A stretch of 64,000 nucleotides of DNA. Origin: Ignisphaera cupida. Its GTDB lineage: Archaea > Thermoproteota > Thermoprotei_A > Sulfolobales > Ignisphaeraceae. The notes beneath the pieces were generated by a model. That model was given only the letters and a program-made list of their open reading frames with translations, was not told the origin of the DNA and made no database searches. The stretch is taken from NCBI RefSeq assembly GCF_030186535.1, contig NZ_JASNVW010000001.1:496001-560000 (forward strand), read 5' to 3'. A program made the position numbers and the translations under genes. Positions 1 through 64,000 of this stretch are shown in pieces; position 1 is the first letter of the stretch; each line of letters starts with the position of its first letter.

Positions 1-4
1 AGAC

Positions 5-1141
5 TTGGCGCTGATTTCAATATTAAATGAAGATAGTGTTTCGGCTATATCAATAATATACAACCAAAGTTTTGTAAATTCATATACAGAATATGTAAAG
101 CAAAATGTTAATAGCATTGCCATAATTTTAACTAATAGAAATACTAATTCTGGTGATGCATTAAGCAATAGCATTAATTTTCTAAACAGCAATGTAAAGA
201 AATACTACAAAATGTTAGCAAAACACCTACAATTCAATAGTCTTCACATAATTGTTCTAAGTCTCGATACCGAAAATGTTTTAAAAATTAAACTCAGGGA
301 TGATTATGGAAAAGACTCTTCTCTCACAATACCAATTAACAATCCATCATGGGAATTCGACAACTTGCCTGATCGCATAAAAGAAGATCTATATACTCTT
401 GTAATAGAACCTATAAATACTAATGCACAGTATGCTCCACGTGGCATAATAATAATTGGTCCTCCTGGCGTTGGAAAGAGTGTAACTGCTGAAGCTATAG
501 CAAGTGAACTTAGAAAAAAGATTGTGAGAATAAACCCAGGTGTATACAGGTCTATGTGGTATGGAATGACAGAGAAAATGCTTTTGTCACTATTTTCTTC
601 ACTTAAAAGAAAAAAGGATGTGGTTATTCTTGTTGATGATGCAGATTTCCTTGTAAATAGGTTTAATGCTATACACGAAGCTTTTATTGCTGAAATGAAT
701 ATGTGGCTAAATATACTACAGGATAGGGAGAGACCTCTTATAATAATGACAACAAACACTCCAGATATCATGGACCCTGCACTAATGAGACCAGGTAGGC
801 TAGATGTAACAGTGTTTATGGGGTATCCAGATAGAAAGATGAGAGAGAAAATAGTGTCTAATCTTTGCAAAAAGTATAGAGTGAAGTTAGCAAATGAGAT
901 TCTGATTAATGATTTGATATTAAGAACTAAATGGTTTAATGCTGCAGAACTTGATTCACTAGTTAGAATTGTTGCAAGTAAGGGAAGAGGTGTAATAACA
1001 GAAGATTCACTTGAATGGGCTTTAAGAAAATTCCATATAAACTATGGGGAGAGAAAAATAATTCAGGAAAGCATTGAAAGTTATGCATCAAAAATGCCAA
1101 ATGTTGTAATATCATATATCCCAAAAGAACATGAAATATAA
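5..1141 (+). CDS. AAA+ ATPase, possibly 5'-truncated by the window edge
   Basis: This is a single AAA+ ATPase module behind an N-terminal region of about 120 residues that I do not recognise. Walker A (GPPGVGKS) is near residues 152-159 and Walker B (VVILVDDAD) near 206-214. They are followed by a sensor-1/second-region-of-homology stretch containing TTNTPDIMDPALMRPGRLD with the arginine-finger region. The pattern is that of the Cdc48/proteasome-activating/Vps4 clade, but no CDC48 N-domain or PAN coiled coil is visible. A TTG codon at position 5 can serve as start, yet the frame stays open to the window edge, so the true start may lie further left. The substrate is unknown. Confidence 0.8.
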   Translation: MALISILNEDSVSAISIIYNQSFVNSYTEYVKQNVNSIAIILTNRNTNSGDALSNSINFLNSNVKKYYKMLAKHLQFNSLHIIVLSLDTENVLKIKLRDDYGKDSSLTIPINNPSWEFDNLPDRIKEDLYTLVIEPINTNAQYAPRGIIIIGPPGVGKSVTAEAIASELRKKIVRINPGVYRSMWYGMTEKMLLSLFSSLKRKKDVVILVDDADFLVNRFNAIHEAFIAEMNMWLNILQDRERPLIIMTTNTPDIMDPALMRPGRLDVTVFMGYPDRKMREKIVSNLCKKYRVKLANEILINDLILRTKWFNAAELDSLVRIVASKGRGVITEDSLEWALRKFHINYGERKIIQESIESYASKMPNVVISYIPKEHEI

Positions 1142-1173
1142 TATCTAAATCTTATTCAACACAGTTGTTATTA

Positions 1174-1461
1174 CTAATTTGTTTCAACCTTAATTTCCTG
1201 AGCTAGATCATCTGTAACTGAGTTACTAACCCTCTTCTTTACTACTGCAACAAAAACAATTGAATCGCCAACATCAACAGTATAAGCATACCCTTTCTTT
1301 ATATGAGCACTTTTCATTAAGACAGATAGTAAATTCACGTCGTTTCCACTACTTGATCTCTTGAAGCTTATGTAGTTATTGAGTGATACTAAAAGAGCTG
1401 CTATTAACAAAGCCAAAGTTGCAATTAATAGCATGTTTGATGTTATCATTAACAGCACCAT
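1174..1461 (-). CDS. Small membrane-anchored hypothetical protein
   Basis: This 95-residue protein has one long hydrophobic segment at about residues 5-27, followed by a basic stretch (around SFKRSS) and a soluble tail of about 65 residues. The tail contains an alternating pattern (YAYTVDVGDSIVFVAVV) that predicts beta strands. The layout suggests a single-pass membrane protein with a small cytoplasmic domain. It is convergent with the AAA+ gene and divergent from pyrG. I recognise no family, and the product is hypothetical. Confidence 0.5.
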   Translation of the reverse strand: MVLLMITSNMLLIATLALLIAALLVSLNNYISFKRSSSGNDVNLLSVLMKSAHIKKGYAYTVDVGDSIVFVAVVKKRVSNSVTDDLAQEIKVETN

Positions 1462-1592
1462 AGATATTTATTGAAAGTTTTGGATTTATAAAATGGAGGT
1501 GGGCATGATCTAATATTACAAAAGAATACAGAGGTAACACATTATTGAATGTATTATCCAGATATTTTCATAGAATATTCTTATGCATTTTC

Positions 1593-1609
1593 CACTAGTG
1601 CTTCTAGTG
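1593..1609. repeat. Short perfect hairpin upstream of pyrG
   Basis: CACTAG (1593-1598) and CTAGTG (1604-1609) form a 6-bp stem with a 5-nt loop, about 110 bases before the CTP synthase start. The rest of the 1462-1719 gap is AT-rich and shows no reading frame or RNA gene that I can support. The hairpin could be regulatory or chance. Confidence 0.25.
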
Positions 1610-1719
1610 AAGCAAAGGTTTTTCCTATAGGTGAATTGAAAAACAATAGTTTCGGCTATCTCCTTGTTTTCCAAAAAGCTCAAAACTATTTTTAGCTGCT
1701 AAAATTTACAATAGGGCTT

Positions 1720-3333
1720 ATGACTAAGTACGTATTTGTAACAGGAGGAGTGCTAAGTGGTGTTGGAAAAGGTGTTACAACAGCATCTATAGCGATGCTA
1801 TTTCAGTCTATGGGCTATAACACAACCATTATTAAGATAGATCCTTATTTGAATGTTGATGCTGGCACCATGAATCCATATGCTCATGGAGAAGTTTTTG
1901 TAACTGAAGATGGTGGTGAAACAGATCTTGATATAGGTCACTATGAAAGATTTTTAAATAAAGACTTGAGCAAGAAGAATAACATTACAGCAGGTCAAAT
2001 ATACTATGCTGTTATCATGAAGGAGAGAAGAGGAGAGTATTTAGGAGCAACTGTGCAAATTATTCCACATGTAACGAATGAAATTAAGCAGAAAATTAGA
2101 GATGTTGGAAAGGAGTATAACGCAGATATGGTATTTGTTGAAATTGGGGGAACTGTTGGTGATATTGAGAGTTTACCTTTTCTTGAAGCTGCAAGGCAAA
2201 TGAAGCTAGAGGAGGGGTTTAACAATGTTGCATTTATTCATGTTGCCTTAGTTCCAACATTAAAGACTACTGGTGAGCAGAAAACTAAACCTGTTCAGCA
2301 TAGTGTTCAGGAGTTGAGGAGAATAGGAATACAGCCAGATATCATAGTTGCTAGATGTGAAAAACCTTTGAATGATGAGGCTAAGGCGAAAATAGCTCTT
2401 TTTAGTAATGTGCCTCCAGAAGCTGTTATATCAAATCATGATGTGAACAATATTTATGAAGTTCCAATAATATTGATGCATCAAAATATTCACAAGATTT
2501 TAGCAGCAAAGCTTTCACTAAATTATGTAGAGCCAAATATATCTCCATGGCTAAGCTTTTTAGAAAAACTATCAAAAGCTACTCAAAGCATTAGAATTGC
2601 TATGATAGGAAAATATACAAAGCTTAGAGATAGTTACATAAGTATTGTCGAGGCAATTAAACATGCTTCAGCATATGAAGGTGTAAAACCGGTTTTTAAA
2701 TGGATAGAGTCAACAGATATTGAAAATGGATATGTGGATATTTCAAAAGAGCTTGAGGATGTTGATGGAGCTATAATACTTCCAGGTTTTGGAAAGAGGG
2801 GTGCAGAGGGTAAGATAAAGGCAGTTCAACTTCTACGGGAAAATAATGTTCCAACACTTGGTCTTTGTTTTGGTTTTCAATTAATGGTTGTGGAAATAGC
2901 TAGAAATGTTGCTGGTCTTGCTAATGCGAATAGTACTGAATTAGATCCTTCGACACCATATCCAGTTATAGATTTGCTACCATCACAAAGAGAAATAGAT
3001 TTTTTAGGAGGATCTATGAGGCTTGGAGCTATAAAGATAAAACTGTTCAAGAATAGAAAAGTTTATGAAGCATATGGAAAAGAAATTATTTCAGAAAGAC
3101 ATAGACATAGATATGGAGTAAACATAAAGTATATAGACAGAATTGAGTCAACAGGATTTGTTATTAGCGGTGTTAGCTTAGATAATGAAAATGTGATAGA
3201 GTTTATGGAGCTTAGAAATAACTTTTTGTTCATTGGAACACAGGCTCATCCAGAGTTTAAGAGCAGACCGTTAACACCCTCACCAATATACCATTACTTT
3301 ATAAGTAAAATAGCCTCAAAAATAAGAAAATGA
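1720..3333 (+). CDS. pyrG: CTP synthase
   Basis: This enzyme catalyses glutamine-dependent conversion of UTP to CTP, the last step of pyrimidine nucleotide synthesis. Its 537 residues match the family length. The N-terminal amidoligase domain opens with TGGVLSGVGKG (residues 8-18) and carries the conserved EIGGTVGDIES segment. The C-terminal class I glutamine amidotransferase has its nucleophile Cys near residue 383 (GLCFGFQ), and the His/Glu pair lies in AHPEF near 510-512. The ATG at 1720 places the P-loop at the usual distance from the N-terminus. The gene stands alone on the plus strand. A box C/D sRNA candidate follows it. Confidence 0.97.
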   Translation: MTKYVFVTGGVLSGVGKGVTTASIAMLFQSMGYNTTIIKIDPYLNVDAGTMNPYAHGEVFVTEDGGETDLDIGHYERFLNKDLSKKNNITAGQIYYAVIMKERRGEYLGATVQIIPHVTNEIKQKIRDVGKEYNADMVFVEIGGTVGDIESLPFLEAARQMKLEEGFNNVAFIHVALVPTLKTTGEQKTKPVQHSVQELRRIGIQPDIIVARCEKPLNDEAKAKIALFSNVPPEAVISNHDVNNIYEVPIILMHQNIHKILAAKLSLNYVEPNISPWLSFLEKLSKATQSIRIAMIGKYTKLRDSYISIVEAIKHASAYEGVKPVFKWIESTDIENGYVDISKELEDVDGAIILPGFGKRGAEGKIKAVQLLRENNVPTLGLCFGFQLMVVEIARNVAGLANANSTELDPSTPYPVIDLLPSQREIDFLGGSMRLGAIKIKLFKNRKVYEAYGKEIISERHRHRYGVNIKYIDRIESTGFVISGVSLDNENVIEFMELRNNFLFIGTQAHPEFKSRPLTPSPIYHYFISKIASKIRK

Positions 3334-3381
3334 GAATAAGACTTGCTGTATGCAATAAGCGAAATAGACTATAGCAATTAC

Positions 3382-3438
3382 ATGATGAAACTTACAAGGA
3401 GTGAGCATTTTTGCAATGATCGATGAACCCGCGGCTGA
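3382..3438 (+). ncRNA. Box C/D sRNA candidate
   Basis: The elements and spacing fit an archaeal C/D guide RNA. Box C is ATGATGA (3382-3388), followed by a 12-nt guide (3389-3400), a degenerate D' GTGA (3401-3404), an 11-nt spacer, a degenerate C' ATGATCG (3416-3422), a second 12-nt guide (3423-3434) and box D CTGA (3435-3438). Both guides are exactly 12 nt and the RNA is 57 nt long. The D-guide would pair with CCGCGGGUUCAU and place the modification on the fifth base, a G. The terminal stem is weak. It lies between pyrG and the NSUN gene. Targets are unverified. Confidence 0.6.
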
Positions 3439-3476
3439 TCACAAAAGTATTGTCTTAAGCAAATCGGCTGAGCATT

Positions 3477-4505
3477 ATGCATGAAATATCTGTAGGTATC
3501 AATAACATTTTGAAGGACATAACTATTGATTTCATATCTGAAGAAGCTATGTATTTAGCTAGAAAATATGGATATGCACCATACATGGTTGAAAGATATT
3601 TAAGAATGTTAGGATATGAAGAGGCGTTGAAATTAATAGAGTCCTTTGAAAATTTTAGGAAAAGAATTGCAATACTTTGCAACTACCTAAGATATGACTG
3701 TGATAAGCTTTCGAAGAAACTTGAAAATATGAATTTCGTGTTGAAAAACATTCAATGGTGTAACTATTGCTTATATATTGAGACAGCTCCTTCATCACCT
3801 TCAATAGGATCAACTCATGAGTATTTGAAAGGCTATTACTATGTGTATAGAGATCAAGCATCTCTCATACCACCTCTGATACTAAATCCTGAGAAGAATT
3901 CAATAACGCTAGATATGTGTGCAGCGCCTGGTGGAAAAGCTGCTCACATCATGTTATTAATGGAGGATACAGGACTTCTTATAGCTAATGATATTTCAAG
4001 AAGAAGATCCATATCACTACTTTCACATTTCATAAGAATGGGGTTTAAATCATATATTGTAATAAATGAGAATGCCATTGAGCTTGTTAAAAAGTTTGGA
4101 AAGGAGAAATTTGATTATGTTCTTTTAGATGCGCCATGCAGTGCTGAAGGAGGTATAATGTTTGATCCTAGTAGAAAGACCAAGACTTCTATAGAGGTTT
4201 TAGCCAAGCTTGTAGAAAGAGAGATCAAGCTTCTTCATACAGCATTGCAATTAGTGAAGAGAGGCGGTAGAGTTGTATATACAACATGCAGTATTGCTCC
4301 AGAAGAAAATGAATATGTTGTTACAAAAGTACTTGAACATTATGATGGAATTGAGGTTGAGGAACCAAGACTTAATTACTGGTCAAACGGATTTACAAAA
4401 TTCTTGAATATAACATTTGATTATAGAGTTTCAAAGTGTATTAGAATTTGGCCTCATAGACATTTTATGGAGGGATATTTTATATGTTCGCTTGTCAAAA
4501 CTTAA
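3477..4505 (+). CDS. NOL1/NOP2/Sun-family RNA (cytosine-5) methyltransferase
   Basis: This is a SAM-dependent m5C RNA methylase acting on tRNA or rRNA. The C-terminal two thirds holds the Rossmann methylase: SAM-binding DMCAAPGGKAAH near residue 145, motif IV DAPCS near 218-222 and motif VI TTCS near 269-272. Both cysteines used by NSUN enzymes (release and nucleophile) are present. About 100 residues precede the catalytic core and may serve in RNA binding. The ATG at 3477 follows the sRNA candidate by under 40 bases. The exact target cannot be read from the sequence; archaeal paralogues modify C48/C49 or C72 of tRNA, or rRNA. Confidence 0.88.
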   Translation: MHEISVGINNILKDITIDFISEEAMYLARKYGYAPYMVERYLRMLGYEEALKLIESFENFRKRIAILCNYLRYDCDKLSKKLENMNFVLKNIQWCNYCLYIETAPSSPSIGSTHEYLKGYYYVYRDQASLIPPLILNPEKNSITLDMCAAPGGKAAHIMLLMEDTGLLIANDISRRRSISLLSHFIRMGFKSYIVINENAIELVKKFGKEKFDYVLLDAPCSAEGGIMFDPSRKTKTSIEVLAKLVEREIKLLHTALQLVKRGGRVVYTTCSIAPEENEYVVTKVLEHYDGIEVEEPRLNYWSNGFTKFLNITFDYRVSKCIRIWPHRHFMEGYFICSLVKT

Positions 4506-4570
4506 TCAATGTTTAAATATTTGAATAATGCTGAGTAAGAAAAAATTGTATTTGATATGGGTGAAGATTT

Positions 4571-5923
4571 ATGAAATACGATGTTATTGTCGTTGGAGGT
4601 GGTGTTGGAGGTTTATATGCATCCTATGCTCTTGCTAAAAATGGTTTAAAAGTTGCATTAATAGAAATGAAGAATGAGGAAAGCATTGGTGATAAAGTTT
4701 GTGGTGATGCTATTGGAGAGCATCATTTTGTTGAATTGAATCTTGAACCACCAATCCCAGGATTTGATAAGGATCATGAATATGATGGTGTTATGCTGAT
4801 TTCACCTGATGAACTATATAGTATTTCTGTTAAGGGAAGGGGATATTCCCTCAATAGAAGAAATTTTGGGTTAAGACTTTATAGAATGGCTATTAATAAT
4901 GGTGTTGAAGCTTATCTTGAACACTTTTTTGTAAAGCCTTTAGTTAGTGGATCAAGAGTTTTTGGCGTAATTGCAAAAGATAAGAGTGGTTTTGAGAAGA
5001 AATTCGAAGGAAAAGTTGTGATAGATGCTACTGGTGCTGCAGCTGCTGTTAGAAAAAGCCTTCCACGCGAGTGGTGGATTTCTATTGATATTCCAAATGA
5101 GGATTACAATATTACCTATAGAGAAGTCGTTGTTGGGGATATTGATGTTGATGAAAGATATGCATACATATATCTCAATGTTGATGTTGCTCCAGGAGGT
5201 TATTGGTGGCTATTTCCAAAAGGTAGGGGTATTTATAACATAGGATTGGGGGTTCAGTGGAAGAAAAATGCGCCAAACCCAAAAACACAGTATAACAATT
5301 ACATCTTGAGCAGATTCAAAAACAAAGTATCTGAGGTTATTCATCGTGGAGGAGGTGTTGTTCCAACAAGAAGGCCCATACCATGTATGGTTTGGAATGG
5401 TTTTGTTGTTATAGGAGATGCTGCAGCCACTGCTAATCCTGTTCATGGCGGTGGAATAGGCTCCGCTATGCTAAGTGCTAAAATAGCTAGCGATGTTATT
5501 GTAGAGGCTTTGGAGAAAGGTGATGCAACAATAGACAATCTTTGGAGTTATCACACAAAATTCCATAGAGCATATGGAGCAAAACAAGCTTCATTGGACG
5601 TGTTAAGAATGTTTCTTCAAAGGATGAGCAATAGCGATTTAAACTTTGTGTTCAAATCAGGTCTTGTTAACGGATCTGAAGTATATGACATGGGTTCCAA
5701 AGGCGTGTTAAGCACCTCAATAATTAGTAGAGTGAAAGGCTTTATAGCATTAGCATCAAGACCGGGCTTTCTAACAAAGCTATATAAATTAAAGCAATAC
5801 ATGGACAAAGCTATGGAGCTTTATCTTAATTATCCAACGACACCAGGGGAGTATGTTAGGTGGCTTGAAAGTGAACAGAGGCTCTTTGAAGAGTATAGAA
5901 GTTGGCTTGCTGAGAAGGTGTAA
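4571..5923 (+). CDS. Geranylgeranyl reductase family flavoprotein
   Basis: This FAD enzyme saturates the geranylgeranyl chains of archaeal membrane lipids (digeranylgeranylglycerophospholipid reductase type). The N-terminal dinucleotide fold is VVGGGVGGLYAS (about residues 7-18). The second FAD motif is VIGDAAATANPVHGGGIGSA, with the NP-HGGGIG signature that distinguishes this family. At 450 residues it has typical length. It is followed after 7 bases by a UbiA-type prenyltransferase, so the two genes probably form a lipid-biosynthesis operon: the transferase attaches the second isoprenoid and this enzyme reduces the double bonds. The start ATG at 4571 gives an immediate beta strand before the glycine motif. 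Confidence 0.9.
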   Translation: MKYDVIVVGGGVGGLYASYALAKNGLKVALIEMKNEESIGDKVCGDAIGEHHFVELNLEPPIPGFDKDHEYDGVMLISPDELYSISVKGRGYSLNRRNFGLRLYRMAINNGVEAYLEHFFVKPLVSGSRVFGVIAKDKSGFEKKFEGKVVIDATGAAAAVRKSLPREWWISIDIPNEDYNITYREVVVGDIDVDERYAYIYLNVDVAPGGYWWLFPKGRGIYNIGLGVQWKKNAPNPKTQYNNYILSRFKNKVSEVIHRGGGVVPTRRPIPCMVWNGFVVIGDAAATANPVHGGGIGSAMLSAKIASDVIVEALEKGDATIDNLWSYHTKFHRAYGAKQASLDVLRMFLQRMSNSDLNFVFKSGLVNGSEVYDMGSKGVLSTSIISRVKGFIALASRPGFLTKLYKLKQYMDKAMELYLNYPTTPGEYVRWLESEQRLFEEYRSWLAEKV

Positions 5924-5930
5924 AATTCCT

Positions 5931-6764
5931 ATGTTTATAAAGAGAATTAGAGCCTGGTTAAATATAATAAGAATTGGAAATAGCATTGCTCTTGGAGCAG
6001 CAGCTATAGTTGGTTATGTTGTTGGTGGAGGGACAAGTATTTTTAATATGATTAAGGTGTTTTTAACAGCATTTTTTATTGGTGGTGGTGGAAATATAGT
6101 AAATGACTACTTTGATAGAGATATTGATGCTGTTAATAAGCCGTGGAGACCTATACCAATGGGCTTAATAAAACCTGAAAAAGCATATATAGCATCATTA
6201 TTATTTTTCTTTATAGGTTTCCTTATATCCGTGCTCTCATCATATATCGGTAGTGTTATTGCTTTATTTGCTATTTTTCTTGTTTACATGTACTCATATC
6301 GTTTAAAACGCATATTGCTTATTGGAAATTTTGTAATAGCATTTTTAACTGCTTTGAGCATAGTATATGGATCACTTTTTTCTTCTTGCAATATACATGC
6401 CATTTTAACAGCAACATATGCATTCTTGTTCAATCTTGGAAGAGAGTTTTTGAAGGGAATAGAGGATGTTGAAGGAGATAAAAAGTTTAATGTAAAAACA
6501 CTTGCAACAGAATATGGAGCCTCAACTGCTTTTAGAGCTAGTTTAGCTGTTTATACAATTCTTCTAACCTTAAGCATACTACCCGTACTTTATTTGCAAT
6601 ACAGTCTTACCTATATGATATTTGCATTAGTTGTAGATGTTGTTATAATATATGCTCTTATGAATGCTAAAAGTCTTGAACCATCCAAAGCGTTGAAATC
6701 AACAAGATTTTTAAAAATAGCAGCTTTTGCTGGTTTACTAGCATTTCTTTTCCATAATATTTAA
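5931..6764 (+). CDS. Digeranylgeranylglyceryl phosphate synthase (UbiA family)
   Basis: This integral-membrane prenyltransferase adds the second geranylgeranyl group to geranylgeranylglyceryl phosphate. The first Asp-rich motif is NDYFDRDIDAVNKPWRPIP near residue 59. The second is EDVEGDKKFNVKTLATEYG. About eight hydrophobic segments follow the family pattern. I chose the ATG at 5931 because the frame's upstream extension overlaps the reductase gene and has no hydrophobic character, whereas FIKRIRAWLNIIRIGNS is a typical family N-terminus. It lies 7 bases after the reductase stop, implying co-transcription. It runs convergently into the adenosyltransferase gene, with 4 bases between them. Confidence 0.92.
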   Translation: MFIKRIRAWLNIIRIGNSIALGAAAIVGYVVGGGTSIFNMIKVFLTAFFIGGGGNIVNDYFDRDIDAVNKPWRPIPMGLIKPEKAYIASLLFFFIGFLISVLSSYIGSVIALFAIFLVYMYSYRLKRILLIGNFVIAFLTALSIVYGSLFSSCNIHAILTATYAFLFNLGREFLKGIEDVEGDKKFNVKTLATEYGASTAFRASLAVYTILLTLSILPVLYLQYSLTYMIFALVVDVVIIYALMNAKSLEPSKALKSTRFLKIAAFAGLLAFLFHNI

Positions 6765-6768
6765 AAAA

Positions 6769-7302
6769 TTATAGCAGGTCTTCCTTCACATTGATAATAA
6801 CATTAACATATAAAGCAAGAAGATATAGCAAATCCGATAATCTATTTAAATATACATATGTTTTTTGATCCAACAATCCTTCTCTAAGCATTCTAACTGC
6901 TCTTCGCTCAACTCTTCTACAAACTGCTCTAACAAAATGCAACAGAGCTGAGCCAATTGACGCACCAGGAACAACGAACCTGGGATAAATAACGACTTTA
7001 TTAGAGAAATCATCTATGAGCTTTTCAATTTCACTTAGACTTTGAGCATCAATTGGTGAATCTACCTTACCCATTAATGCGACATAGCTTGCAATATGCA
7101 TAAGCTTTCTTTGAATATCGTCTAAAATAGTAACTAAATCCGTAATATTATATTCTTTGAAAAAAGCCTTAACAACACCTATCAATGAAACAAGCTCATC
7201 CACCTCTCCTTCAAACTCTATAACTATAGAATCCTTGGAAACTCTTTTAGAGCCAAGATCAGTAAAACCATCATCACCTCTATGACTTGCTTTAAAAACC
7301 AA
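6769..7302 (-). CDS. Cob(I)alamin adenosyltransferase, PduO type
   Basis: This enzyme transfers the adenosyl group from ATP to cob(I)alamin or cobinamide, making coenzyme B12. The family fingerprints are present in order: the ATP-binding N-terminus (RGDDGFTDLGSKRVSKD), the GEVDELVSLIG segment and RFVVPGASIGSALLHFVRAVCRRVER near residues 107-135, which ends in the conserved RRVER. Its 177 residues and all-helical character fit the PduO fold. It is remote from the cobalamin operon at 31-36 kb but works in the same salvage pathway. The region upstream to the IS607 element is AT-rich with no gene. Confidence 0.92.
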   Translation of the reverse strand: MVFKASHRGDDGFTDLGSKRVSKDSIVIEFEGEVDELVSLIGVVKAFFKEYNITDLVTILDDIQRKLMHIASYVALMGKVDSPIDAQSLSEIEKLIDDFSNKVVIYPRFVVPGASIGSALLHFVRAVCRRVERRAVRMLREGLLDQKTYVYLNRLSDLLYLLALYVNVIINVKEDLL

Positions 7303-7585
7303 TGTTACTTACCCATTTCATTGTTTTCATTATAATGCTTAATAGTATGCAGCTAAATATGTTATAAAGTTTTAATAACTTATTGAACTCAATGCTAACA
7401 ACAATTTTACATTCAATTACTTCACTAAATTCCAATGTAGAGTATATGTTACATCAAAAAGTTCATTATTTATAGAGCAAGAAGTATTCAGATTCAATAC
7501 CATTATATAACATTATTTAATTCTAATTATTTAAGAGACATTGTTATATAATCAATTTCTTTCTTTATGTAGGCATATAGCAAAT
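7303..7585. other. AT-rich intergenic region without a recognised gene
   Basis: This stretch lies between the adenosyltransferase start and the right end of the IS607 element. It is strongly AT-rich. I see no credible reading frame, tRNA or C/D motif on either strand. Bases just below 7586 would be the genomic sequence adjoining the element's guide-RNA 3' end. Confidence 0.4.
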
Positions 7586-7770
7586 CCGTTTGTCCCTAGA
7601 GGGTTGTTCCGTGTTTTTTAGGGTTGTTTAGGGTTGCCTCTAGGGACTTCCACCTCGCCCACAGGTCACGTGCTATTACTGTGGGCTCACCGGCGGCGGT
7701 CGAGCCCAACGGCACGGGGCTCCCATCTAGAGGAGACGCGCCCAGGCTTGGAGCATTGCTCCCATCGCCT
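7586..7770 (-). ncRNA. Predicted TnpB guide (omega) RNA scaffold at the IS607 right end
   Basis: The 3' part of tnpB and the element end fold into successive hairpins on the minus strand. They are GGAGC/GCTCC (7750-7762), GAGCCC/GGGCTC, an 8-bp stem pairing 7679-7686 with 7657-7664, and a perfect 11-bp terminal stem pairing 7637-7647 with 7592-7602. The terminal stem is followed by AAACGG at the element end. TnpB nucleases are known to use RNAs made from this region, whose guide continues into the flank. Here the guide would read from 7585 downwards. The second copy at 9.8-10.0 kb supports the fold by compensatory changes. Confidence 0.6.
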
Positions 7771-8894
7771 AGGCGGGTCTTAAAGAGGAGGTTCCAGCAT
7801 GCAACTACATCGCGGTGCCATAGTTCACCTCCTCTACTGCATCTTCCTATTCTAGAGCCATTACCATAGTTTATTGGGGCATTGTGTATTGGACACGTCT
7901 TAGAAGTGTTCTTTGGATTAACATAAACCACCGGAACACCATACTTCCTAGCCACCTCATCTATTGCTTTCTGAATACCCCTGAAGGATGCTTGGTAAAT
8001 CCTATGCCGCAACTGCTCATCCCTAATCCTCTTAATCATGTTGTTGGCCGGTCTTCTATCCAGCTTCTCGAGGACAATGGCATATTGCCTCTCATAGGCG
8101 GCTCTGACTATAATGTTTGCCGTCTTCCACCTAATATCATTCTTTTTCTTCCTCTCCTTAAGTCTCCTCATAACCTTTCTCTTAGCCCCCGACCTCACGT
8201 CATACAGTTTATCGTACTTCTCCTGTATCCTCTTCCTGCGATAGTAGTAACCTAGGACAAGCTTCTCAATATCTGTTTTGAGGAGGTAGGCAGTGCCATC
8301 AACCAGTATGGTAACGTTGTTTTCATTCACATCAACAGATAGGTGACCTTTAGGTTCATACATTCCAACCTCCTTAACGAACATTAAGTTGATTATGAGT
8401 TGCCTATTTCTCTTATCAAGCTTTACCCGGGCTTCACTCGCTAGTCTCCATCCACGATTAATATACCTCCAATACTGCCTATGAGAGTTGAACTCCACTG
8501 TTACCCATCCCTCATGGGTCGCTATCTTAATAGAGGTCAAGCCACCTGGCTTCCACAGGTGGTCGTCGAGCCAGATACTGACTTTCCTAATCTCTGGGTA
8601 TTCTTTCTTAGCTAAACCCAATCTCTTCAGTCTCAGGAAGCCCCTAACTCTTGCAGACGCGTCCTGGCACGCAGTGTAGGCGTAGTGTGAGGGCAGGTGC
8701 TGGTAGAGACCCCTCAGCTCCCGGTACTTCAGCGCCTTAAGCTTCGTGAAAGAGGATACACCCTCCCTCACAGCATATAACGTGAGCTGCTCGACCATGT
8801 TCCGGTACATACCCTCGAGCTCGACGAAGACCCTGAAGAGTTTTCGTGGGAGAGGAGGTGTTTCAACAACAACGGTTCTAGCTACTCTCGCCAC
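7596..8894 (-). CDS. tnpB: TnpB, RNA-guided RuvC-like nuclease of IS607
   Basis: At 432 residues this is a full-length TnpB of the type ancestral to Cas12. The RuvC catalytic residues are readable: Asp in LSVDVNENN, Glu in IVLEKLDRR and Asp in ELWHRDVVACWNLL. The zinc-finger region is TCPIHNAPINYGNGSRIGRCS, with only part of the usual CxxC pairs, a variant I associate with crenarchaeal TnpBs. The C-terminal 50 residues beyond the last Asp overlap the guide-RNA scaffold and are probably constrained as RNA. The start is GTG at 8894, which overlaps the restored tnpA frame. The frame is intact. Confidence 0.9.
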   Translation of the reverse strand: MARVARTVVVETPPLPRKLFRVFVELEGMYRNMVEQLTLYAVREGVSSFTKLKALKYRELRGLYQHLPSHYAYTACQDASARVRGFLRLKRLGLAKKEYPEIRKVSIWLDDHLWKPGGLTSIKIATHEGWVTVEFNSHRQYWRYINRGWRLASEARVKLDKRNRQLIINLMFVKEVGMYEPKGHLSVDVNENNVTILVDGTAYLLKTDIEKLVLGYYYRRKRIQEKYDKLYDVRSGAKRKVMRRLKERKKKNDIRWKTANIIVRAAYERQYAIVLEKLDRRPANNMIKRIRDEQLRHRIYQASFRGIQKAIDEVARKYGVPVVYVNPKNTSKTCPIHNAPINYGNGSRIGRCSRGGELWHRDVVACWNLLFKTRLGDGSNAPSLGASPLDGSPVPLGSTAAGEPTVIARDLWARWKSLEATLNNPKKHGTTL

Positions 8895-9527
8895 TGCCCT
8901 TCTCGACCTCTTCTATTAGTTTTTTGAAGCCCTCGACGAGCTTCTTTTTCTTGTGACTCCTCATACCGTAGAACCTGCTTGCGAAGGACGTGACTATCTC
9001 TAGCAGTTCTTCCACTAGCTCCTGGTGGGCGTTTTGGGCTCCTCACCGAGAACAACCTCTATTCTGACTCCGTATTGCTTGAAGAAGTACTCGAGGTACT
9101 CAAAGCCAAACCTCGTTAACCTGTCTCTGTAGACAACTACCACAACGACCACCCTTCTATTAACGACGTAGTCGAATAGCTTGAGCAAGCTCCTCCGATT
9201 AGTCTTCAAGCCGCTGGTCACGTCGCTTAAAATATCGACTACTCTATAGCCCTTGGCTGAGCAGTACTGCACTAGGTGCTGGATCTGCCTCTCGAGATCG
9301 CTCTTTTGGTCGCTAGAGCTCACACGGGCATAAATAATAGCTCTAACTTCTTTAGCTTCTGATTTCCCTCCAAGAATACGCTCAACCTCAGAGTATAGTA
9401 TTCTTATCCTGCCACTAGGCGTTCGTACAATATTCACTCTACCTTCAGAAACCCACCGCTTAAAAGTCCTATAGCTAATTCCAACAACCTCGCAGAACTC
9501 CCTGGGCTTCAACAACTTCTCAAACAT
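8878..9527 (-). pseudogene. tnpA: TnpA serine recombinase of IS607, frameshifted near its C-terminus
   Basis: The first 170 residues hold a MerR-like helix-turn-helix (KPREFCEVVGISYRTFKRW) and the serine-recombinase core, with catalytic Ser in IIYARVSSSDQ and downstream RDRLTRFG. This frame stops at 9015. One base out of frame from 9027 to 8878 lies a 49-codon continuation starting HQELVEELLEIVTSF and including YGMRSHKKKK, the normal end of IS607 TnpA. Restoring one C in the C-run at 9027-9029 (minus strand) would join them into a protein of about 216 residues whose stop overlaps the tnpB GTG. It is a recent inactivation, a sequencing error or a translational frameshift. Confidence 0.85.
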
Positions 9528-9541
9528 TCGACCCTAACCAT

Positions 9542-9778
9542 CTATAAAATTCCCTCAATAACACTAATAAATATTTCTGCCCCAATACCATAGCCACAGT
9601 TGGTACATTTATAATTCTTTAGAATATCTAATTCATTGACTAGGGAAATAATTAGATATTGTTGTTTTCTAAAACACATGGGGCATTCAATCTCAAGTTC
9701 AAGATATATCCAATTCTCCATTAAATCTATCCAAAGTATTTTAATGGGGGATAACTCGAAAAATATGGGCTGTTTCAT
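9542..9778 (-). CDS. Small zinc-ribbon hypothetical protein
   Basis: This 78-residue protein has two cysteine pairs, CPMC and CTNC, separated by about 22 residues, consistent with one treble-clef or zinc-ribbon site. The first 20 residues are hydrophobic and may be dispensable, since an internal Met before ENWIYLELEIECPMC is an alternative start. It is sandwiched between the IS607 left end and the tnpB-less copy of the element's 3' end, on the opposite strand to the latter. It could be a passenger or a host gene isolated by the insertions. The function is unknown. Confidence 0.45.
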   Translation of the reverse strand: MKQPIFFELSPIKILWIDLMENWIYLELEIECPMCFRKQQYLIISLVNELDILKNYKCTNCGYGIGAEIFISVIEGIL

Positions 9779-9825
9779 TGTTGATGATGAGGCGTGAGGT
9801 TTATAAGCTCTGGTTTTGCTTGTGT

Positions 9826-10024
9826 TTGTAGAGCTCTGAGGGGCGATGGGAGCGTTGCTCCAAGCCCGTAGGCTTCAACGTAGATGGGAGCCCCGTGCCG
9901 TTGGGCTCGACAGCCACCCATGAACCCATGCTGATAGCACGTGATGCATGGGCGAGGTGGAAGTCCCTTGACGCAACCACAAACAAACATGAACTAATAG
10001 GGATGAGCGTCAAGGGACAAACGG
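9826..10024 (+). mobile_element. Solo IS607 3' end: tnpB relic retaining a guide-RNA fold
   Basis: The sequence is recognisably homologous to the last 200 bases of the neighbouring IS607 element but on the opposite strand, with no upstream tnpB. In the tnpB frame it reads GDGSVAPSP and then hits a stop. After a one-base shift it continues as DGSPVPLGSTATHEPMLIARDAWARWKSLDATTNK, so coding function is lost. The RNA hairpins persist: GGAGC/GCTCC at 9849-9861, GAGCCC/GGGCTC at 9888-9908, a 7-bp stem 9925-9931/9946-9952, and a perfect 12-bp terminal stem 9963-9974/10007-10018, then AAACGG at 10019-10024. Stem bases differ from the intact copy in paired fashion. Confidence 0.7.
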
Positions 10025-10126
10025 GAATTTCTATATCGAATTTATTCATAATACCTAATACCTTGGAGCTTATCTATTAGCCTTAAGTGATACACATTAT
10101 ATTCCCTTGTAATTTATGGGAATAAA

Positions 10127-11152
10127 ATGACTATAAATAGTTACCTAATCACAAGTTCCGCTATAGCATTTTTAACTGCTATAATTAGGGAAAAACATCA
10201 TTTCATTCGTCACATTGGAATGCTGAAGATTATGAACATTGATGATTTATATACTCTTTGCAAAATGATTAAGAAGTATGTCAAGTGGTTATCTTCTTTA
10301 AAAGCAGAAAAATGTTTGATTACTCCAGTAATAGGAGTAGCACCTTACATAGCTAAAAAGAATAACATGTTGTTTATAACACGTGAAATTTTGATTGCTT
10401 TTAGAAGAGCTTATGCAACAGATCCATATAGCATTAACTACTTAATTCTTGATAGTGGAGATTGGATTAGCAAGATGATTAAAATATTCAATGAATGTTT
10501 TATCGATAAACGCAATATGAACGTGGAATTTGTTGTTTACTATGATCCTATAGATCAATGGCCATTGCTATTAAATTACGTACCAATTATAATAGTATGG
10601 AAAGTTGATGATATTTTAGCTAATACAAATTGCAATGAATTTCATTTAACACAGTTCACAGGATTTAAAATGTTTGGAAGTAAATTGATTAACAATGACT
10701 TAGTTGAGACAACAATTATATCTCCATACAAAATAGATTTAGATAATATATTCGAATACAATTGCACTTCCCCAGTTTGCATAGATTTTTCTAAAAATTC
10801 AGACTATTCCTATAAATCAGAATATGAATTTCTTGAAAAACGTGTATTAAAAGACATTGGAAAAATGAAGCATATTGACAAAATTTTTATTGAGGTTTGG
10901 TCTTCTCGCATCTTTCTAGAAAGAGACATTACGAATGCATATATTTGGTTTTATAAACCTTCACAAGAAACTATAACACATCTTATAAATAGAATAGAAA
11001 ACATGCGTACGAAGTTCTTGAAAATATCATTACCTTATCCATTATTTGCAGAATTAGGAGTTCTAAACACTGATAAACCTAGGCTCTGGCTTTCACATAT
11101 AATAAAATCAATTGTAGTTAATTCCAAACCAAAAATTGAAATAATAACATAG
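10127..11152 (+). CDS. Hypothetical protein, family not recognised
   Basis: This 341-residue soluble-looking protein has no signal peptide, no clear membrane segment and no nucleotide-binding or metal motif that I can identify. It has alternating hydrophobic strands (YLILDSGDWISKMIKIF, NVEFVVYYDPIDQWPLLL, VPIIIVWKVDDI), which suggest an alpha/beta fold. Codon use is AT-rich like the host. It is preceded by the solo IS607 end and followed, after a gap holding a minus-strand C/D sRNA, by another unrecognised gene and a beta-grasp protein. The ATG at 10127 is the first start in the frame. Confidence 0.55.
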   Translation: MTINSYLITSSAIAFLTAIIREKHHFIRHIGMLKIMNIDDLYTLCKMIKKYVKWLSSLKAEKCLITPVIGVAPYIAKKNNMLFITREILIAFRRAYATDPYSINYLILDSGDWISKMIKIFNECFIDKRNMNVEFVVYYDPIDQWPLLLNYVPIIIVWKVDDILANTNCNEFHLTQFTGFKMFGSKLINNDLVETTIISPYKIDLDNIFEYNCTSPVCIDFSKNSDYSYKSEYEFLEKRVLKDIGKMKHIDKIFIEVWSSRIFLERDITNAYIWFYKPSQETITHLINRIENMRTKFLKISLPYPLFAELGVLNTDKPRLWLSHIIKSIVVNSKPKIEIIT

Positions 11153-11162
11153 TTAAAGATAT

Positions 11163-11210
11163 TCAGTGAGGTTCAAACTCATCATAAATCAGTGTTGAGC
11201 GCCTCATCAC
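11163..11210 (-). ncRNA. Box C/D sRNA, near-perfect motifs
   Basis: Read on the minus strand, box C is GTGATGA (11204-11210), guide 1 is GGCGCTCAACA (11193-11203), D' is CTGA (11189-11192), the spacer is 4 nt, C' is TGATGA (11179-11184), guide 2 is GTTTGAACCTCA (11167-11178) and box D is CTGA (11163-11166). All four boxes match consensus. The spacings (11, 4, 12) are those of archaeal dual-guide C/D RNAs. Guide 2 is complementary to UGAGGUUCAAAC, which resembles a tRNA T-arm. It is antisense in orientation to the genes on either side and overlaps neither. Confidence 0.8.
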
Positions 11211-11342
11211 AAAAAACATTTACTTGATACAAAAGTAAAAAGTGTTAATACTTCATTACACAACTATCTAATTGTTTAAAACACTGCTTCAGAAAATATT
11301 ATTTACTCTATAGTTTTTGAGAAACATAAATGTGTTGCTGAG

Positions 11343-12245
11343 GTGAGTCCTATAACTATTTCCATAGGTTACGTAGGACCATTAAAAATAGGGTATGATT
11401 ATAATTTAAGAAGCTTTGAAAATGTGATTTTTCTAAAGCCCTTGGTTAAAAATGTTACAGAGTTCTACATGCAGTACTTAGTAAATGAAAGTATTGTGAA
11501 AAAACGAAATAGAAAACACTATATTATTGATGCTAATGTCATTGAGAACATTATTGACCTGGATTTTCCAATAGAGCGCTATATTGGTAAAACTGGGGAA
11601 TCTAGAAACTTTGTAATGCCAAGTTTCTTTGAATTCGCCAACAATATATACTATCAAAATGAAACAATTCTTCAGAAACCTGAATTTGTTTCAGCATTTG
11701 TATTCTTTACTCAAAACATTTTAAGAAGCTTAAATAAGCTCAACCCTTCACTAATTGTTATTGTAGACACCATATTATCTAAAATTGTAGATGAATCTGG
11801 AAATATTTCTTATGGATTTAAGGACATGTTCATAATTGAGTCATACCTATATCTAGCTGATGCATATAACAATAATTTGTTATTGTATGTTGAAAATTTA
11901 AAAGGAATTGATAAAATTATCGAAAAAATTCTGAATGAATCTAATAAAATAGGTATTGCATTAAACATTGAAAGCGTATTGAAAACAGGTATACCGGTAA
12001 ACATAATGAACATGATCAAGTACAATATTGTTAGTGATATAGGTATAGGCATAGCTATTTCATTGCATAGATCAGTTAATCCAATGGAAATAGAGGTTTT
12101 GCAAAAACTTTATAGTATTTATGAAAATAAAATGTTTGTATTGATAGTAAATGCAGAGCCTTTTATAAAGAATCCTATAGATATATCTGGTAATCAATTA
12201 CATGAGTTTATAGCAAATGTGCTTAAAAAGAATTTAAAAAATTAA
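11343..12245 (+). CDS. Hypothetical protein, possibly TIM-barrel-like
   Basis: This 300-residue protein starts at GTG 11343, just behind a short purine run. Strand-helix alternation with segments such as SLIVIVDTILSKIV, NNLLLYVENLKGIDKII, IGIALNIESVL, IGIGIAISLHRSVNP and MFVLIVNAEPF resembles an eight-stranded barrel of the xylose-isomerase/AP-endonuclease type. I cannot point to metal ligands, so this is only an impression. It ends 29 bases before the beta-grasp gene, and the run of plus-strand genes from here to MEMO at 14.3 kb may be one transcription unit. Confidence 0.5.
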   Translation: MSPITISIGYVGPLKIGYDYNLRSFENVIFLKPLVKNVTEFYMQYLVNESIVKKRNRKHYIIDANVIENIIDLDFPIERYIGKTGESRNFVMPSFFEFANNIYYQNETILQKPEFVSAFVFFTQNILRSLNKLNPSLIVIVDTILSKIVDESGNISYGFKDMFIIESYLYLADAYNNNLLLYVENLKGIDKIIEKILNESNKIGIALNIESVLKTGIPVNIMNMIKYNIVSDIGIGIAISLHRSVNPMEIEVLQKLYSIYENKMFVLIVNAEPFIKNPIDISGNQLHEFIANVLKKNLKN

Positions 12246-12274
12246 CTAGGTATGTAAATGGGGTTTATAATGAT

Positions 12275-12517
12275 ATGAGGAAGATAACAGTAAAACTAAT
12301 AGGTTTTGGACAAGCCCAGAATAGAATCTTATCAATCGAGATAGACAATATTACGGTTTCTGACTTAATTACTGAAGTTTCCAAAATTGTGAAGTTTGAT
12401 GATGTGAGTATAGACGAGTTTATAGCAATATGTAATAATGAGCAGCTTTATCTAGATGATAAAATTCCTGAAGAATGTCAAGAAATTGAGTTATTCCCAT
12501 TTGCAAGTGGGGGTTAG
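12275..12517 (+). CDS. MoaD/ThiS/SAMP-like beta-grasp protein with C-terminal Gly-Gly
   Basis: This 80-residue protein has beta-grasp spacing: an N-terminal beta hairpin (KITVKLIGFGQAQNRILSIEI), a helix (SDLITEVSKIV) and a C-terminal strand ending ELFPFASGG. The terminal GG is the hallmark of sulfur carriers (MoaD, ThiS) and of archaeal ubiquitin-like modifiers (SAMPs) that are adenylated by an E1-like enzyme. No E1 is in this window. A JAMM-family protease, which can cleave such modifiers, is encoded at 23.5-23.9 kb. The neighbouring genes are an unknown protein and an aldo/keto reductase. Whether its role is molybdopterin, thiolation or conjugation cannot be decided here. Confidence 0.75.
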   Translation: MRKITVKLIGFGQAQNRILSIEIDNITVSDLITEVSKIVKFDDVSIDEFIAICNNEQLYLDDKIPEECQEIELFPFASGG

Positions 12518-12540
12518 AGAACGTTTTCAGGTGCTTTACT

Positions 12541-13356
12541 TTGGTTGAAAACAATGTTTCAAAATATAGAAAGGTTTTGGGGAAAACTGGGGAGAAGATA
12601 TCTCCACTTGGATTTGGAACACATAACATAAGAGATTTCATAAATGCTGAAAAAGCTTTGCTTAAGACAATAGAATATGGTATAAATGTTTTTGAAATAT
12701 CTGAAACATATGCAAATGGACTAGTAATTGAGTTTTTTGGAAGATTTTTAACTAAGATAAAAAGAGATGAGGTATTTATAGTTTTTAGAGTTTCACCACT
12801 AATCTTAGCAAATCCAAATACTGCAGAGATAAAATTCAAAAACATTCTACAAAAAATGAATATAAGTCATGTTGATGTTATAATGCTTGGATGGTACGAG
12901 GATGCCATACCACTGGATTTTCAGCTAAGATCTCTGGAAAGAATTGTTGATTCTGGATATGCTAGATACATTGGTGTAAGTGGTTTAAAGTTGAAGCAGC
13001 TTTCAAATGCTTTAAACATTATGAAAAAACATGAAATTGCAATGATTCAGAACAAGTACAATGTTTTGGATAAGCGTATAGAGAAAGATCTGATACCATT
13101 TGCTATTAAAAACAACATTACTATACAAGCATGTTCTGCTCTTGAAAAAGGACATGCTTTGAAACATCCAGTTGTTATACATATTGCAAGTAAATATGGG
13201 AAAACACCTGCACAAGTTGCCTTAAGCTATATATTTTCTAAACCAAATGTTGTAGCTCTCATAAAAAGCGAAAACATAGATCATGTAATAGAGGATATAA
13301 TGTCATTAAATCTTGTATTGAGTGAAGAAGATTTAAACGCTTTAAAATCTATATAA
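12541..13356 (+). CDS. Aldo/keto reductase family oxidoreductase
   Basis: This 271-residue NAD(P)H-dependent oxidoreductase has the (beta/alpha)8 fold. The start TTG at 12541 gives the family N-terminus VLGKTGEKISPLGFGTHNI. The tetrad region appears as NVFEISETYANG (family consensus D-A--Y-N), where the usual Asp is replaced by Glu, while Tyr is kept. The lysine that normally follows the next strand sits in the segment KIKRDEVFIVFRV. The HVDVIMLGWYED segment takes the place of the common HxD. The C-terminal cofactor region PNVVALIKSENIDHVIED is normal. Active-site deviations mean that substrate and even activity are uncertain. Confidence 0.8.
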   Translation: MVENNVSKYRKVLGKTGEKISPLGFGTHNIRDFINAEKALLKTIEYGINVFEISETYANGLVIEFFGRFLTKIKRDEVFIVFRVSPLILANPNTAEIKFKNILQKMNISHVDVIMLGWYEDAIPLDFQLRSLERIVDSGYARYIGVSGLKLKQLSNALNIMKKHEIAMIQNKYNVLDKRIEKDLIPFAIKNNITIQACSALEKGHALKHPVVIHIASKYGKTPAQVALSYIFSKPNVVALIKSENIDHVIEDIMSLNLVLSEEDLNALKSI

Positions 13357-13373
13357 TGCTTTAGTGATTAGAT

Positions 13374-14276
13374 TTGAGAGAAGGTTTTATTAGAGAGCCA
13401 CAAGCTGCTGCATGGGGTTTTTACTCATATAACAAAAACCAGCTCTTAAAAGAATTAGAAAGTGCATTTACCAACGCAAGGTTTGGTCCTGGATCACTAC
13501 CAAAGAAGAAACAAGGAGAGGTTATAATTATTGGTGGTGTTGTACCCCATGCTGGATATAGCTACTCAGCATATTGTGCTGCATGGTTTTATAAAGAACT
13601 TGCTGAAAATAAACAATCAGTAGATACCGTGATTTTGATTGGAACAAACCATACAGGATTTGGCAAAACAATAACAACAACAACTTACTATGCTTCATGG
13701 GCAACACCTCTGGGTCTTGTTGATATTGATAAAGAATTCATTAACATGTTGAAAAATGTGTACACGGGTTTAGATGATGATGCACTAGCACATACACGAG
13801 AGCATTCACTGGAGGTTCAACTACCATTTCTTCAATACATATACGAAAACAAATTTAGAATTGTGCCTATAGTTGTTAAAAATGTTTCTTATCAAGAAGC
13901 GAAGGAATTTGCAAAAGCATTGAAAGATGTAGGAGAAGCCCTTAAGAGAGATGTTGTTGTTATTGCTTCTTCAGATTTTACGCATCATGGTTCAATATAT
14001 GACTATGTACTATTCCATGTAAATATATCTCAAAATGTTAGAGAACTTGACAAGAAGTTTATAGATGCTATATTAGATCTTGACACGAGAAAGTTTCTAA
14101 AACTTATAGAGGATTATAATGCAACCGTATGTGGGTTTGGAGCAATAGCTATTGCAATGGAGTATGCAAAGCTTGTTGATGGTAAGGCGAAGTTGTTGAA
14201 GTATTATCACTCAGCTGATGTTACTGGAGATGAGGATATTGTAGTAGGATATGCATCTATAATGTTTTATAAATAG
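13374..14276 (+). CDS. MEMO-family protein (AmmeMemoRadiSam system protein B homologue)
   Basis: This 300-residue protein is of the MEMO/DUF52 family, related in fold to class III extradiol dioxygenases. Conserved histidine-bearing motifs are visible: VVPHAGYSYSA, ILIGTNHTGFG, EHSLEVQLPFLQY and ASSDFTHHG, followed by CGFGAIAIAMEYAK. The start TTG at 13374 lies 17 bases after the aldo/keto reductase stop, so co-transcription is likely. In many archaea the family is linked to an AMMECR1 protein and a radical SAM enzyme; neither is next to it here. The biochemical role of the archaeal proteins is not settled. Confidence 0.9.
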   Translation: MREGFIREPQAAAWGFYSYNKNQLLKELESAFTNARFGPGSLPKKKQGEVIIIGGVVPHAGYSYSAYCAAWFYKELAENKQSVDTVILIGTNHTGFGKTITTTTYYASWATPLGLVDIDKEFINMLKNVYTGLDDDALAHTREHSLEVQLPFLQYIYENKFRIVPIVVKNVSYQEAKEFAKALKDVGEALKRDVVVIASSDFTHHGSIYDYVLFHVNISQNVRELDKKFIDAILDLDTRKFLKLIEDYNATVCGFGAIAIAMEYAKLVDGKAKLLKYYHSADVTGDEDIVVGYASIMFYK

Positions 14277-14287
14277 AGTCTTAGTAG

Positions 14288-14986
14288 TTATTTTACATAG
14301 CATCTATTCTCAATTCTTTTTAGTTCTAGAGAATCCATGTAAACATCTATATTTGATAGAAAGTCATTTAAAAATCTTAAGGATACTATTGGAATTCCTT
14401 TAAAAGCCCATGTTGCAGATGTATAAAGTGTGATTATTATAGGTATGAAGAATTTTACTTTACGAATTACAGGAATATCTGAAGCTACCCACTCGCAATG
14501 CTTCAGAAACTTGTCTATTCTTGTCATATGATCTTCAACAATTTTTGCTATGGAGAAGCCTCCAATACGTCTTCTCCAATGCTTACATTCAATAATGAAT
14601 CCAATTCCCTTTACAACATCAATTGCTAGTACATCTATTTGGAAATGCGATATCCTTTTATGTGTATAGCTAGATGTATAATCTAAACCAGTTGTTCTTA
14701 GCTTTGCAATTATATATTCCTCAAATTCTCTCCACTCTATATAGTTAGCAAATCTTGTAATGTCTATAGGCATTTTTTCTTCTATAAGCAATAGAAACTC
14801 TACTGGTTTTTCCAAATAGATATAAACATCATCACTAATCAAAAAACCTTCTTTTAAACCTTCAGCAATAAGATTTTCTAGATTATTTCTCTCATTAGAT
14901 TTTAAAACGCTTTTAAGTTTCACATCAAGCTTTTTATACTTAAAAAGATGTTCTATCAAATCACTTGCCATTATATAATTCGACAT
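14288..14986 (-). CDS. PD-(D/E)XK nuclease-like protein
   Basis: This 232-residue protein has a restriction-endonuclease-like core: HFQIDVLAIDVVKGIGFIIECKHWRR contains the Asp and the ECK that make the D-x(n)-E-x-K active site, near residues 118-140. The upstream stretch WREFEEYIIAKLRTTGLDYTSS supplies the usual first helix with a Glu. The N-terminal 80 residues may be a winged-helix DNA-binding region. No methylase partner is adjacent, so a classical restriction system is unlikely. Similar archaeal proteins are annotated as Mrr-like or repair-related nucleases. It is convergent with MEMO and lies 10 bases after the mevalonate kinase stop. Confidence 0.7.
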   Translation of the reverse strand: MSNYIMASDLIEHLFKYKKLDVKLKSVLKSNERNNLENLIAEGLKEGFLISDDVYIYLEKPVEFLLLIEEKMPIDITRFANYIEWREFEEYIIAKLRTTGLDYTSSYTHKRISHFQIDVLAIDVVKGIGFIIECKHWRRRIGGFSIAKIVEDHMTRIDKFLKHCEWVASDIPVIRKVKFFIPIIITLYTSATWAFKGIPIVSLRFLNDFLSNIDVYMDSLELKRIENRCYVK

Positions 14987-14996
14987 TTTATCACAT

Positions 14997-16013
14997 CTAC
15001 TGCTTCTCTAAAATCTCTACACCACTAAATCCAAGACTTGTTGCGACAACTGTAGCGCCAAGTGTTTTTACGACACTCTTCAGAATTTCTGCATGCTTTT
15101 CATCTCTAGCTAATGCAATAAATGCTCCTCCACCACCAGCGCCAGAAGTCTTTGCCCCTAAAGCACCTGCTTCTCTAAGCATATTAACTATTACATGATG
15201 CTCCTGAGTTACAACACCTAGTGCGTCAAGTAATCCATGATTTATGTTCATCAACATTCCAACTGATTCCACATCCCCTCTTAAAATATAGTTTTTAGCC
15301 TCTTCAACAACACCACCAATAGCATCAATAATGTGAGTCATACTTTGAAGTTTTCTCAACCGCTCCTTTACAACTCTTACAAGCATTCCCGTCGTAAATC
15401 TCTTTTGTGTATAACCAATAATAAAATTCATTTTTATTGGCGATTCAATGAACTCCGCCTTAGGAGTCGATGGATCAATATATCTAATGCCACCAAACGT
15501 TATGGTGTATGTATCCATAGGACTGGCTGCACCTTGAACTCTTTGCTCCGTAGCCCAAGAAAGTTTTGCAACAAGATTTTTTTCAACATCAGTTGTCGAA
15601 AGATATGATGCTAAGCAAAGCATAATGGTTCCAACAGATACAGCGGCTGATGTTCCCAAGCCCACTCCAGTTGGTACAGGACTTTTTAAGTCAATTAAAA
15701 ATCCCTTTCTTTTACCTGGTCTAACCTCATCCTCACATATATCAAGTGCTGTGGTGATATAGTTGATAAACTTTTTTATAGTTTCCTCATTTGTTTTAAC
15801 TTCAATTATTTTTGTATTTTTTCTATCAAGAGCCAGACTTTCTATGGGCAATAAAACATTATTAAATGTTATAATAAGTCTATCACCATCTATATCCATT
15901 GCTTCAATACTAACATGAATTGGTAAAGTAGATGCTATTGCAGGTTTTCCATGTACTACAGCATGTTCTCCAAATAGTGTTACTTTTAGTGGAACTCTAA
16001 TAAAGAACTTCAC
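14997..16013 (-). CDS. mvk: Mevalonate kinase
   Basis: This GHMP-family kinase phosphorylates mevalonate on the way to isoprenoid lipids. The substrate motif is RVPLKVTLFGEHAVVHGKPA at the N-terminus, the ATP-binding motif PTGVGLGTSAAVSVG is mid-protein and the C-terminal GHMP motif is KTSGAGGGGAFIALA. I place the start at GTG 16013, which gives KFFIRVPLK at the expected distance. An in-frame ATG at 16046 adds 11 residues but begins only 5 bases after a predicted C/D sRNA. The gene supports the same lipid pathway as the prenyltransferase and reductase at 4.6-6.8 kb. Confidence 0.92.
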   Translation of the reverse strand: MKFFIRVPLKVTLFGEHAVVHGKPAIASTLPIHVSIEAMDIDGDRLIITFNNVLLPIESLALDRKNTKIIEVKTNEETIKKFINYITTALDICEDEVRPGKRKGFLIDLKSPVPTGVGLGTSAAVSVGTIMLCLASYLSTTDVEKNLVAKLSWATEQRVQGAASPMDTYTITFGGIRYIDPSTPKAEFIESPIKMNFIIGYTQKRFTTGMLVRVVKERLRKLQSMTHIIDAIGGVVEEAKNYILRGDVESVGMLMNINHGLLDALGVVTQEHHVIVNMLREAGALGAKTSGAGGGGAFIALARDEKHAEILKSVVKTLGATVVATSLGFSGVEILEKQ

Positions 16014-16050
16014 AATGAATACACCATGAGAATTCAAAGAATTCATATAA

Positions 16051-16101
16051 TCAGAGGAGGTTCATATCATCATTTCATCAGTGTGGGCAACAGTTCATCA
16101 C
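16051..16101 (-). ncRNA. Box C/D sRNA between thrS and mvk
   Basis: Read on the minus strand, box C is GTGATGA (16095-16101), guide 1 is ACTGTTGCCCACA (16082-16094), D' is CTGA (16078-16081), the spacer is 4 nt, C' is ATGATGA (16067-16073), guide 2 is TATGAACCTCCT (16055-16066) and box D is CTGA (16051-16054). All boxes match consensus. Its first base overlaps the last base of the ThrRS stop codon and it ends 4 bases before an in-frame ATG of mvk. It may therefore be processed from a thrS-mvk transcript. Guide 2 would pair with AGGAGGUUCAUA. Confidence 0.78.
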
Positions 16102-17960
16102 TATGGTTTTACAGGCTGAATATAGCTTAGTGTGGGTCTTTTGCTTAAATAGATGGGCATGGCCATACTAACTTTTGGATACCCTTCTAATTCTTTCTCA
16201 AGAACTTTAATAAACTCATCTATTGTCATGCTTTTTTGCACTCCCTCAGTTCTGATCCTAACATTTACTGTATTTGTTTTAGCTTCTCTTTCACCAACAA
16301 CTACTACATAGGGTATCCACTCAACTCCTGCATCACGAATTTTTTTACCTAAACTCTCATCCCTATCATCTATATCAACCCTAATTCCATGCGACATAAG
16401 TATTTGTGCATTCTTCACTGCATACTCTAAATACTCTCTAGATACGGGAATTACCCTAACTTGTATTGGTGAAAGCCAAAGTGGTAATGTTGGTGGAACA
16501 CCTTCTTTTTCCTTTTTCGCAATAGTGTCAAAAACCATGTATATATATCTCTCTATAGAGCCTATAATAGCAGTATGTATTATTACAGGATATTTCTCAT
16601 TACCATTTTCATCAATATATCTTATGTTAAACCTTTTCGCGTTTCCAACATCTATTTGCCATGTCGCTATTTCCCTTGGTCTATTAAGCTCATCGATTAT
16701 CACATACTCAACATTTATAACCCAGTAGTATATGCCTGCAGGATACACCGTTACAAGTACTGGCTTACCCTCATTTTTAACAAGCTCTACAATAAAGTTG
16801 AAATGTGTATTGAGAAAATCCTCTGTAACATTGTATATAGCTAAATACTCTCTACCAACTTTCCTAGCTTCCTCAATAATCTTGTTTCGTACAAGAAGAG
16901 CTATTTTCTTAGCCTCCTCAAGATCCTTTGTCAATATATGCAAATCAGGCATGTGAAATCTTCTTAGCCTAAACCCCAGAACAAGTTCACCACTTTGCTC
17001 ATACCTATAACTATCAGCTACTTCAAACATTCCAAGCGGAAGATCTTTATAGCTCAAGACCCAGTCTTTTAATATTGAAAATTGCTGATAGCATGCAGCA
17101 AATCTAAGAATAAATCTATCTACATCCATTTCAACTTCATACATTCTTTCTCCAAACAACTCAGCATGCTGTTTAACAGCTTCAGCATTTAAACTAAACA
17201 TGTTTGTGCCCTTAACCCTAAAAACTGGTATTCCAAGATCATTTGCTGTATTCCAGGAATATTGGGAAACAGCTTCGAATATTATAGTTGCATGAGGTTC
17301 AAATCTCATATGACCCTTATCTGAAAGATCTTCCCATTCAAAACCAAATTTTCTTAGATATTGGTAAACCTTGCCCTGACCACCCTCAACTTCTTTTCTA
17401 AACACCTCCTTCTCAACAAGTATTTTAAATTCATCATCTTTAAAACTATATTCCTCAGGCTTTATTAAAGCACCTTCAGGTGTTAGAATGTAATACTTCT
17501 TCTCAATAGATCTTCTAGTGATTTTTTCAACTGGTTTTATAGTCTTAGACAACTCACTTAGTGGATGTCCATAACAATGAAGCTTAAACTCTTTATACCA
17601 TCCAAATGGAGCTCTATAAACCTTGTCTTCACCTACCAACATCCTTAATCTGTTAGCAAATTCATCAAGAATTTTCTTAGCTGTTTCAGGTGGTGCTAAA
17701 GAAGATGATAAGTGTGCATATGGATAAACGAGAATGTTTTTGGCTTCAACATTTTTATATGTTTCTAAAACTTGTTGTACTGCATTCTCAATAACAGCTT
17801 CAACATTTTTTTCATCGCCTTCTTCAATAGTTGTGAAAACAACAAGAACGTTCTCAAGATTTTTCTCAGCAATTTCATCTGTAATTGCCTCAGCTTTCTC
17901 AACAGCTTTTTCTCTTGCTTTATACCAAAATTCTTTAGCGTGTATAAGCAGTAATCGCAA
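16101..17960 (-). CDS. thrS: Threonyl-tRNA synthetase
   Basis: This class II aminoacyl-tRNA synthetase charges tRNA-Thr. From the chosen TTG start at 17960 the protein is about 619 residues and opens MRLLLIHAKEFWYKAREKA, the start of the archaeal D-aminoacyl-tRNA-deacylase-like editing domain. An in-frame ATG at 18002 adds 14 residues that do not fit the family. The catalytic domain includes motif 2 region FRLRRFHMPDLHIL and motif 3 region LPLWLSPIQVRVIPVS leading into the anticodon-binding domain. The protein combines editing, catalytic and anticodon domains in one chain. It is divergent from radA. Confidence 0.94.
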   Translation of the reverse strand: MRLLLIHAKEFWYKAREKAVEKAEAITDEIAEKNLENVLVVFTTIEEGDEKNVEAVIENAVQQVLETYKNVEAKNILVYPYAHLSSSLAPPETAKKILDEFANRLRMLVGEDKVYRAPFGWYKEFKLHCYGHPLSELSKTIKPVEKITRRSIEKKYYILTPEGALIKPEEYSFKDDEFKILVEKEVFRKEVEGGQGKVYQYLRKFGFEWEDLSDKGHMRFEPHATIIFEAVSQYSWNTANDLGIPVFRVKGTNMFSLNAEAVKQHAELFGERMYEVEMDVDRFILRFAACYQQFSILKDWVLSYKDLPLGMFEVADSYRYEQSGELVLGFRLRRFHMPDLHILTKDLEEAKKIALLVRNKIIEEARKVGREYLAIYNVTEDFLNTHFNFIVELVKNEGKPVLVTVYPAGIYYWVINVEYVIIDELNRPREIATWQIDVGNAKRFNIRYIDENGNEKYPVIIHTAIIGSIERYIYMVFDTIAKKEKEGVPPTLPLWLSPIQVRVIPVSREYLEYAVKNAQILMSHGIRVDIDDRDESLGKKIRDAGVEWIPYVVVVGEREAKTNTVNVRIRTEGVQKSMTIDEFIKVLEKELEGYPKVSMAMPIYLSKRPTLSYIQPVKP

Positions 17961-18061
17961 CGATTTTGCACCACATGGTGTGTGAATACTATTTTTATGC
18001 AAAATGTTTCTAGTTCAATATAAGGCTTTTTGAATATGGTTTGTTTCGCTCTAGACTCTAA

Positions 18062-18092
18062 CAATATATTAGCTTTTTTCTAATATATTAGC
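18062..18092. promoter_or_regulatory. Duplicated TATA-like palindromic motif between thrS and radA
   Basis: The 11-base motif AATATATTAGC occurs twice, at 18063-18073 and 18082-18092, separated by a T/C run. Each contains an AT palindrome, and the two together can pair as CTAATATATTAG. The second copy ends 7 bases before the radA TTG start, and the first lies about 100 bases from the thrS start. They may be TATA elements of the divergent promoters or a shared regulator site. Confidence 0.4.
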
Positions 18093-18099
18093 ACTGAGT

Positions 18100-19068
18100 T
18101 TGGGTGAAAGTGTGTCTGCAGCTGAGAGAAAGGTGAAGAGCTTAGAGGATCTTGGAATATCATCTACAATACTTAAAAAACTGCAGGAAATGGGAATAAC
18201 AACTATAGAAGCACTAGCTGCTGCTAACCCACAAGAGCTTAGTCAAAATCTTGCCATTCCTCTTCCAACTGTGCAAAAACTTGTATCACAAGCAAGAGCT
18301 GCTCTTGGTCTCGGATTTAAAACAGCTTTGGAAATAAAGAAGGAGAGAATGAGCCTACCGAAAATAACTACAGGTAGTAAGAATCTTGATAACCTGCTTG
18401 GTGGAGGTGTTGAGGTTAAAACAATAACAGAGTTCTTTGGTGAGTTTGGTAGTGGAAAAACTCAGTTATGTCACCAACTTGCAGTAAATGTTCAGTTACC
18501 ACTTGAGAAAGGAGGTCTTAGTAGAAAAGCTGTATATATCGATACTGAAGGCACTTTCAGATGGGAGAGAATAGAGGCAATGGCAAGAGGGCTTGGTCTT
18601 GATCCAGATAAAACAATGGAGAACATCTTTTATGTTAGAGCTGTTAACAGTGATCATCAAATGGCTGTTGTTGAGGAGCTAAAAGAGCTTATTCCCAAAG
18701 AAGACATAGGACTTGTAGTAGTAGATTCAGTAACAGGTCATTTTAGAGCTGAATACCCAGGACGAGAAAATCTTGCAGTAAGACAGCAAAAACTTAATAG
18801 ACACCTCCACCAATTAATGTCTCTTGCCGAATTATTTGATGTTGCTGTTGTTGTAACGAATCAGGTTATGGCAAGACCTGATGTATTCTATGGAGATCCA
18901 ACAACAGCTATAGGTGGTCATGTACTTTATCACGCACCTGGTGTTAGAGTTCAGTTAAAGAAGAGTAGAGGTAATAGAAGAATTGCAAGAATTGTTGATG
19001 CACCACACCTACCCGAGAGTGAAGCTGTTTTTGCAATAACTGAAGTTGGTATTAGAGATCCAGAGTAG
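18100..19068 (+). CDS. radA: DNA repair and recombination protein RadA
   Basis: This archaeal RecA/Rad51-family recombinase forms filaments on ssDNA and catalyses strand exchange. Its 322 residues comprise a helix-hairpin-helix N-terminal domain ([25 protein letters not shown]), the polymerisation linker ([17 protein letters not shown]) and the ATPase core with Walker [10 protein letters not shown] near residues 113-121 and Walker B LVVVDSV near 204. The L2 region contains [19 protein letters not shown]. The start is TTG at 18100, which gives the usual short N-terminal tail. It is divergent from thrS, with repeated AT-rich motifs between them. Confidence 0.97.
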
Positions 19069-19106
19069 TAGTAACGTTTCCAATTGAGAGTATTGGAGAT
19101 AAAGCT

Positions 19107-19880
19107 TTGGAGACGGTAATAGAATATGTTATAGCTATCGTAGCACTATCTTCATTTGTTCTTGCAGGTTTTTTCGATTGGAAGACTAGAGAAATTAATC
19201 CAAAGATATGGATAATTCCCATATCTACTGGTGTTGCAATGAATGCTATCTACATATTCCTAATGAAAAACCATTGTGTTAACAGCATTTTGCTTTTTCA
19301 AATAGGTATAACAACATTCTTAGTTATTCTCATAGCTGTTCTAGTCTTTGTTTTTAATCTTCTTGGTGGAGCAGACTTCATGGGGATGATCTCATTTGCT
19401 GCTTTATATCCATTTAATAGACTGTTTGCATGCAATTACAAAATGTTTACAGAAAACAATATTTACATCTTTTTACTTAATTTCTTGCCTCCAATACTAT
19501 GGCTTTTAATAATCCATTCAATCATCATGGTGTTATTCATTCTAGAAAATGCTATTTCCAACATTATTAAATATAGGGAAATTCAGCAACTTAACCTTTC
19601 TCTATGCAGAAAACTATTTCTTATAGTTTTCAATAGGTTTATGCGTGTAGAGGAGTATTTGAAGAAAAAATTCTATTACCCTGTCTATGTTCCAGGTATT
19701 ATCGATAGACTTACTTTCAACATATATGAAGATGATGATGCATGGAAAAAGAAGTTGGAGAAACTACCCAAAGATACTATAATTGTTGTTTCTTGGGGTA
19801 TTCCAATGGTTTCTTTTCTATCTATTTCCATAGCAATTTACGTAACTTTGTACATGATGTTTTACTTGTCTATTACTTGA
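19107..19880 (+). CDS. Type IV prepilin/preflagellin peptidase (A24, PibD-like)
   Basis: This membrane aspartyl protease cleaves class III signal peptides of archaeal pilins, archaellins and binding proteins. It has several hydrophobic segments. The first catalytic Asp lies in FDWKTREINPKIW near residue 23, and the second in LLGGADFMGMISF (GxGD-like, here GGAD) near residue 86-93. An additional loop and membrane segments precede a charged C-terminal part and a last hydrophobic helix. The start TTG at 19107 is 38 bases after radA. No pilin gene is next to it in this window, so it probably acts as a general peptidase. Confidence 0.82.
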   Translation: METVIEYVIAIVALSSFVLAGFFDWKTREINPKIWIIPISTGVAMNAIYIFLMKNHCVNSILLFQIGITTFLVILIAVLVFVFNLLGGADFMGMISFAALYPFNRLFACNYKMFTENNIYIFLLNFLPPILWLLIIHSIIMVLFILENAISNIIKYREIQQLNLSLCRKLFLIVFNRFMRVEEYLKKKFYYPVYVPGIIDRLTFNIYEDDDAWKKKLEKLPKDTIIVVSWGIPMVSFLSISIAIYVTLYMMFYLSIT

Positions 19881-19954
19881 TTTATGAAAAACTTTAATAG
19901 AGGTTTGATTAATATGTGAGTTGAAGCAATGATTGAGTTAGGTGACAATGCCTC

Positions 19955-20455
19955 GTGACTAGTGAAAGAAAGATTTTGTGGGCGCCATGGAGAGAATCTT
20001 ATGTGGTGCAGTACCACAGTGGTGAATGTATATTTTGCAAGGCGCTAAACCAAGATGATGCTACAAATCATGTCGTTTATAGATCTAGATACAGCATAGC
20101 ATTGTTGAATAGATACCCCTATAACAATGGCCATGTAATGATTGCTCCAACTAGGCATGTACCAAGTTTTGAAATGCTTTCTGATGATGAGTTATTAGAC
20201 TTGGTTAAAACCGTGTCAATTGTTTTAAAAGCTCTTAGAAATTGCTATAATCCGCAAGGCTTTAACATTGGTGCTAACATTGGTAAAGCCGCTGGGGCCG
20301 GAATAGAGGGTCATTTGCATATACATGTTGTTCCAAGATGGAATGGAGATACAAATTTCATGCCTGTTATAGCAAATGCAAAGGTGATTCCAGAAGATCT
20401 TAATGCGAGTTGGAGAAAGATTAGAAGCTGTTTGGAGAAAGCTAGTTCAGAATAG
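19955..20455 (+). CDS. HIT-family nucleotide hydrolase/transferase
   Basis: This 166-residue histidine-triad protein acts on dinucleoside polyphosphates or AMP conjugates. The HIT motif GHLHIHVVPRW is near residues 117-127. An N-terminal CIFC cysteine pair matches the zinc-bearing subgroup, with the further conserved segment LLNRYPYNNGHVMIAP. The start GTG at 19955 leads into the typical KILWAPWRESYV. On the opposite strand the 3' end overlaps a C/D sRNA by 9 bases. Biological substrate unknown. Confidence 0.88.
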   Translation: MTSERKILWAPWRESYVVQYHSGECIFCKALNQDDATNHVVYRSRYSIALLNRYPYNNGHVMIAPTRHVPSFEMLSDDELLDLVKTVSIVLKALRNCYNPQGFNIGANIGKAAGAGIEGHLHIHVVPRWNGDTNFMPVIANAKVIPEDLNASWRKIRSCLEKASSE

Positions 20456-20495
20456 AGCCCCTCATCACATTTTCAGATTTGCTACATAACATCAC
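20447..20495 (-). ncRNA. Box C/D sRNA antisense to the HIT gene's 3' end
   Basis: Read on the minus strand, box C is GTGATGT (20489-20495, one mismatch at the end), guide 1 is TATGTAGCAAAT (20477-20488), D' is CTGA (20473-20476), the spacer is 5 nt, C' is TGATGA (20462-20467), guide 2 is GGGGCTCTATT (20451-20461) and box D is CTGA (20447-20450). Guide lengths of 12 and 11 nt and the 49-nt total are typical. The last guide and box D lie opposite the final codons and stop of the HIT gene. Confidence 0.72.
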
Positions 20496-20626
20496 TTCAA
20501 ACACATTTTAATCTATGTTTTGCATCCTTAAAAAGTTTCTTCACATCAGCTTGTCTAACATTTAATCCCCATATCCGCAAAGTTTATAATTTAGGAAAGG
20601 ATGTAGTGAAGTGGGTGTAAAGGTGC

Positions 20627-21253
20627 ATGGCCCAGCAACAACAGTTATCCTCTAGCGAAATTGCCAAGAGAGCTTCAGCTTCTATTGTAAGGGTTGTGCT
20701 ATATATTGTGTTGTATGTGCTTATCTTTGCTGCTGTTCACTATGTCATATCAACTTTGTTACCTCAACACAATATAGTGGTAACTGATTATGAGATCTAT
20801 GTACAAATATTGCTTGCTTTGCTGTTTGGCTACCTGATTGTTAGCGGCATTGCAACATTCTTTTACTGGGCAACAAGAGCAAAATATGATCATCCAACAG
20901 CTGCTGCCATAAGAAATGTTGTTAGAATAGTTGGTGTAGGTGCAATGGTTGCTGCAATAGCTGGAGGGGTTGCTGGAGGTGCAGCCGGTGTTGCGCTAGG
21001 AGGTTTTCTTGGTATTGTCATAGGCTTTGCATCGCAACAAGTTTTGGGACAGGCAGTAGCAGGGCTTTTCCTATTAATTGCAAGACCATTTAGAATAGGT
21101 GATAGCGTTGTTATTGCTGGTGAAGATGGTGTCGTAGAAGATGTTGCAACACTCTTCACAACAGTAATTAAAGCTGATGGAACAAGAGTCCTAATACCAA
21201 ACAACACAATAATAGGAGGAAAAATATATCTAAAACCAAAACAAACACAATAA
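20627..21253 (+). CDS. Small MscS-type mechanosensitive channel
   Basis: This 208-residue membrane protein has three predicted helices. The pore-lining third helix is rich in Gly and Ala (IAGGVAGGAAGVALGGFLGIVIGFASQQVLGQAVAG) and is followed by the MscS beta-domain start RPFRIGDSVVIAGEDGVVEDVATLFTTVIKADGTRVLIPNN. This is the canonical MscS core. The C-terminal alpha/beta domain is largely absent, as in minimal archaeal homologues. The channel would open under membrane tension to release solutes. The ATG at 20627 gives a Gln/Ser-rich tail and then the first membrane helix. Confidence 0.9.
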   Translation: MAQQQQLSSSEIAKRASASIVRVVLYIVLYVLIFAAVHYVISTLLPQHNIVVTDYEIYVQILLALLFGYLIVSGIATFFYWATRAKYDHPTAAAIRNVVRIVGVGAMVAAIAGGVAGGAAGVALGGFLGIVIGFASQQVLGQAVAGLFLLIARPFRIGDSVVIAGEDGVVEDVATLFTTVIKADGTRVLIPNNTIIGGKIYLKPKQTQ

Positions 21254-21317
21254 ACTTTTAGCCAAAAACAAATCCTTTTTTTAACAAACATCTAAAATCA
21301 TTACAACAATTGAAAGT

Positions 21318-21340
21318 CTCGTCCTTTGGGGTGGGGATGG
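21318..21340 (+). repeat. Weak IS605-like end hairpin
   Basis: The sequence CTCGTCCTTTGGGGTGGGG, followed by ATGG, resembles the imperfect hairpin found at archaeal IS200/IS605 right ends (CTC-N2-CC-TT-GG-N-GGG-A-NGG). It is degenerate and has no tnpB next to it. It may be an older relic paired with the clearer one at 21.5-21.6 kb. Confidence 0.3.
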
Positions 21341-21460
21341 AAATTTGTAAGCTATGTGTTCTCTGATATCTCTGATGATGATTGGTATGTGTGAGTCTCG
21401 GAGGTTAATCTCTAGCAATACTCAATAGAAATACTAGATGCATATGGTCAAGTCTATGCC

Positions 21461-21591
21461 TCCAAGGCAATGATAAATCAATAACCCAAGCCCCGAGAGG
21501 AGTAGGGGCGACGGGTCGGAGACCAGGCCCAGAACCAAACCCTCCCAGCTCTAACAAGAACCCTCACCCTTAAGAGCGAGGAGAAGGTCAG
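21461..21591 (+). mobile_element. IS605-type tnpB 3'-end relic / orphan guide-RNA scaffold
   Basis: This GC-rich island contains hairpin GCCCC/GGGGC (21490-21494/21505-21509) and, near the end, the imperfect hairpin CTC-A-CCCTTAAGAG-C-GAG (21563-21580) followed by GAGAAGGTCAG. This is the pattern I know from right ends of archaeal IS200/IS605 elements. In one frame it reads NPSPERSRGDGSETRPRTKPSQL then stop, resembling the basic tail of such TnpBs, but stops occur just upstream and no nuclease domain remains. It lies 46 bases upstream of tRNA-Arg. The assignment is by pattern only. Confidence 0.45.
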
Positions 21592-21637
21592 CACATACTA
21601 CAAAGCTGATAAACTTCTTTGTCAAAAACTATAGAAA

Positions 21638-21715
21638 GGGCCCGTAGCTTAGCTTGGATAAAGCGCCGGCCTCCGGAGCCGGAGACCCGGGGTTCAAATC
21701 CCCGCGGGCCCGCCA
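21638..21715 (+). tRNA. tRNA-Arg(CCG) with encoded CCA
   Basis: A full cloverleaf can be drawn. The acceptor is GGGCCCG/CGGGCCC (21638-21644/21705-21711). The D arm contains GCTTAGCTTGGATAAAGC. The anticodon stem CCGGC/GCCGG encloses loop CTCCGGA, giving anticodon CCG, which reads CGG. The T arm is GGGG-TTCAAAT-CCCC. Discriminator G is at 21712, followed by genomic CCA (21713-21715). No intron is present. A possible TATA element, ATAAAC, lies near 21609, about 29 bases upstream. The downstream 330 bases to the next gene are AT-rich and hold nothing that I recognise. Confidence 0.95.
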
Positions 21716-22055
21716 TGTAATATGTTGTGAGCAAAAATGAGAAGATAAAGCATGTGTCTTATTATAATTGCAATTTATGTTTTATACATAAATGTTTGAC
21801 ATGATATACTGCATGAAGTGTGCCAATGATATATGATGTCAATACACAAAAATAGTTACTCTGATCTTAACAATAATGATGAGCTCGGACTGTGCAATTA
21901 TTTAATATTGAAAATATTAGATAATTACAATGTTATTTGAGTTTTTGGTTGTACTTAAAAATCATTTATTTCCTTATTTAATTTTATTAGTTTCATTAAC
22001 TAAGATTTGTTATTGTTAAGTTTTTAAAGCTATATAAAAGGAGGTAATGTTTGGG

Positions 22056-23183
22056 GTGCATATGGATTTTGAGAAGCTCCTACAGAGAGAACTTGAACTC
22101 AATGATGGCATACTAAAATTGAAACCTAATTTTGTAGCTAGGTTTTATCCTTCACTAGGTAGACTTGGTGTTAAGAAGAATTATGTTGAGGGTTTGGGAT
22201 GGTTTAGTGAACGATGGCTAGCTTCTTGTGTATCCGTACTTGGCTCAGAAACCTATGGCTTATCAAAAATTGTGTTTACTCATGAGGCTGAGGTTGCAGA
22301 AATGTTTTTTCGAGATGCCATAAAAGCATTACCTGAGGTTCTTCTTGGACCCTATGCTAAATTAAATAACTACTCTTTTGGTGTTCTAACAAAGTTATTG
22401 GATCCAGGAGTGCAAATACCGTTGCATTTCCATGCCATGGAATATCACGCGAGAAAATATTGGCGTTCTAATCCCAAAGAGGAAGCATACTACTACTTAC
22501 CACATGAAGAAATAGGGCCAACACCATACGTACATCTAGGTCTTTTTCCAGATGTTTCAGAGGAGGAAATACTGCAGCGTTTAAAGCAGTGGAGTGATGA
22601 CACCATCTTAGATTATTCCCCAGCTTATCTATGTAGAGTTGGAGAAGGTTTTCATGTGCTTTCAGGAGTACTACATGCACCATGTACTCTCTTGACACTT
22701 GAAGCACAAGAAGAATCTGATGTTGGAACAATTCTACAAGCTTTATGGAATGGCAAGATCTTGCCAAAGGAACAATTCTTGTTAAATGGCCCTAAAACAG
22801 AAGAGGAAATACTAGAAATGATTAATTGGGATGTAAACAAAGACCCCAAGTTTCACAGAAAGTATCGATTAAAACCAGAAATTATTACCGAAACCAATGA
22901 ATACATTGAAAAATGGATTTTCAACCCAATTAAAATAAGAAAATTTGCAGGAAAGGAGATAGTAATAAAGCCTGGTTCAAGTATCAAATTTAGTGAAAAA
23001 GGGCCTTTCCTACTCTATGTACATAGTGGAAAAGGAAGAGTAAATAACATCGATGTTGAAGGAAAGAATGTGGGAAAGGATGAGCTATTCATATCCTATG
23101 AGGGAGCTAAGGAATATACAATCACTAACACTAGCAACGAGAATTTAGTCGTATATAAGATTTTTCCACCAAACGTATACTAA
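22056..23183 (+). CDS. Cupin protein related to class I mannose-6-phosphate isomerase
   Basis: The protein of about 375 residues has type I phosphomannose-isomerase features. The metal-binding segment is QIPLHFHAMEYHARKYW. EAYYYLPHEEIGPTPYVHLGL follows, and HVLSGVLHAPCTLLTLEAQEESD supplies further His/Glu ligands. The C-terminal second cupin ends with DELFISYEGAKEYTITNTSNENLVVYKIFPP. A strong ribosome-binding site GGAGGT is at 22040-22045. GTG 22056 has the best spacing from it (10 bases); ATG 22047 is too close, and ATG 22062 is also in frame. The substrate could be a sugar phosphate, but no sugar genes adjoin. Confidence 0.75.
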   Translation: MHMDFEKLLQRELELNDGILKLKPNFVARFYPSLGRLGVKKNYVEGLGWFSERWLASCVSVLGSETYGLSKIVFTHEAEVAEMFFRDAIKALPEVLLGPYAKLNNYSFGVLTKLLDPGVQIPLHFHAMEYHARKYWRSNPKEEAYYYLPHEEIGPTPYVHLGLFPDVSEEEILQRLKQWSDDTILDYSPAYLCRVGEGFHVLSGVLHAPCTLLTLEAQEESDVGTILQALWNGKILPKEQFLLNGPKTEEEILEMINWDVNKDPKFHRKYRLKPEIITETNEYIEKWIFNPIKIRKFAGKEIVIKPGSSIKFSEKGPFLLYVHSGKGRVNNIDVEGKNVGKDELFISYEGAKEYTITNTSNENLVVYKIFPPNVY

Positions 23184-23501
23184 AATGAACTTTAGACTTT
23201 TAAATACTCTTTAACTTGATAGTTTGCATAATCTTGAAAACTGAAACTATAAAAGTATAGAAAAGTCAATTCTAAAACCCTAAAGTTTGCAAACCTTAGG
23301 TAATTAAGGGCAATTGTCTTAGAAAAATCTTTTGCATATTATTAAATAGATTGCTTCTCCTAGATGGCAGAATTTATCATATTCATTAATCTTGCAATCA
23401 ACAATATTTTTATCTTCTAATTAAGCTTACATTGAATTTCTTCATGATAGTTAATAATTCACCTGTGAATCACATATAAAACATTATATTTTTATTATCC
23501 T
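23184..23501. other. Intergenic region with a near-palindrome
   Basis: This is about 320 AT-rich bases between convergent genes. The only structure noticed is a near-perfect 20-base palindrome at about 23281-23300 (CTAAAG-TTTGCAAA-CCTTAG) with two central-flank mismatches. It could be a terminator-like hairpin or a binding site. I see no reading frame or RNA gene that I can defend. Confidence 0.35.
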
Positions 23502-23918
23502 TTAATTAAAATAATCTTCCTCAACAATCTCAATTTCCTCTAAACCTTTTTCTTTATTGTATGTCCAGGCTTTGTAGGAACCTTTAACATTGTTTATTAT
23601 TATCCACGGTACTTCCCATAATCTCATGTTTTTTAAATCGAGGTTGCTGGGTACAGGATCCGCGGGATGGCTATGAATAAGAGCTATTATTTCAAGTCCT
23701 TTCCCCTCTGCTTGTTTATAAACATTGTACATGCACATGGGATCTGCTAAAAACTCTGTTTCTGGGTTTTTAGCAATGTTCTTGCATTCAATTATATCCA
23801 CAATTCTATAAGCACTTACCTCAATCTTTCCAATGCCAAAGAATATTCTCTCAATGTGTGAGTTCATGCATTTACTTATTACTTCCCTAAATTTTTCTGC
23901 TTTCACATAGATTTTCAT
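23502..23918 (-). CDS. JAMM/MPN+ metalloprotease (desampylase-like)
   Basis: This 138-residue single-domain protein has the JAMM signature HSHPADPVPSNLDLKNM: two zinc-ligand His residues, then Ser and Asp at the family spacing, near residues 81-98. The N-terminal half supplies the usual central sheet. Proteins of this size in archaea (HvJAMM1 type) cleave ubiquitin-like SAMP modifiers from their targets. The GG-ended beta-grasp protein at 12.3-12.5 kb is a candidate substrate. The gene is isolated between convergent and divergent neighbours. Confidence 0.88.
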   Translation of the reverse strand: MKIYVKAEKFREVISKCMNSHIERIFFGIGKIEVSAYRIVDIIECKNIAKNPETEFLADPMCMYNVYKQAEGKGLEIIALIHSHPADPVPSNLDLKNMRLWEVPWIIINNVKGSYKAWTYNKEKGLEEIEIVEEDYFN

Positions 23919-24030
23919 TTTCGTTCAAATAGTATTGTATTATGATGCGCTTTATACTTTTTGGTAATTGATGTCTATGTTATTCTTATATTAATCTATG
24001 CTTATATTTTTGTCTTAGGCATATTAAAAA

Positions 24031-24621
24031 TTGATGAATATGATAAGTATTAATGCATTGGTAGAGATTTTTACTATAGCTTTATCTGTGTTTTTTGCTG
24101 AGTTGGGGGATAAAACAATGCTTTCTACAGCTTTTCTTGCTTTGCATACTAGAAGGTTTTTAGCTATTTTCATTGTTTCTCTAAGTGCTTTTGTAGCTGC
24201 AAATATTTTGCCTATTTTTCTTGGTTGTTTTATTGGTGGTTTTGTAGAGAATTATTTTACGAGGATTGGTGCTGCCATAGTTTTTATGTTTATTGGTTTC
24301 TGGATTTTGTTTAGCAAAGACAAAGGCTTTGCAAATATAAGTAAAGGGCTTGCATCATGTTTCTTTGCAGTATTCTTGTCTGAGCTAGGCGATAAGACTC
24401 AGCTAACAGTAGCTTCCTATGCAATGATTTTTAGAGATCCGATCTCCACTCTTCTTGGTGGCGTAATTGGTTATGCTCTTGCAAATGCTATTGGAGTTAT
24501 TTTAGCAAAACTCATTGGTATTAAAATAAGTTATAGAGGTATTAGATTTGTGGCTGGAGTAGCTTTCATAGCTATAGGGCTAATGCTTTTATTATACATA
24601 GTTTTAGTGAATAAGCCATAA
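24031..24621 (+). CDS. GDT1/UPF0016 family cation transporter
   Basis: This 196-residue integral membrane protein has the internal duplication of the GDT1/TMEM165 family. Motif ExGDKT occurs twice, as AELGDKTMLST near residue 22 and SELGDKTQLTVASYAM near residue 115, each followed by three hydrophobic helices. Family members exchange Ca2+ or Mn2+ for protons. Possible starts are TTG 24031, ATG 24034 and ATG 24040; the last gives the shortest leader before the first helix. It is convergent with the DUF123 gene, ending 2 bases before its stop. Confidence 0.9.
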   Translation: MMNMISINALVEIFTIALSVFFAELGDKTMLSTAFLALHTRRFLAIFIVSLSAFVAANILPIFLGCFIGGFVENYFTRIGAAIVFMFIGFWILFSKDKGFANISKGLASCFFAVFLSELGDKTQLTVASYAMIFRDPISTLLGGVIGYALANAIGVILAKLIGIKISYRGIRFVAGVAFIAIGLMLLLYIVLVNKP

Positions 24622-24623
24622 AA

Positions 24624-25115
24624 CTAATGATGAACTGATTCTTCGAGACCAAGTTTAAATGGTTTGAGACCAAGAAAATTAAATATTTCTAGAAGAGTCT
24701 CAAAACATTGATCTCTACTACAAACACACTTAAACAAGTGTGTTAAAGAATTTTTATCTGATGAGCCAAAGCTTAATACTCCCACATCCCAACACTTATT
24801 AGTTGCTATAGCATTTGCAAGTTTTTCTTCAAAATCCTTTGCTGTTTCAGCATAGATGATATAAATGGGAACAACTTCCTGCCGTGTTGTTAGATAGTCT
24901 ATGTGCCACCAAAGCCTCTTCTTATTCTTTCTCAAATGATGCTTTAACCTAGCTCCGATACCACCAAATCCCCTGGCAGAACCAACATAGCCATAAAGAC
25001 CAGAAGCTATACATGGTTTTCCAAGAGAGTTTATATCCAAGCAAACACGGCTTCTAATCTCAAGTACAAGCACATAAATACCTGGAACATTCAAATTACT
25101 TGAATTCTTTAACAT
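24624..25115 (-). CDS. DUF123 GIY-YIG-like nuclease domain protein
   Basis: This 163-residue protein matches the archaeal DUF123 family: GIYVLVLEI, then YGYVGSARGFGGIGARLKHHLRKNKKRLWWHIDYLT. This is a GIY-YIG-like core with G-x-YGYVGSA, conserved Arg and His, and WHIDYL. The C-terminal third is rich in cysteines (CWDVGV, FKCVCSRDQCF). In other archaea the domain is often fused to endonuclease III, suggesting a nucleic-acid repair role, but catalysis has not been shown as far as I know. Its promoter faces the ncRNA-rich intergenic region. Confidence 0.8.
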   Translation of the reverse strand: MLKNSSNLNVPGIYVLVLEIRSRVCLDINSLGKPCIASGLYGYVGSARGFGGIGARLKHHLRKNKKRLWWHIDYLTTRQEVVPIYIIYAETAKDFEEKLANAIATNKCWDVGVLSFGSSDKNSLTHLFKCVCSRDQCFETLLEIFNFLGLKPFKLGLEESVHH

Positions 25116-25189
25116 CTACGACACATTAAAACATTTTTAACAAAGACAGAAATAATATAAAGCTGTGATAACAAAACTTTTTACCAAAG

Positions 25190-25239
25190 ATGATGAGTGA
25201 CTTCAAATCAGATAGATGAAGAGCTCCATCCCTTACTGA
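25190..25239 (+). ncRNA. Box C/D sRNA candidate
   Basis: Box C is ATGATGA (25190-25196), guide 1 is GTGACTTCAAAT (25197-25208), D' is degenerate CAGA (25209-25212), C' is TAGATGA (25213-25219), guide 2 spans 25220-25235 (16 nt) and box D is CTGA (25236-25239). A TATA-like AATATAAAG lies at about 25154-25162, at a suitable distance to start transcription near 25185. The degenerate D' and missing spacer make this weaker than the 11.2- and 16.1-kb sRNAs. It is followed immediately by another promoter and a GC-rich RNA. Confidence 0.5.
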
Positions 25240-25244
25240 AAACC

Positions 25245-25252
25245 TTATATAC
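25245..25252 (+). promoter_or_regulatory. TATA box of the GC-rich ncRNA
   Basis: TTATATAC is centred about 25 bases before 25273, where the GC-rich structured segment begins. This matches the position of an archaeal TATA box relative to a transcription start. An A-run follows in the spacer. Confidence 0.5.
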
Positions 25253-25271
25253 CTGCTAACAAAAAATACTA

Positions 25272-25345
25272 GTGCCCCGGTTGCCCGTGCAAAACCCCCG
25301 ATGTCCCGGGGTTGTAATGAGCACGGAGCGGGTCACCCCCGGCAT
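25272..25345 (+). ncRNA. GC-rich structured RNA, possibly H/ACA-like
   Basis: This segment of about 74 bases is far richer in G+C than its surroundings. Stems on the plus strand are TGCC/GGCA (25273-25276/25341-25344), CCGTGC/GCACGG (25285-25290/25321-25326) and AACCCC/GGGGTT (25293-25298/25308-25313). The asymmetric loop between the upper two stems (AA against GTAATGA) could form a kink-turn, as in archaeal H/ACA guides. However, the ACA after the basal stem is 6 bases away instead of adjacent. It is neither a tRNA nor 5S RNA. A well-placed TATA element precedes it. Confidence 0.5.
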
Positions 25346-25499
25346 TTTATACATAACTTTACATCTAGCATAGGTGGTGAAGCTTTCAGTTGAAGATTTA
25401 ATAAGTTCTTTATTTCATATTTCTTAGTAATGATGATAATGTTTAGTTATCGGTTGTTTCCAAGAGCTTAATGCGAGATTGACAACATAGAAAAGTTCA

Positions 25500-25614
25500 G
25501 GTGAAGGGATCTCTCACCACCTCAACTGCTCAGCAAATGACGGATGTAACCATAAATAGAGGCTTAAAGCTCTTGCCCTTTAAGGCATTGAGGAGATCAG
25601 TTACATAAGGTTAC
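25500..25614 (+). ncRNA. Putative structured leader or RNA upstream of trpB2
   Basis: Several complementary segments occur within 115 bases: GGTGA/TCACC (25500-25504/25514-25518), CCTCAA/TTGAGG (25520-25525/25588-25593), GTAACC/GGTTAC (25546-25551/25609-25614), AGAG/CTCT around 25559-25573 and TGCC/GGCA (25574-25577/25584-25587). The GTAACC/GGTTAC and CCTCAA/TTGAGG stems cross, so they are mutually exclusive or form a pseudoknot. The segment ends 86 bases before the trpB2 start. It could be a regulated leader or an independent RNA. I recognise no known riboswitch. Confidence 0.3.
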
Positions 25615-25700
25615 GTCTATTAACATGGCGACTCTGATTTTAGTAATGCTTTTTAACCCATTCCACGAAGTTCTCTATCTTTTGGTGAAATTATGCACCA

Positions 25701-27068
25701 ATGGATCTAAGTATTAGATCTATTCAATCAATAGATTTGATACCAAGATATTGGTACAACATTGTGCCTGATCTTCCCGAAAAGCTTCCACCTATGCTTA
25801 AATCTAATGGCACAATAGTAAAACCAGAAGATCTTTCATTGATATTTCCAAGATCTTTAATTAACCAAGAGTTCTCAGAGGATAGATTCATTCCAATACC
25901 AAATGAACTTAGAGAGTTATATGCTGAACTAGGTAGACCAACACCATTACTTAGAGCTAAAAGGCTTGAAGAATTTCTTGATACTCCAGCAAGGATATAC
26001 TATAAATACGAGGGTGTTCTGCCTACAGGCTCACATAAGATTAATACAGCTCTTGCCCAGGCCTACTTCAATAAGCTTGAAGGTGTTGAAAGACTAGTCA
26101 CAGAAACTGGTGCTGGACAATGGGGTTCTGCACTATCATTAGCGGGAGCCTTATTTAGTTTAAAGGTTAGGATTTACATGGTTAGGGCAAGTTATGATCA
26201 GAAACCATATAGAAGAATTCTAATGCATCTTTATGGAGCTGAGGTAGTACCTAGTCCAAGCACCTTAACCAAGGCTGGTAGAAGTATTCTTGAAAAAGAC
26301 CCTAATCATCCAGGATCTCTAGGCATAGCTATTAGCGAAGCTATTGAAGATGCTCTTACTAATTCCAATACCAAATACTGCTTAGGTTCTGTATTAAATC
26401 ATGTTCTTCTGCATCAAACAATTATTGGTCTTGAATCTATTAAGCAGTTGGAGCTTATAGGAGAAGAGATGCCAGACTACGTTATTGGTTGTGTTGGTGG
26501 TGGAAGCAATTTTGCTGGAATATCCTACCCCTTTTACTATGAGGCAGTTATTAAAGGAAGAAAAAGAGATTTGAAGTTCATAGCTGTAGAGCCAAGGGCT
26601 GTTCCATCAATGACTAGAGGAATTTATACATATGATTTTGGTGATACAGCTGGGTTAACACCATTACTAAAAATGTATACAATTGGACATAAATACACAC
26701 CTCCACCAATACATGCAGGAGGTCTTAGATACCATGGGGTAGCACCAACACTAGCCTTGTTAGTTAACAAAGGTATTGTCAAACCTGTTGCATATCATCA
26801 GACAGAGGTCTTTGAAGCTGGTAGGCTATTTGCTAAAACAGAGGGGATAGTGCCAGCACCAGAAAGCGCACATGCTGTAAAAGCTGCAATTGATATTGCT
26901 TTAGAGGCGAAAAGAAAAAGGGAGAAAGTGGTTATACTATTTAATATGAGTGGCCATGGATTATTGGATTTAGCTGGCTACCAAGAGTATTTAGAGGGTA
27001 AGTTAAGAGATTTTGAACCCAAGGAAATAGATTTATCGTATTTACTAAAGATAACTACAAAACTATAA
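25701..27068 (+). CDS. TrpB2-type tryptophan synthase beta chain
   Basis: This PLP enzyme condenses indole with serine (or O-phosphoserine) to give tryptophan. The PLP lysine lies in [14 protein letters not shown] near residue 112, and the phosphate-binding glycine loop is [21 protein letters not shown] is the TrpB signature. At 455 residues with the N-terminal extension and long insertions it belongs to the TrpB2 group, common in archaea and usually lacking a TrpA partner. No trpA or other trp gene is nearby, consistent with an indole-salvage role. The ATG at 25701 follows a possible structured leader. Confidence 0.9.
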
Positions 27069-27127
27069 TCTTTTACCAAATATTATTTTGCATGACTTTT
27101 ACATAACCATGTACAATACTTTTGTTC

Positions 27128-27177
27128 TCAGCGCAATTCTCTTCTATCATCAGTCAAAAGCGGTGGAGGTTCATCAT
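27128..27177 (-). ncRNA. Box C/D sRNA candidate with fused D'/C' boxes
   Basis: Read on the minus strand, box C is ATGATGA (27171-27177). D' CTGA (27150-27153) and C' TGATGA (27147-27152) overlap as CTGATGA, and box D is CTGA (27128-27131). The guide between C' and D is 15 nt (27132-27146), and that between C and D' is 17 nt (27154-27170). TTGA at 27154-27157 could serve instead as D', giving a 13-nt guide. The total of 50 nt is normal. It sits in the gap between trpB2 and queC. Confidence 0.5.
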
Positions 27178-27270
27178 CGCTGAAGATAGCCCCTAATGTT
27201 TTCAATATAAAAACCTATTAAATATCAATTTTAATTTATATGCGTTTCAGCAAATTGCCGGTGAAAACAC

Positions 27271-28020
27271 TTGAAAGATAATGTTAATAGAAAGGTTATA
27301 GCCATTGTTAGTGGGGGTCCTGATAGCTTTTGCTCTCTTGTCATGTTTCTAGCTAAAGGATTTAATGCTGAGGTTTTTCACTTTAATTATGGTCATAAAG
27401 CTTCGAGGAAAGAGACTGAGGTTATTAAGAAGTTAATTGATAAATTAAATATATTGGCAAAGGAGAGAGGTTGGGGAGTTGTAGAAAAGCTTCACATAAT
27501 TGACATGGGATTTATGAAAAGCTTTTGGAAAAACACTCAACTAGTTGATGAGAGTGTGACTGTTGAAGAAGAGTATAAGCCGTCGGTTGTAGTGCCTCTT
27601 AGAAATGTGGTTATGGTTGTCATTGCAGCAGCCTATGCATATACATTGATTGAGAAAGAGGGATTGGATGTAACATTGGTGTTGGGGTCTCAATATGATG
27701 ATGTAAAGCCTGCTGAGGACTGGGGGCCAAGATATCCAGACTGTTCACCAGAATGCTTTATTGCGCTGGAAAGCGCATTTAACATATGCCATTTTAGAAA
27801 GTACATTGGCAAGTTAAAGATATGGACCCCGTCAAAGGAGATGATTAGGAAGAGCGAGCTTTTAAGAAGATGCTACAGCTTTATAGGAGATCTCATTTAT
27901 AAGACTTGGAGCTGTTACCAAGGCTATGAAAAACATTGTGGAAAATGTGAAAGCTGTATTAATAGAAAAAGGGCCTTTAGAGAAGCTGGCTTGGAAGACA
28001 AAACAGAATATCTAGTTTAG
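27271..28020 (+). CDS. queC: 7-cyano-7-deazaguanine synthase (QueC)
   Basis: This PP-loop ATPase converts 7-carboxy-7-deazaguanine to preQ0, the precursor of archaeosine in tRNA. The ATP-pyrophosphatase motif SGGPDSFC is at residues 14-21. The C-terminal zinc site and family signature are TWSCYQGYEKHCGKCESCINRKRAFREAGLEDKTEYLV, with four Cys ligands. The start is TTG at 27271. Other steps of the pathway (QueD, QueE, TGT) are not in the window. Two more PP-loop enzymes lie within 2.3 kb, in the opposite direction. Confidence 0.93.
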   Translation: MKDNVNRKVIAIVSGGPDSFCSLVMFLAKGFNAEVFHFNYGHKASRKETEVIKKLIDKLNILAKERGWGVVEKLHIIDMGFMKSFWKNTQLVDESVTVEEEYKPSVVVPLRNVVMVVIAAAYAYTLIEKEGLDVTLVLGSQYDDVKPAEDWGPRYPDCSPECFIALESAFNICHFRKYIGKLKIWTPSKEMIRKSELLRRCYSFIGDLIYKTWSCYQGYEKHCGKCESCINRKRAFREAGLEDKTEYLV

Positions 28021-28076
28021 AGTTTAAAATATTCACATATAATAAAAATAAGCTGATCTAGCAAATCTAGATTAAT

Positions 28077-28490
28077 TTACGTAATTGGAACAATTATTGA
28101 TGTATTTGTCCTTTTCAATCCTTTTTTAAGCATTTCATTAAACTTATTTACTAATTTTTCGAAGTCTGGACTCTTGTAAAGCACCATTCCCTCGCTTAAA
28201 GCATCTACAATTACTGGGTTTCCCTTGCTAAGCATTTTCAATGCTTCTTCCAATGTATATGGATGAGGCTCTATGGGTAGTTCTATATCTGAAAGCACTT
28301 CAAGTATATCCCCTATTCTCTCTAGGTATGGCCTATCGAAATCGGCTATAATTAAAATGTCGTAATCACTCCAGGGTTTATAATCTCCCCTAGCTCTAGA
28401 CCCAAACAATACTATAGCAATAGGCCTATATTTCTCTACAAGAATTGATACAACTTTCCTTAATTCATTTGTAAATAGCTTTTTTGACAT
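28077..28490 (-). CDS. MNT-type minimal nucleotidyltransferase (HEPN partner)
   Basis: This protein has the nucleotidyltransferase motif IVLFGSRARGDYKPWSDYDILII: GS-x-x-x-G followed by the two Asp of DxD. The start is ATG 28490 (SKKLFTNELRK), which places the motif near residue 30 as in MNT proteins; the open frame extends further upstream but only opposite the HEPN coding end. It overlaps the HEPN gene by 26 bases. In HEPN-MNT systems this protein is the antitoxin that adenylylates (AMPylates) the HEPN ribonuclease. About 137 residues. Confidence 0.85.
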   Translation of the reverse strand: MSKKLFTNELRKVVSILVEKYRPIAIVLFGSRARGDYKPWSDYDILIIADFDRPYLERIGDILEVLSDIELPIEPHPYTLEEALKMLSKGNPVIVDALSEGMVLYKSPDFEKLVNKFNEMLKKGLKRTNTSIIVPIT

Positions 28491-28878
28491 ATTCAATAAC
28501 CTTTTTAGCACATTCAATTGCTCTACGAGAAGTATTTTCATCATAAGCTTCATGAGGTGTTCCAGCTGGGTGAGCATTAGGATATCTAGAGGGAATGTAG
28601 TGTCTGTCAAGTTCTCGTGCACATATCATTACGTCTTCAATAACATTTAAGCCTGTTGCAGAGAAGTATCTTTGAAGCAACACCCTAATACTATGACCCC
28701 AAGGAGCTTCATTAATATAATAGAGAAGCGCTTTAGAAGCTTTTTCAGCTGCTTGATGTGAATAGAAAGCAGCGGCATTGTATCTCTTCTCCCTATGCAG
28801 AATCTCAGCAGTTTCTAAATCCCATAGGGCTTCATCAAGCCATCGCAAAGCCTCATCCTTCACAAATATATCCCTCAT
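28465..28878 (-). CDS. HEPN-domain protein (toxin partner of MNT)
   Basis: This all-helical HEPN protein of about 137 residues has the characteristic RYNAAAFYSHQAAEKASKALLYY helix and the Rx4H ribonuclease motif RYPNAH near the second half. The chosen start, ATG at 28878 (RDIFVKDEALRWLDEAL), fits the family; an ATG at 28893 adds five residues. Its stop overlaps the start of the MNT gene, the usual toxin-antitoxin order. Such pairs are abundant in hyperthermophilic archaea and act in defence or stress control. Confidence 0.85.
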   Translation of the reverse strand: MRDIFVKDEALRWLDEALWDLETAEILHREKRYNAAAFYSHQAAEKASKALLYYINEAPWGHSIRVLLQRYFSATGLNVIEDVMICARELDRHYIPSRYPNAHPAGTPHEAYDENTSRRAIECAKKVIEYVKKAIYK

Positions 28879-28930
28879 AAACAGATTTAACATAAATTAA
28901 TACAACTTAATATATTTGTTGTTTTTATTT

Positions 28931-29701
28931 CTACTCATCGTAAATGGATTTACAAACAGCTTTTGTTCCCGCCCCACTTTCTGCTGGTGTTTTAACTCTA
29001 TTTGCTATAAAGTGTAATCCATGCTTTTCAAGAATTTGTCTAAGAATTTCTTTACCTAACATGGATTCAGAACGCAAACAGTTTATGGGTATTCTAAAAG
29101 CTAGCTCCAATACCGATTCTTCTAAAAATGGTGCAACCACTTTTGCCCCTACACATTTCCCTATTTCCAGCTCTGGGTATCTACCATATGCAAGTTTTTC
29201 CCTAGTCTTTTCAAGATCATAGCTAACTTTATTCATCATGAAGCTATAGCCTACAAAAATTTCGTCACCACCACTACCAGTGAAAATACATTTGCAGCCA
29301 TCATCAATAGCTTTACTAAGAAATGTGTAAAACACTATGTCATTTCTAATCTCAATGCATCCACCATCGCCATGCGAATCAATATTTTCTTTGCCTATGC
29401 ATTCAACAACTCTTTGCACAATCTCTTCAACATTACTCGAGTCTACAAAGAGATGCTCTACATGAATGTTTAGCACCTTAGCTATGTGATTCACATAAAT
29501 AACATCCTTTGGAAGCCCATTTCTGTATATAACAAGATAGCCCCTCGGCTTTAAACCTGTCAACACAGACGCTAAAAGAATTACTGATGTGTCTATACCA
29601 CCACTCAAGGCTATGCAGTCACAACTAAACCTCTTAACAACATCCATCAGTCTTTTAAGCAACAGCTCTTCATAGATATGACATGGCATAGAAATTCTCA
29701 T
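28931..29701 (-). CDS. Asparagine-synthase-domain PP-loop protein lacking the glutaminase domain
   Basis: This 256-residue protein consists only of an asparagine-synthetase C-terminal-type ATP-pyrophosphatase domain. The PP-loop is ALSGGIDTSVILLAS near residues 32-46, and GSGGDEIFVGYSFM is the second signature. PFLEESVLELAFRIP and the C-terminal segment K-x-PAESGAGTKAV complete the pattern. The N-terminal Ntn glutaminase of AsnB is absent, so it must use ammonia or another amine donor, or modify a different acid. Its ATG overlaps the stop of dph6 by one base (TAATG), indicating translational coupling. Substrate unknown. Confidence 0.8.
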   Translation of the reverse strand: MRISMPCHIYEELLLKRLMDVVKRFSCDCIALSGGIDTSVILLASVLTGLKPRGYLVIYRNGLPKDVIYVNHIAKVLNIHVEHLFVDSSNVEEIVQRVVECIGKENIDSHGDGGCIEIRNDIVFYTFLSKAIDDGCKCIFTGSGGDEIFVGYSFMMNKVSYDLEKTREKLAYGRYPELEIGKCVGAKVVAPFLEESVLELAFRIPINCLRSESMLGKEILRQILEKHGLHFIANRVKTPAESGAGTKAVCKSIYDE

Positions 29702-30324
29702 TATATCAACCTCAAAATGATGTAATCACCATAACTTTCTGTAGCAACAACTTTATACCTCAACACATCCTTGTGAAGAGGACCTGATAAAACCACTGTA
29801 TGATACTCACCTCTTTCACCCAATGGATCAATACCAAGGTTTTTTGTAAAACCTATAAAAGAATCTACATTATCCAAGCTTAGCTCAACCCCAAGCCACT
29901 TACTCAAACCATTTACACAGCCAATTATTAAAGGCTTTATACCTACCTCAAGCTCCTTGTGAAGAACTTCAACAGGGTCTAGACCCCACAAAGGCTCAAC
30001 AAGCTTTGCCCCAATCTCTTTCGCCAATCTCTCCATATATTTAAGATGATCCTCTATATAAACATCACCAGCAATAACAACATTAGCACCAACTTTCCTA
30101 AGAATTTCAACTGTTTCTTGAAACTCCCTACCCTTATTAACTCTAGTAATTAGCACAGGTATACTAGATAGAAGAAGAGTTTTAACAGACTTACCCAAGT
30201 TTAGAATATGTGGACTAGGCCTAGGAAATTCATATAAAAGCATCAAACCCATGTCAACACCAAGACCATATCTATAAATAGCATAATAGCTATCCTTACC
30301 CCCAGACACAAATGCAACATGCAT
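29701..30324 (-). CDS. Diphthine-ammonia ligase (Dph6, DUF71 ATP-PPase)
   Basis: This PP-loop enzyme completes diphthamide on elongation factor 2 by amidation. The motif is FVSGGKDSYYA at residues 4-14 from the ATG at 30324; upstream TTG/GTG codons are in frame but less likely. Family signatures KLVEPLWGLDPVEVL and GERGEYHTVVLSGPL are present. At about 207 residues it is the minimal archaeal form. It is coupled to the asparagine-synthase-like gene downstream, which raises the possibility that both act in one amidation pathway. Confidence 0.88.
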   Translation of the reverse strand: MHVAFVSGGKDSYYAIYRYGLGVDMGLMLLYEFPRPSPHILNLGKSVKTLLLSSIPVLITRVNKGREFQETVEILRKVGANVVIAGDVYIEDHLKYMERLAKEIGAKLVEPLWGLDPVEVLHKELEVGIKPLIIGCVNGLSKWLGVELSLDNVDSFIGFTKNLGIDPLGERGEYHTVVLSGPLHKDVLRYKVVATESYGDYIILRLI

Positions 30325-30433
30325 TAGCTTCACCAACAAAACTTTTTATTTTTAACAACAAACATTTGGATAAATATTTAACTCTTTTTATTTGATAAAT
30401 TGCATTCCAATGTAAAACAATTAGTGTTTAACC

Positions 30434-30961
30434 ATGCCCATAACCCCTCTTCATCTAGGTCCAGCACTAGGAATTGGACTTCCTCTGAAAAGATTTATTC
30501 ATGTACCAACATTTATACTAGCCAATGTGATGCTAGATCTAGAGCCATTTATAGTGCTTGTGCTTGGACTTCCATACCCTCTTCATGGCTACTTCCACAC
30601 ATTCTTGCTGGCAATACCTGTTGGCGTTGGCCTATCCCTATTCATGTACTCCACCGACAAATATTTCCAAAGTTTATATAAGTTACTTCTCTTGGAAAAT
30701 GGGAATAAAAAACTGAAAGCCTTTGTTGCTTCTGGTGTTAGCGGAACTGTTCTTCACATTTTACTGGATTCTCCACTCTATTCAGATATAAGACCGTTTT
30801 ATCCTGTAGATGTTAACCCACTGTATAATCCATCATATGCTTCAATAATCAACGATATATGTATTTTTCTTGGATTAATAGGATTGCTTTATTACATTGC
30901 ATTAGTGATATACAATGTTAAAAATAAATTACAGAGGACAGACACAAATTTAAAGAAATGA
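30434..30961 (+). CDS. Membrane protein of the metal-dependent-hydrolase-like (DUF4184/YdjM) type
   Basis: This 175-residue protein has about four hydrophobic helices and conserved membrane-embedded polar motifs: PLHLGPALGIG at the start, ANVMLDLEPFIVL, YPLHGYFHTFL and LHILLDSPLYSD. These resemble the His/Asp motifs of the YdjM/DUF457-like membrane hydrolase families. Activity is undefined. It is convergent with cbiB, ending 18 bases before that gene's stop, and divergent from dph6. ATG 30434 is chosen because PITPLHLGPAL is a conserved N-terminus. Confidence 0.7.
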   Translation: MPITPLHLGPALGIGLPLKRFIHVPTFILANVMLDLEPFIVLVLGLPYPLHGYFHTFLLAIPVGVGLSLFMYSTDKYFQSLYKLLLLENGNKKLKAFVASGVSGTVLHILLDSPLYSDIRPFYPVDVNPLYNPSYASIINDICIFLGLIGLLYYIALVIYNVKNKLQRTDTNLKK

Positions 30962-30978
30962 TCTGAGCATGTCATGGT

Positions 30979-31935
30979 TCAAATACTGTGCATAATAATA
31001 AATAAAATATGTAAAAGAACTATGTAAAATGTTGTTATGTATATTGCTAATTTCAATGCCTTGGCTATATCCACATGCGTTGGTAAACAGTATTCTTTTC
31101 CTATTGTATAGCTTCCCAACTTTTCGAGTTTAATTGATAAACAGCCAGAGGCAGCTGATATTGAATGGCCACTATTAACACTTTCTGTATTGCCTTTATC
31201 TCTTAGGTATATTGCCAAGCTCTTTTTAATTGATCCTTTAGCCAGTGGACACAAAGCTATTAGAAGAAATGCTGTTAGTCTTGCTGGAACAAAATTTAGT
31301 ATAGTATCCATCTTGGCTGAAAACCATCCAACATATTTAAATGGTTCATGTTTATAACCAAGCGCTGAGTCTAAAGCGTTTGCAATTCTTTGTATTAGTG
31401 CTCCAATAGGTCCTAGAACTAGAAAGTATAGCAGAGGAGATGTAAAACCATCAACAATATTTTCAAAGAGAGATTCTATTGCTGCTGAAGCTACATGGTC
31501 TTCTCCAAGATTTTTAACATCTCTTCTAACAATATTTGACACAGCTTCCCTGGCGCACATCAAATTCTCTCTTCTTAGACAATGGTAAACATCTGTTACA
31601 TGATCCACTAACAGTTTTATTGATGTAGATGTTTTTAGTATGTATACTGAAAAAACAAGCCATAAAATTCTATGAATTTTACTTAGCATATACAAAACCA
31701 ATGCGTAGATAATTGTGTGACTACTAACTACAATGAACCATATGATTACACCTGCTACCCTAGTTTTTGGAAATTTTCTGTAAAGTGATAGCGACATTTC
31801 ATAGGCTGTGTGAACTGGGTGAATTCTGTATAGAATGCCCGTGTGCTTTGGATAGATGACGTCTAGTGCTAAGATCGATAAAAGAATTACTGAAAATTCA
31901 AATATGTTTTTAGGTAAAAGCCATTCTATGTCCAT
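30979..31935 (-). CDS. cbiB: Adenosylcobinamide-phosphate synthase CbiB
   Basis: This membrane protein couples adenosylcobyric acid with aminopropanol phosphate. Its 318 residues contain the family motifs YPKHTGILYRIHPVHTAYEM, RREN-AREAVSNIVRRDVKNLGEDHVASAAIESLFENIVDGFTSPLLYF and ALGYKHEPFKYVGWFSAKMDTILNFVPARLTAFLL, plus NSGHSISAASGCLSIKLEKLGSY near the C-terminus. It is the last gene of the minus-strand cobalamin operon, overlapping cobS by 10 bases. Confidence 0.93.
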   Translation of the reverse strand: MDIEWLLPKNIFEFSVILLSILALDVIYPKHTGILYRIHPVHTAYEMSLSLYRKFPKTRVAGVIIWFIVVSSHTIIYALVLYMLSKIHRILWLVFSVYILKTSTSIKLLVDHVTDVYHCLRRENLMCAREAVSNIVRRDVKNLGEDHVASAAIESLFENIVDGFTSPLLYFLVLGPIGALIQRIANALDSALGYKHEPFKYVGWFSAKMDTILNFVPARLTAFLLIALCPLAKGSIKKSLAIYLRDKGNTESVNSGHSISAASGCLSIKLEKLGSYTIGKEYCLPTHVDIAKALKLAIYITTFYIVLLHILFIIMHSI

Positions 31936-32717
31936 AGCCTTGCACCAAATATGAGCATTGTAATAATTACTGAGAATGTTATTTCATGGGCAAAACCAAG
32001 TACATCGCCACTAGCATAGCCTAGCACTCTAGAGCTTAGCATATGGGTTATGAGACATGATATTGCCAGGGATGCTAACAAGAAGATTATTTTGATAAAA
32101 CCTTTGAATATATGTAAATCAGCAAGCCCAATGGTTATGACAGAAGATACCACTATGCCTAAGACAATATCTACAAGCTTAACACCTTCCTTAAACTTTT
32201 TGCCCATGCCTTCAGGGGGTTCTAGGCTAAGATATGAGACCAAAGCCATTGATATTGGTGACCAAGTCTCTGAAATAATTATTGCTTTGACCATGTTTTC
32301 TAAGCCATAGAATAGACATAGTTGTAAAAGTGTTGAGTATATCCATAGAGCTAGAATAGAAAAAACAATTATTGCATAAGAGCCTTTATACCTGTCTTTA
32401 ACTACCTTATGTGGATTTGCGCCAAATCTATAGGCTAAAACAGCTTCTGAAAAATCTATGAAGCCATCTCCATGAATAAATCCTTGAACAAAATAATGCA
32501 TTGCAACAGCTATTGAAACTGCTACATATATTGCATTACTATTAACCATAGCAAGTAATGTTATTGGAATTACCGCTAAAACTCCTCTCAAAAAGCCTAC
32601 AAGTGGAAGCATAAAAAGACCTTCAAATTTAAGCTCTCTTAGCTGAAATCTCTTTGGTATTGGTATTGGTGTTAGAAACGATAAGAGTGCAACAAAATTC
32701 TCAATTACTTTTAACAT
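31926..32717 (-). CDS. cobS: Adenosylcobinamide-GDP ribazoletransferase (cobalamin synthase) CobS
   Basis: This integral membrane enzyme joins adenosylcobinamide-GDP with alpha-ribazole or its phosphate. Signatures are the N-terminal FLTPIPIP, the metal-binding QGFIHGDGFIDFSEAVLAYRFGANPHKVVKDRYKGSYAIIV and the GDVLGFAHEITFSVI segment near the C-terminus. At 263 residues it has several helices. It overlaps cobD-like (17 bases) upstream and cbiB (10 bases) downstream, so all are probably on one transcript. Confidence 0.93.
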   Translation of the reverse strand: MLKVIENFVALLSFLTPIPIPKRFQLRELKFEGLFMLPLVGFLRGVLAVIPITLLAMVNSNAIYVAVSIAVAMHYFVQGFIHGDGFIDFSEAVLAYRFGANPHKVVKDRYKGSYAIIVFSILALWIYSTLLQLCLFYGLENMVKAIIISETWSPISMALVSYLSLEPPEGMGKKFKEGVKLVDIVLGIVVSSVITIGLADLHIFKGFIKIIFLLASLAISCLITHMLSSRVLGYASGDVLGFAHEITFSVIITMLIFGARLWT

Positions 32718-33768
32718 TTTTCAACACCTCAGCCAAAGCCTTAAGAAATTCGCTATTCTCATTGCTTTTTCCAATAGCTACTCTAATATAATTGGGACCT
32801 AACCCCTTAAAGCTGGCACAGCTTCTTACAGCTATGCCCATACTCTTTAAAGCTTCAACCACATACCAACCATTACTTATCTCTACAAGTAAAAAGTTTG
32901 TGCTGCTTTCAAACACCTTTAAACCAAGAGCAGAAAGAGCCCTGGTTACATGTCTCTTCTCTTCATCTATAAATTGCCTCGATTCATTTATAAATGTCCT
33001 CAATTCATTTCCATGATTAAAAATTTTTTGAGCTATGCATTCAGCTAAGCTGTTGACATTCCATGGCTGCCTAAGTGTATCAGCTCTTATGTGGAATTCT
33101 GCATTCGATGTGTATAGAAAGCCTAGCCTAATCCCTGGTACTGAAAGCCATTTTGTTAATGTTCTCACAACAACAATATTGCTAGAAATATCGGCACCTA
33201 TATCAACAGGGCACTTGCTACACAGTTCCATATATGCTTCATCTATTAAAAACTTGGCTTTGCATTTTGAGATGTGGGTAAATAGTTCCTCTCTATCTAT
33301 ATAATAACCTGTTGGATTATTGGGATTAGTTATAACAACTAGAGATTCCTCATCTTCACAAATACTGTTTAGCTTTTGAAAATCAAGATAGAAACTATTG
33401 CTAGATTTGTCATAGAATAGAGCCTTGTATTCAATACCTAAAGCCTTTGAAATATCTTCGTACTCACCATAGGAAGGCTCTACAACAACAATTCTCCTTG
33501 GTTTTGTCGCTAGAATAGCCAAGTTTATAGCTTCACCAGCTCCAGCTGTTGGAATTAACCCCTCTTCTGAGCATCTATAGAACTTGGCTAATGAGCTTCT
33601 CAAGTCCTTATAGCTATAATCTGGATATTTTTCCAAAACCCTATCATTAATACATTCACTCAATGCGCTATAGAATATTTTTGGTGGTCCCAATGGATTA
33701 ATATTAACACTAAGATCTATTCTAGCCTCTTTAAATCCTCCATGGACTCGCATAAACCCATCGCCCAT
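32701..33768 (-). CDS. cobD: Threonine-phosphate decarboxylase-like aminotransferase (CobD/HisC family)
   Basis: This fold-type I PLP enzyme is inferred to make (R)-1-aminopropan-2-ol phosphate from threonine phosphate for CbiB. HGGFKEARIDLSVNINPLGPP matches the CobD N-terminus better than HisC. NPNNPTGYYID, FLIDEAYMEL and the PLP lysine in RTLTKWLSVPGIRLGF are canonical. Position inside the cobalamin operon favours CobD over histidinol-phosphate aminotransferase. Starts at 33768 or the Met at 33753 are possible; the former overlaps cobY by about 50 bases. Confidence 0.88.
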   Translation of the reverse strand: MGDGFMRVHGGFKEARIDLSVNINPLGPPKIFYSALSECINDRVLEKYPDYSYKDLRSSLAKFYRCSEEGLIPTAGAGEAINLAILATKPRRIVVVEPSYGEYEDISKALGIEYKALFYDKSSNSFYLDFQKLNSICEDEESLVVITNPNNPTGYYIDREELFTHISKCKAKFLIDEAYMELCSKCPVDIGADISSNIVVVRTLTKWLSVPGIRLGFLYTSNAEFHIRADTLRQPWNVNSLAECIAQKIFNHGNELRTFINESRQFIDEEKRHVTRALSALGLKVFESSTNFLLVEISNGWYVVEALKSMGIAVRSCASFKGLGPNYIRVAIGKSNENSEFLKALAEVLKNVKSN

Positions 33769-34274
33769 TGAAGATCTTCATAAGTATCTATATCCCTTAA
33801 CTCTTTCTCTTTAGTATAATCAAAGTATATATTGCACCAAGAGCCACCTAATCCTCTAAATAGCGATATTCCCACTTCGCCACATTCACTACCTTTACAA
33901 AGATTTAGAGTAGCTACATCAGTTTTACATTCAAGTGCTTTATTTAGAAACTCCATAACAACTCTATTAGATAGAAACGGTATATCTGCTGGCAAAACCA
34001 GAACTGGAAAGGATACTCTCTTTAAAATAAAGATTAGGTCTTCCACATAGCCTTGACCTGGACACAAAACAACAGCAGTTTTTTCATCACCATAATCTTT
34101 AAAAGCATTTAAATCATCTTTTCCAACACATACAAATATCTTATCAACGCCATTAATAGTTTTTGCAACTGTCAATGCCCTGTCAATTAATTTCACACCA
34201 CAAACCTCTAGGAGAGGCTTTTTCATACCCCCAAGTCTAGAACCTTTGCCACCAGCCATAATCACAACATTCAT
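33717..34274 (-). CDS. cobY: Adenosylcobinamide-phosphate guanylyltransferase CobY
   Basis: This archaeal nucleotidyltransferase replaces bacterial CobU in activating adenosylcobinamide phosphate with GTP. The family motif MAGGKGSRLGGMKKPLLEV is at residues 6-24 from the ATG at 34274. I chose this start because the open frame upstream overlaps the preceding gene and lacks family features. VLPADIPFLSN holds the metal-binding Asp. About 185 residues, typical for CobY. It lies 19 bases after the CbiZ-CobZ gene. Confidence 0.9.
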   Translation of the reverse strand: MNVVIMAGGKGSRLGGMKKPLLEVCGVKLIDRALTVAKTINGVDKIFVCVGKDDLNAFKDYGDEKTAVVLCPGQGYVEDLIFILKRVSFPVLVLPADIPFLSNRVVMEFLNKALECKTDVATLNLCKGSECGEVGISLFRGLGGSWCNIYFDYTKEKELRDIDTYEDLQWAMGLCESMEDLKRLE

Positions 34275-34293
34275 AAGAATCCTCAACCAGTTA

Positions 34294-35379
34294 TTATCTA
34301 GAATACTTATCATATATTCTACTAAGTATTGCACCAACAAATGCTCCAATAAGATCATCAGCTATTGGAGGTAGCTCATTTAAAATCCCAAGTTTATTTT
34401 CCTTTTTAAGTCTCTCAACCCAGTAATAGGATAGAAGACCTTTGAACCCATTAATGTATTCAGCAACAGCTTTGCCAGCAAGCTCATCCACAACTATTCC
34501 AGTTGAATCTAGTCTGTACTCTTCCTTGCCAATGCCTGGAACAAGTCCAAGAGCTAATGCTGCTTCAGCAAGCCTCATACCCCTTAAGAACACGACTATA
34601 TTTGGATCTTTCAAAACCTTTTCTATTTCCTGCATCAACTCATTTTTAACATTATCAATGCTTAGCTGAGGTAGTGAAGCCTTTGAATATACCTCCAATG
34701 CGATTTCAATTACATCATTTATATCCTTGAATCCTAGTGTTTGAGAAACATATTTATCAACTGGTGTTTTTCTAATGTGTTTAGACAGTGCACTAATTAT
34801 CGCCATAGTTGATGCTATACCAACATCTGTTGCTATTCCAGCAAATCTTTCTTCACCTACTGGCGCTAAAACCATTGTTGCATCAGATGCTGTACCAATA
34901 GAAGTAATAGATTTGCACATTGGTCCTCCAAGAGCCATAACCATACCCTTAACTTCCGAGGCAAGTCTATAGAGATCGAGAAGACCAATAATATTCAAGG
35001 GTTTGTTAACAATCAATGCCAAGTTAATTGTTCCAACAACATTTTTCTCAACATCTAGACAAGCTGGAGTATCAACACCAAAAGTTACAAAAGCCTCTGC
35101 TTCAATGCCTCTATATTTTACTAAGCTATGACTATATGTTGATACATCAACTGCCGTTAAAAATATTGATGTTTCATCATAGTTTAGGTTAATAGATAAT
35201 GCAATTTCTTTGCAGTAGCTATCAAGATCAACAATTTCAAAATTTTTTGGAACTTTTTTAAAGACTACGTATCTAAGCTCCTTGTATACTTTTGGACATC
35301 CAGCTGTTGACAATGCTAAATGTTTTCTCTCAAGATCTATAACAAGAACATCTGGATTTTCAAAAACTATTCTAGCCAT
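34294..35379 (-). CDS. Fusion of adenosylcobinamide amidohydrolase (CbiZ) and alpha-ribazole phosphatase (CobZ)
   Basis: Residues 1 to about 215 form a CbiZ domain (ALSTAGCPK, ATVDV-like AVDVSTYSH, GTASDATMVLAP), which removes the lower-ligand side chain so that salvaged cobinamide can re-enter the pathway at cobyric acid. The C-terminal 140 residues match the PgpA-like CobZ family (EYRLDSTGIVVDELAGKAVAEY and LPPIADDLIGAFVGAI), which dephosphorylates alpha-ribazole phosphate or cobalamin phosphate. The start at ATG 35379 overlaps the cobT stop by 8 bases. The fusion joins an entry and an exit step of nucleotide-loop assembly. Confidence 0.85.
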   Translation of the reverse strand: MARIVFENPDVLVIDLERKHLALSTAGCPKVYKELRYVVFKKVPKNFEIVDLDSYCKEIALSINLNYDETSIFLTAVDVSTYSHSLVKYRGIEAEAFVTFGVDTPACLDVEKNVVGTINLALIVNKPLNIIGLLDLYRLASEVKGMVMALGGPMCKSITSIGTASDATMVLAPVGEERFAGIATDVGIASTMAIISALSKHIRKTPVDKYVSQTLGFKDINDVIEIALEVYSKASLPQLSIDNVKNELMQEIEKVLKDPNIVVFLRGMRLAEAALALGLVPGIGKEEYRLDSTGIVVDELAGKAVAEYINGFKGLLSYYWVERLKKENKLGILNELPPIADDLIGAFVGAILSRIYDKYSR

Positions 35380-36418
35380 TATTACGAACCTCCACCAACC
35401 TTTTGTATTCATCAAATATAGCCTTCTTTAAATCATCAACTCCAAAACCTTTTATAACAGCCATAGATGCTGTACCACCAGCACCAACACCTTCCTTAAC
35501 ATATCCTTCTTCATATGCTCTAAGCCCCTCAAATGGAGCATCAGCAAAGTTTATATCAACATAGATAAGCGATACATTTGGCAAAACCTCATTAAGAAAA
35601 CCTGTTATCTCCTTGCCCTTGTCCGCAAATATCCAACGCGTCGTAGCTATAACCACTTTATCTTGTGGAAATAATGGGTTAATTGCTTTCATCAATGACA
35701 ACGCTGCCAACATTTGAGTACCTCCAGCAAGAATTGCTATGCTCCCAGCTTGTAAAGCACCTAGAGCTATACCTGCTATTGAAATATGCAAAGAGTCTCC
35801 AACAACATCGTTAACTGTAAATGGATCTTTTACATCTTTGAGTCTTTTCAAAGCCTTCTCCACAATAGTTTTTTTAAGCTCTATCGGATTTACCTTTGAT
35901 GCGCTACTCACAATATTATAAGCTTCATAGCCAAGACCTTGTAGAATAGCTAAGGCAGTTGTTGTTCCACCAGGCATACTCTCACCAATTAAAACTATAT
36001 TAGCTATAGAGCCAAGAATGCGTCCAACATTCTTTGCTTCTTCAAAAAGATTTCTTGAGGTTCCACTAGGCAACGCATCTTCCTTGTCAATTCTTCTGCC
36101 AACACATCTGCTTGAAAGACGAATGTGAGGAATCTTCGGCTCTACATATGAGCCAGCATCAACCACTACAAAAGGTATTTTCATAAGATGCAAAGCTGCT
36201 TTGGTTATGATTGCTGGTGTTGGTATACCTGTAGGTGTTGTTGGTATTAAATCCAGTGTAACACATTTTCCATAAAACAAATACTCGACATCAAGTGCAG
36301 GTGTAAAGAGAGTTGCCATAGGTGCTGCTCCTGCAAGTGATATTCCAGGAATAGTTGAGGTCATAGACGATGCTATAACATAAACAGCCATTGCTTTACC
36401 AGATTTAATCATATCCAC
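35372..36418 (-). CDS. cobT: CobT-like nicotinate-nucleotide:base phosphoribosyltransferase
   Basis: This 348-residue archaeal CobT homologue, expected to activate the lower-ligand base for alpha-ribazole phosphate formation, belongs to the MJ1598 type. Recognisable features are TSTIPGISLAGAAP, PTTPTGIPTPAIITKAAL, LIGESMPGGTTTALAILQGLGY, the glycine-rich LAGGTQMLAALSL and EGVGAGGTASMA. GTG 36418 is the only near start; the frame is open for about 15 more codons without a start codon. It appears to be the first gene of the operon. Its promoter would lie in the 36.4-36.8 kb gap. Confidence 0.85.
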   Translation of the reverse strand: MDMIKSGKAMAVYVIASSMTSTIPGISLAGAAPMATLFTPALDVEYLFYGKCVTLDLIPTTPTGIPTPAIITKAALHLMKIPFVVVDAGSYVEPKIPHIRLSSRCVGRRIDKEDALPSGTSRNLFEEAKNVGRILGSIANIVLIGESMPGGTTTALAILQGLGYEAYNIVSSASKVNPIELKKTIVEKALKRLKDVKDPFTVNDVVGDSLHISIAGIALGALQAGSIAILAGGTQMLAALSLMKAINPLFPQDKVVIATTRWIFADKGKEITGFLNEVLPNVSLIYVDINFADAPFEGLRAYEEGYVKEGVGAGGTASMAVIKGFGVDDLKKAIFDEYKRLVEVRNNG

Positions 36419-36788
36419 ATCAAAAGATCCATAAGCAATTCTTATTCCAGAAACCGTGGCTTATCCCCCTAAGCCTATGCAATTGATTAGCGAAGTGTTT
36501 TTGTAAAATCAATTTGTATAAACTCATCTCTAAACCAGCTTAAGTACAAATAAGAATGTGTTTTGGAAACAATTTTACATGGTGAAGCCACGCATTTAAT
36601 CTTCATATGGACACCCTATCCATATATTCATTGAGAATAGGTTATAAGCTTACAACAAGCTATTCCTAATGTTATCCAATAAATATTATACAATGGAATT
36701 TCTTTATCAAATTCATGTATCGAAAGCTTTATAACATATCTTCGTTGAATAAATTATGTGGTTTTCCTAGCCATATGGTGATAATAGG
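36419..36788. other. Divergent promoter region, cobT and btuF-like gene
   Basis: This AT-rich gap of 370 bases separates divergent cobalamin-related genes. It holds overlapping short hairpins: GAATAG/CTATTC (36635-36640/36660-36665) and AGCTT/AAGCT (36647-36651/36657-36661), which exclude each other in part. I looked for a B12-box or known riboswitch core and found none. No reading frame looks real. Confidence 0.35.
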
Positions 36789-37589
36789 TTGAGAATTGTT
36801 AGTCTTTCACCAGCTGTTTCAGAAACTCTTTCTCTACTTGGTCTTGAAGATAATATTGTTGGTGTAACGCCATGGTGTAAAATGTATTTAAAAAGAAAAG
36901 AAATTTCAATTGTAGGCACATACCTAGACATAAACATTGAAATGCTTAAAAAGTTAAATCCAGATATTGTTTTCATACAAGCACATGTACATGACAAGTT
37001 CTTGAGTGTTTTGCGAAGTGAAGGATTTAATGCATATCTGGTTTCATTGCCTACAAACCTACTTGATATAGTATCGAATGTGGAATTTGTTGCTTCGTTA
37101 GTTGATAGATATTGGGAGGGTAAGGAGCTTGCAGATAAGCTCTTAGATAATATTGTTTACTACAAAAGAGCTATAAGAGTTGGTTTTAGGCCAAGAGTTT
37201 ATGTGGAGTATCTATGGCCAGATAAATCATTTTCAACAACAGGTGGTTTGACATATGTAGATGATGCTATAAGGCTTTGTGGAGGAATAAATATTTTCTT
37301 TGACAAGAAACAAAAATTCTTCTTTCCTAAAGATGAGGAGATAATTTCTAGAAATCCGCAGATAATTATGGTTAACATAGAACCTCCATTCATGGGAATT
37401 ACGTTAGAAAAGTTTTTGAGTATAAGAGAACCTTTAAAAAATACCTTGGCATATGAAGAAGGCACTATTTATCTTATAGAAGAGTCTGTTGAGGCTAACC
37501 TAGCTCATCCAGGACCATCATTTATAATTAATACTCTTAAAAGAATTGCAGAAGTAATATCAAGTTATGAAAAGTTAAGAAAGACCTGA
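36789..37589 (+). CDS. BtuF-like cobalamin/corrinoid-binding protein without signal peptide
   Basis: This 266-residue protein is of the helical-backbone TroA/BtuF fold: RIVSLSPAVSETLSLLGLEDNIVGVTPWC at the N-terminus, LNPDIVFIQAH mid-domain and SFSTTGGLTYVDDAIRLCGGINIF in the second lobe. It begins directly with the first strand, so it has no signal peptide or lipoprotein anchor and may stay in the cytoplasm. The start is TTG 36789. Its placement opposite the cobalamin operon suggests corrinoid binding. A conventional exported homologue with its permease is at 62.7-64.0 kb. Confidence 0.82.
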   Translation: MRIVSLSPAVSETLSLLGLEDNIVGVTPWCKMYLKRKEISIVGTYLDINIEMLKKLNPDIVFIQAHVHDKFLSVLRSEGFNAYLVSLPTNLLDIVSNVEFVASLVDRYWEGKELADKLLDNIVYYKRAIRVGFRPRVYVEYLWPDKSFSTTGGLTYVDDAIRLCGGINIFFDKKQKFFFPKDEEIISRNPQIIMVNIEPPFMGITLEKFLSIREPLKNTLAYEEGTIYLIEESVEANLAHPGPSFIINTLKRIAEVISSYEKLRKT

Positions 37590-37628
37590 CATTTAATTTA
37601 CATATCCAATTCAAATTAAAAGATGCTT

Positions 37629-38171
37629 TCAAAAATCTCTGAGTATAGGTAAATAGCTTAAATTCTCATTTATCAAATGCTTCAGTGGTATATAGCTTGG
37701 TAAAATTGAAATGCCGATATAGAAATGTCTTGTTGTTTTTGGTGGATATATAGAGTTCTCAACATAAACTTTCTTAACCACATCAATTTTAGATACTGGA
37801 ATTTCTTTTCTAATCGGGTATAAATCTACATAGCTTTCAGCATAATCTATAAAAAACACCGGTATGTACTTTAAGCCAAGTCTTTTAAGCGCTTCCAAGC
37901 GGTGATGACCATCTAAAACTATCATAGTTCTTGAATCAACAATTATTGGATATTTTAAATAGCCCCATGAAATTATCTGTTCCAATACCTCACTAACAAG
38001 ATTGTTGTAAAAACCCTCATGAGGTTTGATAATGTCTATTGGTACAAGATATGTTTTTAAGGAGATTTTGGTTGGATCAACAACATTGTGAATGCTTTCA
38101 CGACCAAATATCCTAATTAAAAAATTGATAAAGACAGGGTCTAGCAATTCAATCACCAAGTAGCTTTGCAA
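37629..38171 (-). CDS. ParB/SerK-like amino-acid kinase candidate
   Basis: This 180-residue protein is of the ParB/sulfiredoxin fold with LVPIDIIKPHEGFYNNLVSEVLEQIISWGYLKYPIIVDSRTMIVLDGHHRLEALKRLG. The DGHHR motif and overall arrangement resemble the archaeal free-serine kinase SerK instead of chromosomal ParB, since no DNA-binding HTH follows. SerK makes O-phosphoserine for cysteine synthesis; a cysteine synthase is encoded at 41.9 kb. The location beside the cobalamin operon also allows threonine as substrate, giving threonine phosphate for CobD. Both roles are inference. Confidence 0.7.
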   Translation of the reverse strand: MQSYLVIELLDPVFINFLIRIFGRESIHNVVDPTKISLKTYLVPIDIIKPHEGFYNNLVSEVLEQIISWGYLKYPIIVDSRTMIVLDGHHRLEALKRLGLKYIPVFFIDYAESYVDLYPIRKEIPVSKIDVVKKVYVENSIYPPKTTRHFYIGISILPSYIPLKHLINENLSYLPILRDF

Positions 38172-38427
38172 TTAAAAACTTCATGTTTAAGGTGATAATG
38201 AGCATTTAAAACTTTTCTAGCTTTCATTTTCTAGCAGAAAAAATTAAATTACGTTATATTCTTAAGCAAAGTTAAGAAAAACTGTCAATGAATATTTCCA
38301 TGTTGTCTAACTAGAAAGAACCGAAAATAGCTATTGCATTTAAGGCTTGTAGCTAAAATACAGTGAATTGTTGAGGTTTACAATAGTAAAAAAGTATTGT
38401 TATTTGGGCATAATCATTTGTAAATTT

Positions 38428-39417
38428 TTATGGTTTTGTGCCTAGAATTTCTCTTATAAGCTTCTGTACTTCTATTGGATTGTTCAACTCTATAACATTT
38501 CTTATCTTGGCCCAACCAACTTTCTCTAAAGCGTTGTATAGTGCTTTTACATTGTATATGCTTTGCTGAACCATTTCAATTGCATCTATGTATCTTGGGA
38601 AGAGATCTAATCCAAACCAGCCGCTATAACCTACTTCATGTAACCAGTAGAGAAGCTCTATAAACTCTAGTGTGTGTACGCTTGCTGGGAATAGATCTAG
38701 ATCAGCATCAAAGAATATATCATTTAAGTGGAGATGATATAGAGCATTGTAACGTGATATGAGAACTATTGTTTCTGGAACATACTCCTTAGCTAGTTTT
38801 GCATGAGCAAACTCAACATTTATACCAACATTTTTAATTCCCAACATTCTCAACTCCAAAATTGTTGCTAATGCTCTTCCAGCTGAACCATGTAATAAGT
38901 AGCTTGATGGATCCTCCATTTTGTATTCTAAAGCAATTTTTATATCAGAACCATACTCAGCCACTTCCTTAATTGATGAAACATAGTTATTCCATAGCTT
39001 CACATAGTTTGTTGTAAATGGGAAATCAAATCCCTCTCTACCCGGCCATATAATTAGTATTTCAGCGCCAAGCTCTCTTGCAATATCGATAGCCTTTTTA
39101 CATCTATCAATAGCCTTTCTCCTAGTATTTTCATTAAGTGCCGACAAAGCTCCTTTAGCCCACTGAGCCTCTTGAGACAATACTGGGGCTATTCCAACAG
39201 CCTTGAAATTATAAACTGAAAGAGTATTTTTAACATCTTTAACATTCTCTTCATTAACCTCAGTAGGATAGTGAAACTCTAGCCCAGTTAAACCATCAAC
39301 TTTTGATGCATCCTTTATAAGATCAACAATTGGTTTAGCTGATTTATAACCCATGGGCGCAAATCTTTCTATACCTGCTCCAAAAACCCATATACCAGTT
39401 GAAAATCTTAACTGCAT
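38428..39417 (-). CDS. TIM-barrel sugar isomerase/epimerase-like protein
   Basis: This protein of about 329 residues is of the xylose isomerase-like/AP endonuclease 2 superfamily. Barrel strands include GLTGLEFHYP, AEILIIWPGREG, IKIALEYKMEDP (metal-ligand Glu), GINVEFAHAK, LYHLHLNDIFFDAD (His/Asp ligands) and SGWFGLDLFP. These match metal-dependent L-rhamnose/D-tagatose epimerase or xylose isomerase layouts. ATG 39417 is preferred over the in-frame TTG at 39429. Neighbours give no sugar pathway, so the substrate is open. AT-rich sequence of 256 bases downstream (38172-38427) holds no recognised feature. Confidence 0.8.
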   Translation of the reverse strand: MQLRFSTGIWVFGAGIERFAPMGYKSAKPIVDLIKDASKVDGLTGLEFHYPTEVNEENVKDVKNTLSVYNFKAVGIAPVLSQEAQWAKGALSALNENTRRKAIDRCKKAIDIARELGAEILIIWPGREGFDFPFTTNYVKLWNNYVSSIKEVAEYGSDIKIALEYKMEDPSSYLLHGSAGRALATILELRMLGIKNVGINVEFAHAKLAKEYVPETIVLISRYNALYHLHLNDIFFDADLDLFPASVHTLEFIELLYWLHEVGYSGWFGLDLFPRYIDAIEMVQQSIYNVKALYNALEKVGWAKIRNVIELNNPIEVQKLIREILGTKP

Positions 39418-39584
39418 ACAAAACCACAAATAACTTATTGTAATAGCTTATATAAAAATCTATGCTCTTTAACATATAATATATGATTTACATAACTTCA
39501 CCTAGAGAATGCAAAAGTGCAAAAATGTTGATAATATATGTTATTTAATAATTCATTATAATTTAAAGTTAAAATTTTAATACT

Positions 39585-39604
39585 GTCTAAACTATCTTTT
39601 AGAC
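39585..39604. repeat. 7-bp hairpin upstream of the DUF1512 gene
   Basis: GTCTAAA (39585-39591) and TTTAGAC (39598-39604) form a perfect stem with a 6-nt loop, about 35 bases before the DUF1512 start. It could be an operator or a 5' untranslated-region hairpin. Confidence 0.3.
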
Positions 39605-39638
39605 AAGTATAAGTACTCTTGAAAGGTGATGAAATAAC

Positions 39639-40754
39639 TTGCAAATAATTATGCATATGCAGATTGGTGGTAGTGACTGGAATAGTATATTATCTATATT
39701 GTTTTGGCTTGTGTTTATGCTGTATTTCTTTACAGATCTTCCACAAAAAACACAGTTTTTGAGATATGAAAAAGGTGTTGCATCGAGATTGGCTGCTATT
39801 GAGAGTCTTGTTAAGGAAAGTATATCTAAGGTGAAGATGTATCTACATAAGTTAGATGTGAGTAACATTGATAATTTAATTGGCAATTCTCTAGAGAACT
39901 ATTTTGCTATAGAGCCTGTTTCCATAGAGCCTATTGATATTATTAAAAGACTTGATCACATTATAACAGCTAATGAAGATAAATACAAGAAAGATTTGAG
40001 AAATTCCATTCCTAATGTAGGAGTGCACATGCTAAATAACATAGCTGTTTCACTAGCCATTGTATCAGCTCTCTACACAGTGTTTAAGATTTTGAGACAC
40101 TATTATCTCCTTGGGAAAAAATATGAGAATTGGGTTCTGCTAATGCAACTTTATTTACTGCTTCCACAGCTCGTAAAAGAGCTTATGCCATATGTAAGAG
40201 CTGTTGACACATTTATGAAGGGTATTCCAATAGGTGATTCAGCTGGTCCTTTAACAGCATTTAAGTTAGCTGGTCTTGCTCCAAGAATAGATATTGAAGA
40301 AGACACAGTATATTCTATTGTTGAAATAGATAATAGAAAGGTTTATGTTATAAAGGCAAAAGGTCCTGGAGCAACTGTTGGAAAGCCAGGAAAAGCAGTT
40401 GCAAAAATAGCTGAAATGCTTGATTACAAAGTAGCTAGGATTATAACTATCGATGCTGCACTAAAACTTGAAGGAGAACAAACAGGTTTGGTTGCTGAGG
40501 GATCTGGAGCAGCTATAGGAGATGTGGGGCCAGAGAAAATAGAAATAGAGAGAATAGCTGTGAAATGTGGAGCACCATTAGATGCTGTAATAGTTAAAAT
40601 GGGAAGTGATGAAGCTATAAACCCAATGACAAAGGAGATTGCAGATGGGGTTGAAAAAGCATATCAAAAGGTTTTAGAAATTATAAGAAATAGAACAAAG
40701 CCAGGAGATAATGTCATAGTTATTGGAATAGGAAATACTGTAGGTGTATACTAG
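39639..40754 (+). CDS. DUF1512 family membrane-anchored protein
   Basis: This 371-residue archaeal protein has an N-terminal hydrophobic helix (ILSILFWLVFMLYFF), a helical region that includes a second hydrophobic stretch (MLNNIAVSLAIVSALYTVF), and a C-terminal alpha/beta domain with glycine-rich segments (KAKGPGATVGKPGKAVAKIAEM, LVAEGSGAAIGDVGPEK, VIVIGIGNTVGVY). The arrangement matches DUF1512, a conserved crenarchaeal family of unknown role. A ribosome-binding site AAAGGTGA (39622-39629) favours TTG 39639; ATGs at 39651 and 39657 are alternatives. It precedes a small zinc-ribbon membrane protein, probably in one operon. Confidence 0.75.
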   Translation: MQIIMHMQIGGSDWNSILSILFWLVFMLYFFTDLPQKTQFLRYEKGVASRLAAIESLVKESISKVKMYLHKLDVSNIDNLIGNSLENYFAIEPVSIEPIDIIKRLDHIITANEDKYKKDLRNSIPNVGVHMLNNIAVSLAIVSALYTVFKILRHYYLLGKKYENWVLLMQLYLLLPQLVKELMPYVRAVDTFMKGIPIGDSAGPLTAFKLAGLAPRIDIEEDTVYSIVEIDNRKVYVIKAKGPGATVGKPGKAVAKIAEMLDYKVARIITIDAALKLEGEQTGLVAEGSGAAIGDVGPEKIEIERIAVKCGAPLDAVIVKMGSDEAINPMTKEIADGVEKAYQKVLEIIRNRTKPGDNVIVIGIGNTVGVY

Positions 40755-40755
40755 C

Positions 40756-41070
40756 ATGTCTATTATGCAAACAGATGTTCTAACAATACTTCTAGTAGTA
40801 ATAATGGCAGGTCTACTGATATACCTAGTTACAGCATCATTTGATTATATAAAAAGAAGAAGACGAGGCATTGAACAAGAAAAAACAAATTACAAATTAA
40901 TAACTATTGCCACATGTCAGCAAAATGATTATACAATTGAGAGAGAATTCAAAGAAGGAGATTTTGTAGGAAAAATTGATGGTAAATGCCCCAAATGTGG
41001 TTCTGCATTAATTATATCAAAAATTTATGCTGTTGCCCAAGAAAAGACACAAAAATCTTTTAAACCCTAG
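40756..41070 (+). CDS. Small membrane protein with a C-terminal zinc-ribbon half
   Basis: This protein of about 104 residues has one membrane helix (ILLVVIMAGLLIYLVTASF) followed by KRRRRG on the cytoplasmic side, and then a soluble domain with a CPKCG pair and an earlier Cys in ATCQQ. ATG 40756 starts one base after the stop of the DUF1512 gene; a GTG at 40744 is in frame but overlapping. Its 3' end lies about 19 bases before 5S rRNA, so its terminator and the rRNA promoter overlap. Function unknown. Confidence 0.6.
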   Translation: MSIMQTDVLTILLVVIMAGLLIYLVTASFDYIKRRRRGIEQEKTNYKLITIATCQQNDYTIEREFKEGDFVGKIDGKCPKCGSALIISKIYAVAQEKTQKSFKP

Positions 41071-41088
41071 CAACAAAACAATAGTGTT

Positions 41089-41221
41089 GGCGACTCGACC
41101 CGGCCATAGCGGCTGGGCAACACCCGGACTCGTCAGATCCCGGAAGTTAAGCCAGCCGCGTTGGACGTGGCTGTGGCTTCCGAAAGGGGCCGCAGCCCGT
41201 CTAAGCCGGGATCGGGTCGCC
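41089..41221 (+). rRNA. rrf: 5S ribosomal RNA
   Basis: This GC-rich segment of about 133 nt has the 5S layout: terminal helix GGCGAC/GTCGCC (41089-41094/41216-41221), GACCCGGCCATAGCGG in helix II, the loop sequence AACACCCGGACTCGTC-AGATCCCGGAAGTTAAGCC (conserved 5S core with CCCGGAAGUUAAGC) and the partner GGGAUCGGGUCGCC. It stands alone, unlinked to 16S/23S, as is common in crenarchaea. A TATA-like TTTTAAA at 41057-41063 lies about 29 bases upstream. Ends are set by the terminal pairing and may be off by a few bases. Confidence 0.95.
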
Positions 41222-41267
41222 TCCTCACCTTTTAAGCGAAATTGCCTTGGTTATTCAAAACATAGTT

Positions 41268-41861
41268 TTAGATATTCAAAGCTTTAATAACAATATTAAA
41301 TACTTCATCAATATTCTTAGATGCGTCTACAACTATCCAGTTCTTTATTGGATATCCTTCATTAATTAGTTTCCAATACATTCTTCGAACATTGCCTAGA
41401 AACTCCATATTCCTCTCAAATACGTCAGGCACTTTTTGCTTTATTTTTCTTTCTATAGCTATTTTCGGTTCTACGTCAAGGTATATTATGATATTTGGTT
41501 TTGGCATATCTAAGTACTCTATGATTTTTTTAGCTATTTCATAATTAAATCCAAGTGAACATTGATAAGCTATTGTAGATGTGTAGTATCTGTCTATTAA
41601 CACAATATTTCCACTTGCAATAGCTTCTCTAACTTCTTGTTTTTCTCTAAACATATCTAATATATAAAGAAAAAATAGTTCTTGATAGGCTAGGTCTATT
41701 TTTGACTCCAGAAAAAGCTTTATTATGGAGCCATATATTGATGCATAGTTTGGATAAGAAAACATTTTTACTTTAAAACCTTTTTTTAGTAGATATTCCT
41801 TAACCAGATTGCTTAGAGTTGTTTTTCCTGATGCATCAATACCTTCAAACACAATTAGCAT
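41268..41861 (-). CDS. tmk: Thymidylate kinase
   Basis: This P-loop kinase converts dTMP to dTDP. From ATG 41861 the protein opens MLIVFEGIDASGKTTLSNLV, with the P-loop at residues 7-14 of a chain of about 197 residues. DRYYTSTIAYQ is the DR(Y/H) motif that binds the substrate base and phosphate. The lid region near YLDVEPKIAIERK is normal. An in-frame TTG at 41873 is less likely. It is convergent with 5S rRNA and divergent from the cysteine synthase gene. Confidence 0.93.
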   Translation of the reverse strand: MLIVFEGIDASGKTTLSNLVKEYLLKKGFKVKMFSYPNYASIYGSIIKLFLESKIDLAYQELFFLYILDMFREKQEVREAIASGNIVLIDRYYTSTIAYQCSLGFNYEIAKKIIEYLDMPKPNIIIYLDVEPKIAIERKIKQKVPDVFERNMEFLGNVRRMYWKLINEGYPIKNWIVVDASKNIDEVFNIVIKALNI

Positions 41862-41926
41862 AATAACACACAAATTTTGTATGATTTGTCAGAAAATATA
41901 AATGCTCTTAGCTGAGTGATGTTCAA

Positions 41927-42847
41927 ATGAATATTCTAAGACTTATTGGAAATACACCAATGGTTGAAATTAAGAATGTGAAACTTGATAATAACTGTAA
42001 GCTTTTTGCAAAGCTGGAATATTTTAATCCTACAGGTAGTCATAAAGATAGGATAGCTGTTTACATGATAAGAGGGGCTATGAAAAAATATAATCTTAAA
42101 CCAGGTGATTATATTGTTGAGGCTTCAAGTGGTAATACAGCAATTTCTGTTACTTTTGTTGCTAAGAGACTTGGGTTCAAACCTGTTATTGTAATTCCAA
42201 AATCAACGAGTGCTGCGAAAATAAGGATCTTAGAGATGTTAGGTGCAGAAATAGTTTATGGTGATGAGGATCCAAATTCTCCAAACTACTACATAAAAAT
42301 TGCTGAGAAAATAGCTATGGAGAGAAATGGTGTTTTTCTAAATCAGTATGCAAATCCCGATAATGCTTTAGCACATTATGAAACAACAGCCAGGGAGATA
42401 TGGGAGCAGATGAAGGGTGAAATAAATGCATTTGTCATGGGTGTTGGCACTGGTGGAACAATAACAGGTGTTGGAAGATATTTAAAGGAGAGAAAGAGAG
42501 ATATTAAGATAGTTGCCGTTACACCAAAAGGTTCGAAACTTGCTGGTGGTAACGGAGAGGATAGAATAGAGGGACTTTTACATAAGGATGTGCCACAGCT
42601 TTTGGATAAATCAATAATTGATTACATAGTTGAAGTTTCATATAGAGAGGCATTAAATATGGCATTGTATCTTGTTAAAGAAGAAGGTATTTTAGCTGGA
42701 ATATCTTCAGGTGCAAACGTGGTTGGAGCTATAAAAATTTCTAAGGAGTTGCCACAGGGCTCCAAGATAGTTACAGTAATTGCAGATTCAATATTTAGAT
42801 ATATAGAAGAGTTGCGTTATTTTCAAAATACTACTTCATTTCGCTAA
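41927..42847 (+). CDS. Cysteine synthase (PLP-dependent, CysK/OPSS type)
   Basis: This 306-residue fold-type II PLP enzyme makes cysteine from an activated serine and sulfide. LIGNTPMVEI opens the chain. The PLP lysine is in NPTGSHKDRIAVYM near residue 43, the substrate loop is ASSGNTAIS, the glycine loop is GVGTGGTITGVGRYL, and GISSGAN is in the C-terminal part. Whether it uses O-acetylserine or O-phosphoserine cannot be fixed by eye; the SerK-like gene at 37.6 kb would supply the latter. It overlaps the pcc1 gene tail to tail by 17 bases. Confidence 0.9.
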   Translation: MNILRLIGNTPMVEIKNVKLDNNCKLFAKLEYFNPTGSHKDRIAVYMIRGAMKKYNLKPGDYIVEASSGNTAISVTFVAKRLGFKPVIVIPKSTSAAKIRILEMLGAEIVYGDEDPNSPNYYIKIAEKIAMERNGVFLNQYANPDNALAHYETTAREIWEQMKGEINAFVMGVGTGGTITGVGRYLKERKRDIKIVAVTPKGSKLAGGNGEDRIEGLLHKDVPQLLDKSIIDYIVEVSYREALNMALYLVKEEGILAGISSGANVVGAIKISKELPQGSKIVTVIADSIFRYIEELRYFQNTTSFR

Positions 42848-43079
42848 TAGTCTTCATGGCTATGGATATATGCTCTAAAAGATCGTCTACAGTATTTCTA
42901 AATGTCAATATTTTTGTATCTGAGCTTTTAATAACTATTTTCATTGATTCATTCTGGCAAATCATGTCAATGGTTATTGTACTAGGCGCTGTAACATTAT
43001 CTGGTTCAACTGCTTTTATAATTGATTCGCATATTCTTTTATTCTTTATTGTTATTTCCATGTTCAATTCAATCATCAT
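42831..43079 (-). CDS. KEOPS complex subunit Pcc1
   Basis: This 82-residue protein matches Pcc1, the dimerisation subunit of the KEOPS complex that makes t6A37 in ANN-decoding tRNAs. ICESIIKAVEPDNVTAPSTITIDM carries the conserved PDN, and TFRNTVDDLLEHISIAMKTI is the C-terminal DDLL helix. Its start overlaps the stop of the RecJ/Cdc45-like gene by 4 bases. Kae1 and Bud32 are encoded at 45.9-47.6 kb; Cgi121 is not in the window. Confidence 0.85.
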   Translation of the reverse strand: MMIELNMEITIKNKRICESIIKAVEPDNVTAPSTITIDMICQNESMKIVIKSSDTKILTFRNTVDDLLEHISIAMKTISEMK

Positions 43080-44257
43080 TTTATTAAATCCCCAACATTT
43101 TGTAGATTTGAAAATACAACATAGTTTTTATCTACGTTAAGCTCTTTTTCAATAGGCCACCTAGCTTCAACTAGCTGTATAGGCATAAAATACTCCTTGC
43201 CATTAGTAAACACAGTCACATCCTCTGCTAATCCAACTCCTTTTAAAATTCTATACAAAGTGTATAGAGGTGGTAGTGTAGGTTCTGTTGATACATCAAC
43301 AACACCTATTCTAACACCTTTAACAATGAATCTTTTAATGGCTAAACCCTTAATTAGATTATCTATAAAGCTTTTGAATTGTTTTAAAGTTGAATACATT
43401 TTTGATTTTGCATAGTTCAGCAATTTAGGCTCTAAAGCAATGTACAAAGGTGACTCAAGACCTTTATAATCCATGTAAAACGAAAAAGAGTATACAGCTT
43501 CATATGGATCCTCAATTTCATCAACATTCTTCACCACAATCTTATTGCCTAAAATAGGTACAGCCATTCTTCCATATCCCGACACCACTCTTTCAATCTC
43601 ATCAGCAACTCCCTTCACAATGTTTTTATCCTTAGCCATTAAAATCCTATTAACAATTTCTAAACTTGTCTTATCATCAAGTGAAACACCTACAATGTAA
43701 GGTTCCAGGGTTTTTGCAAGAGCTTGTGCTACATCTCTTCGTGGATAGCCAAATAACCTAAGGCTTTGCACATACTCCCACACATCTTTTGATAAAGCCT
43801 CACTTAAAACTTGCTTATGTATTTCTACAAGGTTTTCATCATATAATGTAGAACGTGTAATCGACAACATTGCAGCTATTGTCAATACCTCAATTGTTTT
43901 CGGAACAATCCAATAATTCTTAATATTTTTTAGAAGATGTGCAGATGTTGATTGCAATACTGTTACATCTTTTTCCAGAAAATCATCTATAGAGAAAAAT
44001 CTTGTGCTAGACAATGGACTTCTCTGCGTTACCCCAACCCCAATTATAATTCCCTCACCAGCTGGTTTAGACACTTCATAAAATGGTGATAAAAATATAT
44101 CAACATCGTATTCTTTAAAGAATCTGAGGAGAAGAGATGCTGAAAAAACACAATCTATTGTTGGCGCATATAAAATATAAAGTCCTTTGAACTGTTTAGC
44201 TAAAGCTATTAATTCTTTGAATTGCCTAGGCACAATAAAACGCCCTTTTCTTTTCAC
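43076..44257 (-). CDS. RecJ/Cdc45-like protein with degenerate DHH motifs
   Basis: This 393-residue protein belongs by context and general alpha/beta pattern to the archaeal RecJ/Cdc45-like (DHH) group. The usual DHH and DxD metal motifs are not visible; the corresponding regions read YAPTIDCVFSASLLLRFFKE and EGIIIGVGVTQRSP. The operon order uS15, this gene, Pcc1 is one that I associate with RecJ/Cdc45 homologues in archaea. If right, it would be a catalytically inactive partner of GINS-MCM in replication. Only a structure-level comparison can settle it. Confidence 0.55.
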   Translation of the reverse strand: MKRKGRFIVPRQFKELIALAKQFKGLYILYAPTIDCVFSASLLLRFFKEYDVDIFLSPFYEVSKPAGEGIIIGVGVTQRSPLSSTRFFSIDDFLEKDVTVLQSTSAHLLKNIKNYWIVPKTIEVLTIAAMLSITRSTLYDENLVEIHKQVLSEALSKDVWEYVQSLRLFGYPRRDVAQALAKTLEPYIVGVSLDDKTSLEIVNRILMAKDKNIVKGVADEIERVVSGYGRMAVPILGNKIVVKNVDEIEDPYEAVYSFSFYMDYKGLESPLYIALEPKLLNYAKSKMYSTLKQFKSFIDNLIKGLAIKRFIVKGVRIGVVDVSTEPTLPPLYTLYRILKGVGLAEDVTVFTNGKEYFMPIQLVEARWPIEKELNVDKNYVVFSNLQNVGDLIK

Positions 44258-44454
44258 TCTCCTTGTATACAGTTTCTATTTCTTAGTTTTAAAAACCTAT
44301 TCCATTTTCATATTCTCACTTCATAATTTATTTTTACTTAATAGACAGATCCAAATTCATAACTATTTTGAACTAGAATTCAATAATTGATACATGGGCT
44401 AAATAAGCAAATAATGAACTGAAATCAGAACAAGCTATGTAAGGTAAAATGGAT

Positions 44455-44970
44455 TTACTGTGACTGTGATTCTGATGATGTTGCAGTGGAGCTGCTTTGT
44501 AATACCCCTCCAAGATATTGAGCAACTAATAGTTTTGCTCTTTCTGGGTCATATTCAAAATCTGGAGGTAATTTACCAACACGCTTATAATATTTTATCA
44601 ATGCTTTAATTTTAGACTCCGTTTCTATTAACCCCCTCTTACTTGCATAATCCTTTGGCTGCTCAGATAAGTGTCTTCTTAAATTAACAGCTTTTGCCAT
44701 TAATCTCAGCAAGTCTTCTGGAACCGGCAATGCCACACCATGTTTCTCAAGAATTTTTGTTAATTTCATACCTGTAATACTCTTAACCAAGGGAACACCA
44801 TATTGATCTCTTAAAATAATTCCAATCATAGATGGGGTGTAACCAATTTTAGCTAACTCAACAACTATAGCTTCAATTTCATCAGGAGTATATCTAACCC
44901 ATTTCGGAGGTCCAAGTCTAGCAGGTCTAGTTGAATGCGATTCTCCTTTATCTCTTTTTTTCCCTGCCAT
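44455..44970 (-). CDS. rps15: 30S ribosomal protein uS15 with Ser-rich tail
   Basis: This is archaeal/eukaryotic-type uS15: [49 protein letters not shown] at the N-terminus and [39 protein letters not shown] in the rRNA-binding core. The protein is 171 residues because of a C-terminal extension past [15 protein letters not shown] that ends in a run of Ser, Thr and Gln, longer than the usual archaeal form. It is the first gene of the likely uS15-RecJ-like-Pcc1 operon. The gap of 197 bases after it holds no recognised feature. Confidence 0.95.
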
Positions 44971-45121
44971 GCACTATTCACACAGTAAATACATGATCTT
45001 CCTAAAGATATGAATTACACACTCTTATAAATTTTTCTATAGAGTTCTTCATCTAATATCAACATTCTAACCTCTTTTCAGTCCTCAATGATAAAACTTT
45101 CAATTGTAAAAAGAAGAAATA

Positions 45122-45712
45122 TTAGCTACAAACAGATTTGTTGCTTACACAAAATCTCTGTAACCATAACCCAAGCTCTTTGAATGCTTTACCTCGATGT
45201 GAATATCTATTCTTTTCCTCTATACTCATTTCAGCAAATGTTTTTGTAGAACCTACAGGAATGAATATTGGATCATAGCCAAATCCCTTATCCCCTCTTA
45301 TCTCAAAGGATATAAGCCCTTCTGTAACACCTTTGAATAGGTGAATAACATTATTAGAAAGCGCTAATGCAACTACTGCAACAAATCTTGCTTTTCTAAG
45401 CTCAATTTCTTTATAGTCTTCAAGTAGTTTTAGTATACCCTTCAGCCCAATTGTTTTATAAACATAGCTACTGTATGGACCAGGAAATCCATTTAGAACG
45501 TTTATAAAAAGTCCAGAATCTTCAACAACAACTGGTTTCTTAATCTCTTGATAAGCATTTTGTGCAGCAATTCTTGCTATCTCATCCAATGACTCATGCT
45601 GAATCTCAATCTTCTTAACATTTATGGGTTTAATAACAATTCCAAATTCCTTAAGTATTGCCTCGGCTTCTCTAACTTTATTCATGTTATTAGTTACAAA
45701 AAAGATCTCCAT
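45122..45712 (-). CDS. XTP/dITP diphosphatase (HAM1/RdgB family)
   Basis: This house-cleaning pyrophosphatase removes non-canonical purine nucleotides. The chosen ATG at 45712 gives MEIFFVTNNMNKVREAEAIL, the family N-terminus (T-x-N-x-x-K). VVEDSGLFINVLNGFPGPYSSYV and KGFGYDPIFIPVGSTKTFAEMSIEEKNRYSHRGKAF are canonical substrate-binding segments. About 196 residues. It follows bud32 after 169 bases on the same strand and might share the Kae1-Bud32 transcript. Confidence 0.92.
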   Translation of the reverse strand: MEIFFVTNNMNKVREAEAILKEFGIVIKPINVKKIEIQHESLDEIARIAAQNAYQEIKKPVVVEDSGLFINVLNGFPGPYSSYVYKTIGLKGILKLLEDYKEIELRKARFVAVVALALSNNVIHLFKGVTEGLISFEIRGDKGFGYDPIFIPVGSTKTFAEMSIEEKNRYSHRGKAFKELGLWLQRFCVSNKSVCS

Positions 45713-45881
45713 AATAATCAAAACCTCATTCATTCAAAGATTGAATCACATTTTAAATTTTAATTCTATTTGAAATTCAAAAGTAGATCACCTCAACTCA
45801 CAGCACAAACCTTAGTTAATAACATCAGAAATCTTAATACATTCAATTATTACATGTGATTACTTATTGATTAATCTATAA

Positions 45882-46640
45882 TTATGTAACCCACTCACTT
45901 CTAAGTTTTCTTTCAGCAATGTACCTACCTCTCAACCTAATATTTTTCACAGTATTAATAATCTTGTTTGCAAAATTTTCATTAACAGCATCTTTATAGC
46001 CATTAATAAAACAGTTCTTCATGATGTTCTCAAATTTTTTATGAGCACTTTCAATAGATCTAAAAAATATGTGCACATCTATAGCCTTATCCTCAATTCT
46101 TTTAGTGATGACAGCTAAGCCAAAGTCTATAATGTGCACAGCACTATCTTTGGATATAATTACATTACTTGTTGTTAAGTCTCCATGAACAATATCATTT
46201 TTATGAAGAAGCCCTGCATAAAATCCTATTGTTTTTGATATTCTACATAAATCTTCATTGTTTATTTTCTCGACAATATCTCTAAAATTCTCCCCATCTA
46301 TAAATGTCATTATAAGAAAACAATCTTTTAAATCAACAAAAAGAGGTGTTGGAGCCTTAATACCTATTGAAAGCACTTTCCACAGTATTTTAGTTTCAAG
46401 CTCTGTTCTATATCTTCTCATCTGAATATCTAGCTCTTTTGGCATGTAGGGTTTTGGAAATCGCCATTTAATAACAGAATCTATGCCCATGAACCTTGCT
46501 TTGAATATATATGATTCTGCTCCCATTGACAATAGCTCTATAGAATCAAGAATTTTCATAATCCTAGTTCCATTATTATCAACAATTGCATAACTTTCCT
46601 TAAGCATCTTCCTAATTGACTCAGGTAACTCTATCTCCAT
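45882..46640 (-). CDS. KEOPS kinase/ATPase Bud32
   Basis: This 252-residue small atypical kinase is associated with Kae1 in t6A synthesis. The N-lobe contains LLSMGAESYIFKARFMGIDSVIKWRFPKPY with the ATP-binding Lys. HGDLTTSNVII is the catalytic loop, and HIIDFGLAV is the DFG segment. The chain is slightly longer than the usual 210-230 residues owing to an N-terminal extension of about 25 residues and the tail. It overlaps kae1 by 10 bases. In some archaea the two are fused. Confidence 0.93.
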   Translation of the reverse strand: MEIELPESIRKMLKESYAIVDNNGTRIMKILDSIELLSMGAESYIFKARFMGIDSVIKWRFPKPYMPKELDIQMRRYRTELETKILWKVLSIGIKAPTPLFVDLKDCFLIMTFIDGENFRDIVEKINNEDLCRISKTIGFYAGLLHKNDIVHGDLTTSNVIISKDSAVHIIDFGLAVITKRIEDKAIDVHIFFRSIESAHKKFENIMKNCFINGYKDAVNENFANKIINTVKNIRLRGRYIAERKLRSEWVT

Positions 46641-47632
46641 AAAATGTCAACCTCATCAATTCTCCACCTTTGCTTAACAATAGCAGATTTTAAATCAATT
46701 GATAAACCAGCTTTAAATCCAAGCAGACCAGTCCATGCTATCATAACACCATTATCAACAGCATATTGTGGAGGTACAACACCTATAGAAGCATTATATA
46801 TCTTAGCCATTTCAATGAATTTATCTTTTAGTATTGGACTTGCAGCAACACCTCCAACCAACATTATTTCTTTTTTTCTTGTATGCATTAAGCATCTAGC
46901 AGAAACCTCTAAAACACTATTATAAGCAATTTCTCTTAAGGTTAAACATATATCATTTAAGTCAACACCTCTTTTGAGCGCTCTTAACGCTGTTGTTAAT
47001 AGACCTGAAAATGCTATGTCCTGCCCCTTAACAACATATGGAAAATCAGGCAAGATCTTTTTACCTTCTTCAGCACATCTATCAACAACATGCAAGCCTC
47101 CAACAACATAAGGAGGTCCTAGACCAGCTTCTCTTGCAAAAGTATCTAGAAGATTTCCTAGTGCAATATCAAGTGTTTCTCCAAAAACTCTATACCTCTT
47201 ATCAAGATATGCTATAATAGCTGTATTGCCACCTGATAAATATACTGTAACAGGGTCTTTTAAACCTGTTAGTTTTAAGCCTATTTCGACATGCGCCACA
47301 GCATGGTTTACGGGAACTAGGGGCTTATTGAGATAAGCAGAAAGTGTTCTAGCAATTGTTGCGCCAACTCTTAGGCATGGACCTAGCCCAGGGCCTAGCG
47401 CTACTGCCACAGCGTCTATGTTCAATGGATTTAGAGATGACTTTGCAAAGGCGTTTTTGAGTATTTGAGGTGCTTTTTCAGCAAGAAATCTTGATGATTC
47501 TCTTGGATGTATGCCACCATGTTTTGGAATATACTGAACTCGTTCATCAGCTAAAATAAAATTCTCCTCATTATCTGTTACTACTCCAACACCAAATGTG
47601 TGTGCAGACGACTCAATACCAACAACAATCAC
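46631..47632 (-). CDS. tRNA N6-adenosine threonylcarbamoyltransferase Kae1
   Basis: This ASKHA-fold catalytic subunit of KEOPS transfers threonylcarbamoyl to A37. [16 protein letters not shown] is the N-terminal phosphate loop, the iron-binding HAVAHVEIG lies near residue 108, and [22 protein letters not shown] and [13 protein letters not shown] follow in family order. Its 333 residues match archaeal Kae1. ATG 47632 overlaps the eS31 stop. The gene is part of Spt4-eS24-eS31-Kae1-Bud32, a common archaeal order. Confidence 0.96.
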
Positions 47633-47817
47633 TTTTTCCTTTCCTCAACAAATATAGTGTAGTTGCACTTTCCACAATGCCATCTAGGCTTACCAGTTCT
47701 GTGAAACGCCATTACAGAGCCACATCTTGGGCAAAGCCTATTTTTAAGTTTTATACTTCCTGTTTTATAGTCGTATTCATACAGCTGTGATCTAAATCTC
47801 TTTGTTTTTTCAGCCAC
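47629..47817 (-). CDS. rps27ae: 30S ribosomal protein eS31 (S27ae)
   Basis: This 62-residue zinc-ribbon ribosomal protein has ligands CPRCG and, after [37 protein letters not shown] is the archaeal S27ae pattern. It overlaps kae1 by 4 bases and follows eS24 by 21 bases. Archaea lack the ubiquitin fusion found in eukaryotes, and none is present here. Confidence 0.95.
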
Positions 47818-47838
47818 TTCCTACACCTCATCTAAAAC

Positions 47839-48180
47839 CTAGCTTTCTAATCCAAGTCTTTTGAGTATATACTTTGGCTCGACAAGTCTTATAAAATTCC
47901 TATCCAAATATATGTGTACATGAGCTTTAGAACTGCCTCTACCATACTCTGACAAAATTTTTTTCACAATTATCATATCTTCTGCAACACCATAAATAGA
48001 TGCCAATATCTTCTGCAACTCCTTTCTTGAAGGTGTACCCCTTGTTACATGATCTAAATAAACTTCTAGCTCTATTCTCGACAATAACTTGTTTTCCTCC
48101 TCTCTAGTCACTGTTACAGAGAGATCATCGCTAATCTTAATTGTTTTACCGGCATAACCAAGCTTTATACCACTGCTCAT
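47839..48180 (-). CDS. rps24e: 30S ribosomal protein eS24
   Basis: This 113-residue ribosomal protein has the archaeal eS24 pattern: ENKLLSRIELEVYLDHVTRGTPSRKELQKILASIYG and EYGRGSSKAHVHIYLDR. The N-terminal 20 residues include an extension before the first strand. It lies between spt4 (11-base gap) and eS31 in the same operon. Confidence 0.93.
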   Translation of the reverse strand: MSSGIKLGYAGKTIKISDDLSVTVTREEENKLLSRIELEVYLDHVTRGTPSRKELQKILASIYGVAEDMIIVKKILSEYGRGSSKAHVHIYLDRNFIRLVEPKYILKRLGLES

Positions 48181-48191
48181 AGCTTTTCACC

Positions 48192-48404
48192 TTAAGCACC
48201 AACCTTTATAGCATATCTCCCTGGGGTTTTTATACCTAAAAGTTTTGCTACCATGGATTTATCAGGATCTAAAACAATAACAATACCACTCCACTCAGTT
48301 GAAAATTCTTTTGATCCGCAAACTGGACATATCTCGGTTTCTGATGGCACAAGAGCTTTACATTTTATACATGCTTTAAATGCTTTAGATGACATTTTAG
48401 ACAT
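48192..48404 (-). CDS. spt4: Transcription elongation factor Spt4 (RpoE'')
   Basis: This 70-residue zinc-binding partner of Spt5 binds the RNA polymerase clamp. It has Cys pairs CIKCK and CPVCG, followed by the conserved EWSGIVIVLDPDKSMVAKLLGIKTPGRYAIKV. Met codons at residues 1 and 4 are both possible. It heads the minus-strand operon with eS24, eS31, kae1 and bud32. The gap to the divergent gene at 48485 is 80 bases. Confidence 0.93.
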   Translation of the reverse strand: MSKMSSKAFKACIKCKALVPSETEICPVCGSKEFSTEWSGIVIVLDPDKSMVAKLLGIKTPGRYAIKVGA

Positions 48405-48484
48405 TTAGCTTCTCACCTTTAATATTTGAAAATCAACGTTAACTAGATATAGTTTGGAAAATTAATGAGTTTTTATGTAAAAAG

Positions 48485-49267
48485 GTGCTCATATTGAAAA
48501 TACATGAGAATTGCAAAGTTATTGCATCTGAAAATGGTTTAGGAGAGAATTTTGTGAATTATTTTAGGCAACTGATTAAAATAGCTCATGAAACACCTGT
48601 TTACATAGCTATAGAGCCAGCTACAATAACTATACTAATTGAAAATGTTAAATACAGCTTAGCTATTGCACCAGGTTCTGCCATAATATGCGATAACGTT
48701 GTTGAAACATCTTTTCAATATGTTTATAAAGTTGCTGAAATTACTTGGATTGATACAAAAATTCTAGTACCATATGCAAAAAATTTTGTGTGTAGTCACA
48801 GAGTAAAGCAGCTTGACCTTGAAATAGATCTTAATGAAGAATTAGGTATACCACATATATGTATCGATGATGAATTTTCTTCTGAAAGTTTTATTGAATT
48901 AATTCGTGGAGGAGTTGCTGAATTTAAAAGGTATAACAATGTTTATGAGGGGCGCATAGAAATATCTGTTAAAAGTACACCTTTCTTCTATTTCGTTAAG
49001 GGGTTTGGTATTAAGTTAAGATATGAAAATGTAAATGCAAAGTATTTTGCATTCAACATTGATTCAAAATATGTAGCATATCTAGACGATTTAATTAAAC
49101 TAGGTAATAATGATGTTATTTTGCATAGTTTTGGCGAAGGTTACATAGTCTCCTTTTATGAGATTAGCAATGTTGAGAATATGCTATATGCTCTTGCCTT
49201 GTTCTCTGCATATTTAAGAAATATTGATGACCCAAGAGCTAGAGCTTATCGAAGTAGGTTTATTTAA
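48485..49267 (+). CDS. Hypothetical protein, crenarchaeal
   Basis: This 260-residue protein without signal peptide or membrane helix starts at GTG 48485 (MLILKIHENCKVIASENG). It seems rich in beta strands, with segments PVYIAIEPATITILIENVKYSLAIAPGSAIICDN and a C-terminal helix ENMLYALALFSAYLRNI. A fairly conserved-looking acidic patch, IDDEFSSESFIELIRGG, lies mid-chain. I do not recognise the family. It is divergent from spt4 and convergent with the PqqD-like gene. Confidence 0.5.
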   Translation: MLILKIHENCKVIASENGLGENFVNYFRQLIKIAHETPVYIAIEPATITILIENVKYSLAIAPGSAIICDNVVETSFQYVYKVAEITWIDTKILVPYAKNFVCSHRVKQLDLEIDLNEELGIPHICIDDEFSSESFIELIRGGVAEFKRYNNVYEGRIEISVKSTPFFYFVKGFGIKLRYENVNAKYFAFNIDSKYVAYLDDLIKLGNNDVILHSFGEGYIVSFYEISNVENMLYALALFSAYLRNIDDPRARAYRSRFI

Positions 49268-49300
49268 AAAATATTTTCATTTATTTTTAACGTGTTAATA

Positions 49301-49606
49301 TCACGAGACTTTTTCAAGAAGATTTACCTCCACAAGCTTATCTATTATATCTGTAACGGCATTATACAGCGTTGCTATATCTACTTCTTCTTGAATAGCC
49401 TCAGCAAGACTTTCAACAATTTTTCCAACTGTTGTTTCTCCATCACACATATTCCATACATAGTAAACTGCTGGTGCTAATGCATATGCTTTTTCCTCAT
49501 CTACCGCAACAATGAAATCTCCTCTGTCAATTCCTATCTCAGTTCCTTTCTTCCTATATACTTCATTCCATCTTGGATGCTGCTCAGCTGGTTGATCTTG
49601 CATCAT
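49301..49606 (-). CDS. PqqD-like small protein
   Basis: This 101-residue protein has the PqqD winged-helix-like pattern: RGDFIVAVDEEKAYALAPAVYYVWNMCDGETTVGKIVESLAEA. The sequence LAPAVYYVWNMCDGETTVGKI is the family core (usually LN-x-x-a-x-x-i-W-x-l-cDG-x-xtv-x-e-i). PqqD proteins chaperone RiPP precursor peptides for radical SAM enzymes. No such enzyme is beside it; the upstream gene, 3 bases away, is the ssDNA-binding protein. In archaea this family often stands alone with unknown function. Confidence 0.78.
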   Translation of the reverse strand: MMQDQPAEQHPRWNEVYRKKGTEIGIDRGDFIVAVDEEKAYALAPAVYYVWNMCDGETTVGKIVESLAEAIQEEVDIATLYNAVTDIIDKLVEVNLLEKVS

Positions 49607-49609
49607 ATT

Positions 49610-50044
49610 TCACCTTCTTCCACCAAATCTACCTCTTCCTCTAGAGCCTCTACCAAATCTGGATCTTCCCAAAGGTTTGCCACCTTCAGCTTTAGGCATT
49701 TCCTCTGGTATTGAATCTGCAGATACAACAGCATCATCACTTAGTTTTGAAAACTCGCTATTCTTTCCAGCATTAAGCTGAACTTCTCCCTTAAATGATG
49801 TTACCCAAGCATTTTTAATTTCAATAACATCGCCAACATTGAGCAAAGATGCTTTTTGACCCCATACTACAAGTTTTACTCTTCCAGTATCGTCTCCAAC
49901 AATATATTCTCCAAGAGTTCTCATACCTGCTTTTGTCTCTATGGTTCTTGTACCAAAACTCTCCAGAACTCTTACATCAATTGTTATTCCTTCCATTCCT
50001 GGTTTTAAATCTTTTACCTTTGTTACAGATTCAGGATTTGACAT
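49610..50044 (-). CDS. ssb: Crenarchaeal single-stranded DNA-binding protein (single OB fold)
   Basis: This 144-residue protein resembles the Sulfolobus SSB. The OB fold spans about residues 1-105: VTKVKDLKPGMEGITIDVRVLESFGTRTIETKAGMRTLGEYIVGDDTGRVKLVVWG and VGDVIEIKNAWVTSFKGEVQLNAGKNSEF. A low-complexity linker follows, then an Arg/Gly-rich tail, GRSRFGRGSRGRGRFGGRR. The tail may mediate protein or nucleic-acid contacts. A TATA-like CTTATAAGC (minus strand, about 50088-50096) lies upstream. It is co-oriented with the PqqD-like gene. Confidence 0.88.
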   Translation of the reverse strand: MSNPESVTKVKDLKPGMEGITIDVRVLESFGTRTIETKAGMRTLGEYIVGDDTGRVKLVVWGQKASLLNVGDVIEIKNAWVTSFKGEVQLNAGKNSEFSKLSDDAVVSADSIPEEMPKAEGGKPLGRSRFGRGSRGRGRFGGRR

Positions 50045-50166
50045 TCAAATCGAGCTCGTATTTGTGGGTTGAAACAGCTTTGCTTACAAAGCTTATAAGT
50101 ATAGTTGGTTTGATTTGCTGAAAAACTATTTTTCTGTGAATGTTTGCTATATACTTGTGAAAAAAC

Positions 50167-50385
50167 TTGCAGAACAGAGAAATAGACGAATATATGATAA
50201 ATCTAAAGAGTCTTGAAAAAGCAAAACTTATTTATGATAAAGTTTCGGATTCTATTCATATCATTATAGAGGAGGAGGATGCTGATAAGGCTGTGCTACT
50301 TGAAAATAATATTGCCATTAGAATTAAAAATGGAAAAATAATAGAAATAACAATATATGATCTTACAAAAATACTTCAAGACTAG
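50167..50385 (+). CDS. DUF2283-like small protein
   Basis: This 72-residue protein contains the DUF2283 pattern: KLIYDKVSDSIHIIIEEEDADKAVLLENNIAIRIKNGKIIEITIYDLTKIL, a short beta-meander that starts at YD and ends in a hydrophobic strand. The start TTG at 50167 is assumed; internal Met 10 is possible. Function unknown. The following 270-base gap contains the inverted repeat described separately. Confidence 0.6.
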   Translation: MQNREIDEYMINLKSLEKAKLIYDKVSDSIHIIIEEEDADKAVLLENNIAIRIKNGKIIEITIYDLTKILQD

Positions 50386-50550
50386 TTTCTAAAAATCAAC
50401 TCTCTACATACCATAAAATGATCTGCAAGTTCATTGTTCTCTCCATATATTTTATGAATTTGTGAGAAACAATTTTATATGAAAATTCAATTGAATTGCT
50501 AACCGGAATCTAAAAATCGATCTTAGTCTAAACAATGTTAAGTTTTTAGC

Positions 50551-50640
50551 TATACATTTTGTTTAATTAGCTTAAAAATAATTCAAAATACATATTTTGT
50601 TGTATAAAAACAGTTTTAAGCTAATTAAACAAAATGTATA
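50551..50640. repeat. Perfect 27-bp inverted repeat upstream of the AbrB-PhoU gene
   Basis: The arms at 50551-50577 and 50614-50640 are exact reverse complements over 27 bases (arm 1 begins TATACATTTTG) with a 36-base spacer. The right arm ends 16 bases before the ATG of the AbrB-PhoU gene. The spacer contains a TATA-like TATAAAAA (about 50602-50609), and TATATA straddles the right arm's edge at 50637-50642. The 90-bp unit could be a cruciform operator, an mRNA hairpin, or a tiny MITE with terminal repeats. Confidence 0.9.
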
Positions 50641-50656
50641 TACGGTATAGAGATAT

Positions 50657-51697
50657 ATGAATACACAAAAAATTGTTGAAACCAGAAAGGTTCAAAGATT
50701 TGGAAAATCAACTCTTATGATATCTCTTCCATCTGAATGGGTTAAAATAGTAGATCTTAAACCATCTGATCTTGTGGTTCTAGAGGTTAAAGATGATGGT
50801 TCTTTAGTTGTTTTTCCGCAAAAGCTTGCTGAAAAAAGAATTAGAGGAAAGGAAATAAGGATTATTTTATCCAAAAATACTAATGAAGAGCTTGTTCAAA
50901 GAGCTTTATATACATCATATATAATAGGCTATGATAGAATAGTTATCGAGTATGAGAATGGTTCAATACCGCCTCATATAATGAGCAGCATAAGAACTAT
51001 GGTGAGAATGTTAATAGGCGCTGAGATAGTTGCTCAGACCAAGAATTCTATAGTTATTCAGAATTTTGTTGATACAGAAAGATATAGCATTGATGGACTT
51101 GTAGAAAGAATGTCATCAACAATAAAGAGCATGCTAGACTATCTCATAACATCTATTAAAACTGGTTTAACAGAACATTTAAAGGAGATTACAGAGCTAG
51201 AATTTGAAATGGATAGAGTTCATGCTCTTGCAATTAGATATGTATATGCATTAAACATACAAAATACATCCCATTTCCTAACTGAGTACAGAGTTCTTAT
51301 AAAAACTTTAGAAGATGTTGGAGATTCTCTAGCTCAAGCAGCTCAGATATTAAATGAAAAAACAGTTTTAATTGAGGTTATTAAAGAAGTTGTTGGTGAT
51401 AAACTAGAGGAAATGAAACTTCACTTAAGCTATACAATAGATATGATACTGCAAGCAATAACAAATCAAGATCTTGCAATAGCAAGTAGAGCAGCTGATC
51501 TCGCAGCCGAAGCAACAAAATTTGTGAGTAGACTTGAAGCCGATGTTATTCCAAAGTACAAGTCATTGGAGGATTATTTGAAGATGAAATCCTTCTTCGA
51601 AAAGTTAATGCTTCTCTGCTTTAATTTACAAGCAGCTGCTGAGGTTGCTTTTGATATTGTTATGAGCAAGAAGGAGAATGTAATTAAACTTTCATAA
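50657..51697 (+). CDS. SpoVT-AbrB/PhoU domain regulator
   Basis: This 346-residue protein has two parts. Residues 1 to about 50 form a SpoVT/AbrB swapped-hairpin DNA-binding domain ([43 protein letters not shown]). The rest is a long helical region with two PhoU-like repeats carrying acidic metal-binding segments ([20 protein letters not shown] and [12 protein letters not shown]). In archaea such proteins are associated with phosphate control, but no Pst transporter is nearby. The inverted repeat just upstream is a candidate autoregulatory site. ATG 50657 is the only good start. Confidence 0.85.
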   Translation: [346 protein letters not shown]

Positions 51698-51699
51698 CC

Positions 51700-52326
51700 T
51701 TATTTTTTGCTTAACTGCATATACACTTTCTTCCAAAATTCAGAAACTTCAGCTAATCTCTTTAAAGACTTCTCATCAATATTTATTATTCCCTTTATAA
51801 CAAGTTTTGCCAAGCATCTTCTAAGTGTTTTTCTAACAATCCATCTCTTATTTAGAGAACCAAAAAGCTTAATTGATGCTGTTCTAATGCTTTTACTTCT
51901 CATAACTTCTTCAACTACTTTTTTATCAATTTCTGAAAGCTCGTTCAGTATATATCTATGAGCCAGTTTTGCAATGTCAATAGGTTCTAGCCCCAAGTAA
52001 ATATCATCTGTGTTTATCTCATTAAATCTTTTCACAACTCTAAACCTTATTATGGTCACAACATCGCTGCTAGATATCTTGGTTTTGTATATCTTTTCCA
52101 AAGACTCTAAAAGCTCATCAACTGTTTGATACCCATCCCTTTTAGCATCTTCATCAGTAAGTTCGCCAACCTTCTTATACTCAACACTTTCTATAACCGC
52201 TTTTGCAATAGGTTTTCCACCACTGTGAATTATTATCTCCTTAGATTTTGGAACAACCTTTCCAAGCCTAATAGTGGTAGTTTTTAAGCCTTTAATTATG
52301 AGTTCAGCAAACTCTTTTTTAACCAT
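51700..52326 (-). CDS. ASCH-domain protein with C-terminal helical extension
   Basis: This protein of about 208 residues starts at ATG 52326, chosen because GAGGT lies 6 bases upstream; an in-frame TTG at 52353 adds nine residues. The N-terminal ASCH fold, FAELIIKGLKTTTIRLGKVVPKSKEIIIHSGGKPIAKAVIESVEYKKVGELTDEDAKRDGYQTVDELLESL, is a putative RNA-binding beta-barrel. The C-terminal 100 residues are helical and may be HTH-like. Function not established. It ends 2 bases after the AbrB-PhoU stop, tail to tail. Confidence 0.8.
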   Translation of the reverse strand: MVKKEFAELIIKGLKTTTIRLGKVVPKSKEIIIHSGGKPIAKAVIESVEYKKVGELTDEDAKRDGYQTVDELLESLEKIYKTKISSSDVVTIIRFRVVKRFNEINTDDIYLGLEPIDIAKLAHRYILNELSEIDKKVVEEVMRSKSIRTASIKLFGSLNKRWIVRKTLRRCLAKLVIKGIINIDEKSLKRLAEVSEFWKKVYMQLSKK

Positions 52327-52382
52327 TATATGACCTCTTAAATATGTTGCCAATCTTTCACCTCAATAAGTGGCTTAATACC

Positions 52383-53078
52383 ATGTCAAAGGCTATAAGC
52401 TATTTAGAGTGGTTAAGAAGATTTATCAGATTTAAACTTTGGTGGCTTAAAGCAAAACCATTGAATGATGAAGGAATAGCTAAGTTATCTACTAGCATAG
52501 CATTAAAAATAGGTATTAAACCATTCAAATATATTAAAGAAGCTAATGCCCCATTTTATAATGCAGTGGTTTTTGGGTTAAGATGTAGAACAATTATAAT
52601 AACAAAAGCTCTGCACAACTTGAGTTGGGATTACATAGAGGCTGTTTTACTTCATGAATATGCACATTGCAAGTTAAAGCATAGTATCAAGATCACAATT
52701 ACTGCAAGCATGTTACTTTCTATACTAACAGGAATAACAATATATGAACTTCAATTCTTATCAACCATAGCAGATGCTATGATATTGATGATGGTTTTTG
52801 TATTTGCCTATATATCAATACATATGTTGCTAAAATACATTACAAGAAAATTTGAACTAGAAGCAGATCTCTTTGCAATATCCAATACCTCTAACCCCTG
52901 CTCATATCTAAAGCTTCTTGCATTTCTTGGTCAATGGGAGAAAAATAAAGAGGATTTAATATCAAAACTACTTGCAACACACCCATTAGCAAGAACAAGA
53001 ATCAAAAATATTTTGAAGAAATTCCCATATTTCATGAAATGTTTTGAACAAGATTATGGTGGGCCCGGGGGGATTTGA
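52383..53078 (+). CDS. M48-type membrane metalloprotease
   Basis: This protein of about 231 residues has zinc motif LLHEYAHCKLKHS (HExxH) near residue 96, two hydrophobic segments after it (ITASMLLSILTGITIYEL and MILMMVFVFAYISIHMLL) and the third ligand Glu in KFELEADLFAIS. This is the HtpX/Ste24 arrangement with a short N-terminus. HPLARTRIKNIL is also typical. ATG 52383 is chosen over TTG 52344, which would overlap the ASCH gene. Its last six codons overlap the 3' end of the oppositely oriented tRNA-Trp gene. Confidence 0.88.
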   Translation: MSKAISYLEWLRRFIRFKLWWLKAKPLNDEGIAKLSTSIALKIGIKPFKYIKEANAPFYNAVVFGLRCRTIIITKALHNLSWDYIEAVLLHEYAHCKLKHSIKITITASMLLSILTGITIYELQFLSTIADAMILMMVFVFAYISIHMLLKYITRKFELEADLFAISNTSNPCSYLKLLAFLGQWEKNKEDLISKLLATHPLARTRIKNILKKFPYFMKCFEQDYGGPGGI

Positions 53079-53195
53079 ACCCCCGACCTACGGGTCTCTC
53101 CTCAACGCTCCAGCCCCCTCTCATCCCATAGCGGTCAACAGACCCATAGATTTTTAGCTGGAGCCCGCCGCTCTACCTAGCTGAGCTACGGGCCC
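53060..53195 (-). tRNA. tRNA-Trp(CCA) with a 62-nt intron
   Basis: Minus-strand cloverleaf: acceptor GGGCCCG/CGGGCCC, D arm GCTC-AGCTAGGTA-GAGC, anticodon stem GCGGG/CCCGT with loop CTCCAGA after splicing, giving anticodon CCA, and T arm GGGGG-TTCAAAT-CCCCC. The intron (about 53096-53157) interrupts after position 37, the canonical archaeal site. It contains GCTGGAGC, which can pair with exon GCTCCAGC as part of a bulge-helix-bulge. Genomic CCA follows discriminator A. The mature length is 74 nt. A TATA-like GTATATAAGG is at about 53240-53250 upstream. Confidence 0.94.
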
Positions 53196-53561
53196 TCCAA
53201 ATTTCATCTGAGCTAGTATACATTATTTACTGAACCTTATATACTCTTATGCTTTTTGCTTCATGGTCTCACGTGAATTTATAAATCAATTCTAAATCTT
53301 TTTTAAAGATCTTAGTAGTATATTAAGATATGAATGTTTATTACATTAATGTATAGAGATGTTTATGATAGATTAAGCTATGAGCTAGTGTTATCAAGTA
53401 TATGAGGATAAGCGTTATAGGCTTTGATAAAAATCTTGAAGGTGATAAGGCCAAGGGAGAGAATATGATGACAAATAATATTATGTTGTATGAAACTTTA
53501 AAATCAGATCTATGTTTTACATTATTGTACTATTATTCATCTATGATTCATACAATTTACT
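53196..53561. other. AT-rich intergenic region upstream of tRNA-Trp
   Basis: This stretch of 366 bases separates the tRNA-Trp 5' end from the Dim2 stop. It holds the tRNA promoter and, from 53402 to 53569 on the plus strand, a 55-codon frame beginning MRISVIGFDKNLEGDKAKG that overlaps the Dim2 3' end. Without a ribosome site or recognisable motif I do not call it a gene. Nothing else was recognised. Confidence 0.35.
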
Positions 53562-54221
53562 TTACTTAGGCATATACTCTTTTTCCCACAAACTCACCAT
53601 TCTAGATCTTCTTATTTGTCTCATAGCTTTATCAACATATTTGTATACTGTTGAATGCTGCCTTCCATCTATGAGCATAAGAATTGCTTCTCGAGCAATG
53701 TTTGCACTTTCATAATCTCCTATTACAGCCACATAGTCGTCATATATTGATATTTCTGTTCCTGTCATTTCCTCGAGATTCTTCCTGGCCTTACCATCCT
53801 CACCTATTAGCCTACCCTTTACTCTGGTCAAATGATTTTCTGATGGCTTCACATATTGTTTTAAATCTATAACGATGAGTATTTGATCATCTTCAAGAAG
53901 TCTAAATGCTCTTTCTGGTGAAAAGCCATAGCCTATAGCTAGTATTATGTCTCTTGCTTTCATTAAATCCAAAACTCTTGTTTGCGGAGTTTGAGGCTCT
54001 ACTATAACAGTTCCATTGACTTCATCAACAGTTATTTTTGTTTGTGTTTGCTCCATAAGCTTCTTCAGAGTTTCGCCGCCTTTACCTATGAGTGCACCGA
54101 TTCTTTCTAGAGGAATTTTTATGTAGAGTCTCGTAACACCTGGTATAAGATAGCCTTGAGCAACACCAATTTTTGGAACCTCATTATTTTTCCTTAAACT
54201 CTTCTCATCTTCTAGATTCAT
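53562..54221 (-). CDS. KH-domain ribosome biogenesis protein Dim2/Pno1-like
   Basis: This 219-residue protein has two KH domains. The first carries ARLYIKIP-like LYIKIPLERIGALIGKGGETLKKLMEQTQTKITVDEVNGTVIVEP with GxxG as IGKGGE. The second has the degenerate loop LIGEDGKARKNLEEMTGTEISIYDDYVAVIGDYESANIAREAILMLIDGRQHSTVYKYVDKA, which is typical of Dim2/Pno1. It functions in small-subunit rRNA maturation near the 16S 3' end. The adjacent RIO1 and aIF1A genes form a conserved archaeal cluster. Confidence 0.92.
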   Translation of the reverse strand: MNLEDEKSLRKNNEVPKIGVAQGYLIPGVTRLYIKIPLERIGALIGKGGETLKKLMEQTQTKITVDEVNGTVIVEPQTPQTRVLDLMKARDIILAIGYGFSPERAFRLLEDDQILIVIDLKQYVKPSENHLTRVKGRLIGEDGKARKNLEEMTGTEISIYDDYVAVIGDYESANIAREAILMLIDGRQHSTVYKYVDKAMRQIRRSRMVSLWEKEYMPK

Positions 54222-54303
54222 TTTAAATAACCTGCAAGCACAATATAAATGTAATTGTTAGCTGTTATATATGTTATATAGTTTTGTAAGCTCCATTTCA
54301 GCT

Positions 54304-55137
54304 TTACTCCTCCAACATCTTTTCCAATTCATTAACTTTTTTAGACACTATATAATCAAATAGTTTGTCAGCTGAGTATTGCTCTAAACCAATTTCATCT
54401 CTGAAGAACTTCACAATATTCATTACATCTCTATATAAAAACACATGAGCATTTGGATGAGACAAAGACACTGCTTGACTAACATCTATTATATAAACAT
54501 TATCATTATGTATCATAACATTATATTCACTTAAATCCCCATGCACAAGACCTGCAAACCAATACATTTTATAGATGTTTTTTATTATGATGCCAAAAAT
54601 TTTTTGAGCCATCTCATAATCTATTTTCCCCATCTCAACAACCTCCTTCAGAAGTGGCGCTCTTACACCTTCAGAACCTATAAACTCCATGACAAGCACA
54701 TTTCTATATACGCAAAATGGTTTTGGAACAGAAACACCTGCTTCATACATTTTCCTTAAATTAGAAAACTCCTTCTTTGCCCATACAGACATGAGTTTAT
54801 GTGAAGGGAGGGATGTTATCCATTCATATCTTGGATCGCCTTTTATATACTTCCAAATGCTTTTCCTAAATTCTGCAGACGATGTTAAATATATCTTCAC
54901 TGCAAGATCACCACCATTTCTGTTCTTTGCCCAATAAATCCTGGCCTCTTTACCTGCAGCCACAACTCCTTTTAGTTCAGCTAAACAACCTCTATTCTTT
55001 AATTCAATAATAGCTAGAATAGTAGGTTTATCAAACACTTCTTCAACAGTTTCAAGCAAATCACTATCTTTATGTCGACGCTCTCTAGATCTTTTTCCAA
55101 TTTCTATATCAACTCTCTTTTCAATGTCTTCACTCAT
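54304..55137 (-). CDS. rio1: RIO1-family serine/threonine protein kinase
   Basis: This 277-residue atypical kinase/ATPase participates in 40S-type subunit maturation. The modified P-loop STGKEANVY-like VVAAGKEARIYWA and Lys in DLAVKIYLTSSAEFRKSIWKYIKGDPRYEW are RIO1 signatures. The catalytic loop is LVHGDLSEYNVMIHND, and the metal-binding Asp is in VYIIDVSQAVSLSHPNA. The N-terminal 30 residues are charged. It lies between Dim2 and aIF1A on the same strand. Confidence 0.95.
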   Translation of the reverse strand: MSEDIEKRVDIEIGKRSRERRHKDSDLLETVEEVFDKPTILAIIELKNRGCLAELKGVVAAGKEARIYWAKNRNGGDLAVKIYLTSSAEFRKSIWKYIKGDPRYEWITSLPSHKLMSVWAKKEFSNLRKMYEAGVSVPKPFCVYRNVLVMEFIGSEGVRAPLLKEVVEMGKIDYEMAQKIFGIIIKNIYKMYWFAGLVHGDLSEYNVMIHNDNVYIIDVSQAVSLSHPNAHVFLYRDVMNIVKFFRDEIGLEQYSADKLFDYIVSKKVNELEKMLEE

Positions 55138-55232
55138 ATCACATTATCCTCAACTATATTAATTATTTTAATATAATTGAAAGCTTCGCTTAACAAACAA
55201 GAAATTAAACAATTTCTTTACATGTTTTCTTA

Positions 55233-55535
55233 TTAGACTGCCCCCTCCACAAATTCTTTACTCAATAAACCCATTGATATCAATCTTCTAACTTCATCTT
55301 TACTATATTTGTAGATAATGTCACCCTTGTTTTGCTGAAAATCCCATGGCTGAACAAGAACAACATCACCTCCAGAAAACCAAACTCTTCTTCTATATTT
55401 TCCAGGTATTCTACAAACTCTGGGGACACCATCAACACATCTAACTTTTAAAAAATCTGCTCCTATAATCTCCTCAACAACACATAGAATCTGACCTTGA
55501 GTAGGTAATGTAAGATCTCTTGGTGTGCTTTCCAC
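55233..55535 (-). CDS. Translation initiation factor aIF1A
   Basis: This 100-residue OB-fold initiation factor binds the A site of the small subunit. LPTQGQILCVVEEIIGADFLKVRCVDGVPRVCRIPGKYRRRVWFSGGDVVLVQPWDFQQNKGDIIYKYSKDEVRRL is the canonical aIF1A core, with the RIPGK-RRRVW signature. It is upstream of RIO1 in the translation operon. Confidence 0.96.
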   Translation of the reverse strand: MESTPRDLTLPTQGQILCVVEEIIGADFLKVRCVDGVPRVCRIPGKYRRRVWFSGGDVVLVQPWDFQQNKGDIIYKYSKDEVRRLISMGLLSKEFVEGAV

Positions 55536-55614
55536 CTTTTTATCTTTTGCTATAGGTTTTCACCACCTTCTGAAATGAACTTAAAAATCTGTAGCTTATA
55601 AATCTAAACACTTT

Positions 55615-56472
55615 TCATTTTCTTGATTTATACTTTGAAAAACTTTTCATTACAAAATCTACATGCACTTCGATCACATCACCATTTTGATTACGTAATT
55701 TAAGCCATGCACCATCAAATGATTCTACGGTGTAAGGTGTACCATTAACAACAATGTAGTCTCCTGACTTAAAATTAAGTATTCTGATTGATATGTAAAG
55801 CCTAGCCATTTTTTCACCAGTGGAAAGTCTTTTTACATCTCCAAATGATTCAATTATTTTCACTCCAAACCATCTCCTTTTTGCCAAATCCACTATCTTT
55901 TTCGCTATTCCAGCATCAGTTAACATTATATCATAGCCTTTTTTAACAGGCTTAATCTCTTTAATAAATTTATTGAACTCTTTCTCTACAAGCTTCACAA
56001 ACTTCTCTATTTCCTCATCATCATTAACATACCTTATTTGAACCACGGCCTTATGCCCACCACCAGCAATTCTTCTGCAATTTGGACACAATGTGGATTT
56101 CCAAAACATTCTAACCTGTATTGCATGCTCTATCTTTATTTCTCTAAGCTTTCCAAACAGCTTAATCGTTGCTATGGAATCTTCAAATGGCTTAAAATCA
56201 ACTTTTACATCTTCTAGTAAAAAGTCTTGCAATGGTTTTATAGAGTCTATCACATATTCCTCTACAATTTCTGAAAGATCCTCAGAGCTGTTAACATCAA
56301 TCCATTTACCATGAACATTAACAGCACCACAAGATCGGCAAAACTCTATTTCAATTTTATCAACTTTCTCAACAACTCCCCTAACTTCCACATAACATTT
56401 TGGGCAAAGACCATTTACTATAGGTGTAGATGGAGATTCTTCAACACCACATTTAACACAGAACCTTTTCAA
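55615..56472 (-). CDS. NMD3-family protein
   Basis: This 285-residue archaeal NMD3 homologue has three CxxC-type zinc sites: MKRFCVKCGVE-LCPKCYVE, EFCRSCGAVNVHGKW and TLCPNCRRIAGGGHKAVVQIRY. The last is the conserved NMD3 N-terminal signature. The C-terminal part ends with an SH3-like region (GDYIVVNGTPYTVESFDGAWLKLRNQNGDVIEV). Eukaryotic NMD3 is the 60S export adaptor; the archaeal function is presumed to be in large-subunit biogenesis. It overlaps the DUF424 gene by 4 bases. Confidence 0.93.
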   Translation of the reverse strand: MKRFCVKCGVEESPSTPIVNGLCPKCYVEVRGVVEKVDKIEIEFCRSCGAVNVHGKWIDVNSSEDLSEIVEEYVIDSIKPLQDFLLEDVKVDFKPFEDSIATIKLFGKLREIKIEHAIQVRMFWKSTLCPNCRRIAGGGHKAVVQIRYVNDDEEIEKFVKLVEKEFNKFIKEIKPVKKGYDIMLTDAGIAKKIVDLAKRRWFGVKIIESFGDVKRLSTGEKMARLYISIRILNFKSGDYIVVNGTPYTVESFDGAWLKLRNQNGDVIEVHVDFVMKSFSKYKSRK

Positions 56473-56780
56473 GTTTCAAAAACCTCCTTAATTATTTGCA
56501 GATGTAGTTGATCGCCAACCTTTAGAGCATAATCTTTAATTACAAGACCTTTTTTATCAAGCTCCTCAACTATTCTCTTACCAGATAAAACAACAATATC
56601 TGCATCCATAATCTCTTTCACAACCTCTTCCAAATCAGCTTTCTTACCTTCATAAAACTTTGGTGAAATGTCTAACACTATATTCCCTTCTCTAAACACC
56701 TTTCCAACTATTTCCTCATCACATACTGCCACAATTTTCTTTCCAATCCTATGATGAATTTTCATCATAAATAAACTCAT
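56469..56780 (-). CDS. DUF424 family protein
   Basis: This 103-residue archaeal protein has IGKKIVAVCDEEIVGKVFREGNIVLDISPKFYEG, the DUF424 N-terminal pattern in which KFYEG is conserved, and AD-IVVLSGKRIVEELDKKGLVI. It is found next to aIF2-beta and NMD3 in many archaeal genomes, and so is probably linked to translation or ribosome assembly. A Met at residue 6 (KIHHRIGKK) is an alternative start. The precise role is unknown. Confidence 0.88.
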   Translation of the reverse strand: MSLFMMKIHHRIGKKIVAVCDEEIVGKVFREGNIVLDISPKFYEGKKADLEEVVKEIMDADIVVLSGKRIVEELDKKGLVIKDYALKVGDQLHLQIIKEVFET

Positions 56781-56793
56781 GTAACTTAATCAC

Positions 56794-57201
56794 CTAAACA
56801 GGTTTCACATATGTTATTGCTCCACAAGCTAAGCATTTAATAAACCACACTTTCCCCTCCCTCACAAGCTCAGTATCGTAACTTCCACATGTTGAGCATC
56901 TAACATAGCTTTCCAAAAACCTTGTGTAAAGACCTTGAATAGACTTTGTAGAAACTCTTTTATATATAATCAGACTGTTGTCAGGATTTAGAGAACCAGG
57001 CATTGCAAGCTCCTTCAGCAAAAACCTCATAACTATTCTAGGCTCTCTTCTAATCCTCTCACAAACAACATTAAAATTCTTGATAACAGTGTGATCACCA
57101 ACATAGTCAACTTCAAGCGATGGAATATCATAAGCCCTTGCAACAACTCTCTTAGGCAGCCTCTCATAAACCATGTTCAACAGCTTTTCATAGTCATACA
57201 A
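56794..57201 (-). CDS. Translation initiation factor aIF2, beta subunit
   Basis: This 135-residue aIF2-beta has an N-terminal helix, the central alpha/beta domain (VIKNFNVVCERIRREPRIVMRFLLKELAMPGSL) and a C-terminal zinc ribbon (YVRCSTCGSYDTELVREGKVWFIKCLACGA). Residues GSLNPDNSLIIYKRVSTKSIQGLYTRFLESYV match the family. It is the first gene of the translation/ribosome-biogenesis operon, which continues through DUF424, NMD3, aIF1A, RIO1 and Dim2. Confidence 0.95.
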   Translation of the reverse strand: MYDYEKLLNMVYERLPKRVVARAYDIPSLEVDYVGDHTVIKNFNVVCERIRREPRIVMRFLLKELAMPGSLNPDNSLIIYKRVSTKSIQGLYTRFLESYVRCSTCGSYDTELVREGKVWFIKCLACGAITYVKPV

Positions 57202-57299
57202 AATCTTTATTTCATCATCCTGCGAAATACATACTCACCCAAGCAAATATAGTTTTAAGATGTAGAAGCTTATAACAGAACATGATAAAAAAGTTTTTG

Positions 57300-58769
57300 T
57301 TATGGATATGAACCGGATGAGACTTTTTCACTCAATTGAATTACATCTGTAAATCTTAAAACAAAGCTCTGTACTCTTTCAACCCACGCCCGATACCCTG
57401 TAAAATGTTGCCATGCAACAGTTTTTGTTTTTACACCAACGAGTATTCCATAGAGGTGGTAACCTGGTATTCCAGTTACATCCTTTGGCTCTCCCTCAAC
57501 ATATGCCACAGAAGTCATGTAGCCATACTTAGCATCTGCATTGTACGATCCCCAGTGCCACCCAACAACATTTATTACACGAGACTTATAGTAACTGCTA
57601 TAGTAATCATTTCTTGCATATGCCTCATGATAAATACCACCAGACAATATAACAGTACCAGCTTGGAAGCTAATCCCTGGGGGTATTGCACTAATCTCTA
57701 CACCAACATAAACCTGTCCACCTGTTTGAGCTCCTAGAGGCTCAGAACATGTAATCTCTTGATCTGGATAAAGATTTGTATATGCATTAACCTCTATAAC
57801 GTTTGGCTCAGGCTTCCACTGCTTCAGCCCCAAAAAGTCTATAAGCATTGGCAAATACCAGTACCTAGGGCTATAAATATTCTCAAGCTGAAACACAACA
57901 ACTTTCCACAATCTTATTTTGGGATAATTATTTGTATAGAAGTTTGTAGCATATGAGAAGTATATTATTGTTTCTCCATATCCTACATCTTCACCACGCC
58001 AGTCAATGTCATCTTTGTATTCAAATCTTCCTATCAAGTTGTAGCTATAGAAATATCCATCTGGGCAGACTCCCTGTGCTTTTGCTTTTGGTGGAAACTC
58101 ATTGATTATTTCCATCAAAACATTTTCAGCTTTAACAAGTTTTCTTGCCATGTCCTTTGCAATCTCCATTGCAATATCTTTAATGCTTCTTTTGCTTGTG
58201 AACACATGGTAGTTTACTCCTAGAACGCTTGATTTATTGCCTATTCTAAATGTTTCTATGTATAGCGCATATGGTTTTTCACTTAACCCAACAACAGTCT
58301 TATTACCAACTCTCTTAATGGGTATCACAGCTATTGGAGGTGTTGTTTCATTGAACAACATTTCTATTGGATCAACAATGTTTTTTGATATGAAAACAGC
58401 TTTTACCTCCCTAGAGAAAGCTGTTTTCACAAGTGTTTTGTTTCTCGATACCTCAAACAGTTTCTCAAAATCAATAATAGTTATATTGCAAAAATCTTTG
58501 AACGAATCTACAACAACATTCTTAAATTCAACGCCAATCAACTCATTCACAATAGACGTATTCGCTGTGGAAACACAAATCGTTAGATTCCTAATAAGCT
58601 TATTGGCATACTCATTGACAATATCCTCAAATCTCTTGTAAACAATGCTCATAAACTCAGCACTTGAATGCTGTCTGAGGTAGCTGGGGATGATATAAAC
58701 TATAGCAAGTAGTGCAATAGCAATAACAGCAAATCTTTTAATAGGCAAAGACAATACCATTTTTTCCAC
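57300..58769 (-). CDS. Secreted or membrane-anchored hypothetical protein
   Basis: This 489-residue protein has an N-terminal hydrophobic segment preceded by a basic stretch (LPIKRFAVIAIALLAIVYIIPSYLRQ), i.e. a signal peptide or anchor. The first 240 residues are helical with several potential N-glycosylation sites (NKT, NTS, NLT). The rest is rich in Tyr, Trp and Gly with beta-strand character (EDVGYGETIIYFSYATNFYTNNYPKIRLW). Two cysteines (VCPDGYF, ITCSEP) might form a disulfide. I recognise no catalytic motif. It is probably extracellular. The 249-base gap upstream holds promoters only. Confidence 0.55.
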   Translation of the reverse strand: MEKMVLSLPIKRFAVIAIALLAIVYIIPSYLRQHSSAEFMSIVYKRFEDIVNEYANKLIRNLTICVSTANTSIVNELIGVEFKNVVVDSFKDFCNITIIDFEKLFEVSRNKTLVKTAFSREVKAVFISKNIVDPIEMLFNETTPPIAVIPIKRVGNKTVVGLSEKPYALYIETFRIGNKSSVLGVNYHVFTSKRSIKDIAMEIAKDMARKLVKAENVLMEIINEFPPKAKAQGVCPDGYFYSYNLIGRFEYKDDIDWRGEDVGYGETIIYFSYATNFYTNNYPKIRLWKVVVFQLENIYSPRYWYLPMLIDFLGLKQWKPEPNVIEVNAYTNLYPDQEITCSEPLGAQTGGQVYVGVEISAIPPGISFQAGTVILSGGIYHEAYARNDYYSSYYKSRVINVVGWHWGSYNADAKYGYMTSVAYVEGEPKDVTGIPGYHLYGILVGVKTKTVAWQHFTGYRAWVERVQSFVLRFTDVIQLSEKVSSGSYP

Positions 58770-59018
58770 ACCCCAAGGAGCAACGGTACATGCTAAATAA
58801 GCTAATTTTTTTCATTTACACAAATAATGCAAATAAGCAACACAGAAATATAAACTGCGATTTTCACAAAGAATGAAAATAAAACATTCTCGTGTTTTTA
58901 GTAGAAACAATGTTGTGAGCTAAAAGCTTTTATATTTAATTCAGTAATATAGTTGGTTGTATAAATGTTTGAGATGCGATGAAGAGTTTAAATGGGGATG
59001 GGTGTAGGAGTTTAGCAG

Positions 59019-60311
59019 ATGGGGTTGAAAGGTAAAAGAATCTATATAGAAACTTATGGATGCACGTTAAATAAGGCTGACTCTGCTATAATGAAAACCA
59101 TTCTAGTTGAGAGTGGATATGAGGTTGTTGATAATATTGAGGATGCAGATGTTATAGTGTTGAATACCTGTGTTGTTAGGTACGATACTGAGTCGAGAAT
59201 GTTTTCAAGAATTGAGGAGCTAAAGAAGCTGAATAAGAAGGTTATTGTTGCTGGATGTCTTGCTAGAGTTTTTCCTGCTAAAGTTAGAAAGATTTTTCCA
59301 CAAGCATCTCTTATAGTGCCTCAAAGTATTAATAGAATTGTTGAAGCTGTAGAGTCTTCGGAACCAGTAATGCTTTTTGATGAGTTTAAAGAGTTTAGTG
59401 TTTTGCCTAGAGTTGTTGAAGGTGTTACAGCCTCTATTCCTGTTGCTGAGGGTTGTTTAGATGAGTGTTCTTTTTGCATAGTGAAGGTTGCTAGACCTCA
59501 TTTGAAGAGTGTGCCAATAGAAAAAGTTGTTAATGTTTTTAAAGATGTAATTAGTAGAGGGGCTATAGAAGTAGAGATTACTGCACAAGATCTTAGCGTT
59601 TATGGCTATGATCTATACGGCAAATATGCATTGCCTGAGCTGTTAAACTCTATTCTTAGTGTTGAAGGAGATTACATGATTAGATTAGGACAGATGAATC
59701 CAAGACACCTAATAAATTACTTAGATGAAATTATAGAGATTCTTAAAGATCCTCGCGTCTATAAGCATCTCCACATACCTGTGCAAAGTGGTGATAACAA
59801 AGTTTTGAAGCTTATGAACAGAGGATACACAGTTGAAGATTTTATAAGCATTGTTAATGAGGTTAGAAAAAAGATAGAGGGTGTGCATATAGCAACAGAT
59901 ATTATTGTTGGTCATCCAGGAGAAGATGAAACTGCTTTTATGGAGAGCATCAAACTCATTACTGAATATAGCATAGACAGAGTTCACATTGCAAGATATT
60001 CCCCAAGACCATTCACAAAATCATCTCTAATGCCCCAGTTACCAGATCCTGTAAAGAAGAGTAGAAGTAGCTACATAGAATCAGTGTACGAGAAAGTGGC
60101 ACTAGAAATAAATAGAGAATATGTAGGGTCTAGAGCAAAGGTTGTGATAACAGAGGTAGATAGGGTTAGGAACAAGGCAATTGGTAGGTTATTTAATTAT
60201 AGACCTGTTGTGTTGGATGTTGGGGGAGAGTATCTAGGTAAAAAAGCTGTTGTTGAAATAAATGATGCTACTTTCTTTGATTTAAGAGGTAGGCTATTGC
60301 ATATTCTCTAG
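59019..60311 (+). CDS. tRNA N6-threonylcarbamoyladenosine methylthiotransferase (CDKAL1/MtaB-like)
   Basis: This radical SAM enzyme converts t6A37 to ms2t6A37. The N-terminal UPF0004 domain has Cys ligands in YGCTLNKAD, LNTCVV and AGCLARV. The radical SAM cluster is EGCLDECSFCIVKVARPHLKS (CxxxCxxC) near residue 147. A TRAM domain ends the protein (KVVITEVDRVRNKAIGRLFNYRPVVL). The 430 residues match the archaeal e-MtaB group. It acts downstream of KEOPS, whose Kae1, Bud32 and Pcc1 subunits are also in this window. A TATA-like TTTTATATTT lies near 58929. Confidence 0.93.
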   Translation: MGLKGKRIYIETYGCTLNKADSAIMKTILVESGYEVVDNIEDADVIVLNTCVVRYDTESRMFSRIEELKKLNKKVIVAGCLARVFPAKVRKIFPQASLIVPQSINRIVEAVESSEPVMLFDEFKEFSVLPRVVEGVTASIPVAEGCLDECSFCIVKVARPHLKSVPIEKVVNVFKDVISRGAIEVEITAQDLSVYGYDLYGKYALPELLNSILSVEGDYMIRLGQMNPRHLINYLDEIIEILKDPRVYKHLHIPVQSGDNKVLKLMNRGYTVEDFISIVNEVRKKIEGVHIATDIIVGHPGEDETAFMESIKLITEYSIDRVHIARYSPRPFTKSSLMPQLPDPVKKSRSSYIESVYEKVALEINREYVGSRAKVVITEVDRVRNKAIGRLFNYRPVVLDVGGEYLGKKAVVEINDATFFDLRGRLLHIL

Positions 60312-62533
60312 CTGCATTGTATCTGTTTCCAGCTTGTGTTATAGCAATAATCTTTATCTATTTCAACAGTTTTAACAAGTCTTATATCTCTAGATGAACT
60401 ACCAACTCTAATCTCATAAACTCCTTTCTCAACAACCCACTTACTTCCATCAAAACTAGCCAAGTACTTCAAAGGTATGTTTATCTTTACATTCTCTTCT
60501 TCGTCAGGATTCAAAGCCCTTGTCTTGTAAAATCCCTTGAGTTCTTGGAATGGCTTCTCAATTCTACCTCTAGGAGCTCTGACATAAACCTGTACAACCT
60601 CCTTACCAACATACTTCCCAACATTCCTAATCTTTAAACTCACCACTAATGTATTATCATAAACTTTAACATCTAGATCCTTGTAATCAAATTTTGTATA
60701 GCTTAATCCATAGCCAAACTCATAGGCTGGCTCAACAGAGAATGTGTCATAGTATCTATAACCAACATATATTCCCTCCTCATAAACAACTTTCTTTGGA
60801 TCATCTCTTGGTTCTCCAGGAAATGATCTCATAGCAGGTGTTTCATAGAGATCCTTAGGCCATGTTAAAGGCAGTTTACCGCTGGGACTGACCTTCCCTA
60901 GCAACACATCAGCAACAGCTCTTCCAGCTTCTTGCCCAGGCATCCAAATAACCATGATAGCGTCTACAAGATCTCTCCAACTAGCAATTTCAATAGGACT
61001 TGGAACATTGAGTAAAACAATAACTTTTTTGCCATACTTGTGAAATGCTTTTGAAACTCTTTGAATAAGATCATATTCATCATCCCTTAGATAGAAGTCT
61101 CCCTTTACTGGATATCTATCAAATCCTTCGCCAGAAACTCTGGATATGGTTATTAATGCAACATCATTTCTTCTTGCAATCTCATCTAGGGTGGTGTCAT
61201 CAAAGATGTTTTCCTGTATATTCATAATTTTGAAGTATTCTATCATAGTCTCAACATAGTCTGATAAAAGCCACTGTATAGCTCCTTGATCACCTGATTG
61301 CAACGCAGATTCTCTGAATCGTCTAAACAAGGATGTTATTTCGCCAAGCTCAAAGAAGGGAAGCATTAAGCCTCTATACATCTTCTCCAGTTTCTCATCC
61401 ACCTTCACACCTCTTTCTTTAAGCCCATCAACTATAGATATTGTGTAGCGTGGGTGTGTAAAACCACTTCCTAAACCACCTCTAGCTGTTAGATAAGATC
61501 CCTTGCCAAATACAGCAACCTTACTATCCTGTGGCAGTGGCAGAACATCATTGTTTTTAAGAAGAACAAAACCCTCTATTGCAGCTTCATAAGCTACTTT
61601 AGCATGTTCATCAAGATTAGGCTTATTTGAGTGTTTATAGCCCTTGAATTTCAAACTCTTAGTAACAAGCTCTAAAACCTTCAATACTCTCTTATTTATT
61701 ATCTCCTCACTTAACTCTCCTTTTCTATAGGCTTCAATAAGAGTCTTAACAATATTGTCATTACCAGGCATTATTATGTCTACCCCAGCTTTGATTTGCT
61801 CAATAGGATTGTCTCCAGCACCCCAATCAGTCATTACAAGACCATCAAAACCCCAATCATCTCTTAAAACCTTTGTCAAAAGCCACTCATTCTGTGTACA
61901 GTACTTACCATTTAATTTGTTGTACGCAGCCATTATAGCCCATGGTCTCGACTTCTCAACGGCTATTTCAAATGCTCTTAAATAAATCTCTCTTAAAGCT
62001 CTCTCAGGTGCTACAACATCTATATACATTCTGCCAGTTTCTTGATCATTAGCAACAAAATGTTTTAAGGTGGCACCTACACCAACAGATTGAACACCCC
62101 TAACATAAGCTGCTGCCATCTCACCTGCAAGTAGCGGATCTTCAGAGAAATACTCAAAGTTTCTACCACAAAGCGGTATTCTATGCATGTTAAGACCTGG
62201 TGAAAGCATTATATCAACTCCATACTCCTTAGCCTCCTCACCTATGGCTTTCCCAACCCTCTCAACAACATCTAAATTCCAAGTAGATGAAAGAAGAATC
62301 TCATTAGGAAATGCAGTAGCATAAAACGTTTCCTTAACACCAAATCTAAGAGGATGAATTCTCACACCAGCGGGGCCATCACTCATAACAATAGATGGTA
62401 TACCCAATCGCTCAACAGCTCTAGACTCGCCAGCAGCTCCAGGAACTATTTTTGAAAATCCTGCACCAACAAGTAAGGAAATCCTCTCCTCAATACTTAG
62501 TTTATTCAAAAGCTCTTTAACATCCATATTCAA
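60308..62533 (-). CDS. Glycoside hydrolase family 3 beta-glucosidase/beta-xylosidase
   Basis: This 741-residue GH3 enzyme has the full three-part layout: an N-terminal barrel (VMSDGPAGVRIHP, MLSPGLNMHRIPLCGRNFEYFSEDP, LKHFVANDQETGR), nucleophile Asp in FDGLVMTDWGA near residue 236, the alpha/beta sandwich (GFVLLKNNDVLPL) and a fibronectin III-like C-terminus (RNVGKYVGKEVVQVYVRAP). No signal peptide is seen, so it is probably cytoplasmic and acts on imported oligosaccharides. It is unusual for its size here. A TATA-like TTTATAAAG is at about 62562-62570. It overlaps the methylthiotransferase stop by 4 bases, tail to tail. Confidence 0.93.
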   Translation of the reverse strand: MNMDVKELLNKLSIEERISLLVGAGFSKIVPGAAGESRAVERLGIPSIVMSDGPAGVRIHPLRFGVKETFYATAFPNEILLSSTWNLDVVERVGKAIGEEAKEYGVDIMLSPGLNMHRIPLCGRNFEYFSEDPLLAGEMAAAYVRGVQSVGVGATLKHFVANDQETGRMYIDVVAPERALREIYLRAFEIAVEKSRPWAIMAAYNKLNGKYCTQNEWLLTKVLRDDWGFDGLVMTDWGAGDNPIEQIKAGVDIIMPGNDNIVKTLIEAYRKGELSEEIINKRVLKVLELVTKSLKFKGYKHSNKPNLDEHAKVAYEAAIEGFVLLKNNDVLPLPQDSKVAVFGKGSYLTARGGLGSGFTHPRYTISIVDGLKERGVKVDEKLEKMYRGLMLPFFELGEITSLFRRFRESALQSGDQGAIQWLLSDYVETMIEYFKIMNIQENIFDDTTLDEIARRNDVALITISRVSGEGFDRYPVKGDFYLRDDEYDLIQRVSKAFHKYGKKVIVLLNVPSPIEIASWRDLVDAIMVIWMPGQEAGRAVADVLLGKVSPSGKLPLTWPKDLYETPAMRSFPGEPRDDPKKVVYEEGIYVGYRYYDTFSVEPAYEFGYGLSYTKFDYKDLDVKVYDNTLVVSLKIRNVGKYVGKEVVQVYVRAPRGRIEKPFQELKGFYKTRALNPDEEENVKINIPLKYLASFDGSKWVVEKGVYEIRVGSSSRDIRLVKTVEIDKDYCYNTSWKQIQCS

Positions 62534-62681
62534 CCCCCTAGCAAGACAACTAAGCCAGCTCTTTATAAATCTATTTGACTATTTTCATTATAATGTTTTC
62601 ATTTTAAATTTGAATTTGACATTATGAACCAATAAACTTTTAAACTGAAGCTAAAAACTAATATATGGCTAGGGTATCCAC

Positions 62682-63839
62682 ATGGAGATTAAGACAATAG
62701 CTCTAATTGTCATTGCATTGATAATTGGTATTGCAATAGGCTATACTCCAATAGCATTCATGCCAAAAACACTAGAAACAATAACAATACCTGTTTACGA
62801 AACTGTTACTTACCGTGAAACAGTGGTTACAACAGTAACGCAAGTGCAACAAACTACCGTATCTTTGTCTTGGCCTAGAAAAGTTGTTGATGCACTTGGC
62901 AGAGAAATAACCTTTGATGCTCCACCTCAAAGAGTTGTTTCAACTATTCCAAGCATAACAGAGAACTTATTTGCTTTAGGTGTTGGCACTAAGGTTATTG
63001 GTGTAGATCAGTATTCGAATTATCCACCAGAAGTGTTGGATCTAATTAACAAAGGTAGTATAGCTGTTGTTGGAAAACCATGGACATTGGATATTGAGAA
63101 AATAGCTGCTTTAAAACCTGATATAGTGTTTATGTGTAGAGGGGTTAAACCACAGGAAACTCAATTTGCTCCCAAGCTAGAGGAAATGGGTATAAAAACA
63201 TTTTTCCTAACATGCGACACTGCAAAAGATCAATATGATATATATAAGGATTTGAGATTACTTGGTCAAATATTTGGAGTTGAGCAAAAGGCTGAAGAGG
63301 TTATTAGTAACATAGACAAGAAAATATCTTCAATTATAAACAAACTCGTCAATGTTTCTAGACCTAGGGTTTTGCAACTTGCAGGGCCACCATCGTGGGG
63401 GTTGTGGAGTGCTGGTGGAGACACATTCATAGGCTGGTTGATTAAAACAGCTGGTGGAAGCAACATAGCCTCTACATATAGTGGATGGCCGCAGCTAAGC
63501 TACGAATATATATTGTCTAAAGACCCGGAGGTGATAATAATAACTGCTCATGATGTTGATGCGAAATCTGTGTATAAGGAGGTGTCTTCAAGTCCATTAG
63601 TAAATACAACAGCTTGGAAGAAAGGTAGAGTTTATCTTTTAACTGGTGAAGCTGATGATGTTTTAAGTAGGCCAGGACCCAGAATAGCCGAGGCTCTTGA
63701 GATACTTGCAAAGATTATACATCCAGAAATATTTGGTGAAATTACAAGATCTGATGTAACCAATATTGTATCTATGAGTTTTAGCTTAATTGATGTAAGT
63801 GGTTTTATAAATATAGAGATAAAGGCTGTGGTTGTTTAA
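62682..63839 (+). CDS. ABC transporter substrate-binding protein, BtuF/FhuD type
   Basis: This 385-residue secreted binding protein has an N-terminal membrane anchor or signal (IALIVIALIIGIAIGYTPIAF), then a Thr/Val-rich linker of about 40 residues that includes repeated TVT/VTTVTQVQQTT, typical of tethered archaeal binding proteins. The TroA-like body follows: RVVSTIPSITENLFALGVGTKVIGVDQYSNYP, ALKPDIVFMCRG and GGDTFIGWLIKTAGGSNIA. The ligand may be a corrinoid or Fe-siderophore. It is followed after 2 bases by the permease gene. Given the cobalamin salvage operon, corrinoid uptake is plausible. Confidence 0.88.
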   Translation: MEIKTIALIVIALIIGIAIGYTPIAFMPKTLETITIPVYETVTYRETVVTTVTQVQQTTVSLSWPRKVVDALGREITFDAPPQRVVSTIPSITENLFALGVGTKVIGVDQYSNYPPEVLDLINKGSIAVVGKPWTLDIEKIAALKPDIVFMCRGVKPQETQFAPKLEEMGIKTFFLTCDTAKDQYDIYKDLRLLGQIFGVEQKAEEVISNIDKKISSIINKLVNVSRPRVLQLAGPPSWGLWSAGGDTFIGWLIKTAGGSNIASTYSGWPQLSYEYILSKDPEVIIITAHDVDAKSVYKEVSSSPLVNTTAWKKGRVYLLTGEADDVLSRPGPRIAEALEILAKIIHPEIFGEITRSDVTNIVSMSFSLIDVSGFINIEIKAVVV

Positions 63840-63841
63840 CA

Positions 63842-64000
63842 ATGGCATTTGAGCTATACAAGAGAAAAATAAAATACTTTTTTGTTTCATTATTTACACT
63901 TTTAATTCTTGCTATAATCATAATAGTAATTTCATTGTCTGTAGGTCCAGCAATGCTTAATCCAAAAGATGTTTTCAAGGCTATTTTCCTAAAGAGCTTT
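63842..64000 (+). CDS. FecCD/BtuC-type ABC permease, truncated by the window end
   Basis: ATG 63842 opens a frame that runs off the window: MAFELYKRKIKYFFVSLF, then a hydrophobic helix (LLILAIIIIVISLSVGP) and LNPKDVFKAIF. The pattern S-x-x-x-G-x-x-x-x-x-P-x-x-V just after the first helix is typical of FecCD-family permeases. It is the partner of the binding protein 2 bases upstream. An ATPase gene is expected beyond the window. Confidence 0.8.
   Translation, partial: MAFELYKRKIKYFFVSLFTLLILAIIIIVISLSVGPAMLNPKDVFKAIFLKSF

Follow-up and report, generated by a model that had tools for sequence, protein, structure and literature searches.

The stretch at 9768-10024 on the forward strand of the window (the whole 64,000-nucleotide length of Ignisphaera cupida DNA that was analysed) is a complete miniature, non-autonomous IS607 element, whose 255 bp are followed by a second copy of the GG core. 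In the reading that we favor, and consider somewhat probable, an internal deletion of tnpA and almost all of tnpB joined the left end of a larger element to its guide-RNA region and right end, leaving a guide RNA that could load a TnpB encoded elsewhere. The element is laid out as a left end with a TATA box, a guide-RNA scaffold and a right end, with the GG core at both ends. The left-end recombination core lies at 9768-9769, where the target reads G[GG]; the element starts with GG followed by CTGTTTC (9768) and ends with AAAC followed by GG (10024). The TATA box, TTTATAA, is at 9800-9806, a position like that in most family-1 left ends, and from archaeal promoter spacing transcription is predicted to start at about 9826-9832, just before the first hairpin of the scaffold (H1). 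An earlier note on this DNA had described 9826-10024 as a tnpB-less 3' end, but the unit proves to be larger, beginning at the left-end core and having a left end and promoter of its own. Relatives of full length with the same two ends are present in the same genome (L009, 85%, and L012) and in two other species of its genus (G001 and G004, 72-73%).

The assignment to IS607 comes from the ends. Both are common to an element that codes for an IS607 serine recombinase (over the NF033518 cut-off), and the element is without terminal inverted repeats and has a dinucleotide core with no further duplication of the target. Identity as a classical MITE was considered and rejected, since only the dinucleotide core is shared and there are neither terminal inverted repeats nor a target-site duplication. 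The left 60 bases are of the type that begins complete IS607 elements (L077 and L080, which have tnpA plus tnpB) and L013 (C3:84.3k), the second tnpB-bearing element of this genome. They are unlike the left end of the neighboring IS607 in the window; the right end aligns with that of this neighbor, and the match of 9826-10024 that the earlier note had pointed out is confirmed (77% over query 17-199, E 2.5e-34). Two other miniature elements, L010 and L011, carry the neighbor's type of left end (46 of 54 bases in L010). The presence of two left-end types indicates that the miniature elements have several parents, each of which lost tnpA and the larger part of tnpB. The note's further statement that the tnpB reading had been lost holds in part: in the H1 region the frame changes and a stop codon occurs, yet the last ~45 codons are still open.

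The neighboring IS607 (7586-9582, reverse strand) carries tnpB, a tnpA with a frameshift and, at its right end, a guide RNA of its own. Its TnpB (432 aa; 7596-8894, reverse strand) matches Pfam PF07282, is over the TIGR01766 cut-off and has the D/E/D residues of a RuvC site, D188, E276 and D362 being invariant in an alignment with relatives; against NF040570 it stays below the cut-off (88 of 100 bits). Foldseek with a weak model of this protein (pLDDT 64) gave matches to Cas12f, ISFba1 TnpB and TnpB-omegaRNA. A phmmer search of PDB gave no match at 0.001, the profile and fold searches doing better. The protein is a possible partner in trans for the RNA of the mini-element. The TnpA (9015-9527, reverse strand) scores 187 bits against NF033518 (cut-off 110), but its C-terminal end is out of frame, whereas its relatives L106 and L108 continue in one frame. 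For this reason the neighboring element is probably not autonomous, and present-day movement would need another TnpA. No intact close TnpA was found in this genome, the best being a 46%-identical protein of 207 aa.

The segment 9826-10024 folds more stably than its shuffled versions (z -3.4; 1 in 200 shuffles was as good), and four hairpins can be drawn in it. H1 (9832-9875) has an intact inner stem (9849-9853/9857-9861) and a weakened outer stem. H2 (9888-9908) has the stem GAGCCC/GGGCTC, and its loop holds the sequence CCGTT at 9898-9902, complementary to the AACGG at 10020-10024 with which the element ends. These two strands form a predicted pseudoknot, and the last two bases of the 3' strand are the GG of the right-end core. 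H3 (9914-9960) has an outer stem CCACC/GGTGG and a seven-base inner stem (9925-9931/9946-9952), and the terminal hairpin, H4 (9963-10018), has arms at 9963-9974 and 10007-10018. If the outer H1 stem and the tip of H3 are left out, 39 of 39 pairs are intact in the mini-element, namely those of the inner H1 stem, H2, the pseudoknot, both H3 stems and H4. The features expected of a TnpB guide RNA are found together: position at the right end, an end at the element boundary with the guide in the flank, conserved stem-loops with covariation, and a pseudoknot beside the guide (CCGTT/AACGG here, GCGTT/AACGC in a sister family described below). Nothing in the 64-kb window scored as high as the gathering threshold of an Rfam guide-RNA family.

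The earlier note had argued that this scaffold kept its fold by compensatory changes, and the comparison with the neighboring IS607 copy bears out each detail. The inner H3 stem reads CCCATGC/GCATGGG as against CCCACAG/CTGTGGG, three pairs having changed on both sides around an identical apical ATAGCACGTGA; in the terminal stem two pairs have changed on both sides (T-A/A-T and C-G/G-C); and both copies finish with the same GGGACAAACGG. The argument extends to the relatives (23 solo copies, that is, scaffolds without tnpB, and 14 tnpB-linked ones), in which the covariance analysis proposed in the note shows co-varying stems. Among the solos alone, 89.0% of cells pair and both partners have changed in 27 of 55 pairs; the 106 double-change cells compare with a shuffle mean of 44 (0 of 500 shuffles reached as many), and the covariation score of 0.289 falls to at most 0.115 when the partner is slid by one to three bases. 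In the tnpB-linked copies pairing is higher (94.8%), and part of the solo covariation is inherited from full-length parents. A covariance model gives the mini-element 157 bits and the tnpB-linked copy in the window 145, both copies having belonged to its training set.

Such inheritance is the basis of an alternative that we regard as unlikely, although it is the strongest of the rivals: the mini-element would be an inert relic that owes its fold to a full-length parent of recent date. That fold would now be in neutral decay, and for movement nothing but the DNA ends would matter. Pairing is indeed uneven among the solos, several of which (L012, L014, L072, L075) have clearly decayed, and what is left of the tnpB frame has in many of them stayed open, hence such copies are young. 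Since solos may carry variation from full-length parents, the useful comparison is between two solos that have parted after losing tnpB. The mini-element and L009 (C1:127.5k) have an identical junction between left end and guide region, which indicates a tnpB-less common ancestor. They differ at 17 stem bases, and seven of the nine changed pairs are double and canonical (hypergeometric p 8.5e-7); none of 100,000 random placements retained as many pairs. Pairing has thus been kept through seven double changes since the deletion, which argues against neutral decay, as do the intact hairpins (the outer H1 stem apart) and pseudoknot of the mini-element and the promoter retained in its left end. 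The same comparison supports the favored reading.

A second alternative, which we hold to be quite improbable, places the upkeep at the DNA level: template switching or gene conversion would make one arm of a hairpin match the other, or the hairpins would be needed as DNA in recombination, with no selection on RNA. Exchange between arms does happen, as shown by inversion of the terminal-hairpin loop between intact arms in L011, L142 and L192 and of an H1 segment in L100 and L109. The terminal stem of the mini-element resembles that of L014, so that block exchange is possible. Nor do wobble pairs favor RNA: without the outer H1 stem, G.U and A.C number 43 and 32 (p 0.25), and significance is reached only by including that stem. 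Since its register in the alignment is uncertain, we do not use this comparison as support. On the other hand, no donor for the H3 variant of the mini-element is present among the compared loci, and IS607 recombination is not known to need 140 bp of hairpins. Template switching also leaves unexplained the pseudoknot, which is non-palindromic, has distant strands, and is both kept and co-switching. The loop inversions themselves (L011, at 3356-3550 on the reverse strand, compared with L010; L142 with L138; L192 with L190) belong to three separate lineages. In L100 (~1125-1190, reverse strand) and L109 (~1150-1190, reverse strand) the inner part of H1 is inverted, GGCTTGGAGC..GCTCCCATC replacing GATGGGAGC..GCTCCAAGCC, and one of the two inversions sits inside a tnpB-bearing element.

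A second family of miniature elements in the same genome (L015-L020, L022 and L023, with the tnpB-linked L021) has GC as its core. Here the H2 loop reads GCGTT and the right end AACGC, so the loop co-varies with the 3' strand of the pseudoknot between the two families. The pseudoknot is kept in 97% of solo cells in spite of the ~120 nt between its strands, and in ~90 of 94 distinct copies the second core position is paired with the base opposite to it. Fisher p-values for these counts disregard kinship and are given no weight. Four apparent exceptions (L045, L052, L065, L104) are not counted, the pattern having matched inside the terminal loop; the true mismatches are L124 and L181 together with two GG/GC chimeras. 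In these chimeras, L131 (near 7530, reverse strand) and L082 (near 1001-1140, reverse strand), halves of the two families are joined. A third loop type, ACGTT, for which the predicted end is AACGT, was searched for in 229 genomes and is present in one; of its two copies with an intact right end, one ends in AACGT and the other in AACGC. Judged from the sequences, the fold of the guide RNA and the recombination core change together between the GG and GC families. This co-switch is mostly one switch between two old families and may be a single event, and is to be read as strong consistency rather than as a repeated experiment. Tentatively, and with more doubt than confidence, we suggest that the guide-only IS607 elements form two separate sets of trans-acting guides within a single genome. 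TnpA would recognize the core as DNA, and TnpB would recognize it in the pseudoknot of the RNA. Neither the core nor the guide RNA could then change without the other, which would tie the miniature elements of each family to their own TnpA and TnpB.

Insertion can be followed in sister copies. L009 (3471-3728) lies inside a gene, and its removal with one GG leaves an open stretch of 342 codons; orthologues in six genomes read FFWG^PWT uninterrupted across the junction. The product of this gene presumably resembles the CRISPR-associated CARF/Csa3 proteins. L015, of the GC family, interrupts another gene, whose frame is restored by removing the element with one GC and whose orthologues read IG^YIGEV. 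The uninterrupted orthologues prove insertion for these sister copies, with duplication of the dinucleotide only. The earlier note had offered as one possibility a relic of a diverged element. Instead, a covariance-model search puts the number of scaffolds in this genome at 24, of which four are tnpB-adjacent (C1:503.6k, C3:84.3k, C2:250.1k and C1:452.6k) and 20 have no tnpB beside them, and the ~20 tnpB-less copies belong to a large family of miniature IS607 that looks mobile in trans. G004 has 63 scaffolds. The same kind of element, guide-RNA scaffold included, is seen in G035 (L190, L191, L194, L196, L197), and the motif recurs in Ignisphaera sp. RSNS13 and in Zestosphaera records. Six scaffolds are present in G018 and five in G023, genomes of at least 98% completeness, but neither has a detectable TnpB or TnpA of this IS607 family, so that a partner is not always present. 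In the 99%-complete G023, three miniature elements of ~240 bp (L198, L199, L200) are identical and lie at different sites. Such solos without partner genes, and the spread of the triplicate without a resident TnpB, are what an inert relic moved by its ends would give.

The mechanism that we propose for the guide-only element is as follows. An IS607 TnpA acting in trans would move it, as judged from its ends. The left-end promoter would produce an RNA of ~200-220 nt that runs through the scaffold and takes its guide, at the 3' end, from the flanking sequence. This guide is predicted at 10025-10044, following the core, by analogy with ISXfa1 (PMC10711439); its start at 10025, as given in the earlier note, agrees with the covariation of the relatives and the conserved pseudoknot. 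A TnpB made elsewhere in the genome would load the RNA and cut the empty site, where NGGG adjoins the guide match, and repair would copy the mini-element back. The solo would then be a parasite reduced to its guide, exploiting the means by which its parent element is retained. The genomic search that the note had suggested for the bases after 10024 gave no second match with a GG core: core plus guide has no other site within two mismatches, and the two sites with three mismatches are without GG. A TnpB carrying this guide would therefore cut only the empty allele. No exact 20-nt match to the guide was found in the viral contigs searched. A very improbable alternative is that the RNA acts as a decoy or regulator, which would occupy TnpB but give it no useful target, or that the host has co-opted it. 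The ratio of solo to tnpB-linked guide RNAs in this genome (20 to 4) and the lack of another genomic target would suit such a role, but both the position and the structure of the guide are intact, it would recognize the empty site, and the copies lie at scattered sites with no conserved neighborhood.

Other elements are known to dispense with tnpB. PATE-type and other non-autonomous IS200/IS605 elements lack tnpB, carry an omegaRNA and could use TnpB in trans. The present elements differ from them in having IS607 serine-recombinase ends rather than single-strand hairpin ends, and in that the core joins the pseudoknot. A close parallel is ISXfa1, in whose TnpB reRNA/omegaRNA a pseudoknot links a stem-loop to the 3' end and a flanking base is included in the scaffold (PMC10711439). 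Shared with it are the GG core, the right-flanking base in the scaffold, the pseudoknot and the guide beyond the element end. Unlike ISXfa1, the solo guide RNA lies in an element with neither tnpA nor tnpB, has its own promoter and four hairpins, and has a sister family that switched core and pseudoknot base together. ISFba1 combines an IS607 TnpB with a RAGATH-18-derived RNA that is independent of the coding sequence (PMC11061315). The two systems are alike in the IS607 TnpB, the structured right-end RNA and the pseudoknots, but in the full elements described here the guide RNA overlaps tnpB. In Staphylothermus marinus, MITEs of ~260 nt related to IS607 were described in 2009 (PMC2678158), and these resemble the present elements in size, order of archaea, relation to IS607 and interruption of genes. 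That description gave them inverted repeats and similarity upstream of transposase ORFs, a TnpB guide RNA going unnoticed. A link between MITEs and TnpB guides was not found in the freely accessible literature searched. What is new here is the guide-only IS607 element that has a promoter of its own, the excess of such elements over tnpB, and the co-switch of core and pseudoknot.

Since guide-only elements far outnumber tnpB in this genome, a single nuclease may be at the service of many elements that parasitize its transposon. If solo RNAs load TnpB, one nuclease would guard many sites, and it would be the guide RNA, not the nuclease, that spreads. The arrangement would then be intermediate between the private guide of a transposon and a CRISPR-like set of guides with one effector. 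It would also offer a possible function for the small IS607-related repeats filed as MITEs in Desulfurococcales-type archaea. The question why IS607 TnpBs include flanking bases in the scaffold finds a clean natural experiment in the GG/GC pair.

Two other RNA features were seen in the window. At 53060-53195 (reverse strand) an Rfam tRNA match spans 136 nt and is probably an intron-containing tRNA gene, and at 41096-41179 (forward strand) there is a 5S rRNA match with a short span of 84 nt (43.7 bits).
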